Assembly: GCA_023150345.1 (NCBI GenBank) | Contig: JAKLLB010000026.1 | Coordinates: forward strand, 1 to 43,387 | DNA: 43,387 nt | Direction of reading: 5' to 3' | DNA from: Aquabacterium sp. | GTDB taxonomy: Bacteria; Pseudomonadota; Gammaproteobacteria; Burkholderiales; Burkholderiaceae_C | Shown: positions 1 through 43,387 of the stretch, in pieces | Position numbering within the stretch: position 1 is the first letter of the stretch | Layout of the letters: every line of letters starts with the position of its first letter | Translations under genes and position numbers: made by a program | The notes under the pieces: model-generated | Databases searched by the model: none | Seen by the model: only the letters and a program-made list of their open reading frames with translations | Told to the model about the DNA's origin: nothing

Positions 1-218
1 GGCTGGACCCGCGTATGTACCCGATCGCCGACGACCAGCAGTTCGCCAACGAACTGCAGGCCGAGGAGAAGGTACTGATCGTGCAGGGCACCGGGTTCAA
101 TTGGCCCCAGCCGGATCACTTCCGCCTGGTGTTCCTGCCCAACAGCGACGATCTCGCCGAAGCCGTCGGACGCATCGACCGCTTCCTGTCCCACTACCGC
201 AAACGCCACCTCGCCTGA
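1..218 (+). CDS. alaC: C-terminal end of an alanine/aspartate-type aminotransferase (AlaC-like), cut by the window edge
   Basis: Only the last 71 codons are present, read from base 3 to the TGA at 216-218. The tail contains EKVLIVQGTGFNWPQPDHFR and LVFLPNSDDLAEAVGRIDRF, which match the C-terminal domain of PLP-dependent class I/II aminotransferases of the AlaA/AlaC group: a substrate-contacting Arg follows the PDHF segment. These enzymes exchange the amino group between alanine and 2-oxoglutarate in the cytoplasm. A gene of this kind lies just before hom in many Burkholderiales, and hom starts 12 bases downstream here, so the two are probably co-transcribed. The catalytic lysine lies outside the window. 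Family assignment is good; the exact substrate is inferred. Confidence 0.8.
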   Translation, partial: LDPRMYPIADDQQFANELQAEEKVLIVQGTGFNWPQPDHFRLVFLPNSDDLAEAVGRIDRFLSHYRKRHLA

Positions 219-230
219 AAGCACTGCGTC

Positions 231-1595
231 ATGAGCACATCCCGCGCACACCCGAGCCCGGCCGCCGAGCGGCGCGAGGCAGATGTCAAACCGATACAGG
301 TGGGCCTGCTGGGTATCGGCACAGTCGGTTCGGGCACGTTCAAGGTGCTCTCACGCAACCAGACCGAGATCCGCCGGCGTGCAGGGCGCGGCATCGAGAT
401 CGCGATGGTGGCCGACCTGGACGTGGCGCGCGCCAGGTCCATCGTGGGCGAGGGCGTCGAGGTGGTGTCCGACGCCCGCGCGGTGATCGCCAATCCGGCG
501 ATCGACATCGTCGTCGAGCTCATTGGCGGCTATGGCATCGCCCGTCTTCTGGTGATGGAGGCCATCGCAGCGGGCAAGCACGTGGTCACTGCCAACAAGG
601 CGCTCCTGGCGGTGCACGGCACCGAGATATTCGCCGCGGCCAGGGCCAAGGGCGTGATCGTCGCGTTCGAAGCGGCCGTGGCCGGTGGCATCCCGATCAT
701 CAAGGCGTTGCGAGAGGGCCTCACGGCCAATCGCATCGAGTGGATCGCCGGCATCATCAACGGAACCACCAACTTCATCCTCAGCGAGATGCGCGACAAG
801 GGGCTCGACTTCGCCGTCGTGCTCAAGGAAGCCCAGCGCCTGGGTTATGCCGAGGCCGATCCGACCTTCGACATCGAGGGAATCGACGCAGGCCACAAGG
901 TGACGATCATGAGCGCGATCGCCTTCGGCATCCCCGTGCAGTTCGACAAGGCCCACGTCGAGGGCATCACCAAGCTGCAGGCGGCCGACATCCGCTACGC
1001 CGAGCAGCTGGGCTACCGCATCAAGCTGCTGGGCATCACGCGGCGACGCGACGAGGGCATCGAGTTGCGCGTGCACCCGACCCTGGTGCCGGCCAAGCGA
1101 CTGATCGCCAATGTCGAAGGCGCGATGAACGCGGTGGTGGTGCAGGGCGACGCGGTGGGGACCACGCTCTACTACGGCAAAGGCGCGGGCGCCGAACCTA
1201 CGGCCTCGGCAGTGGTGGCCGACCTGGTGGACATCACCCGCCTGCACACGGCGGATCCGGACCACCGGGTGCCGCACCTGGCGTTCCAACCCGACGAGTT
1301 GCACGACACGCCCATCCTGCCGATCGAGCAGGTCGTCACGTCGTTCTACCTGCGGCTGCAGGTAGCCGACCAGGCGGGCGTCCTGTCCAGGATCACCACC
1401 ATCCTGGCCGAGCGCGACATCTCCATCGACGCGGTGCTGCAGCGCGAGAGCGCCGAGGGCGAGAAGCAGACCGATCTCATCATCCTGACCCACGATACCG
1501 TCGAAGGGCACATGTGTGCAGCCCTGGCGGCGATGCAGGCGTTGCCCACCGTGCTGGCGCCCATCGTGAGCATCCGCAAGGAAGAACTGAACTGA
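231..1595 (+). CDS. hom: Homoserine dehydrogenase
   Basis: This NAD(P)H-dependent enzyme reduces aspartate semialdehyde to homoserine, the branch point to threonine and methionine. The 454-residue product has the Rossmann motif GLLGIGTVGSGT near residue 25, then ANKALLAVHG, IINGTTNFILSEM and the catalytic-region segment LGYAEADPTFDIEGIDAGHK, and ends with an ACT domain (about 360-445, VADQAGVLSRITTILAERDI) that in this family senses threonine. Relatives usually begin close to MKPIQVGLLG. Here that segment reads DVKPIQVGLLG with GTC, not a start codon, so the nearest in-frame start is ATG 231 and the protein carries about 19 extra polar residues. The ribosome site before 231 is weak (GAAAG). 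thrC begins on the last base of the stop codon. Confidence 0.95.
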   Translation: MSTSRAHPSPAAERREADVKPIQVGLLGIGTVGSGTFKVLSRNQTEIRRRAGRGIEIAMVADLDVARARSIVGEGVEVVSDARAVIANPAIDIVVELIGGYGIARLLVMEAIAAGKHVVTANKALLAVHGTEIFAAARAKGVIVAFEAAVAGGIPIIKALREGLTANRIEWIAGIINGTTNFILSEMRDKGLDFAVVLKEAQRLGYAEADPTFDIEGIDAGHKVTIMSAIAFGIPVQFDKAHVEGITKLQAADIRYAEQLGYRIKLLGITRRRDEGIELRVHPTLVPAKRLIANVEGAMNAVVVQGDAVGTTLYYGKGAGAEPTASAVVADLVDITRLHTADPDHRVPHLAFQPDELHDTPILPIEQVVTSFYLRLQVADQAGVLSRITTILAERDISIDAVLQRESAEGEKQTDLIILTHDTVEGHMCAALAAMQALPTVLAPIVSIRKEELN

Positions 1596-3007
1596 TGCGC
1601 TACATCAGCACCCGTGGCGACCAGACCGAGCGTCGCTTCTGCGAGATCCTGCTGGAGGGCCTGGCGCCCGATGGCGGGCTCTATATGCCCAAGGCCTATC
1701 CGCGCGTGAGCGGCATCACGATGGCGCGCTGGGCCACACTGTCGTACCCCGAGCTCGCCTACGAAATCCTGCGGCTGTACATCGACGATATTCCCGCCGA
1801 CGACCTGCGCGACATCATCGGGCGCACATACACCCGCGAGGCATTCGGCACCGACGAGATCACGCCGGTGCGGCAGATCGAGGAAGGCTTGTACGTGCAG
1901 GCTTTGTCCAACGGCCCCACGCTCGCCTTCAAGGACATGGCGATGCAGTTGCTGGGCAACCTGTTCGAGTACGAGCTGGCACGGCGCAACGATCAGCTCG
2001 ACATCCTGGGCGCCACGTCCGGTGACACCGGCAGTGCGGCGGAGTACGCCATGCGGGGCAAGCCGCATGTCCGGGTGTTCATGCTCTCGCCGCACGGCCG
2101 CATGAGCCCGTTCCAGCAGGCGCAGATGTTCAGCCTGCCCGACGCGAACATCCACAACATCGCGATCGAGGGCGTGTTCGACGAGTGCCAGGACATCGTC
2201 AAGGCCGTCAGCGCCGACCTCGAGTTCAAGCGCCGCCATCGCATCGGCACGGTCAACTCGATCAACTGGGCGCGACTGCTGGCGCAGGTCGTCTACTACT
2301 TTGCGGGCTACTTTCAGGTTACCCATGGTCGCGGCGGCAAGGTCAGCTTTGCGGTGCCATCGGGCAACTTCGGCAACGTCTGTGCGGGGCACGTGGCCCG
2401 GATGATGGGGCTTCCCATTGCTCAGCTGGTGGTGGCGACCAATGAGAACGACGTGCTCGACGAGTTCTTCCGTACAGGCACCTATCGCGCCCGGACGGCG
2501 GCCGAAACGCATGAGACGTCGAGCCCGTCGATGGACATCAGCAAGGCGTCCAACTTCGAGCGCTACGTGTTCGACCTGGTCAACCGCGATGCGGCGCATG
2601 TGGCCGAGCTGTTCGGCTCGGCGGTCGAAGGTGATGGCGGCTTCTCCTTGTCACCCGAGGAATTCGGTCGCATCGCGCTGACCGGCTTCACCTCCGGCCG
2701 CAGTACGCACGCCGACCGACTGGCAATGATCCGCTACGCGTGGGAGCAGGACCACGACATGATCGACCCGCACACGGCCGACGGGCTGAAGGTCGCACGC
2801 GAGCACCTGCAGCCGGGTGTGCCCATGGTCGTGCTGGAGACGGCATTGCCCGCCAAGTTCGCCTCCACCATCGAAGAGGCCCTCGGCCGGCAACCGCCGC
2901 GGCCGCAGTCGCTGGAAGGCATCGAGGCGTTGCCCAAACGCTTCGTGGTGATGCCGGTGGACGTGCAGCGCGTCAAGGACTACATCCGCGAGAATTCCCC
3001 GGCATGA
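1595..3007 (+). CDS. thrC: Threonine synthase
   Basis: A PLP enzyme that converts O-phosphohomoserine to threonine, the last step of the pathway. The 470-residue protein opens with MRYISTRGDQ, typical of the longer proteobacterial/fungal-type enzyme. The PLP lysine is K113 in NGPTLAFKDMAMQLLG. GATSGDTGSAAEYAM and the phosphate-binding SGNFGN segment are also present. Length matches the family. Start ATG 1595 shares one base with the hom stop codon (TGATG), which indicates translational coupling. At the other end thrC overlaps mobB by four bases. A much longer frame reads through from base 101, but its upstream part is only a shadow of hom. Confidence 0.96.
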   Translation: MRYISTRGDQTERRFCEILLEGLAPDGGLYMPKAYPRVSGITMARWATLSYPELAYEILRLYIDDIPADDLRDIIGRTYTREAFGTDEITPVRQIEEGLYVQALSNGPTLAFKDMAMQLLGNLFEYELARRNDQLDILGATSGDTGSAAEYAMRGKPHVRVFMLSPHGRMSPFQQAQMFSLPDANIHNIAIEGVFDECQDIVKAVSADLEFKRRHRIGTVNSINWARLLAQVVYYFAGYFQVTHGRGGKVSFAVPSGNFGNVCAGHVARMMGLPIAQLVVATNENDVLDEFFRTGTYRARTAAETHETSSPSMDISKASNFERYVFDLVNRDAAHVAELFGSAVEGDGGFSLSPEEFGRIALTGFTSGRSTHADRLAMIRYAWEQDHDMIDPHTADGLKVAREHLQPGVPMVVLETALPAKFASTIEEALGRQPPRPQSLEGIEALPKRFVVMPVDVQRVKDYIRENSPA

Positions 3008-3534
3008 ACGTCATCGGATTTTGCGGCCCCTCCGGCGTGGGCAAGACCACTTTGATCGAGCAACTGGTTGCCGAGCTGAAGAAGCGTGGCCAGCGTGTAT
3101 CCGTGCTCAAGCATGCGCACAAGACCTTCGAGATCGATTACCCGGGCAAGGACACCTGGCGCCACCGGCAGGCCGGTGCGCTGGAGGTGCTGATCGCTTC
3201 CGGGCATCGGTTGGCGAAGATGCGGGAGTACGAAGTGCCCGGACGCCCGACCGTGCACCAGCTCATCGCCGAGATGGTGGAGGTCGACTGGCTGCTGGTC
3301 GAGGGCTTCAAGGACGCCGACATCCCGAAGATCGAGGTCTGGCGCAGCGACATGGGGACCGTGCCGTTCTATCCGGACGACCCGTTCATCGTCGGCATTG
3401 CCTGCGATGACGGCACGGCGCTGCCGCAATCGACGCTGCGGCCCGTGTTCGGCCTGCCCGACCCGGTCGGGGTGGCCGATTTCCTGATCGGCTCCGGCGA
3501 TCGGTTCACCTACAACCCGGAGCACCATGGCTGA
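3004..3534 (+). CDS. mobB: Molybdopterin-guanine dinucleotide biosynthesis adaptor protein MobB
   Basis: A small P-loop GTPase that assists MobA in attaching GMP to molybdopterin. The 176-residue protein starts with MNVIGFCGPSGVGKTTLIEQ, a clean Walker A motif, and continues with VLKHAHKTFEIDYPGKDTWR, the signature MobB segment, and WLLVEGFKD, the Walker B-like region. Start ATG 3004 overlaps the thrC stop by four bases (ATGA), and the gene overlaps moeA by eight bases at its end. The position between threonine and molybdenum-cofactor genes means Moco synthesis is tied to the hom-thrC transcript. No mobA is seen in the window. Confidence 0.93.
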   Translation: MNVIGFCGPSGVGKTTLIEQLVAELKKRGQRVSVLKHAHKTFEIDYPGKDTWRHRQAGALEVLIASGHRLAKMREYEVPGRPTVHQLIAEMVEVDWLLVEGFKDADIPKIEVWRSDMGTVPFYPDDPFIVGIACDDGTALPQSTLRPVFGLPDPVGVADFLIGSGDRFTYNPEHHG

Positions 3535-4777
3535 GGTGCGGCCATCGCTGGAGCCTCTGGAGGAGGTGCTGGCGCGCATGCTCGAGGTTGCCCGTGCTCG
3601 GGCGATCCGGGAAACCGAGCTCGTGCCCACGTTGCAGGCGTGGTGGCGCATCCTGGCGCGACCCGTGCACTCCACGCTCGATGTACCACCGGCGGACAAC
3701 ACCTCGATGGACGGTTATGCGCTGCGGGTGGCCGACGTGCCGCAGGCCGGCGTCTGCTTGCCGGTGAGCCAGCGCATCCCGGCTGGCGTCGTGGGCCAGC
3801 CAGTGCAGCCGGGCACGGCCGCTCGAATCTTCACCGGCGCGCAGGTGCCGCCGGGCGCCGATGCCGTGGTGATGCAGGAGCAGTGCGACGCCATCGCAGG
3901 CGACGGGTTCGGACAGGTACGGGTCAACGCCGTTCCGGCGCCTGGCCAGTGGATCCGGCGCCGGGGCGAGGACGTCATGGCCGACTCGCAGGTTCTCGCG
4001 GCCGGAGATCGACTCACGCCCCAGGCACTGGGGCTGGCGGCTTCGGTGGGCGCTGCTGAGCTCGAGGTGTGCCGGCGGCCGCGGGTGGCGCTCTTTTCAA
4101 CCGGGGACGAGTTGGTCATGCCCGGTCAGCCGTTGAAGCCCGGGGCCATCTACAACTCCAATCGCTATACGCTGCATGCGCTGCTGCAGGCGGCCGGTTG
4201 CACCGTCAGTGATCTCGGCATCGTGCCCGACAGTCGCGAGGCCACGCGGCAGGCGCTGCGCGAGGCCGCGTTGGGCCATGACCTTGTGCTCACCTCCGGG
4301 GGGGTCTCGGTCGGCGAGGAAGATCACCTCAAGCCAGCGGTCCAGGCCGAGGGCTGGCTGGAGGCCTGGCAAGTGGCGATGAAGCCGGGCAAGCCGTTGG
4401 CGTTCGGCGCCATTGGCCGCGGCGACGGTGGCGAATCGTTGTTCATGGGCCTGCCTGGCAACCCCGTGTCGAGCTTCGTGACCTTTGTGCTCACCGTGGC
4501 CCCGGTGCTGCGGGCGCTGCAGGGCAGTCCGGTGGTGTTGCCACGGCCAATCGAGGCACGAGCGGCATTTGCGTGGCCCCGACCCGACCGAAGGCGCGAG
4601 TTCCTGCGCGTGCGCTTCGATGCCAACGGCGGTGTGGAGATCTTTGCAAACCAGAGTTCGGGTGTGCTGACGTCTGCGGTGTGGGCAGAGGCGCTGCTGG
4701 ACAACCCGGCGGGGCAGGCGATCGCACCGGGTGACATGGTCAAGCTGCTGCCGTTGTCGGCACTGATGAGCGCCTGA
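3527..4777 (+). CDS. moeA: Molybdopterin molybdenumtransferase MoeA
   Basis: MoeA inserts molybdate into adenylated molybdopterin, releasing AMP and giving active molybdenum cofactor. The 416-residue protein shows the domain order of the family: an N-terminal linker helix region with NTSMDGYALR (about 60-70), then a beta-rich domain with IFTGAQVPPGADAVVMQEQ (about 105), then the MogA-like domain with LFSTGDELV, GGVSVGEEDHLK and GLPGNPVSSFVTF (about 190-330), and a C-terminal beta domain. Start ATG 3527 is preceded by CCGGAG and lies inside the end of mobB. moaD follows nine bases after the stop. Confidence 0.95.
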   Translation: MAEVRPSLEPLEEVLARMLEVARARAIRETELVPTLQAWWRILARPVHSTLDVPPADNTSMDGYALRVADVPQAGVCLPVSQRIPAGVVGQPVQPGTAARIFTGAQVPPGADAVVMQEQCDAIAGDGFGQVRVNAVPAPGQWIRRRGEDVMADSQVLAAGDRLTPQALGLAASVGAAELEVCRRPRVALFSTGDELVMPGQPLKPGAIYNSNRYTLHALLQAAGCTVSDLGIVPDSREATRQALREAALGHDLVLTSGGVSVGEEDHLKPAVQAEGWLEAWQVAMKPGKPLAFGAIGRGDGGESLFMGLPGNPVSSFVTFVLTVAPVLRALQGSPVVLPRPIEARAAFAWPRPDRRREFLRVRFDANGGVEIFANQSSGVLTSAVWAEALLDNPAGQAIAPGDMVKLLPLSALMSA

Positions 4778-4786
4778 GGACGGGCC

Positions 4787-5038
4787 ATGGCCATCACCAT
4801 TCGCTACTTCGCTTCCTTGCGCGAGACGCTGGGCCCGCACGAGACGCTCGACTGGGGTGACGAGGGTACGCTCGGCGAGCTGCGCGACGCGCTGATTGCT
4901 CGAGGCGCATCCCATGCCCAGGCCCTGGCTCGCGGGCGGGCACTGCGCTGTGCCCTGAACCAGACCATGGCTGACGAAAGCGCGCGCGTGCCCGACGGCG
5001 CCGAAGTTGCCTTCTTTCCCCCGGTAACCGGCGGTTGA
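4787..5038 (+). CDS. moaD: Molybdopterin synthase sulfur-carrier subunit MoaD
   Basis: An 83-residue ubiquitin-fold protein ending in PPVTGG. The terminal Gly-Gly is the hallmark of the subunit: it is adenylated and converted to a thiocarboxylate that donates sulfur to precursor Z (cyclic pyranopterin monophosphate). MAITIRYFASLRETLG is the usual N-terminus. ATG 4787 is preceded by GAGGA at a normal distance. The partner moaE begins 76 bases later. The moaA and moaC genes that make precursor Z are not in the window. Confidence 0.94.
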   Translation: MAITIRYFASLRETLGPHETLDWGDEGTLGELRDALIARGASHAQALARGRALRCALNQTMADESARVPDGAEVAFFPPVTGG

Positions 5039-5100
5039 TCGAGACGCGGCGCCACAGTCCCCACATGCCTTGCCGGCGCGTGGCCATACGCCGCCGGTGC

Positions 5101-5106
5101 CAGAAT
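5101..5106 (+). promoter_or_regulatory. Candidate -10 element for moaE
   Basis: CAGAAT lies eight bases before the moaE start codon. A transcript from it would begin almost at the ATG, that is, be leaderless or nearly so. The spacing resembles that of TAGAAT before nadB. I see no convincing -35 hexamer at 16-18 bases. The gap also holds a GC-rich imperfect hairpin (GCCGGCG and CGCCGCCGG, about 5073-5098). Confidence 0.35.
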
Positions 5107-5114
5107 GCGAGCCA

Positions 5115-5597
5115 ATGTTTGATCCTCGGGTGACCATACAGACCGACGATTTCGACCTTGGCGCAGAGGTGTCGAGGCTGCGCGGCGGTGACGGCGGTGT
5201 GGGCGCGGTTGCGGCCTTTGTCGGCACGGTGCGTGACTGGCAGGGTACGCCCGGTGGCGCCAGCGCCATGGAGCTGGAGCACTACCCCGGCATGACCGAG
5301 CGCGCGATTGCACAGATGATCGACGAGGCCTGCTCGCGGTTCGAATTGCGCGCCGTGCGGGTGATCCACCGCGTGGGCGTGCTCGAACCCGGTGCGCAGA
5401 TCGTGCTCGTGGTGGTGACCTCCGCCCATCGGCGGGCGGCGTTCCAGGGCTGCGAGTTCCTGATGGACTACCTGAAGACCCAGGCACCGTTCTGGAAGAA
5501 GGAGACCACACCCGAAGGCGCCCATTGGGTCGACGCCCGCGCCAGCGACGATGCCGCACTGGCCCGCTGGGGACTGTCGTCGGATAACGCCGGATGA
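5115..5597 (+). CDS. moaE: Molybdopterin synthase catalytic subunit MoaE
   Basis: MoaE pairs with two MoaD subunits and transfers their sulfur to precursor Z to form the dithiolene of molybdopterin. Recognisable segments are AFVGTVRD near residue 36, LEHYPGMTE, RVIHRVGVLEPG, VVVTSAHRRAAFQGCEFLMD, and PFWKKE, which holds the active-site lysine pair region. The frame is open from ATG 5070, but the conserved sequence begins at MFDPRVTIQTDDFD, so ATG 5115 is the likely start, giving 160 residues. No clear ribosome site precedes it. Confidence 0.93.
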   Translation: MFDPRVTIQTDDFDLGAEVSRLRGGDGGVGAVAAFVGTVRDWQGTPGGASAMELEHYPGMTERAIAQMIDEACSRFELRAVRVIHRVGVLEPGAQIVLVVVTSAHRRAAFQGCEFLMDYLKTQAPFWKKETTPEGAHWVDARASDDAALARWGLSSDNAG

Positions 5598-5625
5598 CGG
5601 CGCTCAGCGTTACGGGGACCGCGGG

Positions 5626-6009
5626 GTGAACGTGGTGCAGGCGCTGGCTGTGGCCGGCGGAGCCGGTCTTGGCGCGCTGGCGCGGTGGTGGATGGGCATG
5701 GCCCTGAACCCGTGGTGGGGCGGTTTTCCACTGGGCACGCTGGTTGTCAATTGCGTAGGCGGGCTGCTGATAGGTGCTGCCATGGTTGCGCTGGAGCGCT
5801 TCCCCGACCCGCACTGGCGCTTGTTCCTCGTGACCGGCGTCCTGGGCGGCTTCACCACCTTCTCTTCGTTCTCGGCCGAGTCGCTGGGGTTGTTGCAGCG
5901 CGGCGAGTGGGCCATGGCCTTCGCGCACAGCCTGGCCCACGTGTTCGGCGCGCTGGCCTGCGTGGCCGGCGGCTTCTGGCTGGCCAGGCTGGCTCTGCGG
6001 TGGATCTGA
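5626..6009 (+). CDS. crcB: Fluoride ion channel CrcB/Fluc
   Basis: A small membrane protein that forms a dual-topology dimer and exports fluoride. The conserved series is present: GGAGLGALARWW, FPLGTLVVNCVGG and GVLGGFTTFSSFS, with the Asn and the Phe/Ser track that line the fluoride pores, and four hydrophobic segments. The frame opens at 5551, but family length (about 125) and the first helix fit GTG 5626 (127 residues), preceded by GGGGACC. There is no room for a fluoride riboswitch: the upstream sequence is moaE coding DNA and I see no match to the crcB motif. The 3' end overlaps the next gene by ten bases. Confidence 0.9.
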   Translation: MNVVQALAVAGGAGLGALARWWMGMALNPWWGGFPLGTLVVNCVGGLLIGAAMVALERFPDPHWRLFLVTGVLGGFTTFSSFSAESLGLLQRGEWAMAFAHSLAHVFGALACVAGGFWLARLALRWI

Positions 6010-6491
6010 CCGTCGCCGATGCCTCCGCGCTGCGGCGCGCACTGGGGCGGTTCGCGACCGGCGTCACCATCGTCACCTGCCGTGCGGCAGATGGCGCGCC
6101 GGTGGGCCTGACGGCGAACTCGTTCTCCGCGCTGTCGTTGAAGCCGCCGCTGGTGCTGTGGTCGCTGCGCGCGGCCAGCCCGAGCGTCGCGCCGTTCCAG
6201 CAGGCGGCGGGATTCGCGGTGAACGTGCTGGCGCAGTCGCAGCTGGCACTGTCCCGCCGATTCGCTTCTGTCGTGCCCGACCGGTTCGCCGCCGGGGATT
6301 GGAGCTCGGGACTGCACGAGCTGCCGGTGCTGGCGGGTTGCGCCGCGGTGTTCGAATGCCGGCGCGTGTCACACCAGGAGGCCGGCGACCATGTGCTGTT
6401 CATCGGCGAGGTTCTGCGCATGACCGAACATCCCGTGGCGCCATTGGTTTTTCAGGGAGGACACTACCGAGGGCTGGGCGACCCGCTGTAA
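6000..6491 (+). CDS. Flavin reductase-like protein (NAD(P)H:FMN oxidoreductase family)
   Basis: A 163-residue protein of the split-barrel flavin reductase family (DIM6/NTAB type). ALRRALGRFATGVTIVTC at the N-terminus, GLTANSFSALSLKPPLVLWS and FAVNVLAQSQ form the flavin-binding core. Such proteins reduce FMN or FAD with NAD(P)H, often supplying a two-component monooxygenase; no monooxygenase is in the window, so the partner is unknown. The likely start is GTG 6000, inside the end of crcB and in the right frame for VDLTVADASALRR. No ATG is available near the conserved start. It is the last gene before the clpB promoter. Confidence 0.82.
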   Translation: MDLTVADASALRRALGRFATGVTIVTCRAADGAPVGLTANSFSALSLKPPLVLWSLRAASPSVAPFQQAAGFAVNVLAQSQLALSRRFASVVPDRFAAGDWSSGLHELPVLAGCAAVFECRRVSHQEAGDHVLFIGEVLRMTEHPVAPLVFQGGHYRGLGDPL

Positions 6492-6523
6492 AGCCGCGGC
6501 GGTGCTGGCGGCCACCGTGCGGG

Positions 6524-6551
6524 CTTGATTTCGCAGCCGCATGCCCCACAT
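6524..6551 (+). promoter_or_regulatory. Candidate sigma-32 (heat-shock) promoter of clpB
   Basis: CTTGAT at 6524-6529 and CCCCACAT at 6544-6551 are separated by 14 bases. The known sigma-32 pattern is CTTGAA, 13-15 bases, CCCCAT-T. Transcription would start near 6558, just before the GGAGG ribosome site at 6564-6568 of clpB. clpB is a standard member of the RpoH regulon. The match is by eye. Confidence 0.7.
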
Positions 6552-6576
6552 CCAGCGGCAGACGGAGGATCATTCC

Positions 6577-9168
<2,592 letters not shown>

Positions 9169-9184
9169 GCCAGGCCGCTTGGAC

Positions 9185-9205
9185 GCGACCCAGCGGCCGG
9201 GTCGC
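9185..9205. repeat. Perfect 7-bp inverted repeat between clpB and nadB
   Basis: GCGACCC (9185-9191) and GGGTCGC (9199-9205) flank a 7-base loop. It could be a terminator stem for clpB without a T-tract, or an operator, since it ends ten bases before the nadB -10 element. The sequence alone does not decide. Confidence 0.5.
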
Positions 9206-9214
9206 CGGGGTCCG

Positions 9215-9220
9215 TAGAAT
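9215..9220 (+). promoter_or_regulatory. Candidate -10 element of nadB (leaderless arrangement)
   Basis: TAGAAT ends nine bases before ATG 9230, so the transcript would start on or within about three bases of the start codon. There is no purine-rich ribosome site before nadB, which fits a leaderless message. No good -35 is seen at the usual distance. Confidence 0.5.
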
Positions 9221-9229
9221 CGCGACCCC

Positions 9230-10816
9230 ATGAGTGCATCCGCTTTGCCTGTGGTGATCGTCGGTGCCGGCTTGGCCGGACTGAGCGCAGCCCTCGAACT
9301 GGCCGATAACCGGCCGGTTTGCGTGCTAGCCAAGCGCGGTCTCACCGAGGCCGCCACGCCATGGGCACAGGGCGGTATCGTCGGCGTGCTGGGTGACGAC
9401 GACAGCGTCGAGGCCCATGTCCAGGACACCGAAACGGCCGGCGCCGGGCTCGTAGACGATGCCACGGCCAGGTTCGTGTCACAGCACAGCGCCAGGGCCA
9501 TCCAGTGGCTGCTGGCGCAAGGTGTCCAACTGACCCACGACGCGCGCGGCCCGATGGGTCTGCATCTGACGCGCGAGGGCGGGCACGGTGTGCGGCGCGT
9601 CGCCCATGCTGCCGATGCCACTGGCCGTGCCATCCACGAGGCGCTGCTCGAGCGCGCCCGGGCGCACCCCAACATCACGCTGCGCGAGCATTGCATGGCC
9701 GTGGACCTGATTACCCATCGCCATGTGCAGCGCGGCAGCCCTGCCTGCCACGGCGTGTACGCACTCGATGTCGAGCAGCGCCAGGTGCTGGCTTTGCCGG
9801 CATCCGCGGTGGTGCTGGCCAGCGGCGGACTCGGGCGCGTCTACCGCTATACGTCGAACCCCGACACCGCCACTGGCGACGGCGTGGCCATGGCCTGGCG
9901 TGCCGGTTGCCGGGTGGCGAACATGGAGTTCATCCAGTTTCACCCCACTTGCCTGTACCACCCGCAGGATCGCGTGTTCCTGATCACCGAGGCGTTGCGT
10001 GGCGAGGGTGCGCTGTTGAAGCTGCCCGATGGCACTCGTTTCATGCCTGGGCACGACGCACGGGCGGAGCTGGCACCGCGGGACATCGTGGCGCGCGCGA
10101 TCGACTTCGAAATGAAGAAGCACGGTCTGGACCACGTCTGGCTGGATGCCACCCACCTGGGTGAGGCGCGGCTGCTCGAGCACTTCCCGACCATTCACGA
10201 GCGCTGCCTGGCGCTGGGCATCGACATTGCGCGCCAGTCGATTCCGGTGGTTCCCGCCGCGCATTACAGCTGTGGCGGGGTCGTGACCGACCTCAACGGT
10301 CGCAGCGACCTGCCGGGTCTGTACGTCGTCGGCGAGGCGGCCTACACGGGCCTGCACGGCGCCAACCGTCTGGCCAGCAACTCGCTGCTCGAATGCGTGG
10401 TGCTCGGACATGCCGCGGCGCGCCATATCCAGGGCAGCACATGGACCGAGGCCGCGCCGGTGCCGGGTTGGGACGAGAGCCGCGTGGAGGACGCCGACGA
10501 GCAAGTGGTGATCGCCCACAACTGGGACGAGTTGCGGCTTCTGATGTGGAACTACGTTGGCATCGTGCGCAGCAGCAAGCGATTGGAGCGTGCGCTGCGC
10601 CGCATCGCACTGCTGCAGGGCGAGATCAACGAGTACTACGCGAGCTTTCGCATCACGCCTGACCTCTTGGAACTGCGCAACTTGGCCGTGTGTGCCGAAC
10701 TGATCGTGCGCTCGGCGCTGGCCCGTCCCGAGAGCCGGGGGCTGCACTTCAGCCTCGACTATCCCGAGCCCCTGCCGGCGAGCTTCCCGACGGTGCTGCC
10801 CGGACGGCGCAACTGA
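9230..10816 (+). CDS. nadB: L-aspartate oxidase
   Basis: A flavoprotein that oxidises aspartate to iminoaspartate, the first step of de novo NAD synthesis; NadA uses the product. The 528-residue protein has the FAD dinucleotide fold VVIVGAGLAGLSAALELA at the N-terminus, ATPWAQGGI, the substrate-site segment GGHGVRRVAHAADATG, GGLGRVYRYTSNP, EFIQFHPTCLY, HYSCGGVVTDLNGRSDLPGL and GANRLASNSLLECVV, all typical of NadB and its fumarate reductase relatives. It faces nadC across 30 bases. Start ATG 9230 gives MSASALPVVIVGAG. Confidence 0.97.
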   Translation: MSASALPVVIVGAGLAGLSAALELADNRPVCVLAKRGLTEAATPWAQGGIVGVLGDDDSVEAHVQDTETAGAGLVDDATARFVSQHSARAIQWLLAQGVQLTHDARGPMGLHLTREGGHGVRRVAHAADATGRAIHEALLERARAHPNITLREHCMAVDLITHRHVQRGSPACHGVYALDVEQRQVLALPASAVVLASGGLGRVYRYTSNPDTATGDGVAMAWRAGCRVANMEFIQFHPTCLYHPQDRVFLITEALRGEGALLKLPDGTRFMPGHDARAELAPRDIVARAIDFEMKKHGLDHVWLDATHLGEARLLEHFPTIHERCLALGIDIARQSIPVVPAAHYSCGGVVTDLNGRSDLPGLYVVGEAAYTGLHGANRLASNSLLECVVLGHAAARHIQGSTWTEAAPVPGWDESRVEDADEQVVIAHNWDELRLLMWNYVGIVRSSKRLERALRRIALLQGEINEYYASFRITPDLLELRNLAVCAELIVRSALARPESRGLHFSLDYPEPLPASFPTVLPGRRN

Positions 10817-10824
10817 TCGCCTCT

Positions 10825-10839
10825 GCAGCGGACGGCTGC
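10825..10839. terminator. Short hairpin between convergent nadB and nadC
   Basis: GCAGC and GCTGC enclose a 5-base loop in the 30-base gap between the two stop codons. The position suits a shared terminator, but the stem is only 5 bp and there is no T-tract on either side. Confidence 0.25.
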
Positions 10840-10846
10840 CGGCCTG

Positions 10847-11722
10847 TCAGGCCCCGGTCTCGGTCACCCGCATCGAGAAGTCGACGGCGCGCACGTCCTT
10901 GGTCAAGGTGCCCAATGAGATTCGGTCGACGCCGGTGGCGGCGATGTCTCGCAACTGCTCCAGGCTGACACCCCCGGATGTCTCGAGCAGGGCTCGCCCG
11001 GCGTTCCGGGCCACGGCCTCGCGGGTGGCTTCGAGCGAGAAGTTGTCGAGCAGGATGCTGCGCGCACCCGCGGCGAGCGCCTCGTCGAGTTGTGTCAAGG
11101 TCTCGACCTCGATCTGGATGTCCACCGCGGCATCCAGTGCGTGCGCCGCGCGCAGTGCTGCGCCCACGCCGCCCGCAGCGGCAATGTGGTTCTCCTTGAT
11201 CAGGATGCCATGCCAAAGCGCCAGGCGCTGGTTGGCCCCGCCACCCACGCGCACCGCGTACTTCTGAGCCAGTCGCAACCCCGGCACGGTCTTGCGGGTG
11301 TCCAGCACAGCGCAGCCGCGTGGGTTGGACGATGCGCCGGCGATGGCCTGCACGTGGGCGCGCGTGCGCGTGGCCGTGGCGGACAGCAACTGCAGGAAGT
11401 TCAGGGCGCTGCGTTCGGCACTGAGCAGCGCTCGGGCACGGGCACGGATTTCCACGACCACATCGCCTGGCGAGGTGTCGGCTCCCTCTGCACAGACCCA
11501 GCGCAACTGCGCATGTGGGTCGAGTGCCTGCACGCAGGCATCGAACCAGGCCTGGCCGCACAGCACGGCCGCATCACGGCAGACCACCTGGGCCACCGCC
11601 ATGCGCTCTTGTGGCACCAGCAGCGCGGTCCAGTCACCCGTGCCCAGGTCTTCGCGCAAGGCATCGCGCACGTTGCGCGCGCGGGCTTCTTCGAGGGTTT
11701 CGTTGTGTTCGAGCAGTTCCAT
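10847..11722 (-). CDS. nadC: Nicotinate-nucleotide diphosphorylase (carboxylating), quinolinate phosphoribosyltransferase
   Basis: NadC joins quinolinate to PRPP and decarboxylates it to nicotinate mononucleotide, the third step of de novo NAD synthesis. The product carries DALREDLGTGDWTA at the N-terminus, SAERSALNFLQLLSATAT, DTRKTVPGLRLAQKYAVRVG, GILIKENHI and LLDNFS. The frame extends far upstream, but conserved sequence starts at MELLEHNETLEEARARNV, so ATG at 11722 is chosen (291 residues). It lies 37 bases after nadA, so the two are likely one transcript. Confidence 0.95.
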   Translation of the reverse strand: MELLEHNETLEEARARNVRDALREDLGTGDWTALLVPQERMAVAQVVCRDAAVLCGQAWFDACVQALDPHAQLRWVCAEGADTSPGDVVVEIRARARALLSAERSALNFLQLLSATATRTRAHVQAIAGASSNPRGCAVLDTRKTVPGLRLAQKYAVRVGGGANQRLALWHGILIKENHIAAAGGVGAALRAAHALDAAVDIQIEVETLTQLDEALAAGARSILLDNFSLEATREAVARNAGRALLETSGGVSLEQLRDIAATGVDRISLGTLTKDVRAVDFSMRVTETGA

Positions 11723-11759
11723 CGCAAACCAAGCCTGAGGAAGTAGGCAGACCGGGGGC

Positions 11760-12899
11760 TCAGGCCGCGCCCATGTGACGCACCAGCCCGGTGGCGCCTG
11801 CCGCACTGCCGCCTGTGGCTGTGAAATGGAGCATGCGCTCGATGCAGCCCAATGCGCGCCGGCTGACATCGGTGTCGACGACGATCTCGCCGTGCCCGTG
11901 GTTCAGGCAGTCGAGCACGCCCTGCAGCCCGTTCATGGCCATCCAGGGGCAATGCGCACAGCTCTTGCACGTGGCGCTGCGACCGGCCGTGGGAGCCTCG
12001 ATGAGGCGCTTGCCGGGAGCGAGCTGGCGCATGCGGTGCATCAGGCCGTTGTCGGTGGCGACGATGTACTCGACAGCCTCGCCCTCGACCACTGCCTTGA
12101 GCAGCTGGGAAGTGGAGCCGACGACGTCAGCCTGCTTGACCACGCTGGCCGGGGACTCCGGATGCACCAGCACACGGGCTTGCGGGTGTTGTTGCCGCAG
12201 CAGTTCGAGCTCAAGCCCCTTGAACTCGTCATGCACGATGCATGCGCCGTCCCACAGCAGCATGTCGGCGCCTGTCTCCTCGGCGATGTAGCTGCCCAGG
12301 TGGCGGTCGGGTGCCCAGAGAATGCGCCGACCCTCTTCCTTCAGGTGGCGCACGATGGGCAGCGCGCAGGAGCTCGTGACCATCCAGTCGGCCCGTGCCT
12401 TCACGGCGGCGCTGGTGTTGGCGTACACGACCACCTCACGATCCGGGTGGGCATCGCAGAAGCGCGCGAACTCGTCGGCGGGGCACCCCAGGTCGAGCGA
12501 GCAGGTCGCGTCGAGATCGGGCATCAGCACGCGCTTGTGCGGTGAGAGGATCTTCGAGGTCTCGCCCATGAATCGCACCCCGGCGACGATCAGGGTGCGG
12601 GCGGGGTGATCGCGCCCGAACCGGGCCATTTCAAGTGAGTCGGCCACACAGCCGCCTGTGGCCAAGGCGAGATCCTGAAGGTCACCGTCGGTGTAGTAAT
12701 GTGCCACCAGCACGGCTTCGCCAGCACGCAAGCGGGCGGTGAGCTCGTCGAGCAGCGCCTGCCGGCGCGCAGCGCTGAGCGGTGCGGGTACCTTGGCCCA
12801 GGCGTGGGCCACGCAGCTGGCTCCATCGGCCTGCTGGAGGGTGTAGTCGAACAGCTGTTGCTTCACGGCTAAGGCGCATGGGGCGGGACATCCGCGCAT
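11760..12899 (-). CDS. nadA: Quinolinate synthase A
   Basis: A [4Fe-4S] enzyme that condenses iminoaspartate with dihydroxyacetone phosphate to quinolinate, downstream of Nad[57 protein letters not shown] and [15 protein letters not shown] are present; three cysteines from the last segments and from the N-terminal part bind the cluster. ATG at 12899 gives 379 residues, close to family length; an ATG at 12929 is possible. TAGGAT on the same strand (12919-12914) lies 14 bases before ATG 12899 as a candidate -10 element. Confidence 0.95.
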
Positions 12900-12972
12900 G
12901 TGGGCGCCACGCCATCCTAGCAGCGCCACGCAGGCGAGTCGCTCTGCCGGGCGCCGAGGGAACCCGAGCTCG

Positions 12973-14283
12973 TCAGGCAGCGGTCGGTGCGTCGGACTGC
13001 CCCGGATCCAGCCGGTGCAGCTTCATGCGTACCAGCGTCAAGTTGGCGACGTGGGAGTCGAGCACCGCATGCAGGGCCAGTCCTGGCGTCTGCGGCAACG
13101 GATGGAGGATCAGGTGGTGCTCGGCCAGCGTTACCGCAAGATCAGGCTCGCCGGGTGGCAGGCCCATGCTGCGTGCCACCTGCACCAGGGTTCTGAACAC
13201 GCCGCTGCCGCTGGAAGCAAGGGCCGCCGCACCCGGACGACTGCCGGCGTGCGCCAGCGTGCGCTCAGTGGCCAGATCGAACACGCAGCAGCTGAGCATG
13301 CCCGGAATGCTGGCGCAGGCCTCGATGTACTCGCGCCAGGCGCCCGGTTGATCGGGGGAACCCGCCACTGCCGCGACAGGGGCCCGGGTGGCAGGCATGG
13401 GCCGCAGTGGCAGTGGCGCAACCGCGGGCGCCGAGATGGATGCGGGCGCCGGCGCGGGCCTGGTGGGTACCGCAGTACCGGGCCGTGGCAACGGGGCCGC
13501 TGTCGGCGCCGGTGCGGTCGGTGCCAGTTGCGGGCTCTCTCCAGTGCGCAGCTGGTTCCACAAGCTGCTGATGATCGGCCATGCCTGGCCCAGGTCGGAT
13601 ACCGGTGGAGCGGTGTGAACCTGAATGGCGCCGCGCATCGGCAAGTGATGCGCCGGCGATGACAGTGACTCCAGGCCCACGGGCAGCCAGAGCAACTGAT
13701 GGTTGCGCCAGGCGGGCTCTGCCATGGCGTCGCGCAGCCGCAGCAGGGTCGGCTCGGCTGTGGCGCCATCAGCGCCACCCGTCAGCACGACCGCCAGCCG
13801 ACTGTGGCCGAGCAGCACGTGGGCCAGCGCGTTGCGTTCGGCCGGCTCAGGTGTATCCGTGAATGTGCTGTACAGGCGCACACGGGGGCCATCGGCCGGA
13901 CCCGGCAACTCGACGAACTCGATCGTCGCCAACGCCACGCCGAAGCCCTGGCGCCGGATCACCAGCTTCTGTACCTTGCGACGCAGCGCGCGCGCCAGGC
14001 CGCGCAGCAAACGCAGTGAATCGGCACCCTTGAGATCGTGCAGCGCCAGAAAGTCGGGCGTGCGCAACTCGAACTGCTGGTGCATCGCCTCCGAAGGGTC
14101 GCACACCACGAACAGTTCATGCTGTTCGGCATTGATGCGCCGGCCAATGGCGTGGTTCTGGCCGCCGAGGTATGCCTCCTTGTCGCCCATCAGCTGCGTT
14201 TGCAGCACGGTTTCGGCCCGGGTGCGGGCCCATTCGTCCTCGACATCGGGGCGGTTAGGCATGTGGGGGTGCGGCGAACGCAT
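12973..14283 (-). CDS. Unknown protein with C-terminal roadblock/LC7-like domain (downstream paralog)
   Basis: About 436 residues in three parts. Residues 1-245 form a globular domain of unknown family containing [20 protein letters not shown] and [20 protein letters not shown]. Residues about 248-312 are a Pro/Ala-rich linker. Residues about 316-425 look like a roadblock/LC7 fold: [20 protein letters not shown], a helix, then [20 protein letters not shown] and a final helix [17 protein letters not shown]. Roadblock proteins dimerise and serve as scaffolds or regulators of small GTPases such as MglA; no GTPase P-loop is seen here or nearby. The N-domain aligns by eye with the upstream gene at 14671. 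Start choice is uncertain: a TTG at 14292 overlaps the ComFB stop as TTGA; ATG 14283 or 14262 are alternatives. Confidence 0.6.
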
Positions 14284-14288
14284 GTGAA

Positions 14289-14573
14289 TCAACGGCGGGC
14301 GGCCATTGCGTGGCGGGCTTGGACGAACGCATAGGCATGTTCGACGGCTTCCGCAATGGTTCGCTCATTGTCTGCGCGTTCACGCTCCGTGAGGAAGAAG
14401 GCCAGATCCACATCATGACGGATGTAGCGCGGCGGCACACGGTTTAGTGCCACGCACGCCACATCGGCCAGCAGGTCGGGATTGGCGGCCACGCCAGGGT
14501 GCGTCGCAGCGGCGCGGGCAACGGCCTCGAAGACCGCGTTCTCGTGGATGTTGTGGACGGACGAGAAGTCCAT
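14289..14573 (-). CDS. ComFB-family protein
   Basis: A 94-residue protein with [39 protein letters not shown] and a final helix ERTIAEAVEHAYAFVQAR. The pattern of an N-terminal helix with N-E, then DV-C-ALNR-PPRY, is that of the late competence protein ComFB family, which recent work describes as cyclic di-nucleotide (c-di-GMP/c-di-AMP) receptors. Start ATG 14573 gives MDFSSVHNIHENAV; the frame is open further upstream to 14630 but that part is not family-like. It sits between two paralogous roadblock-type genes, 97 bases after one and touching the other, so it probably works with them. Function here is inference from the family. Confidence 0.72.
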   Translation of the reverse strand: MDFSSVHNIHENAVFEAVARAAATHPGVAANPDLLADVACVALNRVPPRYIRHDVDLAFFLTERERADNERTIAEAVEHAYAFVQARHAMAARR

Positions 14574-14670
14574 GGGCGGGCCTTGCTTCTGAGTGGACCA
14601 GTGACCGGTTATCGGTACCGCCCGTACCACCCTTGAGCGGTGGTGGTCCGCTCGCCACCCGCGGGTCGGA

Positions 14671-15846
14671 TCAGGCCAGGTACCGCTCGGCTTCCAGCAG
14701 TCTAAAGCGAAGCAGCGCCAGATTGGCCTGAGAACGGTCCACCAAGGCCACGAAACCTGTGGACGATGTGGCGGGAAGGCTGCGCAGCAGCGCTTGCCTG
14801 GGTCCCATGGTGATCAGCAACTCGTCAGGAGTCGGGGAGTCGGGCGGGCTGGCGGCGGCGTGGGCCTGGCGCGCGGCGCACAGCGCGGCCGCGCTGCGCG
14901 CCAACTCATCGCGGGCTTCGCCCACGGCGTCGGTGCACAGCAAGTCTCCGCAACCCAGGTTCACCACGCCGAAGGCGAGCAGGCCGTCGGTGCGCGAAAC
15001 CAGCTGCAGCGCGCGCTGCACACCTTGCGGGCTCAGCGGCGCCGGTTCGACACCCCGCGGTTCGGCACCGGGCGCGGGCTCGCGTGCCACCAAGGGTCGG
15101 GGGGAAGCCGTGGCGGCCTCCCAGGCGGTCAGGACGGTGTTCCAGACGGCCGAAGCACCCGCCATCGGCTCGCACATGGCAGCGGCGCGGACATGCGCCG
15201 GCCAGGGTTGGGTCAAGATGCGTTGGCGCAGCGCCGGTGCGCCAGGCGGCAGCAAGAAGACGAGCCAGGGACAGCGCCATTCGGGTTGTCGTGTGGCATC
15301 GAGGATCGCTTGCACCAGGGCAAGCACGGCCGGTGGTTGCATCGCGCCGACGATCACGGCCGTGAGGTGGCTGCCTTCGGCCAGGGCACTGGCAATGGCC
15401 TCCTGGTCGGGTCCGGTGGCTCGAACGTCCGGGTGGTAGACCTTCAGCGGTGCGGCATCGTGTCGAGGAACTGTGGTTCGCTCGATGACGGCCAGCGTGC
15501 GCAACGTGCCGCGCTCGCGCAGGTTGAGTCGCTCCAGGGGCTGCCCCGCGGCGGTCGATAGCGCAGCGAGCACTTGCGGCGCCCACAGGTGCGACGGATC
15601 GAGCAGGGTGATCATGGCCCCGGCTGCGCCCAAGTCGGCGCGCGTGGTGGCGAAGTGCGTGCGGATCGCCACAGCCGCACTGGCGTCGACCACCACGTCG
15701 ACGCCACGCTCGACGCGGGGCCGCGCCCGCACCTGCGGCGTCGCAACGGCGTCAGCGTCAGCCGAAGCGTACGCCACGGGCTCGTCTGGGCTGCGGGTGC
15801 CAGGCATCAGGCGAGGCGCCAGTTCACCGAACAGGGTACGCAACAT
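14671..15846 (-). CDS. Unknown protein with C-terminal roadblock/LC7-like domain (upstream paralog)
   Basis: A 391-residue protein from ATG 15846, preceded by GGGGAG at a normal distance (a TTG just upstream is also in frame). Residues about 1-240 form an unrecognised alpha/beta domain with GAAGAMITLLDPSHLWAPQV and HLTAVIVGAMQPPAVLALVQ; then a Pro/Ala/Glu linker; then residues about 273-391 resemble a roadblock/LC7 fold (VSRTDGLLAFGVVNLGCGDL, a helix, DELLITMGPRQALLRSL, SQANLALLRFRLLEAER). LERLNLRERGTLRTLAVIER here aligns with [20 protein letters not shown] in the downstream gene, and EWRCPWLVFLLPPG with [13 protein letters not shown], so the two are full-length paralogs. No signal peptide or membrane segment is seen, so it is probably cytoplasmic. 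Confidence 0.6.
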   Translation of the reverse strand: MLRTLFGELAPRLMPGTRSPDEPVAYASADADAVATPQVRARPRVERGVDVVVDASAAVAIRTHFATTRADLGAAGAMITLLDPSHLWAPQVLAALSTAAGQPLERLNLRERGTLRTLAVIERTTVPRHDAAPLKVYHPDVRATGPDQEAIASALAEGSHLTAVIVGAMQPPAVLALVQAILDATRQPEWRCPWLVFLLPPGAPALRQRILTQPWPAHVRAAAMCEPMAGASAVWNTVLTAWEAATASPRPLVAREPAPGAEPRGVEPAPLSPQGVQRALQLVSRTDGLLAFGVVNLGCGDLLCTDAVGEARDELARSAAALCAARQAHAAASPPDSPTPDELLITMGPRQALLRSLPATSSTGFVALVDRSQANLALLRFRLLEAERYLA

Positions 15847-15870
15847 CAAGGTCTCCCCACCGATGACAGC

Positions 15871-15876
15871 ACTCTA
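15871..15876 (-). promoter_or_regulatory. Candidate -10 element of the roadblock-ComFB cluster
   Basis: TAGAGT on the minus strand ends 24 bases before ATG 15846, leaving a leader of roughly 18 bases with the ribosome site GGGGAG. The best upstream hexamer is TTACGC at a 19-base spacing, which is poor. Confidence 0.3.
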
Positions 15877-15975
15877 GTGGCACCCGCCCGATACAGCGTA
15901 AGCCATTGTTGCGGCCGACCCGGGGCGATGACGCCGCGACCCTGAGCGAGGCAGGGCAGGCGGGATGGATCTACC

Positions 15976-17247
15976 ATGTCACACATGCAAGTGCGCCCGC
16001 TCTCTGACGGCAGCCGCGGCCAGGATGTGCAGACGATCGGACTGATCGGTCTGGCCCACGGAACGTCGCATTTCTTCCACATGCTCTTGCCACCGATGTT
16101 CCCGTGGCTGATCGACGCATTTGGATTGAATTACTCGCAGCTGGGTCTACTTGTCAGCGTCTTCTTCGTGATTTCGGGTACCGGTCAAGCGCTTGCCGGT
16201 TTTCTGGTCGACCGCGTCGGCGCGCGCCCGGTGCTCTACGCGGCATTGGTGTGCTTCGCTGCGGCGGCTATCGCGGCAGCCGTTGCACCGGGCTATGGCG
16301 GGCTGATGGTGGCTGCGGCCTTGGCCGGGCTGGGCAATGCGCCGTTTCATCCCGTGGACTTCACCATCCTCAACAAGCGGGTTTCCCAGGGGCGGCTCGG
16401 TCATGCGTTTTCGGTGCATGGCATTTCGGGCAACCTGGGCTGGGCATCGGCACCTGTGTTCCTGCTGGGCGTGACCACCGCCACCGGCTCGTGGCGTGCG
16501 GCCTACAGCGCCGCCGCCCTGGTACCGCTGGCCGTGCTGGCCATCCTGATCTGGCAGCGGCGCGCCGTGGATGATCGCCTCGGATCCTGGGCACCTCCTG
16601 CCGAGCAGCGGGATCGGCCTGCCGCAGTGGTGTCGGAACACCCGATGGCGTTTCTGCGCCTGCCGTCGGTGTGGCTGTGCTTCTCGTTCTTCTTCTGGAC
16701 CACGGTCACGCTTTCTGCAGTGCAGAGCTTTGCCGGTCCGGCGCTGCTGATCAGCTATGGGCTGCCCAAGGCCTGGAGTTCGATGCTCGTGACCGGCTAC
16801 ATGATCTGTGGCGCCGTGGGCATGCTCCTGGGTGGCTTTCTAGCCGTTCGTGCCGAGCGGCTCGAGCGCGTGATCGCGGCCAGCCTGCTCACGTGCGGCC
16901 TGCTGCTGCTGCTGGTGGGGCTTGGCTGGGTCCAGGGTGTCGCGGCAGCGTGGCTGGTCATCCTGGCGGGACTGGGCAGCGGCATGGCCGGGCCTTCGCG
17001 CGACATGTTGATCAAGCGCGCTGCGCCTGCGGGCGCCACGGGGCGCGTCTACGGCACTGTCTACTCCGGACTGGATCTCGGTTTCGCGCTGGCCGCCCCG
17101 GTGCTGGGGGCGCTCATGGATCGGGGCCAGCCGTTGGCCATCTTCCTGGTGGGTGCCGGAGCGTTGGTGGTGGGCGTGGCATCGGCTGCCTGGGTCGGCC
17201 GCGCCGTCGGCGGCGGCAGGGCGCGCCCTGCGGCGAAAATGGCGTGA
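15976..17247 (+). CDS. MFS transporter (fosmidomycin-resistance-like group)
   Basis: A 423-residue, 12-helix major facilitator protein. The start LIGLAHGTSHFFHMLLPPMF and the loop after helix 2, FLVDRVGARPVLYAAL, fit the family; DFTILNKRVSQGRLGHAFSV and PSRDMLIKRAAPAGATGRVY are conserved cytoplasmic segments. The HG-SHFFH opening resembles the Fsr-like group of exporters. Substrate is unknown. ATG 15976 is used, with a second ATG three codons later. The stop codon shares a base with the start of the thiamine-diphosphate enzyme, so the two are translated together and the transporter may move its substrate or product. Confidence 0.85.
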   Translation: MSHMQVRPLSDGSRGQDVQTIGLIGLAHGTSHFFHMLLPPMFPWLIDAFGLNYSQLGLLVSVFFVISGTGQALAGFLVDRVGARPVLYAALVCFAAAAIAAAVAPGYGGLMVAAALAGLGNAPFHPVDFTILNKRVSQGRLGHAFSVHGISGNLGWASAPVFLLGVTTATGSWRAAYSAAALVPLAVLAILIWQRRAVDDRLGSWAPPAEQRDRPAAVVSEHPMAFLRLPSVWLCFSFFFWTTVTLSAVQSFAGPALLISYGLPKAWSSMLVTGYMICGAVGMLLGGFLAVRAERLERVIAASLLTCGLLLLLVGLGWVQGVAAAWLVILAGLGSGMAGPSRDMLIKRAAPAGATGRVYGTVYSGLDLGFALAAPVLGALMDRGQPLAIFLVGAGALVVGVASAAWVGRAVGGGRARPAAKMA

Positions 17248-18998
17248 TGACCGACCCTACGACGCATCTCGCTTCCCAGACCCCCGCGGCGAACGCCCGC
17301 CCAGCCGGCCATCTTCTGGTCGAGGCCCTCATCGAGCAGGGCATCGACACCGCTTTCGGCGTGCCCGGAGAGAGCTACCTCGCGGTACTGGATGGATTCC
17401 ACGAACACCGTGATCGCATACGGTTCGTGGCCTGCCGCCAGGAGGGCGGCGCGTCATTCATGGCCGAAGCGCAGGGCAAGCTCAGCGGGCTGCCCGGCGT
17501 CTGCTTCGTCACACGCGGTCCAGGAGCCACCAACGCCAGCATCGGTCTGCACACCGCGTTCCAGGACTCCACGCCGATGGTGCTGTTCGTCGGTCAGGTG
17601 GCAAGCGACCAGCGCGACCGTGAGGCGTTTCAGGAGGTCGACTACCGCCAGATGTTCGGGCCGGGGACGCTGGGCATGGCCAAGTGGGTCGGCGAAGTGC
17701 ACGACGCCGATCGCCTGCCAGAGTACGTGTCGAGGGCATTTCACACCGCGCTTCAGGGGCGGCCGGGACCGGTGGTCCTGGTTCTGCCGGAAGACATGCT
17801 GACCCGGCCGACTGCGGCAGCGGTGCTGCCCAGGGCGAGGCCGGCGCAGTGCGTGCCGCACCCCCAGCAACTGGCCGAACTCGGGCAGTTGCTCGAGCAG
17901 GCCCGGCGACCGCTGGTCATCGTTGGTGGCAGCGGCTGGACGGCCGACGCTGCGCGCTCCCTCGAGGTGTTTGCCCAGGCCTGGCAACTGCCGGTGGCCT
18001 GCGGCTTTCGGTTCCAGGACACGTTCGACAACCGTCACCCGTTGTATGCGGGTGATGTCGGCATCGGCATCAATCCGCTCCTGGCGCAGCGCGTGCGCGA
18101 CGCCGACCTGGTGATCGCGTTGGGGGTACGGCTGGGCGAGATGACCACCGGCGGCTACACGCTGCTCCAACCGCCACGACCGCAGCAGCGCCTGGTGCAC
18201 ATCCATGCAGGGGCCGAGGAACTTGGGCGCGTCTATGCCGCCGACCTGCTGCTGCAAGCCACCATGGGCGCCGCTGCAGGTGCACTGGCCCGCCTGGTGC
18301 CGGCGCGTGCGGTGGCATGGGGCGACTGGACAGCAGCCGCGCATGCCGACTACCTCGCCAACCTCGACGCGCCGGCCGTCTCTCCACTGGACATGGCCGT
18401 GGTGATGAAGACCGTGCAACGCCTGGCGCCAGCCGACACGATCTACACCAATGGTGCCGGCAACTACAGCGGCTGGTTGCACCGCTATGTGCGGTATCCG
18501 GGGTTGCAGCACGCCGGTCGCACCCAGCTCGCCCCCACTTCGGGCGCCATGGGCTACGGCCTGCCCGCTGCAGTGGGCGCAGCCTTGTTGTACCCGCATC
18601 GCACCGTGGTCAATGTGGCCGGCGATGGCGACTTCCTGATGAACGGACAAGAGCTGGCCACGGCCGCCGGTTACGGCGCCAACCGTGGCACGGGGCGACT
18701 GGTGAGCCTGGTGGTCGACAACGCCACGTACGGCACCATACGCATGCACCAGGAGCGGGAGTTCCCAGGTCGCGTGAGTGGCAGCGATCTCTGCAACCCG
18801 GACTTCGCGGCACTGGCACGGGCCTACGGCTGGCGTGCCGCGTGCGTTGATCGCACGCAGGCGTTCGAACACGCGTTCGCACAGGCCTTGGAGCCCGGTG
18901 CCCCGATGTTGATACACCTTCGGCTGGACGCTGACGTGAGCACCTCGCGGACGTCGCTGGCCGCGATTCGCGCCGCGGCACGAGCGGCCGGCCGGTAG
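17247..18998 (+). CDS. Thiamine-diphosphate-dependent enzyme, acetolactate synthase-like
   Basis: 583 residues with the three domains of the acetolactate synthase/benzoylformate decarboxylase superfamily. The pyrimidine-binding domain has FGVPGESYLAVLDGF and the catalytic glutamate E66 in ACRQEGGASFMAEAQGK; the middle domain follows; the diphosphate-binding domain has GDGDFLMNGQELATAAGYGA (about 460-480) and the metal-ligand Asn in VVDNATYGTIRMH. It is not the biosynthetic ilvB: no ilvN or ilvC follows and it is coupled to an MFS gene. Likely a 2-oxo acid decarboxylase or carboligase; the substrate cannot be told from sequence. The upstream part of the frame (from 16671) is a shadow of the transporter. 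Confidence 0.88.
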   Translation: MTDPTTHLASQTPAANARPAGHLLVEALIEQGIDTAFGVPGESYLAVLDGFHEHRDRIRFVACRQEGGASFMAEAQGKLSGLPGVCFVTRGPGATNASIGLHTAFQDSTPMVLFVGQVASDQRDREAFQEVDYRQMFGPGTLGMAKWVGEVHDADRLPEYVSRAFHTALQGRPGPVVLVLPEDMLTRPTAAAVLPRARPAQCVPHPQQLAELGQLLEQARRPLVIVGGSGWTADAARSLEVFAQAWQLPVACGFRFQDTFDNRHPLYAGDVGIGINPLLAQRVRDADLVIALGVRLGEMTTGGYTLLQPPRPQQRLVHIHAGAEELGRVYAADLLLQATMGAAAGALARLVPARAVAWGDWTAAAHADYLANLDAPAVSPLDMAVVMKTVQRLAPADTIYTNGAGNYSGWLHRYVRYPGLQHAGRTQLAPTSGAMGYGLPAAVGAALLYPHRTVVNVAGDGDFLMNGQELATAAGYGANRGTGRLVSLVVDNATYGTIRMHQEREFPGRVSGSDLCNPDFAALARAYGWRAACVDRTQAFEHAFAQALEPGAPMLIHLRLDADVSTSRTSLAAIRAAARAAGR

Positions 18999-19048
18999 TG
19001 CAACCCACACTGGTGGGGACCCGGCACCGCCACCGGAGCGAAATCACC

Positions 19049-19090
19049 TTGATCAATATTATTTTTGAGCCAAGGGTAACCCGGTAGGAT
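19049..19090 (+). promoter_or_regulatory. AT-rich promoter region of the ccm operon
   Basis: This short stretch is conspicuously AT-rich. It contains the 8-bp palindrome TTGATCAA (19049-19056), which includes an FNR-type half-site TTGAT; the second half (ATTAT) does not match the FNR box. TAGGAT at 19085-19090 is a plausible -10 element, giving a leader of about 17 bases to ATG 19114. Confidence 0.4.
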
Positions 19091-19113
19091 TCGCTGCGTT
19101 CAACGGCGAACAC

Positions 19114-19755
19114 ATGACATTCCTGAACGCAACTGCCACACCGGCCGCCGACGGAACGGTGCTGCTCTGCGCACAAGGCTTGGACTGCCGCCGCGGCCGT
19201 CGACTGCTGCTGCGTGGCGTGAACCTGAGTCTCGGGCCAGGTGAGATCGTATGGTTGCGCGGCGCCAACGGCAGCGGCAAGACCAGCCTGCTGCGTGTCC
19301 TGGCGGGGCTGGTGCAGCCCGAGCGCGGGAGAGCTTGGCCGGGACGTGGGCGATCCCTGTTCGTCGGTCATGCCAACGCGCTGAAGGATGACTTGACGTT
19401 GGCCGAGGCCGTGGCCTTTCTGGCGCGGCTGCAGGGTGCGAGTTCAGATCGGGTGCCGCATGCGCTCGCACAGATCGGTGTGGCGCAGTGCGCGAGTTCG
19501 CCCGTGCGCCAGCTGTCGCAGGGCCAGCGGCGGCGAGGTTCGCTCGCACGGCTGGCGCTCGATGCCGAGGCGCCGGTGCGGCCCTGGATCCTGGACGAGC
19601 CCTACGATGCGCTCGATCAATCCAGTTCAGGCGTGCTCAGCCATTGGATCGAAGCCCATGCACACCGGGGTGGCGCGGTGCTCCTGACCAGCCACCAACC
19701 CGTGGCCCTGCGTGGCATGCGCACGGTGGATCTCGATGCATGGTGTGCATCGTGA
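19114..19755 (+). CDS. ccmA: Cytochrome c maturation ATP-binding protein CcmA
   Basis: ATPase of the CcmABCD complex, which releases holo-CcmE loaded with heme. The 213-residue protein has Walker A GANGSGKTSLLRVLAGL (about 49-65), signature QLSQGQRRRGSLARLAL and Walker B WILDEPYDALDQ, all standard for an ABC domain and for the short CcmA subfamily. It is the first gene of the maturation cluster and overlaps ccmB by 16 bases. Confidence 0.95.
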   Translation: MTFLNATATPAADGTVLLCAQGLDCRRGRRLLLRGVNLSLGPGEIVWLRGANGSGKTSLLRVLAGLVQPERGRAWPGRGRSLFVGHANALKDDLTLAEAVAFLARLQGASSDRVPHALAQIGVAQCASSPVRQLSQGQRRRGSLARLALDAEAPVRPWILDEPYDALDQSSSGVLSHWIEAHAHRGGAVLLTSHQPVALRGMRTVDLDAWCAS

Positions 19756-20489
19756 ACATCGACGACAGCGCGTTGCAGCGCGTGGCGTCGTCCGCCGGTG
19801 CACGCGACGTGACGGCCGCGCCGGCGGGCACCTACTGGGCAGTCGTCAGGCGCGACCTCCTGCTGGTACGCCGCAGGCGTGTCGAATCGCTGCTGCCGCT
19901 GGGCTTCTTCGTGGTCGCGGCCAGCCTCTTTCCTATCGGAGTCGGACCCGAACCGCAAACGCTGCGCCAGATCGCTCCAGGAGTGCTGTGGGTGTGCGCG
20001 CTGCTGGCCAGCATGTTGTCGGTCACCCAGATGTTCGCCGGCGACCATGCCGATGGCACGCTCGAGCAGATGCTGCTGTCGCAGCACCCGTTGATCACGC
20101 TGGTGCTGGGCAAGATCACGGCACAGTGGCTCAGCGGCGGCCTGCCGCTGGTGCTGGCAACGCCGTTGCTGGGCGTGCAGTTCGACATGAGTGCGCCGTC
20201 CGTCGCCACCTTGTGCCTGACGCTGATGCTGGGCACGCCCGTGCTCTCGGCGCTGGGGGCGCTCGGTGCCGCCTTGACGTTGGGCTTGCGCGGCGGTGCT
20301 GCGCTGGTGTTCCTGCTGGTGCTCCCGCTGACCGTGCCAGCCCTGATCTTCGGCACCGGCGCCGTGGGTGCGGTCGAGGCCGGCATGGGAGCGCAGGCCC
20401 ACCTGTCGCTGCTGGGTGCGTTCCTGATCTTCACGTTGCTCGGCGCACCGCCGGCGACCGCGGCGGCCCTTCGCATTTCGATGGAGTAG
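19740..20489 (+). CDS. ccmB: Heme exporter subunit CcmB
   Basis: Membrane subunit of the CcmABCD complex. Six hydrophobic segments follow the typical opening YWAVVRRDLLLVRRRRVESL; MFAGDHADGTLEQMLLS is the conserved cytoplasmic loop. ATG 19740 gives 249 residues; GTG 19752, overlapping the ccmA stop as GTGA, would give 245. Both are longer than the usual 220, so the first 25 residues or so are an extension of low complexity. The next gene begins nine bases on. Confidence 0.92.
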   Translation: MVCIVNIDDSALQRVASSAGARDVTAAPAGTYWAVVRRDLLLVRRRRVESLLPLGFFVVAASLFPIGVGPEPQTLRQIAPGVLWVCALLASMLSVTQMFAGDHADGTLEQMLLSQHPLITLVLGKITAQWLSGGLPLVLATPLLGVQFDMSAPSVATLCLTLMLGTPVLSALGALGAALTLGLRGGAALVFLLVLPLTVPALIFGTGAVGAVEAGMGAQAHLSLLGAFLIFTLLGAPPATAAALRISME

Positions 20490-20498
20490 GTGCGCCCC

Positions 20499-21239
20499 AT
20501 GAGTGAGGTCAATCGGATCACGTGGACGACCTATGCGGCACCGTCACGCTTCTACGCGCTGGCCGGCGCCTGCATCCCGTGGTTCTGGGCGGTGGCACTG
20601 GTTTTCGCCGCAGCGGGGCTGTGGATGGGATTTGCCGTCGCCCCCACCGATTTCCAGCAAGGCGATGCCTACCGCGTCATCTTCATCCACGTGCCAGCGG
20701 CCTGGCTGTCGATGCTGGTCTATCTCGTGATGGCATTCTGGGCGGCCTGGGGCTGGATGCTGAACGCCCGCATGGCGTCGATGTATGCCCGCGCGCTGGC
20801 ACCGACCGGGGCGTTGATGACCTTCATTGCGCTGTGGACCGGTGCGCTGTGGGGAAAACCGACCTGGGGAACCTGGTGGGTCTGGGACGCGCGGCTCACA
20901 TCGGAGTTCATCCTGCTGCTGCTCTACCTGGGGTACATCGCGCTCACGGAGGCGATCGACGACCCGCGGCGATCGGCCCATGCAGGTGCGCTGCTGGCGC
21001 TGGTCGGCGCCGTGAACGTGCCGGTCATCTACTTCTCGGTGCGTTGGTGGAACACGCTGCACCAAGGTGCCACGATCAGCATGACATCCGCGCCGAAGAT
21101 GGCGAGCACCATGCTCACTGCCATGCTGCTGATGACGGTGGGCATGTGGGCCTACAGCTTTGCGGTGGTCTTCACACGGGCGCGGGCCATCGTGCTCGAG
21201 CAGGAGGCCGATACCGAGTGGGTGCGGGCGCTGCGTTGA
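20499..21239 (+). CDS. ccmC: Heme-handling membrane protein CcmC
   Basis: CcmC brings heme to CcmE. The 246-residue protein has six membrane helices and the tryptophan-rich heme motif GKPTWGTWWVWDARLTSEFI, plus conserved histidines in IFIHVPAAWL and NTLHQGATI. ATG 20499 is preceded by GGAGTAGG; a GTG at 20490 is a less likely alternative. Confidence 0.96.
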   Translation: MSEVNRITWTTYAAPSRFYALAGACIPWFWAVALVFAAAGLWMGFAVAPTDFQQGDAYRVIFIHVPAAWLSMLVYLVMAFWAAWGWMLNARMASMYARALAPTGALMTFIALWTGALWGKPTWGTWWVWDARLTSEFILLLLYLGYIALTEAIDDPRRSAHAGALLALVGAVNVPVIYFSVRWWNTLHQGATISMTSAPKMASTMLTAMLLMTVGMWAYSFAVVFTRARAIVLEQEADTEWVRALR

Positions 21240-21267
21240 GGATGGGTGGGTCTTGGAGGTGGTGACG

Positions 21268-21432
21268 ATGCAATGGGGCTCCTGGGGCGACTTCCTGCAC
21301 ATGGGCGGCTACGGCCTGTATGTGTGGGGTTCGTATGGCGTGACGCTGCTGGTGATGCTGGCCGAGGCCGTGGCCGCCCGTCGCAGGCATCGCCTGGCCC
21401 GCAGTGCGTTGCAGACGGAGCAGCCGCGATGA
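21268..21432 (+). CDS. ccmD: Heme exporter small subunit CcmD
   Basis: A 54-residue single-helix protein, [20 protein letters not shown] then a hydrophobic segment [16 protein letters not shown] and a basic tail. The [12 protein letters not shown] segment is the CcmD signature. GGAGGTGG just before ATG 21268 sets the start; the frame itself is open further upstream. It overlaps ccmE by four bases. Confidence 0.9.
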
Positions 21433-21893
21433 AGCCCCGCCATCAGCGCGCGGCGGTCGTGTTGGGAGTGTTGGCCGCTGTGGGTGTCGCCGTGGCGCTG
21501 GTGCTCAATGCCTTCAACAGCAACCTCGTCTTCTTCTACACACCCACGCAGGTGGCGGCCAAGGAAGCGCCGCTGGCGCGCACGTTTCGCGTCGGCGGGC
21601 TGGTGCAGCCGGGCAGCGTGACGCGCGAGGGTGTGATGGTGCGGTTCGTCGTCACCGACTCCGCGCAGAACGTGCCGGTGCGCTACGAGGGCGTGCTGCC
21701 CGACCTGTTCAAGGAGGGCAAGGGCGTCGTGGCGCAGGGCCAACTGGGCAGCGATGGCGTGTTCACGGCGCGTGAGGTGTTGGCCAAGCACGACGAGAAC
21801 TACATGCCGCCAGAGGCGGCCGAGGCGCTGCAGCGCGCCGGTGAGATGAAAGCGCGCATGTCGGGCACATTGCAGCAGAGCGGTCGCCCATGA
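21429..21893 (+). CDS. ccmE: Heme chaperone CcmE
   Basis: A periplasmic heme carrier anchored by one N-terminal helix (about 8-26, [20 protein letters not shown]). The soluble OB-fold domain ends with [12 protein letters not shown], where the histidine binds heme covalently and the tyrosine is the usual axial ligand. 154 residues, normal length. Start ATG 21429 overlaps the ccmD stop. Confidence 0.97.
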
Positions 21894-23872
21894 TTCCCGA
21901 GCTGGGTCAGCTGTTCGCAATCATGGCCCTGGGTGTCTCGCTCGCCCAGGGCGTGATCGCATTGCTCGGTGCACACCGCGGGCGGGTGGACTGGATGAGC
22001 ACGGCTCGGCCACTGGCGGTGCTGCAGGCACTCCTCGTCGGTGCTGCCTTTGCATGCCTGACGGTGGCGTTCGTTCGGCACGATTACTCCGTGTTGTATG
22101 TGGCATCGCACTCGAACAGCGCACTGCCGCTCGCCTATCGCGTGGCCGCGGTCTGGGGCGGCCATGAGGGTTCGCTGCTGCTGTGGGTGGCCATGCTCAG
22201 CCTGTGGACCGTGGCGGTGGCGCTCTTCAGCCGCTCGCTGCCACTGCCGTTCGTGTCCCGCATCCTGGGTGTTCTGGGGTTGGTGGCCACCGGCTTCTTG
22301 CTGTTCCTGCTGTTCACGTCCAACCCGTTCGAGCGCCTGCTGCCGCCGGCGCCGGACGGCAGGGATCTCAATCCATTGCTTCAGGACCCCGGCATGGTCG
22401 CGCACCCGCCCATGCTGTATATGGGCTATGTCGGCTTTTCGGTGGCCTACGCCTTTGCCATTGCCGCGCTCTTGGGCGGGCAACTGGACTCCGCGTGGGC
22501 TCGCTGGACCCGGCCCTGGACGACTGCCGCCTGGGTGTTCCTGACGTTCGGTATCGGCCTGGGCAGCTGGTGGGCTTACAACGAGCTGGGGTGGGGCGGC
22601 TGGTGGTTCTGGGACCCGGTGGAGAACGCTTCGTTCATGCCGTGGCTGGTGGGTACGGCGCTCATCCATTCGCTGGCCGTCACCGAAAAGCGCGGCAGCT
22701 TCAAGGTCTGGACGGTGCTGCTGGCCATCCTCGCCTTCTCGCTGTCGCTGCTGGGTACGTTCCTCGTGCGCTCGGGCGTGCTGTCATCGGTACATGCCTT
22801 CGCGACGGACCCGCGCAGGGGACTCTTCATCCTGGCTTTCCTGGTGGTCGCGATCGGGGCGTCGCTGATGCTGTTCGCCTGGCGCGCCCCTCGGGTGGGG
22901 CTGGGCCAGCGGTTCGGCCTGCTTTCTCGCGAGACCTTCCTCTTGGTCAACAACGTGCTCCTGCTGGTCGCCACTGGCGCCGTACTGCTGGGCACACTCT
23001 ATCCTCTGTTCCTCGATGCACTCGGGCTGGGCAAGATCTCCGTCGGACCGCCCTATTTCGAGACGGTGTTCGGTTTGCTGATGCTGCCGCTGCTGGCGCT
23101 GATCGGCGTCGGTCCACTGACACGATGGCGCCAGGACGAGACCCGTGCCCTGCTGAGAGCACTGCCCGTGCCTGCGGCCGTCGCAGCCGTTGCCGGCATC
23201 GCTGTGGCCTGGAGTCAGGGCACGATCCACGCCGTGTCATTGGTCGGCTTGAGCTTTGGTTGCTGGGTCGCCGCGGCGACGCTGGTGGACCTTCGCCAAC
23301 GGTTGCGCCGACGCGAAGATGGCACATCGCTGTGGCGTCGCCTGCAACAGGTGCCCCGCGCCGTGCAGGGAATGATGGTGGCCCACATGGGCGTTGCGGT
23401 CTTCACGGTCGGTGTCGTGATGGTCAACACGTATGAGCAGGAGCGTGACGTTCGCATGCAGACCGGCCAGGCAACGGAGCTGGCCGGCTGGACATGGACA
23501 CTCACGGACCTGCAGCCGTTGGAGGGGCCAAACTACACGGCGACGCAGGGCACGATCGACATCAGCCGTGCGGGGCAGCCCGTGGCGCGCCTTCAACCGC
23601 AAAAGCGCGTTTACCGTGCCCATGCCAACCCAATGACCGAGTCCGCCGTCCACTCGTCGCTCTGGCGCGACCTCTACGTGTCGATGGGCGAGCAGCTTGC
23701 CGACGGCGCCTGGATCGTGCGGGTGCAAGTCAAGCCGTTCATCGGCTGGATCTGGCTCGGTTGTCTGATCATGATGGCGGGCGGCGCGCTGGCGGCCAGT
23801 GATCGTCGCTACCGGGAGCGCCGACCGGTGGCAGAGCGACCGGCGGTGGCAGCGCAGGGGGTGCGCGGATGA
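21890..23872 (+). CDS. ccmF: Cytochrome c heme lyase subunit CcmF
   Basis: The large integral membrane protein that joins heme from CcmE to apocytochrome c. 660 residues with about 15 membrane helices. The heme-handling WWD segment [20 protein letters not shown] is present near residue 235, with conserved histidines in [15 protein letters not shown] and [12 protein letters not shown]. The large periplasmic loop lies about 520-605. It overlaps ccmE and ccmG by four bases each. Confidence 0.97.
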
Positions 23873-24396
23873 GTCGATTCCTGTGGCCTTTGGCGCTCTT
23901 CCTGGTGCTGGCGGGATTTCTGGCAGTGGGGCTGCGACTGGATCCTAGAGAAGTGCCGTCGCCGCTGATCGACAAGCCGGCACCGGTGTTCTCTGGGGAG
24001 GTGCTGGCGGAGCCGCAGCGGCAGCTGTCAGCCGCCGACTTGGCGGGGCGCCCCTGGGTCTTGAATGTCTGGGCATCCTGGTGCGGCGCCTGCCGCGACG
24101 AGCATCCGGTGCTGCTGGACTTTGCGCGCACTGCCGGCGTACCGTTGATCGGGTTGAACTACAAGGATCGACCCGATGACGCCCGGGCCTGGCTGCGCCA
24201 GTTCGGTAATCCCTACACCGACTCGGTGATGGATCCGAACGGCCGCATCGGCCTGGACTACGGCGTGTACGGCGTACCCGAGACCTTCGTCGTGGATGCC
24301 CAGGGCATCATCCGCTTCAAGCACATCGGCCCGGTGACGCCGCAGGTTCTGCGGGACAAGATCCGGCCCGTACTCCAGAGGCTGACCCGTGGCTAG
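23869..24396 (+). CDS. ccmG: Thiol:disulfide interchange protein CcmG/DsbE
   Basis: A membrane-tethered periplasmic thioredoxin that keeps the CxxCH heme site of apocytochromes reduced. One N-terminal helix (LWPLALFLVLAGFLAVGL), then a thioredoxin fold with active site NVWASWCGACRDEHPVL, insert DRPDDARAWLRQFGNPY and the cis-proline region YGVYGVPETFVVD. 175 residues. Confidence 0.96.
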   Translation: MSRFLWPLALFLVLAGFLAVGLRLDPREVPSPLIDKPAPVFSGEVLAEPQRQLSAADLAGRPWVLNVWASWCGACRDEHPVLLDFARTAGVPLIGLNYKDRPDDARAWLRQFGNPYTDSVMDPNGRIGLDYGVYGVPETFVVDAQGIIRFKHIGPVTPQVLRDKIRPVLQRLTRG

Positions 24397-24442
24397 TTGC
24401 GCGTTCAAGCGAGAACAACCCTGCGGCAGGCGCAGACGCGCC

Positions 24443-25000
24443 ATGCGCGCGCTGCCTGCGCTCGCCTGTCTGGTGTTCGCGGCGGCCGCCTTGGCAGGAA
24501 CGCCACCAGACGCGGCCTCGAACGCCACTTCCGCAGCAGCACCAGTGGCGGCCGACGCGGCCCTCGAGGCGCGCGTCATGGCCCTGGCTGGCGAGCTTCG
24601 CTGTCTGGTTTGCCAGAACCAGACGATCGCCGACTCGAACGCGGGTCTTGCCCTCGACTTGAGGCAACAGATCCGGCAGATGCTGCAGGCTGGCCGCACC
24701 GAAGCGGAGGTTTTCGCGTACATGACACAGCGGTATGGCGACTTCGTGCTGTACCGGCCCCCCGTGAAGTCGACGACGGCATTGCTGTGGGCCGGACCAG
24801 GTCTGCTGTTGGCTGGCGGGCTTCTCGGTCTGTGGCGTGTGCTTCGTCGTCGGCAGGCGCTGGGTGACGAGGCCTTCGAGGCGGTCGCGGCGTCGGAGGG
24901 CGACGACGACGAGCGATGGGTGGCCGGCGATCCGTCCGGTACGAGCCGCCCGGGAGGCGAGCGCACGTCCGACTCCATCAACACTTCCACGCAGCGATGA
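24443..25000 (+). CDS. ccmH: Cytochrome c maturation protein CcmH
   Basis: CcmH presents apocytochrome thiols to the heme lyase. From ATG 24443 the protein (185 residues) starts with a signal peptide (RALPALACLVFAAAALAG), then the conserved LRCLVCQNQTIADSNAGLA with the active CxxC, VFAYMTQRYGDFVLYRPPV and one C-terminal membrane helix, followed by a charged tail rich in Asp and Glu. A GTG at 24389, inside the end of ccmG, is an alternative but would place 18 polar and basic residues before the signal peptide. Confidence 0.93.
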   Translation: MRALPALACLVFAAAALAGTPPDAASNATSAAAPVAADAALEARVMALAGELRCLVCQNQTIADSNAGLALDLRQQIRQMLQAGRTEAEVFAYMTQRYGDFVLYRPPVKSTTALLWAGPGLLLAGGLLGLWRVLRRRQALGDEAFEAVAASEGDDDERWVAGDPSGTSRPGGERTSDSINTSTQR

Positions 25001-25662
25001 AGCCCCAGCGACCAACCCCCATCGGGCCCCATCCGACGGAACCGGCCCACCCGCGCCCACTCCCGCAGCGGCCATCATGGCGGCTGTGGTCGGCCGTGTC
25101 GCTGTTCCTCGTTGCGTTCACAGCTGGCGGGTACGCCTGGCTGGGCAACATCCAAGGATGGACGGTTGCGCCTGAGCCCGTGGCGCAGGCCATGCCCCAC
25201 AGCATGGAGCGCGCGCAGTTCGAGGCGATGGTCCAGCGTCTGGCGCAGCGCCTGGAGGCGCAGCCCGAGGATGCGGATGGATGGGCCATGCTGGGCCGCT
25301 CGTATGCGGTGATGGGCATGCCTGAGCCATCGGTACAGGCCTATCGTCGATTGGCGTCGCTGCGACCGGATGATGCTCAGGCGCATGCCGACCTGGCCGA
25401 TGCGCTGGCGAGCCTGCAGCAGGGGCGCTTCGAGGGCGAGCCGACCCAGGCGATCGAGCGAGCGCTGTTGCTGGATTCGCGCAACGTAAAGGCGCAAGCG
25501 CTGGCCGGTACAGCCGCGTACAACCGGGGCGACACACGTTCGGCCGAGCGCCACTGGCAGGCCGCGCTGGAGGCTGCCGAGCCCGGCAGCCGGATGGCAG
25601 CGCAGCTTCGCGATGCGCTCGGCGAGGTGAAGCAGGGTTCAAAGCAGCCGACTGCACCCTGA
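24997..25662 (+). CDS. ccmI: CcmI/CycH-type TPR protein of cytochrome c maturation
   Basis: 221 residues from ATG 24997, overlapping the ccmH stop by four bases. A proline-rich N-terminus is followed by one membrane helix (WRLWSAVSLFLVAFTAGGYAW) and at least three TPR repeats: AMVQRLAQRLEAQPEDADGW, AVMGMPEPSVQAYRRLASL, and IERALLLDSRNVKAQALAGT with NRGDTRSAERHWQAAL. In other bacteria the TPR domain of CcmI binds the C-terminus of apocytochromes. The N-terminal membrane part of full-length CcmI is reduced here to one helix. Confidence 0.85.
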   Translation: MKPQRPTPIGPHPTEPAHPRPLPQRPSWRLWSAVSLFLVAFTAGGYAWLGNIQGWTVAPEPVAQAMPHSMERAQFEAMVQRLAQRLEAQPEDADGWAMLGRSYAVMGMPEPSVQAYRRLASLRPDDAQAHADLADALASLQQGRFEGEPTQAIERALLLDSRNVKAQALAGTAAYNRGDTRSAERHWQAALEAAEPGSRMAAQLRDALGEVKQGSKQPTAP

Positions 25663-25749
25663 GCGATCACTGGCCAGGCCGCCACAACGCATATCATGGC
25701 CAGCCTGACATGCACCACTTTTGGCGCTACTCGAGTTGTGCCGACTGCC

Positions 25750-26241
25750 ATGCCGCTATTTGCCACCTGCGACCTCTGCGACCTCCACAAGAACGACACC
25801 GACGGTGCGTTCAGGGTGTTGCCCCCTGTGTTCCGCGACTTCGGCGCCAAGAGTGTGTTCAGCGGTCCGGTGGCGACCGTCAAGTGCCATGAAGACAACT
25901 CGCCGGTGAAACTGGCCGTCGAGTCGCCAGGGCAAGGTCGGGTGTTGGTCGTGGATGGTGGCGGTTCGCTGCGTCGCGCGCTCGTCGGCGGCAACCTGGG
26001 CGCGGCCGCGGCGCGCAACGGCTGGGCCGGTATCGTGGTCGATGGCTGTGTGCGCGACGCCGGCGAACTGGCCGAATGCGCGATCGGCATACGCGCCCTT
26101 GGATTGATGCCCATGCCCACCGTTCGACGCGAACCGGGGTTGAGTGAGGTCCCGGTACAGGTGCAAGGCGTATGGATACGCCCAGGAGATTGGCTTTATG
26201 CCGATACCGACGGCATCGTGGTGATGGCTCAGCCGGCTTGA
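25750..26241 (+). CDS. rraA: RraA-family protein (RNase E regulator or HMG/CHA-type aldolase)
   Basis: 163 residues, matching RraA in length. The opening ATCDLCDLHKNDTDGAFRVL aligns with the RraA N-terminus; the core has VDGGGSLRRALVGGNLGAAA and GIVVDGCVRDAGELAE. RraA of E. coli binds RNase E and lowers its activity; relatives are metal-dependent 4-hydroxy-4-methyl-2-oxoglutarate aldolases. Here an Asn (GGNLG) stands where, from memory, the aldolases have Asp, which favours the RraA type. The frame is open from 25696, but ATG 25750 fits the family. No clear ribosome site. Confidence 0.85.
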   Translation: MPLFATCDLCDLHKNDTDGAFRVLPPVFRDFGAKSVFSGPVATVKCHEDNSPVKLAVESPGQGRVLVVDGGGSLRRALVGGNLGAAAARNGWAGIVVDGCVRDAGELAECAIGIRALGLMPMPTVRREPGLSEVPVQVQGVWIRPGDWLYADTDGIVVMAQPA

Positions 26242-26293
26242 TGGCAGCAAGTCGCGTTCTCAGATGCCCGTCGCGACTGGCCCGGTGCCCGGA

Positions 26294-26299
26294 TAGAAT
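26294..26299 (+). promoter_or_regulatory. -10 element of the tRNA-Pro gene
   Basis: TAGAAT ends nine bases before the first base of the tRNA. No strong -35 is seen 16-18 bases upstream. Confidence 0.5.
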
Positions 26300-26308
26300 T
26301 GCTGGCTT

Positions 26309-26385
26309 CGGGGTGTAGCGCAGCCTGGTAGCGCAACTGCTTTGGGAGCAGTGGGTCGGACGTTCGAATCGTCTCACCCCGACCA
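26309..26385 (+). tRNA. tRNA-Pro (anticodon UGG)
   Basis: 77 bases including an encoded CCA. Acceptor arms CGGGGTG and CACCCCG pair perfectly, discriminator A. D arm GCGC-AGCCTGGTA-GCGC, anticodon arm ACTGC-TTTGGGA-GCAGT with anticodon TGG, T arm GGACG-TTCGAAT-CGTCT. C1-G72 is characteristic of bacterial tRNA-Pro. The gene is intact. Confidence 0.97.
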
Positions 26386-26462
26386 AATATCGAGGGTCCG
26401 ACCGCAGGATGAACGCGGCATGGTCCTGCGACAGGTCGCGGCTTGGCGACACCTGTTGCCAG

Positions 26463-26481
26463 CCCGGGCAGGGCGCCCGGG
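26463..26481. terminator. GC-rich perfect hairpin downstream of the sensor gene and tRNA
   Basis: CCCGGGC (26463-26469) and GCCCGGG (26475-26481) with a 5-base loop, seven bases beyond the stop codon of the minus-strand sensor gene and 77 bases after tRNA-Pro. A stop signal for either is plausible, although no T-tract follows on either strand. Confidence 0.4.
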
Positions 26482-26488
26482 TAGAGGG

Positions 26489-28282
26489 TCAGGCCCTGGC
26501 GTCGCCGCCCTGCGCCAGAATCAATGCACGCTCGGCCGCATCCAGCAGCGCTTCGACGGTCGCTCCGTCGCGCGGGAAGAGCGCCACCCCGATGTGGGCG
26601 GCAGGCCTCACCGCCAGTTGGTCGATCGTCATCGGACGCACGATGCTCTGGCGCACCTTTGATGCAATGACTTCGGCATAGTCAGGCTCGTCAAATCCGT
26701 CGCACAGCAAAGCGAACCGGTGGGTGCCCATGCGTGCTGCGACGTCAACCTCGCGAACACTGCCACGCAAGCGCCCGGCGATGGATGGCAGCAGGGCTTC
26801 AGATGGGCCACCGGTACCGTCACCATCAGTCGCACTGGACAGGAGGTCCGACGGTGGCGCCAGGATGTCGCGATCGGTCCCGGCGCCGGTGCCGAGCGGG
26901 ATGGCGTCGGACACCGGCTGCACCGGATCGAGCTCGATCAGCATCAGCGCGAAGATCCGATGGCTCCGACGGGCCTTGGCCATGGCTCCTTCCAGCAGTT
27001 CCCTGAACAGGCGCTGGTTGGGCAGACCGGTCAGTGGGTCGTGCGTGGCCAGGCGTTCAGCGGTCTCCCGGCTGTCGCGCAACTCGGTCATGCGCGATTG
27101 CACCTGCTGCTGCATGGCGTGTAGCGCTCGTCCGAGTTCGCCAACCTCGTCATGCCGGTGCGTCGGCAATGCCTGCATCGCCTGGTCATGCGCAAAGGCA
27201 TGCGCCGCATCCGTCATCGAGCGCAGTGGACGTGAAATGCGTCGCGCGATCAGCCAGCCCACACCGCCGGCCAGCAATGTGGCCAAGGCGATTTGCTGCC
27301 AGGCGCTGATGGCGATGTCGCGCGTCGCGTCGACGATGTGCGCATGTGTGCGTGCAAGGCCGAGCACCATGAACCGGCCTTCGCCAGGATCGCCGATCGA
27401 CAGGCGCGCGAATGCCGCGACCAGCGCATCGTCACCACTGCCGGCCTCGCGGCCATACCCCACGACCGTGTCCTGCGGGCCCTCGAGCACTTGGGCGGCC
27501 ACCGGAAAGTCCGACTGCACCAGGTAGCGTCGGCCGGTGTCGAACCCGAAGGTGCGGCGGGTGTCGGGGTGTATCAAGTAGTCGCCGTGGCGGTTGGTCA
27601 TGTAGACACGCACAGTGGGCGGCAGGTCGGCGCGCAACAGCTCGAACAGCCCCCCCATGTCGATGTTGATCACCAGCACGCCGATCACGACACCGTCGTC
27701 GTGCGCCACCGGGACCGCTACTCGCAATGTCGGCCGGTCCTCGGCGCCGTGTACCCCCTCCTCCCGATTGAGGGAAATCGTGGACAGGTAGACCTGCCCA
27801 GCCAGTCGCTGCTGCGCCTCGTACACGTACGGGTAATGCCCTTTCTCCTGCAGATCGTCGCCCAGCACCCGGACAGTGCCATTGGCAGTGCGGTCAACCC
27901 GCACGATCTCGGGACCGCCTGTTGCGACCGAGATCAGTCGGACCTGCGTGTAGTTGGGGCGCGTCGCCAGCACGGCCTCGAACCACTCATGCATGACCCC
28001 GGTGGCCGGGGCGGTCTGCGCAGCCGACGTCCGTCCCGATAGCGCCCGAGCCGCATACGGCGCGCTTGCCAGCATGCGCGCGTCGTGCTCCGCCATGAGC
28101 AAGGCCAGTCGCACGCTGCGCGCCAGCACGCGCACCGCTGCCGTCATGTCCTCTTCCGCTCTGGCTACGAGCAGATCGCGACTGGTGCGATAGCCGTGGA
28201 AGACGCCCGCGGCGGTCGCCGCGAATGCCAGTACGGCCACCAGCGCGCCGAGTTTCGCGGCGAGGCCGCCCGGGAAGATCAA
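26489..28282 (-). CDS. Membrane sensor with dCache-like periplasmic domain, HAMP and degenerate GGDEF domain
   Basis: 597 residues from TTG 28282, which follows GTGAGG; the next upstream gene ends seven bases earlier. Order: membrane helix (about 8-28), periplasmic sensor domain (about 30-280, with PTLRVAVPVAHDDGVVIGVL and GDYLIHPDTRRTFGFDTGRR, as in double Cache domains), second helix (about 315-335), HAMP (ARRISRPLRSMTDAAHAFAH), then a GGDEF fold starting HDPLTGLPNQRLFRELL at about 414. The signature reads ARMGTHRFALL at about 516-526, so GGDEF is GTHRF, and the usual D-x-F-K-x-I-N-D...GH..GD stretch is replaced by a Gly/Pro-rich insert (about 453-495). It should not make c-di-GMP; it may bind a partner or nucleotide. 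No EAL domain is present. Partner is probably the binding protein just upstream. Confidence 0.85.
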   Translation of the reverse strand: MIFPGGLAAKLGALVAVLAFAATAAGVFHGYRTSRDLLVARAEEDMTAAVRVLARSVRLALLMAEHDARMLASAPYAARALSGRTSAAQTAPATGVMHEWFEAVLATRPNYTQVRLISVATGGPEIVRVDRTANGTVRVLGDDLQEKGHYPYVYEAQQRLAGQVYLSTISLNREEGVHGAEDRPTLRVAVPVAHDDGVVIGVLVINIDMGGLFELLRADLPPTVRVYMTNRHGDYLIHPDTRRTFGFDTGRRYLVQSDFPVAAQVLEGPQDTVVGYGREAGSGDDALVAAFARLSIGDPGEGRFMVLGLARTHAHIVDATRDIAISAWQQIALATLLAGGVGWLIARRISRPLRSMTDAAHAFAHDQAMQALPTHRHDEVGELGRALHAMQQQVQSRMTELRDSRETAERLATHDPLTGLPNQRLFRELLEGAMAKARRSHRIFALMLIELDPVQPVSDAIPLGTGAGTDRDILAPPSDLLSSATDGDGTGGPSEALLPSIAGRLRGSVREVDVAARMGTHRFALLCDGFDEPDYAEVIASKVRQSIVRPMTIDQLAVRPAAHIGVALFPRDGATVEALLDAAERALILAQGGDARA

Positions 28283-28289
28283 GCGAACC

Positions 28290-29240
28290 TCACCGCAGCC
28301 GCTCCGGGCGTTCGCCCGACATGATGCGGCGCCACAGCGCCGCGCGCCGCGACTCGTCCTCCACGGGTTCGAGCCAGACCAGCCTTCCGTCGGCGACGGC
28401 TGTGGGCAGCGGCTCGACGGTGTTGGCCAGTCCCTGGCGCTCACTGAGCCGGCGACCCACCGATACCGACAGCATGTGGTCGAGCCAGGCGTGGGCCAGC
28501 TCGAGCCGCGTGCAGGCGGCAGTGATGGCCCAGCAGTCGAGCCACGCCAGGGCGCCTTCGCGCGGCAGCACATATCCCACGTCTGCGCCAGCGTCGCGAA
28601 GGAGCTTGATCTGCTGGCTGCCGTAGTTGGCGAACATCAGTGCCACGCGATGGCGGCGAAACAGCTCGACGGACTCCTCCGGCTGGGTGTAGAAGCCGCG
28701 TACGTTGCGCCGCAAGTCGACCAAGTGCCGTGCGACGCGCAGGATCTCATTGGACGGGATGCGAAACGGCGGCAACTCCAGCGCCTGCGCTGCCAGGGAA
28801 AAGTTGTGTGAGCTCCCGTCGTAGGCGAGCACCTTGCCCCGAAGTTGCGGATCCCACATCGATGTGATCGAGGCCGGCGGTCGAGACAACTGGCGGCGGT
28901 CGAAGATGAGACCCATCTCCGCGAAGGTGTACGGCAAGGCATGCAAGGTCCCTTGCCGCGTGAGACCCGGTATCGAGGCATGGTCGCGGAACCGCGGCAG
29001 CTGCCGAGCCGCGCGGGGTACGCGAGTCAGGTCGATCCGGGCCAGGCGCGAGGCTGCCGCGTAGCGGGCAATCTCTGCCGTGTTCGCCGCGAGCACATCG
29101 AAACCGGCGCTGCCTTGTGCATCGACATGGGCACGGAGTTGATCATCTGTCGCCACAGTTGTGATCTCGACCCGGCTGCGCGTGCGCTCCTCGAACTCGG
29201 CCACGATGTCGGCATCGGCATAGCCGGGCCAGGCGAGCAC
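28290..29240 (-). CDS. PotD-like periplasmic solute-binding protein, 5' end apparently truncated (no signal peptide)
   Basis: 316 residues from GTG 29240, VLAWPGYADADIVAEFEERT onward, matching type-2 periplasmic binding proteins of the spermidine/putrescine-binding kind; GFDVLAANTAEIARY, LPYTFAEMGLIFDR and the C-terminal hinge segment WLDCWAITAACTRLELAHAW fit. The domain starts at once with no signal peptide. The same frame continues upstream for 23 codons (ending SPAVAPLK, like a mature N-terminus) without any ATG, GTG or TTG, then meets TAG within a tRNA-like sequence. No permease or ATPase genes are nearby. Its neighbour is a membrane sensor, recalling NspS next to MbaA in Vibrio. It may be a broken gene, or start at a non-standard codon. 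Confidence 0.7.
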   Translation of the reverse strand: MLAWPGYADADIVAEFEERTRSRVEITTVATDDQLRAHVDAQGSAGFDVLAANTAEIARYAAASRLARIDLTRVPRAARQLPRFRDHASIPGLTRQGTLHALPYTFAEMGLIFDRRQLSRPPASITSMWDPQLRGKVLAYDGSSHNFSLAAQALELPPFRIPSNEILRVARHLVDLRRNVRGFYTQPEESVELFRRHRVALMFANYGSQQIKLLRDAGADVGYVLPREGALAWLDCWAITAACTRLELAHAWLDHMLSVSVGRRLSERQGLANTVEPLPTAVADGRLVWLEPVEDESRRAALWRRIMSGERPERLR

Positions 29241-29287
29241 TTTCAGTGGCGCGACGGCAGGCGATTGGGCGCGGACCGAAGCGCCGG

Positions 29288-29319
29288 GCAGGTGCTCTAT
29301 CCAGTTGAGCTACGGGCAG
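29288..29319 (-). pseudogene. 5' half of a tRNA gene (Arg-like), truncated in the anticodon arm
   Basis: Read on the minus strand from 29319: CTGCCCG, TA, then a perfect D arm GCTC-AACTGGATA-GAGC, then A and CCTGC as the 5' side of an anticodon stem. After that tRNA likeness stops; no matching GCAGG, T arm or 3' acceptor CGGGCAG follows. The 25 bases around the D arm look like bacterial tRNA-Arg. One frame across it reads VAQLDRAP, a well-known false peptide from tRNA genes. Isotype is uncertain as the anticodon is gone. Confidence 0.65.
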
Positions 29320-29328
29320 CGGCTGCAC

Positions 29329-29334
29329 ATTTTA
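29329..29334 (-). promoter_or_regulatory. Candidate -10 element before the tRNA fragment
   Basis: TAAAAT on the minus strand ends nine bases before the first base of the tRNA-like sequence, the same spacing as TAGAAT at tRNA-Pro. It may be the surviving tRNA promoter and could now drive the binding-protein/sensor pair. No clear -35. Confidence 0.4.
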
Positions 29335-29398
29335 GGCAGTGGTACCGTCCCGCGCGGCGACGAACCACGTTCGAGACTGGGGAAACCAGGCGCTGCCT

Positions 29399-30091
29399 TC
29401 AGTGGCGACGGTATTGCTCCGTGCCGAACAGCACCTCGCGCGCGCGGTCATCAGTGACCGGGCGCCGCCGATCGGCCAGCACCTCCACCCCGCGCTGAAC
29501 GGCCGGTCGGGCCGACATCTCATCGAACCAGCCCTTCAGGTGCGGGTATTCGGCCCAGTCGATGCCCTGGTTCTTCCAGGACCGCAACCACGGGAAGACC
29601 GCGATGTCGGCGATCGAGTAGTCGGGGCCGCCGAGGTAGCGCGATCGAGCCAGGCGCTTGTCCATCACGCCGTACAGTCGCCGCGCCTCGTTGGTGTAGC
29701 GCTCGATCGCGTAGCCGATCTTCTCGGGCGCGTAGACGCGGAAGTGGTGCGCCTGACCCAGCATCGGCCCCACGCTGGCCATCTGGAACATCAACCACTG
29801 GAGCACTTCGTACTTGCCCGCCACGCTGGCCGGCAGGAAGCGTCCGGTCTTGCCGGCCAGGTACAGCAAGATGGCGCCCGACTCGAACATGCGCATGGGC
29901 TGGCCATCAGGACCCTCCGGATCGATGATGGCCGGGATTTTGTTGTTCGGGCTGAGCGACAGGAACTCCGGCGTGAACTGTTCACCGGCGCCTATGTCGA
30001 CAGGGTGAAGGCGGTAGGGCAGGCCACATTCCTCGAGCATGATGTGCACCTTGTGCCCGTTGGGCGTGGCCCAGGAATACACTTCGATCAT
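29399..30091 (-). CDS. Glutathione S-transferase family protein, nu-class (YfcG/YghU-like)
   Basis: 230 residues: thioredoxin-fold N-terminal domain with MIEVYSWATPNGHKVHIMLE and NNKIPAIIDPEGPDGQPMRM, glutathione-binding ESGAILLYLAGKTGRFLP, and an all-helical C-terminal domain with ADIAVFPWLRSW. The TPNGHKV segment marks the nu-class group, which in E. coli acts as a glutathione-dependent disulfide-bond reductase and peroxidase. The frame is open to 30106, but GGAG stands seven bases before ATG 30091. Divergent from the next gene across 45 bases. Confidence 0.9.
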   Translation of the reverse strand: MIEVYSWATPNGHKVHIMLEECGLPYRLHPVDIGAGEQFTPEFLSLSPNNKIPAIIDPEGPDGQPMRMFESGAILLYLAGKTGRFLPASVAGKYEVLQWLMFQMASVGPMLGQAHHFRVYAPEKIGYAIERYTNEARRLYGVMDKRLARSRYLGGPDYSIADIAVFPWLRSWKNQGIDWAEYPHLKGWFDEMSARPAVQRGVEVLADRRRPVTDDRAREVLFGTEQYRRH

Positions 30092-30136
30092 TGTCGGTCT
30101 CCACATCGGCCGCGTGTCCTGGGTCGACTCTAAACC

Positions 30137-30865
30137 ATGCTGGAATCGCTGCGCAGGCTATTGAGCAAGGGTCCGAAGCCGGTGGACATGTCCGCCCTGC
30201 AGTCATGGGCGGAGGGGCGTGGATTCCGCTTCAAGCGGGTGAAGGACGAAGACGGCGGTCTGGTGGAGCCCATGCAGGCCGCCGTGCCCCATTGGCGCAT
30301 CGAGTGGGGCGACTCCCACCGCAGCTACATCGAGTCGCGAGAGCTGCGCTTCAGCGCCGAAGTGGGTACGCCTCGCGAACTGCAGCTGCTCGTGCTGAAC
30401 AAGGTGCTCATGGAGCAGGTGGAGCGCGCGGTCTTCGAGCAGTATGTCGAGGACGTGCAGACCCGCATCGACACCGAGACCCCGCCTGAGATGCGCTGGC
30501 TGGTGATGTATCCCAAGTTGGCGCCCACCGAGATGGGGCGGCTGCGCGACCGCTACGGCGCGGCCGCCAGTGCCAAGACCTGGCTGCAGCGATGGCTGGT
30601 CGGTCCGGTGGAGGACGCGCTGGCGCGCGCCGGTGCTGAAGTCCCCGAAGCCGTTCCCATTGTGGTCACGATCACCCGAGGCCGGCTCACGTTGCGAGTG
30701 CCGTTGCCGGAGCCCGAGAAGGCCGACCTCGACCGATGGTTCGCCGTATTCGAGGTCCTGGCCAAGCAAGCACATGCACGCTCGCGCGATGCGGTCGAAC
30801 TGGGCGGTGGCCCGAGTCAGCTGTCAGGCTGGCCGTCGTCCGAAACACCCGGGCGCGACGAGTAG
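30137..30865 (+). CDS. Conserved protein of unknown function
   Basis: A 242-residue soluble protein I do not assign to a family. It begins MLESLRRLLSKGPKPVDMSA, has no signal peptide or membrane helix, and contains SWAEGRGFRFKRVKDEDGGL, WRIEWGDSHRSYIESRELRF and ITRGRLTLRVPLPEPEKADL, suggesting an alpha/beta fold. The last 30 residues are low complexity. I recall similar uncharacterised proteins in Burkholderiales. It is a single gene between a divergent glutathione transferase and a convergent acyl-CoA dehydrogenase. No ribosome site precedes ATG 30137. Confidence 0.75.
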   Translation: MLESLRRLLSKGPKPVDMSALQSWAEGRGFRFKRVKDEDGGLVEPMQAAVPHWRIEWGDSHRSYIESRELRFSAEVGTPRELQLLVLNKVLMEQVERAVFEQYVEDVQTRIDTETPPEMRWLVMYPKLAPTEMGRLRDRYGAAASAKTWLQRWLVGPVEDALARAGAEVPEAVPIVVTITRGRLTLRVPLPEPEKADLDRWFAVFEVLAKQAHARSRDAVELGGGPSQLSGWPSSETPGRDE

Positions 30866-30914
30866 GCGCTCCCTGTGCGGGCGGTGAGGGTCGCGGCCAC
30901 ATCCGGCGGTGGTC

Positions 30915-32129
<1,215 letters not shown>

Positions 32130-32225
32130 GTGGTGGGCCCTTCGGGTGGATGTGATGGCGTCGGTGAGCGACGCCTGAAACGCAGTGACAGGCAGCGCCT
32201 GGAGAGCCGGCAGACGGATCGGTGA

Positions 32226-33302
32226 TCAGGCCTTTTGTGCGAAGGACCAGGCCATCTCGGCGAGTGTGCGGGTCGCCGCGCCGGTGGCGCGCGCCTGCGC
32301 GCTGGCGGCTGTGCCGTCGACCACTCGCTTGGCGATGCCCTGGGTGATGGCTCCCAGGCGGAACAGGTTGTAGGCCAGGTAGAAGTTCCAGTCGGCCAGC
32401 AAGGCATCGGGATCGCCGCGGCCGGTGCGCTCGCAGTAGCGGCGCACATACTCCCGCTCCGACGGGATGCCCAGTGAGGCATGGTCGAGACCACCGATGC
32501 CGCGGAAGACCCCCGGCGGGATGTGCCAGGCCATGCAGTGGTAACTGAAGTCGGCCAGCGGGTGGCCCAGCGTGGAGAGCTCCCAGTCGAGCACCGCGAT
32601 CACCCGCGGTTCGTCCGGGTGGAAGATCAGGTTGTCGAGTCGGAAGTCGCCATGCACGATGGAAACCTGCGTATCGTCCTGAGCGCTGGCGGGCATGTGC
32701 GTCGGCAGCCAATCGATCAACTGCTGCATCTGCGGGATGTCATCGGTGATCGAGGCCAGGTACTGCTTGCTCCAGCGCCCGATCTGGCGTGCGAAGTAGC
32801 TGCCTGGCTTGCCGTAGTCGGCCAGGCCGACGCTGCGCGGGTCGACATCGTGCAAGGTGGCGATGACCCGGTTCATCTCGTCGTAGATGGCACCGCGCTC
32901 GGCCGGCTTCATCCCGGGCAATGCCTGGTCCCACAGCACCCGGCCTTCGATGAATGCCATCACGTAGAAGGCACGGCCAATCACCGACTCGTCCTCGCAC
33001 AGCGCATGCATGGAGGCCACCGGCACCCCGGTGAGCGCCAATGCGCTCATGACGCGGAACTCGCGCTCGATTGCATGGGCCGACGGCAGCAGCTTGGCCG
33101 CCGGGCCAGGCTTGGTGCGCATGACGTAGCTGCGCGCTGGTGTGACCAGCTTGTAGGTGGGGTTGGACTGCCCACCCTTGAACTGCTCGACCGTCAGCGG
33201 GCCGTCAAAACCGGGAACATGCAACTGCAACCACGCCTGCAGCGCATGCTGGTCGAAGGCATGCTGCGGCAGGACCGCGCGGGTGCCGGTGTACTGTTCC
33301 AT
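32226..33302 (-). CDS. APH-family phosphotransferase, probable 4-hydroxyacyl-CoA kinase
   Basis: 358 residues of the aminoglycoside phosphotransferase/choline kinase fold. FKGGQSNPTYKLVTPARSYV and the lysine-bearing VMRTKPG form the nucleotide site; SIVHGDFRLDNLIF is the catalytic Brenner motif with the Asp, and VIAVLDWELSTLGHPLADFS holds the metal-binding Asp. This subgroup is that fused to or paired with ACAD10/11. It sits 96 bases before the dehydrogenase on the same strand; the gap holds a small 6-bp inverted repeat (32157-32162/32170-32175). Resistance to aminoglycosides is unlikely. Confidence 0.87.
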   Translation of the reverse strand: MEQYTGTRAVLPQHAFDQHALQAWLQLHVPGFDGPLTVEQFKGGQSNPTYKLVTPARSYVMRTKPGPAAKLLPSAHAIEREFRVMSALALTGVPVASMHALCEDESVIGRAFYVMAFIEGRVLWDQALPGMKPAERGAIYDEMNRVIATLHDVDPRSVGLADYGKPGSYFARQIGRWSKQYLASITDDIPQMQQLIDWLPTHMPASAQDDTQVSIVHGDFRLDNLIFHPDEPRVIAVLDWELSTLGHPLADFSYHCMAWHIPPGVFRGIGGLDHASLGIPSEREYVRRYCERTGRGDPDALLADWNFYLAYNLFRLGAITQGIAKRVVDGTAASAQARATGAATRTLAEMAWSFAQKA

Positions 33303-33311
33303 GATGTCAGC

Positions 33312-33330
33312 CCCCGCGTCCGGCGCGGGG
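33312..33330. terminator. Perfect GC hairpin between the Crp-family gene and the kinase gene
   Basis: CCCCGCG (33312-33318), 5-base loop, CGCGGGG (33324-33330). It lies after the stop codon of the minus-strand regulator and before the kinase start, so it probably separates the two units. There is no T-tract. Confidence 0.45.
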
Positions 33331-33353
33331 CCGCGCCGCGCGCGCCGACGCGA

Positions 33354-34058
33354 TCAGCGGTCGGCGATCGCCATCAGCTTCTCGCGCGACAGCACGACCA
33401 GGCGCGTGGGTTCCACGCGCACCGCGCCTTCGCGCTCGAAGCCCTTGAGCTCCTGGTTGACCCGCTGGCGCGACGCGCCCAGCAGATGCGCCAGATCTTC
33501 CTGCGCCAGTTGGAGACCGATGCGGATCTCCTGGCCGTGCTCGATGCCGTAGCTCTTGGCCAGCAGCAGGATCTGCTTGGCCAGCCGAGCCGACAGGGGC
33601 CGGGTGTTGAGATCTTCGAACTGGTTGAACAACAACCGAAGTCTGCGGCAGTTCAGTCGCAGCAGGGCCTCGTAGAGCTCGCTGTGTTGGGCCAGGAGCT
33701 CTTTGAAGTCGGCCTTGCGTACGCACAACAGGGTGGTCTCGCCATGGGCATCGGCATCGTGTGTGCGCGGCAGGCCGTCGAACAGGGCGATGTCGCCGAA
33801 CCACGTGCCCGGCTCGACATAGGTGAGCGTGACCTGCTTGCCTGCCAGCGACACCAGCGACACCCGCACCGCACCCTTGGCCACGCCACACCAATCCTCG
33901 GCGGGCGTGCCCCGCGAGGCCATGGGTGCGCCGTCGGCCAGCCGACGCACGTAGGCACGCGACAGGATGGCATTGCGCAGGGGTTGGGAGAGCTTGGAAA
34001 ACCACGAGCCGGACTCGATGTTTTGACGCTCTTCCATTGTAAGAACGGGGCTGTTCAT
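33354..34058 (-). CDS. Crp/Fnr-family transcriptional regulator
   Basis: 234 residues from ATG 34058. The cyclic-nucleotide-type beta barrel (about 20-130) includes VEPGTWFGDIALFDGLPRTH; then a dimer helix, and a helix-turn-helix (about 170-210) with LQLAQEDLAHLLGASRQRVN, typical of the Crp DNA-reading helix. There is no cysteine cluster for an Fe-S centre, so it is not an oxygen sensor of FNR type. The ligand is unknown. The frame is open up to 34199, but the conserved start is MNSPVLTMEERQNIESGSWF. Confidence 0.9.
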   Translation of the reverse strand: MNSPVLTMEERQNIESGSWFSKLSQPLRNAILSRAYVRRLADGAPMASRGTPAEDWCGVAKGAVRVSLVSLAGKQVTLTYVEPGTWFGDIALFDGLPRTHDADAHGETTLLCVRKADFKELLAQHSELYEALLRLNCRRLRLLFNQFEDLNTRPLSARLAKQILLLAKSYGIEHGQEIRIGLQLAQEDLAHLLGASRQRVNQELKGFEREGAVRVEPTRLVVLSREKLMAIADR

Positions 34059-34084
34059 GGCTTGTCCCAGGCGCGACAGCGCCG

Positions 34085-34124
34085 ATACTGTGAACCGAGT
34101 GCTCCAACTGACAATGCTATTGTC
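34085..34124 (-). promoter_or_regulatory. Promoter and perfect dyad upstream of the Crp-family gene
   Basis: GACAAT-AGC-ATTGTC on the minus strand (34124-34110) is a perfect 6-bp dyad with a 3-base centre. Its right arm overlaps TTGTCA (34114-34109), a 5 of 6 match to -35, followed after 18 bases by CAGTAT (34090-34085), a weak -10. The leader would be about 20 bases. A dyad over the -35 suits repression, perhaps by the regulator itself. Confidence 0.5.
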
Positions 34125-34282
34125 CATCGGCTGCGGAGCGGGCGTGACGCACCGGCTGTGGTGAACCTGCCAAGTCCGACATCGGCGGGCTGGCTCCATC
34201 GCGACTCGCGCTCCGGACTTGTAACGCTTCGTGCTAGAGTGGCCCAGACACCTCCTGCGCTCGAACGGGCGTTACATCCCGC

Positions 34283-36193
34283 ATGCTGCGATCACGTTGG
34301 CCGCTGGTAGTAGTGACCGGAACGCTGCTCTGGGCAATGGGGGCCCAGGCCGTGGGCCTCGGTGCGGCCCCGCCGTCGGTACTCATGGGGGCGCCGCTGG
34401 AGTTCGCGGTCCCGGTGCAGCTTGAACCTGGGGAGAGCCTCGACGGCGAGTGCCTGTCGGCCGAAGTTCGGATCGGTGATCGGCGCCAGCCCGCATTCAG
34501 CGTCAGCGCCGTGGTCGACACCGCCACCGATGTGCGCCGTCCGTGGGTGCGCGTGGGTACTCTGGCCATCGTCGACGAGCCAGTGGTGACGGTGCAGGTG
34601 TCGTTGGGCTGCAACTCACGCATCGTTCGGCAGTACACCGTGTTTGCCGACCCGCCATTGTCGGGGCCCGGCATCCCGCCATCTCCCGCTATTGGGTCCG
34701 TGCACGAAGCCCCTGCGCTGGCCGACGGCTCGGCAGCTGTTGCGCCGCGAGCGCCCGCAGCGCAGGCTTCCATGCCTGCGGGTGTGGGTGCGCAACGCGG
34801 TGACCGGACCCAGGCCCAAGCACCGGCTGTGCGGCCCCCGAGACCTCGCAAGCCCCGGCTCGCCGCGTCCGCATCAACGGGGCGTGCGACCGCGACCGCG
34901 ATCGCGCCGCGCCTGTCGCTGGATGCACCCGACCCCGAGGTGCTTCAACGCGCCGTTGCGGCGGCGCTGGCCGAGCAGCAGGCCAGTGCAGCGTCGGCAA
35001 TGGCACAGGCAGCCAGTGCCGCATCGGCCGCGGCGGCTCGTGTTCAGGGCCTCGAGGATCAACTGGTGGCGCTGCGCGCCGAAGGGGAGGCACAGCGGGA
35101 GCAGTTGCAGGCCCTGCGGCAACGCCTGGCCCAGGCCGACGCTGCCCGCACCTGGATGCCCTGGTTGCTGGCGGCATTTGCAGCTCTGGCAGGCGTGTCG
35201 ATCTGGATGGGTTGGCGCTTGCACCGGCTGCGTCACGAGCAGCATCCGCAGTGGTGGGCCGATGCCAAGCAAATCCTGGCCGACGCGCGCCGCGACGAGC
35301 ACGCACCGACACCTCTGGACATTGCGCAGCCGATGGCCAGGCCCGAAGGGACGGTGGGCTCCAAGCCCAGGCCGCATCGCGATGGCCCGGCCTCTGCAGC
35401 GCGTGCCCGCGCGGGTGAGGACGACTGGATTCAGGAGGCCACGTCGCCACGTCCGGTTGCGCCCGCACCGGTGCTTGATGCGCCAGCCCCGGTGACGTTG
35501 GTGGAGCCCCCTGCTTCGGCCAGCTCGCGAGCGGTATCGGTGGACGAACTCATCGACCTGGAGCAACAGGCGGAGTTCTTTGTGGTTCTGGGTCAGGACG
35601 ATGCGGCGATCGACCTGCTCATGGGCCACCTCCGCGACACGGGTGGGATCAGTCCGCTGCCATACCTGAAGCTGCTCGAGATCTACCGGCGCCAAGGTGA
35701 CCGCGAGGCCTACGAGCGTACGCGCACGCGCTTCAACCAGCGCTTCAATGCCTACGCACCCGATTGGGACACCGACATGCAGCATGGGCGCTCGCTGGAC
35801 GAGTACCCGCAGGTGATGACGCGGCTGGAGCGGGCCTGGCCTTCACCGATCGATGCGATGGCGGAGCTGGAGGCCCTGCTGTTCCGCAAGGATGGCGGCG
35901 AGGTCTTCGACCTTCCGGCGTATCGCGAGGTGCTGATGCTCTATGCGCTGGCCCATGCGCTGATGGGCGAGGCTGGCGGTGATGCGCCTTCGGTGGACGT
36001 GTTGCTGCCACTTGACTCCCGGTTCCAGATGGACGTGACGGCACCACTGCCCGGGGCTGCCATTGGTGAATCGACGATCGTGGTCACCCCGGACATCATG
36101 CTCGATCGGCCGACTCAATTTGCCAGCGTCGATCTGGAACTGGCCGATCTCGAACCGGACACGCGGCCGCCCGTACGTGGCGATGCCCACTGA
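34283..36193 (+). CDS. FimV-like membrane protein with C-terminal TPR-type region
   Basis: 636 residues. An N-terminal signal peptide (WPLVVVTGTLLWAMGAQAVG) is followed by LGAAPPSVLMGAPLEFAVPV, like the FimV opening in which GLG precedes a beta domain. Then come a Pro/Ala-rich stretch (about 125-215), an Ala/Gln-rich coiled coil (about 220-285), one membrane helix (about 290-312, WLLAAFAALAGVSIWMGW), a disordered linker, and a cytoplasmic TPR-like domain (about 425-490) with DLEQQAEFFVVLGQDDAAID and LKLLEIYRRQGDREAYERTR. FimV proteins organise type IV pili and cell poles. A LysM peptidoglycan-binding domain is not seen. Ends convergent with an aminotransferase gene. Confidence 0.8.
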   Translation: MLRSRWPLVVVTGTLLWAMGAQAVGLGAAPPSVLMGAPLEFAVPVQLEPGESLDGECLSAEVRIGDRRQPAFSVSAVVDTATDVRRPWVRVGTLAIVDEPVVTVQVSLGCNSRIVRQYTVFADPPLSGPGIPPSPAIGSVHEAPALADGSAAVAPRAPAAQASMPAGVGAQRGDRTQAQAPAVRPPRPRKPRLAASASTGRATATAIAPRLSLDAPDPEVLQRAVAAALAEQQASAASAMAQAASAASAAAARVQGLEDQLVALRAEGEAQREQLQALRQRLAQADAARTWMPWLLAAFAALAGVSIWMGWRLHRLRHEQHPQWWADAKQILADARRDEHAPTPLDIAQPMARPEGTVGSKPRPHRDGPASAARARAGEDDWIQEATSPRPVAPAPVLDAPAPVTLVEPPASASSRAVSVDELIDLEQQAEFFVVLGQDDAAIDLLMGHLRDTGGISPLPYLKLLEIYRRQGDREAYERTRTRFNQRFNAYAPDWDTDMQHGRSLDEYPQVMTRLERAWPSPIDAMAELEALLFRKDGGEVFDLPAYREVLMLYALAHALMGEAGGDAPSVDVLLPLDSRFQMDVTAPLPGAAIGESTIVVTPDIMLDRPTQFASVDLELADLEPDTRPPVRGDAH

Positions 36194-36207
36194 GTTGTTC
36201 TTCGATC

Positions 36208-36229
36208 GGGGCGGGCGCGCGCCCGTCCC
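36208..36229. terminator. Strong hairpin between convergent FimV-like and aminotransferase genes
   Basis: A near-perfect dyad of 22 bases: GGGGCGGGCG and CGCCCGTCCC around a 2-base centre, with one G-T pair. In practice it folds as about 9 bp with a 4-base loop. It lies between two stop codons and can act on both strands, though no T-tract follows. Confidence 0.55.
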
Positions 36230-36245
36230 AAAGCCCGACAGGCTC

Positions 36246-37412
36246 CTAGAGGCGGGCCAGACGCTCGACCGCCCGGTCCAGCGTATCGTCGCGCTTGGCG
36301 AAGCAGAACCGCACGACGCCCTGGCTGCGACCGTCGCCATAGAACGGCGACAGCGGTATGGCGGCCACGCCGATCTCGGTGGTCAACCAGCGGCAGAAGG
36401 CCTCGTCGTTCAGGTCGCTCACGCCGCGATAGTCCACGCACTGGAAGTACGTACCCTCGCAAGGCAGCAGACCCAGCCGCGTACCGGCAAGGCCGGCACG
36501 GAACCGGTCACGCTTGGCCTGGTAGAAGTCCGACAGTCCCAGATAAGGGGCCGGATCGGTCATGTAGCGCGCGATCCCATGCTGCATCGGCGTGTTCACG
36601 GTGAAGACGTTGAACTGGTGCACTTTGCGGAACTCGGTCATCAGCGGTGCCGGCGCTGCCACGTGGCCGACCTTCCACCCCGTGACATGGTAGGTCTTGC
36701 CATAGCTTGAGATGACCATGGTCCGCGCCGCCAGCTCGGCGTGCCCACTGAAGCTGGCGTGTGGTGCACCGTCGTACACCATGTGCTCATACACCTCGTC
36801 GGAGATCACGACCACCTCAGTGGGGCGCAGCAAGTCGGCCAAACGGTTCAGGTCAGTGGCGTGCCACACCGTGCCGGTGGGGTTGTGAGGCGAGTTGACA
36901 ATCAATGCGCGCGTGCGAGACGTCAAGGCTGCGCCGATTGCAGCGAAGTCGGGGCGGAAGGTTCCTTCGCTCAAGGGCACTCGCACCGCGCGCGCGCCGG
37001 CCAACTCGATGTTCGGCACGTAGCTGTCGTAGCACGGGTCGAGCACGATGACCTCGTCTCCAGGGCCGGCCACCGCCAATACCGCGGTGAGAATGGCCTG
37101 CGTAGCGCCTGCGGTGATCGTGATTTCGGTGGCGGGGTCATACGTGTGACCGTGCAATCGCGCGATTTTTCGGGCGACGGCATCGCGCAAGATGCCGACG
37201 CCGGCCATCGGCGGGTACTGGTTGTGACCTGCCCGCATGGCATCGTGCACGGCATCGGCCAGGCGTGGGTCGCAGTCGAAGTCCGGGAAACCCTGGCCGA
37301 GATTGACGGCGCCGTGCTCGGCCGCCAGCGCTGACATGACGGTGAAGATGGTCGTGCCCACCTGTGGCAGGCGACTGGGCGGCACGGGGGTGCGCGGGGA
37401 GGAGGAGTGCAT
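36246..37412 (-). CDS. PLP-dependent aminotransferase, methionine/kynurenine aminotransferase-like (YbdL type)
   Basis: 388 residues of the class I/II aminotransferase fold. VNLGQGFPDFDCDPRLADAV at the N-terminus is typical of the YbdL/kynurenine aminotransferase group; NSPHNPTGTVW and SDEVYEHMVYDG contact PLP, and the Schiff-base lysine is in SSYGKTYHVTGWKVGH. E. coli YbdL prefers methionine. Its place 11 bases after a CysB-type regulator gene fits a role with sulfur amino acids. The frame is open to 37595; ATG 37412, with GGAG-poor context, is chosen by family length. Confidence 0.9.
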   Translation of the reverse strand: MHSSSPRTPVPPSRLPQVGTTIFTVMSALAAEHGAVNLGQGFPDFDCDPRLADAVHDAMRAGHNQYPPMAGVGILRDAVARKIARLHGHTYDPATEITITAGATQAILTAVLAVAGPGDEVIVLDPCYDSYVPNIELAGARAVRVPLSEGTFRPDFAAIGAALTSRTRALIVNSPHNPTGTVWHATDLNRLADLLRPTEVVVISDEVYEHMVYDGAPHASFSGHAELAARTMVISSYGKTYHVTGWKVGHVAAPAPLMTEFRKVHQFNVFTVNTPMQHGIARYMTDPAPYLGLSDFYQAKRDRFRAGLAGTRLGLLPCEGTYFQCVDYRGVSDLNDEAFCRWLTTEIGVAAIPLSPFYGDGRSQGVVRFCFAKRDDTLDRAVERLARL

Positions 37413-37423
37413 CGGTTGACGGG

Positions 37424-38368
37424 CTACAGATCGTACAGGTCGGGATTGCCGCCCATGGCGCGCTCGATGAGCGGCCGGCTGAGTCGGTCGGACAGCAATT
37501 CTGCAAACGCGAACACGAAGTGGCGCAGGTATGCGCCGCGCTTGAATGCCACGCGGGACGTGTTGGAGCCGAACAGGTGGCCCACGGGATGCCACATCAG
37601 TTCGCCCCCGGCAGGGTCGTCGCCCACGGCAAGCTCGGAGATGATGCCCACGCCCATGCCGAGCCGTACGTAGGTCTTGATCACATCGGCGTCTATGGCT
37701 TCAAGGGCGATGTTCGGCGTGCAGCGGGCACGCATGAAGGCAGCGTCGATGCGGCTGCGGCCGCTGAAGGTGGGGTGATAGGTGACCAACGGCTCCTGCG
37801 CGAGCAGTTCGATGGTGGGACGTTCGACGTGCGCCAGCGGATGGTGTACCGGAACCACGATCACGTGCTGCCACTCATAGCAGGGCAAACTGACCAGCGT
37901 TTCGGTCTCGGCCAGTGCCTCGGTGGCAAGGCCGATGTCAGCCACATCGTCGACCAGCATCCGCGCCACGTCGGCAGGGGTTCCCTGGTGCAGCACCACC
38001 TGCACCTTGGGAAACCGCCGTCGAAGCGCTGCGACCCGTTCGGGCAGGAAGTAGCGTGCCTGCGAGTGCGTGGTCGCGATCGACAGCGTGCCGGCATCCT
38101 GCTTGGAGAACTCATCGCCGATGCGCCGCAGGTTGGCGACCTCGCGCATGATGATCTCGACGGATCGCAACACCAGCTGGCCGGGCTCGGTCACCCGGCG
38201 GATGCGCTTGCCGTGCCGCGCGAAGATGTCCACCCCGAGCTCCTCTTCGAGCTCGATGATGGCTTTGCTGATGCCCGGCTGCGACGTGTGCAGCGCCTTG
38301 GCTGTCTCGGTCAGGTTGAGGTTGCGCCTCACGGCCTCCTGCACGAAGCGAAACTGGTGCAGGTTCAT
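37424..38368 (-). CDS. cysB: LysR-type transcriptional regulator CysB
   Basis: 314 residues. The N-terminal winged helix is MNLHQFRFVQEAVRRNLNLT with the reading helix ALHTSQPGISKAIIELEEEL; HSQARYFLPERVAALRRRFP and VTYHPTFSGRSRIDAAF in the effector domain are specific to CysB/Cbl. CysB activates sulfate assimilation when O- or N-acetylserine is present. Start ATG 38368 overlaps the cbiX stop by four bases, so the regulator is translated with a siroheme-type chelatase, the cofactor needed by sulfite reductase. Confidence 0.94.
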   Translation of the reverse strand: MNLHQFRFVQEAVRRNLNLTETAKALHTSQPGISKAIIELEEELGVDIFARHGKRIRRVTEPGQLVLRSVEIIMREVANLRRIGDEFSKQDAGTLSIATTHSQARYFLPERVAALRRRFPKVQVVLHQGTPADVARMLVDDVADIGLATEALAETETLVSLPCYEWQHVIVVPVHHPLAHVERPTIELLAQEPLVTYHPTFSGRSRIDAAFMRARCTPNIALEAIDADVIKTYVRLGMGVGIISELAVGDDPAGGELMWHPVGHLFGSNTSRVAFKRGAYLRHFVFAFAELLSDRLSRPLIERAMGGNPDLYDL

Positions 38369-38763
38369 GGCAGGGGCACCTCGGGCAGGTATTGGGCGTC
38401 GAGCGCCACGACGGCCATGGCCGCAATGACCGTCGGTGCCGCGCCTATGGCTGGACGCAAGGTCCAGATCACGCCCGGACAGTCTTCGCGCAGACGCGCA
38501 ATGAGCGCCGGCACATCCTTGCGGACATGGCCGCCGGCTCCCAGGAACAGCGGCATGACGTCCACCTGTGTGCAGCCAGCGCGGGCCAGCCGCTGTCCGG
38601 CACCGACCAGGTCGGGCTGCATGAACTCGAGGAACGCCAACTCGGTGGGCTGCTCGGGGCGCTGCGTACGACACATTTCGAGCATCTGCTCGAAAGGCCC
38701 GGCCCAGGCCGGATCGCGGGCACCGTGAGCGAACAGCAGCAGACCGCGCAGGGAGTGCGTCAT
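38365..38763 (-). CDS. cbiX: CbiX-type sirohydrochlorin chelatase (short form)
   Basis: 132 residues with GLLLFAHGARDPAWAGPFEQ, the metal-site histidine segment, FLEFMQPDLVGAGQRLA and VDVMPLFLGAGGHVRKDVPA, typical of the small single-domain CbiX proteins. They insert iron or cobalt into sirohydrochlorin; iron gives siroheme. Start ATG 38763 overlaps the lptG stop. Adjacent cysB suggests siroheme for sulfite reduction. Confidence 0.9.
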   Translation of the reverse strand: MTHSLRGLLLFAHGARDPAWAGPFEQMLEMCRTQRPEQPTELAFLEFMQPDLVGAGQRLARAGCTQVDVMPLFLGAGGHVRKDVPALIARLREDCPGVIWTLRPAIGAAPTVIAAMAVVALDAQYLPEVPLP

Positions 38764-39878
38764 CAGCGATACCTCACCAGCCACGCGAACGCGGCCATCG
38801 ACAGCAGCAGATAGAACAGGCCAGGAGCCGCCGCGGCCATCCACGGCGTCCATTGGCGCAGCAGGCCGAGATGTCCTGACACGTTGTTGAGCAGCACGAA
38901 GCTGATTCCCAGAAGGATGCCGCCGAACACCTTATAGCTCACGCCGCCGGCACGTGCGTGCAGATAGCCGAAGGGCAGTGCCAATGCCACCATGACCACG
39001 CAGGCCAGCGGGTACAGCGCCTTTTTCCAGAACTGGATTTCGTGGCGCTGCGTGGCTTGCTCCTGATCGGTCAGGTGCATGCTGTAGCGCCACAGCTCCA
39101 GCGTGGACATGGTCTGCACGGGCAGCAGCGCTGCCGCCACCACTGCAGCGTCGAGTGTGCTGGGCCAGCGAAGTTCCGGCAGCATCTGGCTGCTCAGCGC
39201 CGCGGCCTGCGCGGGCTCCGTTGCCCGAGCCGGGAGTGGCCAACGGGTCAACGTCACCGTCTGGAGCAACCAATGGCCATCGCTGAGCACGCGGGCTCGG
39301 TCTGCGGTCACTTGGCTCAGCAAGCGGCCGTCAACATCGAACTCGAAGATGCGAATGCCGTGCAGCTCCCCGGCCGAGTTGACCGCTCCGACATGTGCCG
39401 ACACGTTGCGCACGCCTTCGGGCGAGCTTCGCCGCTCCTTCAGCCACGCGCCACCTCTCCCATGCACAGCGCCGCCCCCCTTGAGCAGCGCTGCCTCTCG
39501 CTCTGTAGAGGGCGCGACGAAGTCGCCGACGAGGAAGGTCAGCAGCGCGAATGCGATGCCGGGTACCGACAGCAGGGCCAGTGCACGCCCGGGCCCGAGG
39601 CCACCGGTGCGCAGGATCGTGAACTCGCTGGACTGCGCAAGGCGGGCCATCGAATAGATGGTGCCGATCAGGACTGCGATCGGGAACAACTCGTAGAAGT
39701 GCCCTGGGACTTCGAGCAGCGCGCGTAGCATCACCCGCGCGAGGCTGTTGCCCTCGCGGGCGACAGAGTCAAGACCGTCGACGACATCGATGAAGAAGAA
39801 CAGCGACAGGAAGGCCACGGCAACAAACACGACCGACCAGACGATGTCACGGTAGAGCAGCCGGCGCACCGTCTTCAT
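38763..39878 (-). CDS. lptG: LPS export system permease LptG
   Basis: 371 residues, inner-membrane half of LptB2FG, which extracts lipopolysaccharide and drives it along the Lpt bridge. Three N-terminal helices (from VRRLLYRDIVWSVVFVAVAF), SSEFTILRTGGLGPGRALAL as the LptB coupling segment, a periplasmic beta-jellyroll domain (about 130-260), then three C-terminal helices. ATG 39878 overlaps the lptF stop by four bases. Confidence 0.94.
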   Translation of the reverse strand: MKTVRRLLYRDIVWSVVFVAVAFLSLFFFIDVVDGLDSVAREGNSLARVMLRALLEVPGHFYELFPIAVLIGTIYSMARLAQSSEFTILRTGGLGPGRALALLSVPGIAFALLTFLVGDFVAPSTEREAALLKGGGAVHGRGGAWLKERRSSPEGVRNVSAHVGAVNSAGELHGIRIFEFDVDGRLLSQVTADRARVLSDGHWLLQTVTLTRWPLPARATEPAQAAALSSQMLPELRWPSTLDAAVVAAALLPVQTMSTLELWRYSMHLTDQEQATQRHEIQFWKKALYPLACVVMVALALPFGYLHARAGGVSYKVFGGILLGISFVLLNNVSGHLGLLRQWTPWMAAAAPGLFYLLLSMAAFAWLVRYR

Positions 39879-40969
39879 TGGGTGCTCCTGGGCCGCAAGA
39901 ACCACCTGACCGTGGCATGCTCTCGCCACCACAGCAGCAGCAATGCCAGGGCGAGCGCGCCGCCATGCACGGCGAGCATCACCGAGCCGAACCCGTAGCG
40001 CCCAGAACCCACCCAGGCTTGGGTGAGGTTGATGAGGTTGAAATAGACCACAAACGCCAGAAGGGCGAACAGAAGGTTCCAGTTGGTGGCACGGCGTGGG
40101 TGGGTGGCGGATAGCCCGACGCCCAGCAACAGCAGGTTGGCCGTGGCCAGCAGCAGCCCGAGGCGCCAGGCGAGCTCACCCAAGTGTCGGGCGGTGGGGT
40201 CGCGCAGCAGCTCCAGCGTCGACATCGTCCGCGCTGGTCGGGTCTGTGCGTCGCGCACGACGCGCTCGTCGACCCAGAGCCGATACTCCTCGAAGTTGGC
40301 CAGTGTGCGGGTACCGGCGCTGCCGTCGGTCGCATTGCGCTGGCCACCTTGAAGCACGAGCACACGCTCGCCCTGAAGCGTCTCGAGCCGGCCGCTGCGC
40401 GCCGAAGTCACCGACTCATGTTCGGCCTTGCGGGTCAGGATGAAGACGTTGTGGCCTTCGCCGCCTTCCTGGCTGGCGCGATCGATGAAGAACACCCGGC
40501 TGCCGTCACGCGATGTCTGGAACACGCCCGGGGCCACGCGGGATAGGTCGGAGCGTTGCTCATAGCGTTGCTTTAGCTCGGTGCTGCTGCGGTTGCCCCA
40601 GGGCCATACCAGCAACAGCAGGGCAGCCACCGCCACCAATACCGGCCAGGCCATCCGCAGAACAGGCCGCACGAACCGTGTGAGCCCTATGCCGCTGCTG
40701 AACCAAATGGCCATTTCGCTGTCGCGGTACATGCGCCCCAGCGACACGACAATGGCCACGAAAAGCGACAGTGCCAACATGGTGGGCAGGTGTCCGAGAG
40801 CCGTGTAGCCCAGCAGCAGCACCACGTCCTCGGGTGCAACCACGCCGCCCGCAGCCTGTCCGAGCGTGCGGATCAGCATCATCGTCAGCACGATGGTGAG
40901 TATCACCACCAGCGTGGCACCGAAACTGCGGGCCAGTTCGCGTCGTACGGTCGTATCGAATAACATCAT
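39875..40969 (-). CDS. lptF: LPS export system permease LptF
   Basis: 364 residues, partner of LptG with the same design. [20 protein letters not shown] starts helix 1; [20 protein letters not shown] is the coupling loop to LptB; the beta-jellyroll domain (about 130-265) and three final helices follow. Two ATG codons in tandem (40969 and 40966) could start it. CATAAT on the minus strand (40996-40991) is a possible -10 that overlaps the pepA start codon, since only 24 bases separate the two genes. Confidence 0.94.
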
Positions 40970-40993
40970 CGGATCATCAAACCCGTACGAATT

Positions 40994-42460
40994 ATGGACT
41001 TCCGTACTCAAGTGATCGCGCCAGGGGCCACAAGCCGTTTCGGCGCAGATGCGTTGCTGCTGGTCATCGCCGGACAGGCCGTGCCTGCTGGATTGGACGA
41101 GCCGCTGGCCGATGCAGTCCGCGAGGCTGTGGCGCAAGGCGACCTGACGCTGAAACCCGGCAAGGTGGCGTATCTGCGGCAGGTGCAGGGGGTGAAAGCA
41201 CCGCGCGTGATCGTGGCGGTCAGCGCCGACACCACTGCACGCGCATTGAAGGTGGCTGCCGCAGCCGGGCTCGGCGTCGTCAAGGGCCTGGGTGCGCGTC
41301 ACCTGGGCGTGATGCTGGCCGGATACGGCGAACTTCAGGACGCGCATGCCGAGGCCGTGGCCTCGGCGGCCAGCGAGGCGGTCTACGTTTATCGCACGAC
41401 CAAACCGAGCGCCCCTGCCGCACCCAAGCTGGACAAGCTCACCTTGCTGGCCAGCGCCAAGACCGATGCCGCGGCCCTGGGCGCGGGGTTGGCGCGCGCA
41501 GCGGCGGTGGCTGAAGGCGTCACGCTGGCCCGCGAGCTGGCCAATCGGCCGGGCAACCACTGCACGCCCACACTGCTGGCCGCCGAGGCCCGCAAGATGG
41601 CGCGTGCTCAGGGCTTGAAGGTCGAGGTGATGGAGCGCAAGCAGCTCGAGAAGCTCGGCATGGGCGCTTTCCTGGCCGTTTCGCAAGGCTCCGACGAGCC
41701 GCCGCGCTTCATCGTCATGCAGTACCAGGGCGCGGGCAAGAGCGATGCCCCGGTGGTGCTGGTCGGCAAGGGCATCACCTTCGACAGCGGTGGCATCTCG
41801 CTGAAGCCGGGTGCCGAAATGGACGAGATGAAGTTCGACATGGGCGGTGCGGCCAGCGTCATCGGCACGATGCGCGCTGTCGCCCAGCTCAAGCCACGGG
41901 TGAACGTCGTCGGTGTGGTGGCGGCCTGCGAGAACCTGCCCAGTGGGCGCGCCATCAAACCTGGCGACGTGGTCACGAGCCTGTCGGGCCAGACCATCGA
42001 GATTCTCAACACCGATGCCGAGGGTCGCCTGATCCTGTGCGATGCACTGGCATACGTGGAGCGCTTCAAACCGGCGGTGGTCGTCGATGTGGCCACGCTG
42101 ACCGGTGCGTGCGTCATCGCCCTTGGCGCCGTGCGATCAGGGATGTTCACCACCGACGATGATCTGGCTGGCGAGCTGTCTGCGGCGGGTGAGGCCGCGC
42201 TCGATCCTTGCTGGCGCATGCCTCTGGACGACGAGTACGACGAAGGCCTCAAGAGCAACTTCGCCGACATGGCCAACGTGGCGGGCCGCCAAGGCGGCGC
42301 CATCACGGCGGCCATGTTCCTCAAGCGGTTCACAGGCAAGCTGCGCTGGGCGCACCTGGACATCGCCGGAACGGCCTGGAAGTCCGGCGCTGCCAAGGGC
42401 GCCACCGGGCGACCGGTGGGGCTGCTGACGCACTTCGTGCTGTCTCGCGCGGCGCGCTAG
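40994..42460 (+). CDS. pepA: Leucyl aminopeptidase PepA
   Basis: 488-residue M17 dizinc aminopeptidase. The N-terminal domain (about 1-160) precedes the catalytic domain with [19 protein letters not shown] and the signature [16 protein letters not shown], which hold the metal ligands and catalytic lysine and arginine. It removes N-terminal leucine and other residues in the cytoplasm; E. coli PepA also binds DNA. Divergent from lptF and followed by holC, the common proteobacterial order. Confidence 0.97.
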
Positions 42461-42471
42461 TTCCGCCGGGC

Positions 42472-42909
42472 ATGACCGAGGTCGCGTTCCATGCCGGGCT
42501 TGCGGACACGCTCGGGTATGCCTGCCGCCTGCTGCGCAAGGCGTGGCGACAGCGGCTGCGCCTGACCGTGACCGGACCGCCGGAACTGCTGCGTCGCCTT
42601 GACACCCAGCTGTGGGTGTTCGAGCCGGGGTCGTTCATCCCGCACGCGCTTCTGGGACGCGGGCAGGTGCCCGCATCGGGGCTGGAGCCCACACCCATTT
42701 GGCTGGCCGAAGAGCCGGGCACGGCACCACCCGCGCCGGTGCTGGTCAACCTCGGCTCGGCTGACTTGGCGGAGTTCTCGCAGTTCGAGCGTGTCGTCGA
42801 ACTGGTTGGCGCGGACCCGGAAGATGCCGCGCGAGGGCGGCTGCGTTGGCGCATGTACCAGGCGGCCGGCATCACCCCGGTGCTGCACCAAGGCCTGTCA
42901 GGGCGGTGA
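42472..42909 (+). CDS. holC: DNA polymerase III chi subunit
   Basis: 145 residues: MTEVAFHAGLADTLGYACRL, VTGPPELLRRLDTQLWVFEP, SFIPHALLG and PVLVNLGSADLAEFSQFERV match HolC, which links single-strand binding protein to the clamp loader. Start ATG 42472 follows pepA by 11 bases. valS, often next in other species, is not the next gene here. Confidence 0.93.
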   Translation: MTEVAFHAGLADTLGYACRLLRKAWRQRLRLTVTGPPELLRRLDTQLWVFEPGSFIPHALLGRGQVPASGLEPTPIWLAEEPGTAPPAPVLVNLGSADLAEFSQFERVVELVGADPEDAARGRLRWRMYQAAGITPVLHQGLSGR

Positions 42910-43074
42910 TGCCCTGCGCTCAGTGGGGGCTGGTTGTCGTCCGGTCCGGCTGCTCGAGCGTTGAGTCCGTCAGCCTGCACCGGTCGCCCGAGGCACACGC
43001 CGCACTCATTCGGCGGCTGCGCCCCGAGGATTCCCGGTGTAGGCGGGTGGCCCAGTTGGGGTATCGTTGCGCCC

Positions 43075-43111
43075 GTTGAGAAACACCCCTGGGGACATTT
43101 TTAGTCTCAAC
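43075..43111 (+). promoter_or_regulatory. Inverted repeat and candidate promoter before the binding-protein gene
   Basis: GTTGAGA (43075-43081) and TCTCAAC (43105-43111) are perfect 7-bp arms 23 bases apart. TTGAGA within the left arm can serve as -35, and TTTAGT (43100-43105) as -10 at 18 bases. Transcription would start about 43112, before the GGAGG at 43124-43128. Confidence 0.45.
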
Positions 43112-43134
43112 ACATCCCATTCCGGAGGTTATTC

Positions 43135-43387
43135 ATGCAAAGCAAGCTCAAGCTCATCGTTGCCGCCGCAGCCACCCTGTGCGGCAGCGCCGCGATGGCG
43201 CAGGACATGGTTGTCAAGATCGGCCACGTCGGTCCGGTGTCGGGTGCGCAGGCGCACTACGGCAAGGACAACGAGAACGGCGCGCGCATGGCGATCGACG
43301 ACTTGAACAAGAAGGGCGTGACGATCGGTGGCAAGAAGGTCAAGCTCGAGCTGGTGGCCGAAGACGACGCGGCCGATCCCAAGCAGG
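43135..43387 (+). CDS. Branched-chain amino-acid-type ABC transporter substrate-binding protein (LivK-like), start only
   Basis: The first 84 codons; the gene runs off the window. A signal peptide (KLKLIVAAAATLCGSAAMAQ) ends in AMA-QD, then VVKIGHVGPVSGAQAHYGKD, NGARMAIDDLNKKG and VKLELVAEDDAADPKQ, typical of type 1 periplasmic binding proteins of the LivJ/LivK group. These bind Leu, Ile and Val or related compounds and deliver them to LivHMGF. GGAGG stands six bases before ATG 43135. Many Burkholderiales have dozens of such genes, so the ligand is open. Confidence 0.92.
   Translation, partial: MQSKLKLIVAAAATLCGSAAMAQDMVVKIGHVGPVSGAQAHYGKDNENGARMAIDDLNKKGVTIGGKKVKLELVAEDDAADPKQ

Follow-up and report, generated by a model that had tools for sequence, protein, structure and literature searches.

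Two bacterial proteins that look like pseudo-GTPase–roadblock fusions, encoded beside a probable signal-nucleotide receptor and NAD genes, suggest a relay of undescribed design

Introduction

Rag GTPases are nutrient switches of TORC1 in eukaryotes, and have kin in Asgard archaea. They act as heterodimers, in which each chain carries a nucleotide-binding domain and a roadblock domain and the roadblock domains heterodimerize, as described in PMC5696360. Fusions of a GTPase to a roadblock domain have been described in Asgard archaea (PMC10933270). Among bacteria, the conservons of actinobacteria (Cvn/Mfp) are presented as linked genes that encode a signaling module with a roadblock protein and a Ras-like GTPase (PMC4316618, PMC13343842). 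By the selection stated in PMC4316618, a survey of prokaryotic small GTPases left out proteins longer than 240 aa, so that GTPase-roadblock fusions like the ones reported here would be absent from its MglA set.

ComFB proteins form a second, separate line of work. A cyanobacterial ComFB protein is reported to bind both c-di-AMP and c-di-GMP (PMC12313861), a CdgR dimer to bind two molecules of c-di-GMP (PMC13075795), and the ComFB protein of B. subtilis to carry a four-cysteine zinc site (PMC4381287).

Here, we analyze a locus of Aquabacterium sp. in which a ComFB-family gene lies between two genes, P1 and P3, whose products are predicted to combine a GTPase fold with a roadblock domain. Throughout, the window means the whole 43,387-nt stretch of DNA that was analyzed, and not the locus alone. 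Our literature search returned no paper joining ComFB and roadblock, and among the matches listed, the titles and abstract openings showed no bacterial Rag-like or roadblock fusion recognizable as P1 or P3.

Results

Three consecutive genes upstream of nadA and nadC

P1, the ComFB-family gene, and P3 are three genuine genes that follow one another on the minus strand. P1 (14671..15846) encodes a protein of 391 aa, the ComFB-family gene (14289..14573) one of 94 aa, and P3 (12973..14283) a paralog of P1 of 436 aa. The stop of P1 is separated from the start of ComFB by 97 bases. A preliminary description had recognized a roadblock protein, a ComFB protein, and a second roadblock protein, with the last two genes tightly linked; this is confirmed, with ComFB assigned by Pfam and a gap of 5 bases between its stop and the start of P3.

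The next gene downstream is nadA, encoding quinolinate synthase (11760..12899, minus strand; Pfam NadA, 330.8 bits for the ORF 11760-12929), the start of which is uncertain (ATG at 12899 or GTG at 12929). Beyond it lies nadC, encoding quinolinate phosphoribosyltransferase (10847..11722, minus strand; Pfam QRPTase_C, 164.2 bits for the longer ORF 10847-11869), and all five genes, P1, ComFB, P3, nadA, and nadC, run in the same direction. The gene at 9230..10816 on the plus strand, given for context only, encodes an L-aspartate oxidase (Pfam FAD_binding_2, 311.4 bits), which we take from its context to be NadB. On the opposite strand, nadB and clpB face these genes, while an MFS gene lies divergently upstream of P1. 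Pfam identifies the neighboring genes as nadA, nadC, and nadB together with genes for an MFS protein and for a TPP enzyme. A promoter scan of positions 10700-16100 returned 0 promoter-like sites (shuffles 0.3), and a terminator scan of the same interval returned a single terminator-like site, on the opposite strand (shuffles 1.8). The contig also encodes a GGDEF protein with two stretches (26489-28573, minus strand), about 11 kb upstream of the locus.

P1 and P3 are predicted to share a Rag-like chain layout

In the alignments of 30 P3 and of 27 P1 proteins, an N domain of about 200 aa and a C domain are conserved, with a Pro/Ala-rich linker between them. The P3 alignment holds 30 of the 36 P3-type rows, omitting L064 and L073 (unusually long ORFs), the incomplete L084, L040, and L083, as well as L039 (congeneric with L038); the P1 alignment holds 27 of 29 rows, omitting L002 (in which the P1 of the window recurs in truncated form) and L086 (from genome G139, with in-gene stops). 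In P1, an N-terminal MLRTLFGEL motif precedes a predicted GTPase fold (~46-247, without a P-loop), a linker, and a C-terminal roadblock domain (~272-391). P3 begins with a disordered N-terminus, followed by a GTPase fold (~78-246, also without a P-loop), a Pro/Ala-rich linker, and a roadblock domain (~311-430). We regard this anatomy, as predicted, as very probable. When the two families were compared by hhalign, their N domains matched at 99.7% and their C domains at 99.5%; by these profiles, P1 and P3 are paralogs.

Neither protein is covered by a known family: Pfam (E up to 1) returned none for P1 or P3, including Robl_LC7 (PF03259), and NCBIfam likewise gave no match. Against the PDB, no roadblock was found with the P3 profile, and phmmer gave no match for P1. 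A weak resemblance of the P3 linker to beta-lactamase (phmmer against the PDB, E 0.026) was read as a composition effect and set aside.

Structural models were predicted with AlphaFold from four sequences apiece, with modest confidence for P3 (mean pLDDT 59.0). In Foldseek searches with the full-length models of P1 and P3, the top PDB matches were eukaryotic Rag/Gtr chains and spanned both domains; the best match of P3 was 6jwp_B, an EGOC chain (E 1.2e-5, 385 columns). The rmsd to Rag chains across both domains is about 9-19 Å, and the arrangement of the domains in P1 and P3 therefore either differs from that of Rag or is poorly predicted. With VIA, in which the two domains of P1 were matched separately, the matches listed include MglA and Rab3B for the N domain and roadblocks for the C domain. 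The predicted models and the Foldseek and VIA matches thus place a roadblock fold at the C-terminus, which bears out the roadblock character ascribed earlier to both large proteins.

The N-terminal motif of P1 is near-invariant, as MLx[ST]LFG[DE]L, among the 27 P1 homologs (window 15820-15846), and the residues just after it are modeled with low confidence. It is possibly a docking or membrane-binding peptide.

The GTPase domains lack the P-loop

A P-loop GK[ST] after strand 1 is absent from all 57 aligned P1 and P3 homologs, and the G4 motif [NT]KxD occurs in the first 270 residues of none of them (0/57). Three stray GKT triplets are found elsewhere in two P3 sequences, one of which fits the full G1 pattern by chance in this way, while DxxG occurs somewhere in 45 of the 57 and is uninformative. 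With no GK[ST] at the expected position in any homolog, P1 and P3 look, on their predicted models, like pseudo-GTPase–roadblock fusions. Within each family, the loop behind strand 1 hardly varies, with an invariant DP...WA in P1 and mostly HD...S in P3.

N-domain profiles were compared by hhalign with 36 bacterial MglA-like GTPases, with unrelated profiles as controls. The N domain of P3 matched these GTPases at 18.7% (none of 16 unrelated profiles above 1.0%), a joint N profile at 2.6% over switch II to strand 4 (unrelated: at most 1.4%), and the N domain of P1 at 1.0%, not above an unrelated profile (1.1%). With profile values of this size, the claim of kinship to GTPases rests on the predicted folds. 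The earlier statement that no GTPase lies nearby does not hold in that form, as P1 and P3 each carry their own predicted GTPase-fold domain, devoid of a P-loop. A separate partner GTPase was also considered; a single MglA-like query gave no match in the own genome (94% complete).

Relatives of the C domain occur in several other arrangements. At 3 of the 7 such loci fetched (L048, L050, and L054), the C-domain homolog is a separate protein, encoded next to a Robl_LC7-type protein and to an MglA-like GTPase that retains its P-loop. A small operon in L050 (about 7.4-14 kb) and in L054 (about 9.4-12 kb) encodes an unknown protein of about 226-233 aa, the MglA-like GTPase, the Robl_LC7 protein, and the stand-alone P1/P3-like roadblock, and it occurs twice in L050. 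In another family of Burkholderiales, a 335-aa ORF (L160:1495-2499, minus strand) joins a GTPase-like N part through a linker to the same roadblock domain; its N part shows no P-loop by eye, and it is perhaps an independent pseudo-GTPase–roadblock fusion. A 534-aa ORF (L159:703-2304, plus strand) ends in a roadblock domain, preceded by a middle region and by an N-terminus that we take by eye to be BLUF-like; it is a possible light-sensing roadblock protein. In a third ORF (L158:688-1926, plus strand), the roadblock domain is fused to an N-terminus that by eye resembles a response regulator. Some genomes hold more than two members of the P1/P3 family, and extra, divergent P1-like homologs were found in L045 (about 4.9-6.0 kb; genome G058, between P1 and nadA) and at G133:C1:2804102-2804710.

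The ComFB-family protein and its likely ligand

The ComFB protein matches Pfam PF10719 at 72.2 bits (cut-off 25), and weakly matches the c-di-GMP receptor 8hja by phmmer (E 0.016), with a core motif common to both. It resembles the described ComFB proteins and CdgR in being a Pfam ComFB protein, but differs from them in standing outside a competence operon (no comF or competence operon was found among its neighbors), in scoring 13.4 of the 120 bits set for the NCBIfam comFB equivalog, and in having a single cysteine, because of which the four-cysteine zinc site of the B. subtilis type is absent.

The preliminary description had linked the protein to c-di-GMP and c-di-AMP alike. Since the own genome (94% complete) gave no match to a diadenylate cyclase (DAC) domain but holds 35 GGDEF stretches, c-di-GMP is on genomic grounds the likelier ligand, if the protein binds any dinucleotide; this part of the earlier link fits, while c-di-AMP is unlikely.

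Co-occurrence across the family

The distribution of the genes was tallied in 200 genomes of the family, the own genome included; we assigned P1 and P3 ourselves, required a match in the N domain, and did not count G139. P3 is present in 34 of the 200 genomes (25 genera) and P1 in 27 (20 genera). Both occur in 24 genomes, P1 only in 3 (G011, and G045 and G102, which are both incomplete), and P3 only in 10 (Fisher 5e-20, uncorrected for kinship). The presence of P3 in 24 of the 27 P1 genomes is what would be expected of partners, while a P1:P3 heterodimer cannot be obligatory, as 10 of the 34 P3 genomes lack P1. The pair of roadblock proteins proposed earlier as a hetero-dimer is favored by the first of these counts and restricted by the second.

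P3 and ComFB occur together in 24 genomes, P3 without ComFB in 10, and ComFB without P3 in 45 (Fisher 2.7e-6, again not corrected for kinship), which amounts to ComFB in 24 of 34 genomes with P3 against 45 of 166 without it. For P1 and ComFB, the counts are 16 with both, 11 with P1 only, and 53 with ComFB only (Fisher 0.008, likewise uncorrected). Nine of the 10 P3 genomes without ComFB have P1, and 9 of the 10 without P1 have ComFB; G101 (93% complete, 6% contaminated) is the sole P3 genome with neither. ComFB is a frequent but not obligate companion of P3. For the signaling from ComFB to the two roadblock proteins that was suggested earlier, this is weak support: the frequency among P3 genomes speaks for it, and the ComFB genomes without P3 speak against it. 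Elsewhere in the order, ComFB was found in 0 of 249 other sampled genomes, and a P1 match covering the whole N domain likewise in 0 of 249 (with up to 7 candidates evaluated in each genome).

Gene order in relatives

The order common in the fetched loci is MFS, P1-nadA-nadC-ComFB, nadB (opposite strand), P3, and clpB (opposite strand), and synteny often extends over the whole hom-moeA-moaE-clpB-nad-MFS block. We found P1-ComFB-P3 in exactly this order in no locus other than the window and its near relatives L003 and L055, and did not retain it as a conserved operon; the conserved order that had been named earlier as a check is thus seen only in the clade of the window, while in other loci the parts are separated by nad genes.

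Going upstream from ComFB on its own strand, the first marker is nadA or nadC, at no more than 250 bases, in 43 of the 65 ComFB loci fetched, and P1 in 4 of them; P1 stands directly ahead of nadA, at a distance of up to 124 bases, in 14 of 29 P1 loci (the window, L002, and L003 being included in these counts where the gene is present). In L080 and L081, a P1-nadA-nadC-ComFB unit lies apart from P3-clpB, which is found at L059 and L067, and P3 remains beside clpB where the nad genes have moved away. In L123, from the P1-only genome G011 of the same genus, P1 and ComFB adjoin at a distance of 74 bases; the 15 kb fetched there contain no nadA, nadB, or nadC and no P3, nor is P3 found in the G011 genome. 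Among ComFB genomes without P3, 16 of 40 fetched loci have no nad gene (two of them, L113 and L124, are short contigs). In Gammaproteobacteria, where 4 to 10 kb each were fetched from 20 of 41 ComFB-positive genomes, the 20 ComFB stretches have neither P1 nor P3 nor a nad gene close by.

Discussion

By fold, P1 and P3 resemble the Rag/Gtr proteins (RagA-RagC, Gtr1-Gtr2, and LokiRagO of Asgard archaea) in that a single chain carries a Ras-like domain and, behind it, a roadblock domain, in that there are two paralogs, and in that these chains are the best Foldseek matches of both models. They differ in being bacterial, in their long Pro/Ala-rich linker, in the nearby ComFB gene, and in the absence of Ragulator. 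As the GTP-binding motifs (P-loop and NKxD, missing in 57/57) and a Pfam match (E up to 1) are both lacking, we judge that P1 and P3 are built like Rag but are not members of the Rag family. Compared with MglA-MglB-MglC of Myxococcus and Thermus, P1 and P3 are one-chain fusions that have lost the GTPase motifs, in a genome without a separate MglA-like gene (one query). The locus shares with conservons the combination of roadblock and (here predicted) Ras-like GTPase parts and the linkage of the genes, but differs from them in its fused, degenerate GTPase part, in the presence of ComFB, and in its neighbors by Pfam, which are nad, MFS, and TPP-enzyme genes, with no kinase. In our judgment, the set is a new variation on the roadblock/small-GTPase theme.

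The reading that we favor, and hold tentatively at somewhat below an even chance, is that P1 and P3 are degenerate small-GTPase–roadblock fusions forming a heterodimeric scaffold, on which ComFB docks as a cyclic-dinucleotide input. The roadblock domains of P1 and P3 would pair into a P1:P3 heterodimer, as in RagA-RagC, a step that in our estimate could go either way. The two pseudo-GTPase heads of the scaffold would be unable to switch on GTP as usual, and a dimeric ComFB, acting as a receptor of a cyclic dinucleotide (rather c-di-GMP), would dock on the scaffold and provide the switch instead; that ComFB is a partner of P1 and P3 at all seems to us possible rather than probable. In genomes without P1, P3 may pair with itself. 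As for the output, the adjoining genes of de novo NAD synthesis, nadA and nadC, would be the first candidate, but the NAD link is a guess, which we consider unlikely. The complete chain, a Rag-like heterodimer with a c-di-GMP-loaded ComFB dimer replacing GTP as input, so that a scaffold akin to a nutrient sensor and wired to NAD synthesis would read out cyclic-dinucleotide signals, is improbable as a whole.

Nearly as probable in our estimate, and likewise below an even chance, is that P1 and P3 are a Rag-like scaffold to which ComFB is unrelated, the latter acting alone and being co-inherited within the nadA/nadC gene order. The upstream neighbors of ComFB (nadA/nadC in 43 of 65 loci, P1 in just 4), the frequent synteny of the hom-moeA-moaE-clpB-nad-MFS block, and the 45 of 69 ComFB genomes without P3 all point this way. 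Against it, P3 and ComFB co-occur above chance (24/34 versus 45/166; Fisher 2.7e-6, with no correction for kinship), P1 and ComFB are still neighbors in L123 without nad genes, and P1, ComFB, and P3 are grouped in the clade of the window. The same synteny bears on a possible regulatory role of the set in de novo NAD synthesis, with the scaffold binding NadA/NadC or controlling the operon in response to c-di-GMP. This would agree with the co-directional five genes in the window, with P1 ahead of nadA (14/29 loci) and ComFB after nadA/nadC (43/65), and with the P1-nadA-nadC-ComFB unit of L080 and L081, separate from P3 and clpB. Because block synteny accounts for much of the linkage, 16 of the 40 ComFB loci from P3-less genomes have no nad gene (two of these lie on short contigs), and none of the 20 gamma stretches shows the association, we hold an NAD output to be weak, and this reading to be quite unlikely; moreover, P3 keeps to clpB where the nad genes have departed.

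Two further readings concern the proteins themselves. The N domains may have a reworked loop (invariant DP...WA in P1, mostly HD...S in P3) that binds a nucleotide or some other small ligand, and may themselves act as sensors, since the near-invariance of this loop within each family goes beyond the apparent need of a mere scaffold; the loss of the P-loop lysine and of NKxD in 57/57 homologs argues against this, and we find it unlikely. Alternatively, P1 and P3 could be GAP- or GEF-like regulators, as MglB and MglC are, of a distinct small GTPase whose gene lies elsewhere in the genome. Roadblock proteins are described as regulators of GTPases (PMC10933270), and relatives of the C domain adjoin GTPase genes in other genomes, but the one MglA-like query found no match in the own genome (94% complete); we consider this reading very improbable.

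Under the favored reading of a degenerate, heterodimeric scaffold with ComFB as its input, P1 and P3 beside a probable signal-nucleotide receptor and NAD genes suggest a bacterial relay of undescribed design. If ComFB is indeed the input, this would be a newly recognized class of cyclic-dinucleotide receptor joined to a roadblock module, and a candidate partner for the ComFB proteins of Proteobacteria. If true, a bacterial pair with the Rag chain layout minus the P-loop would mean that this design arose in or reached bacteria, and that a Rag-type design is workable without ordinary GTP binding, while offering a small system in which the role of roadblock scaffolds in their own right may be tested.
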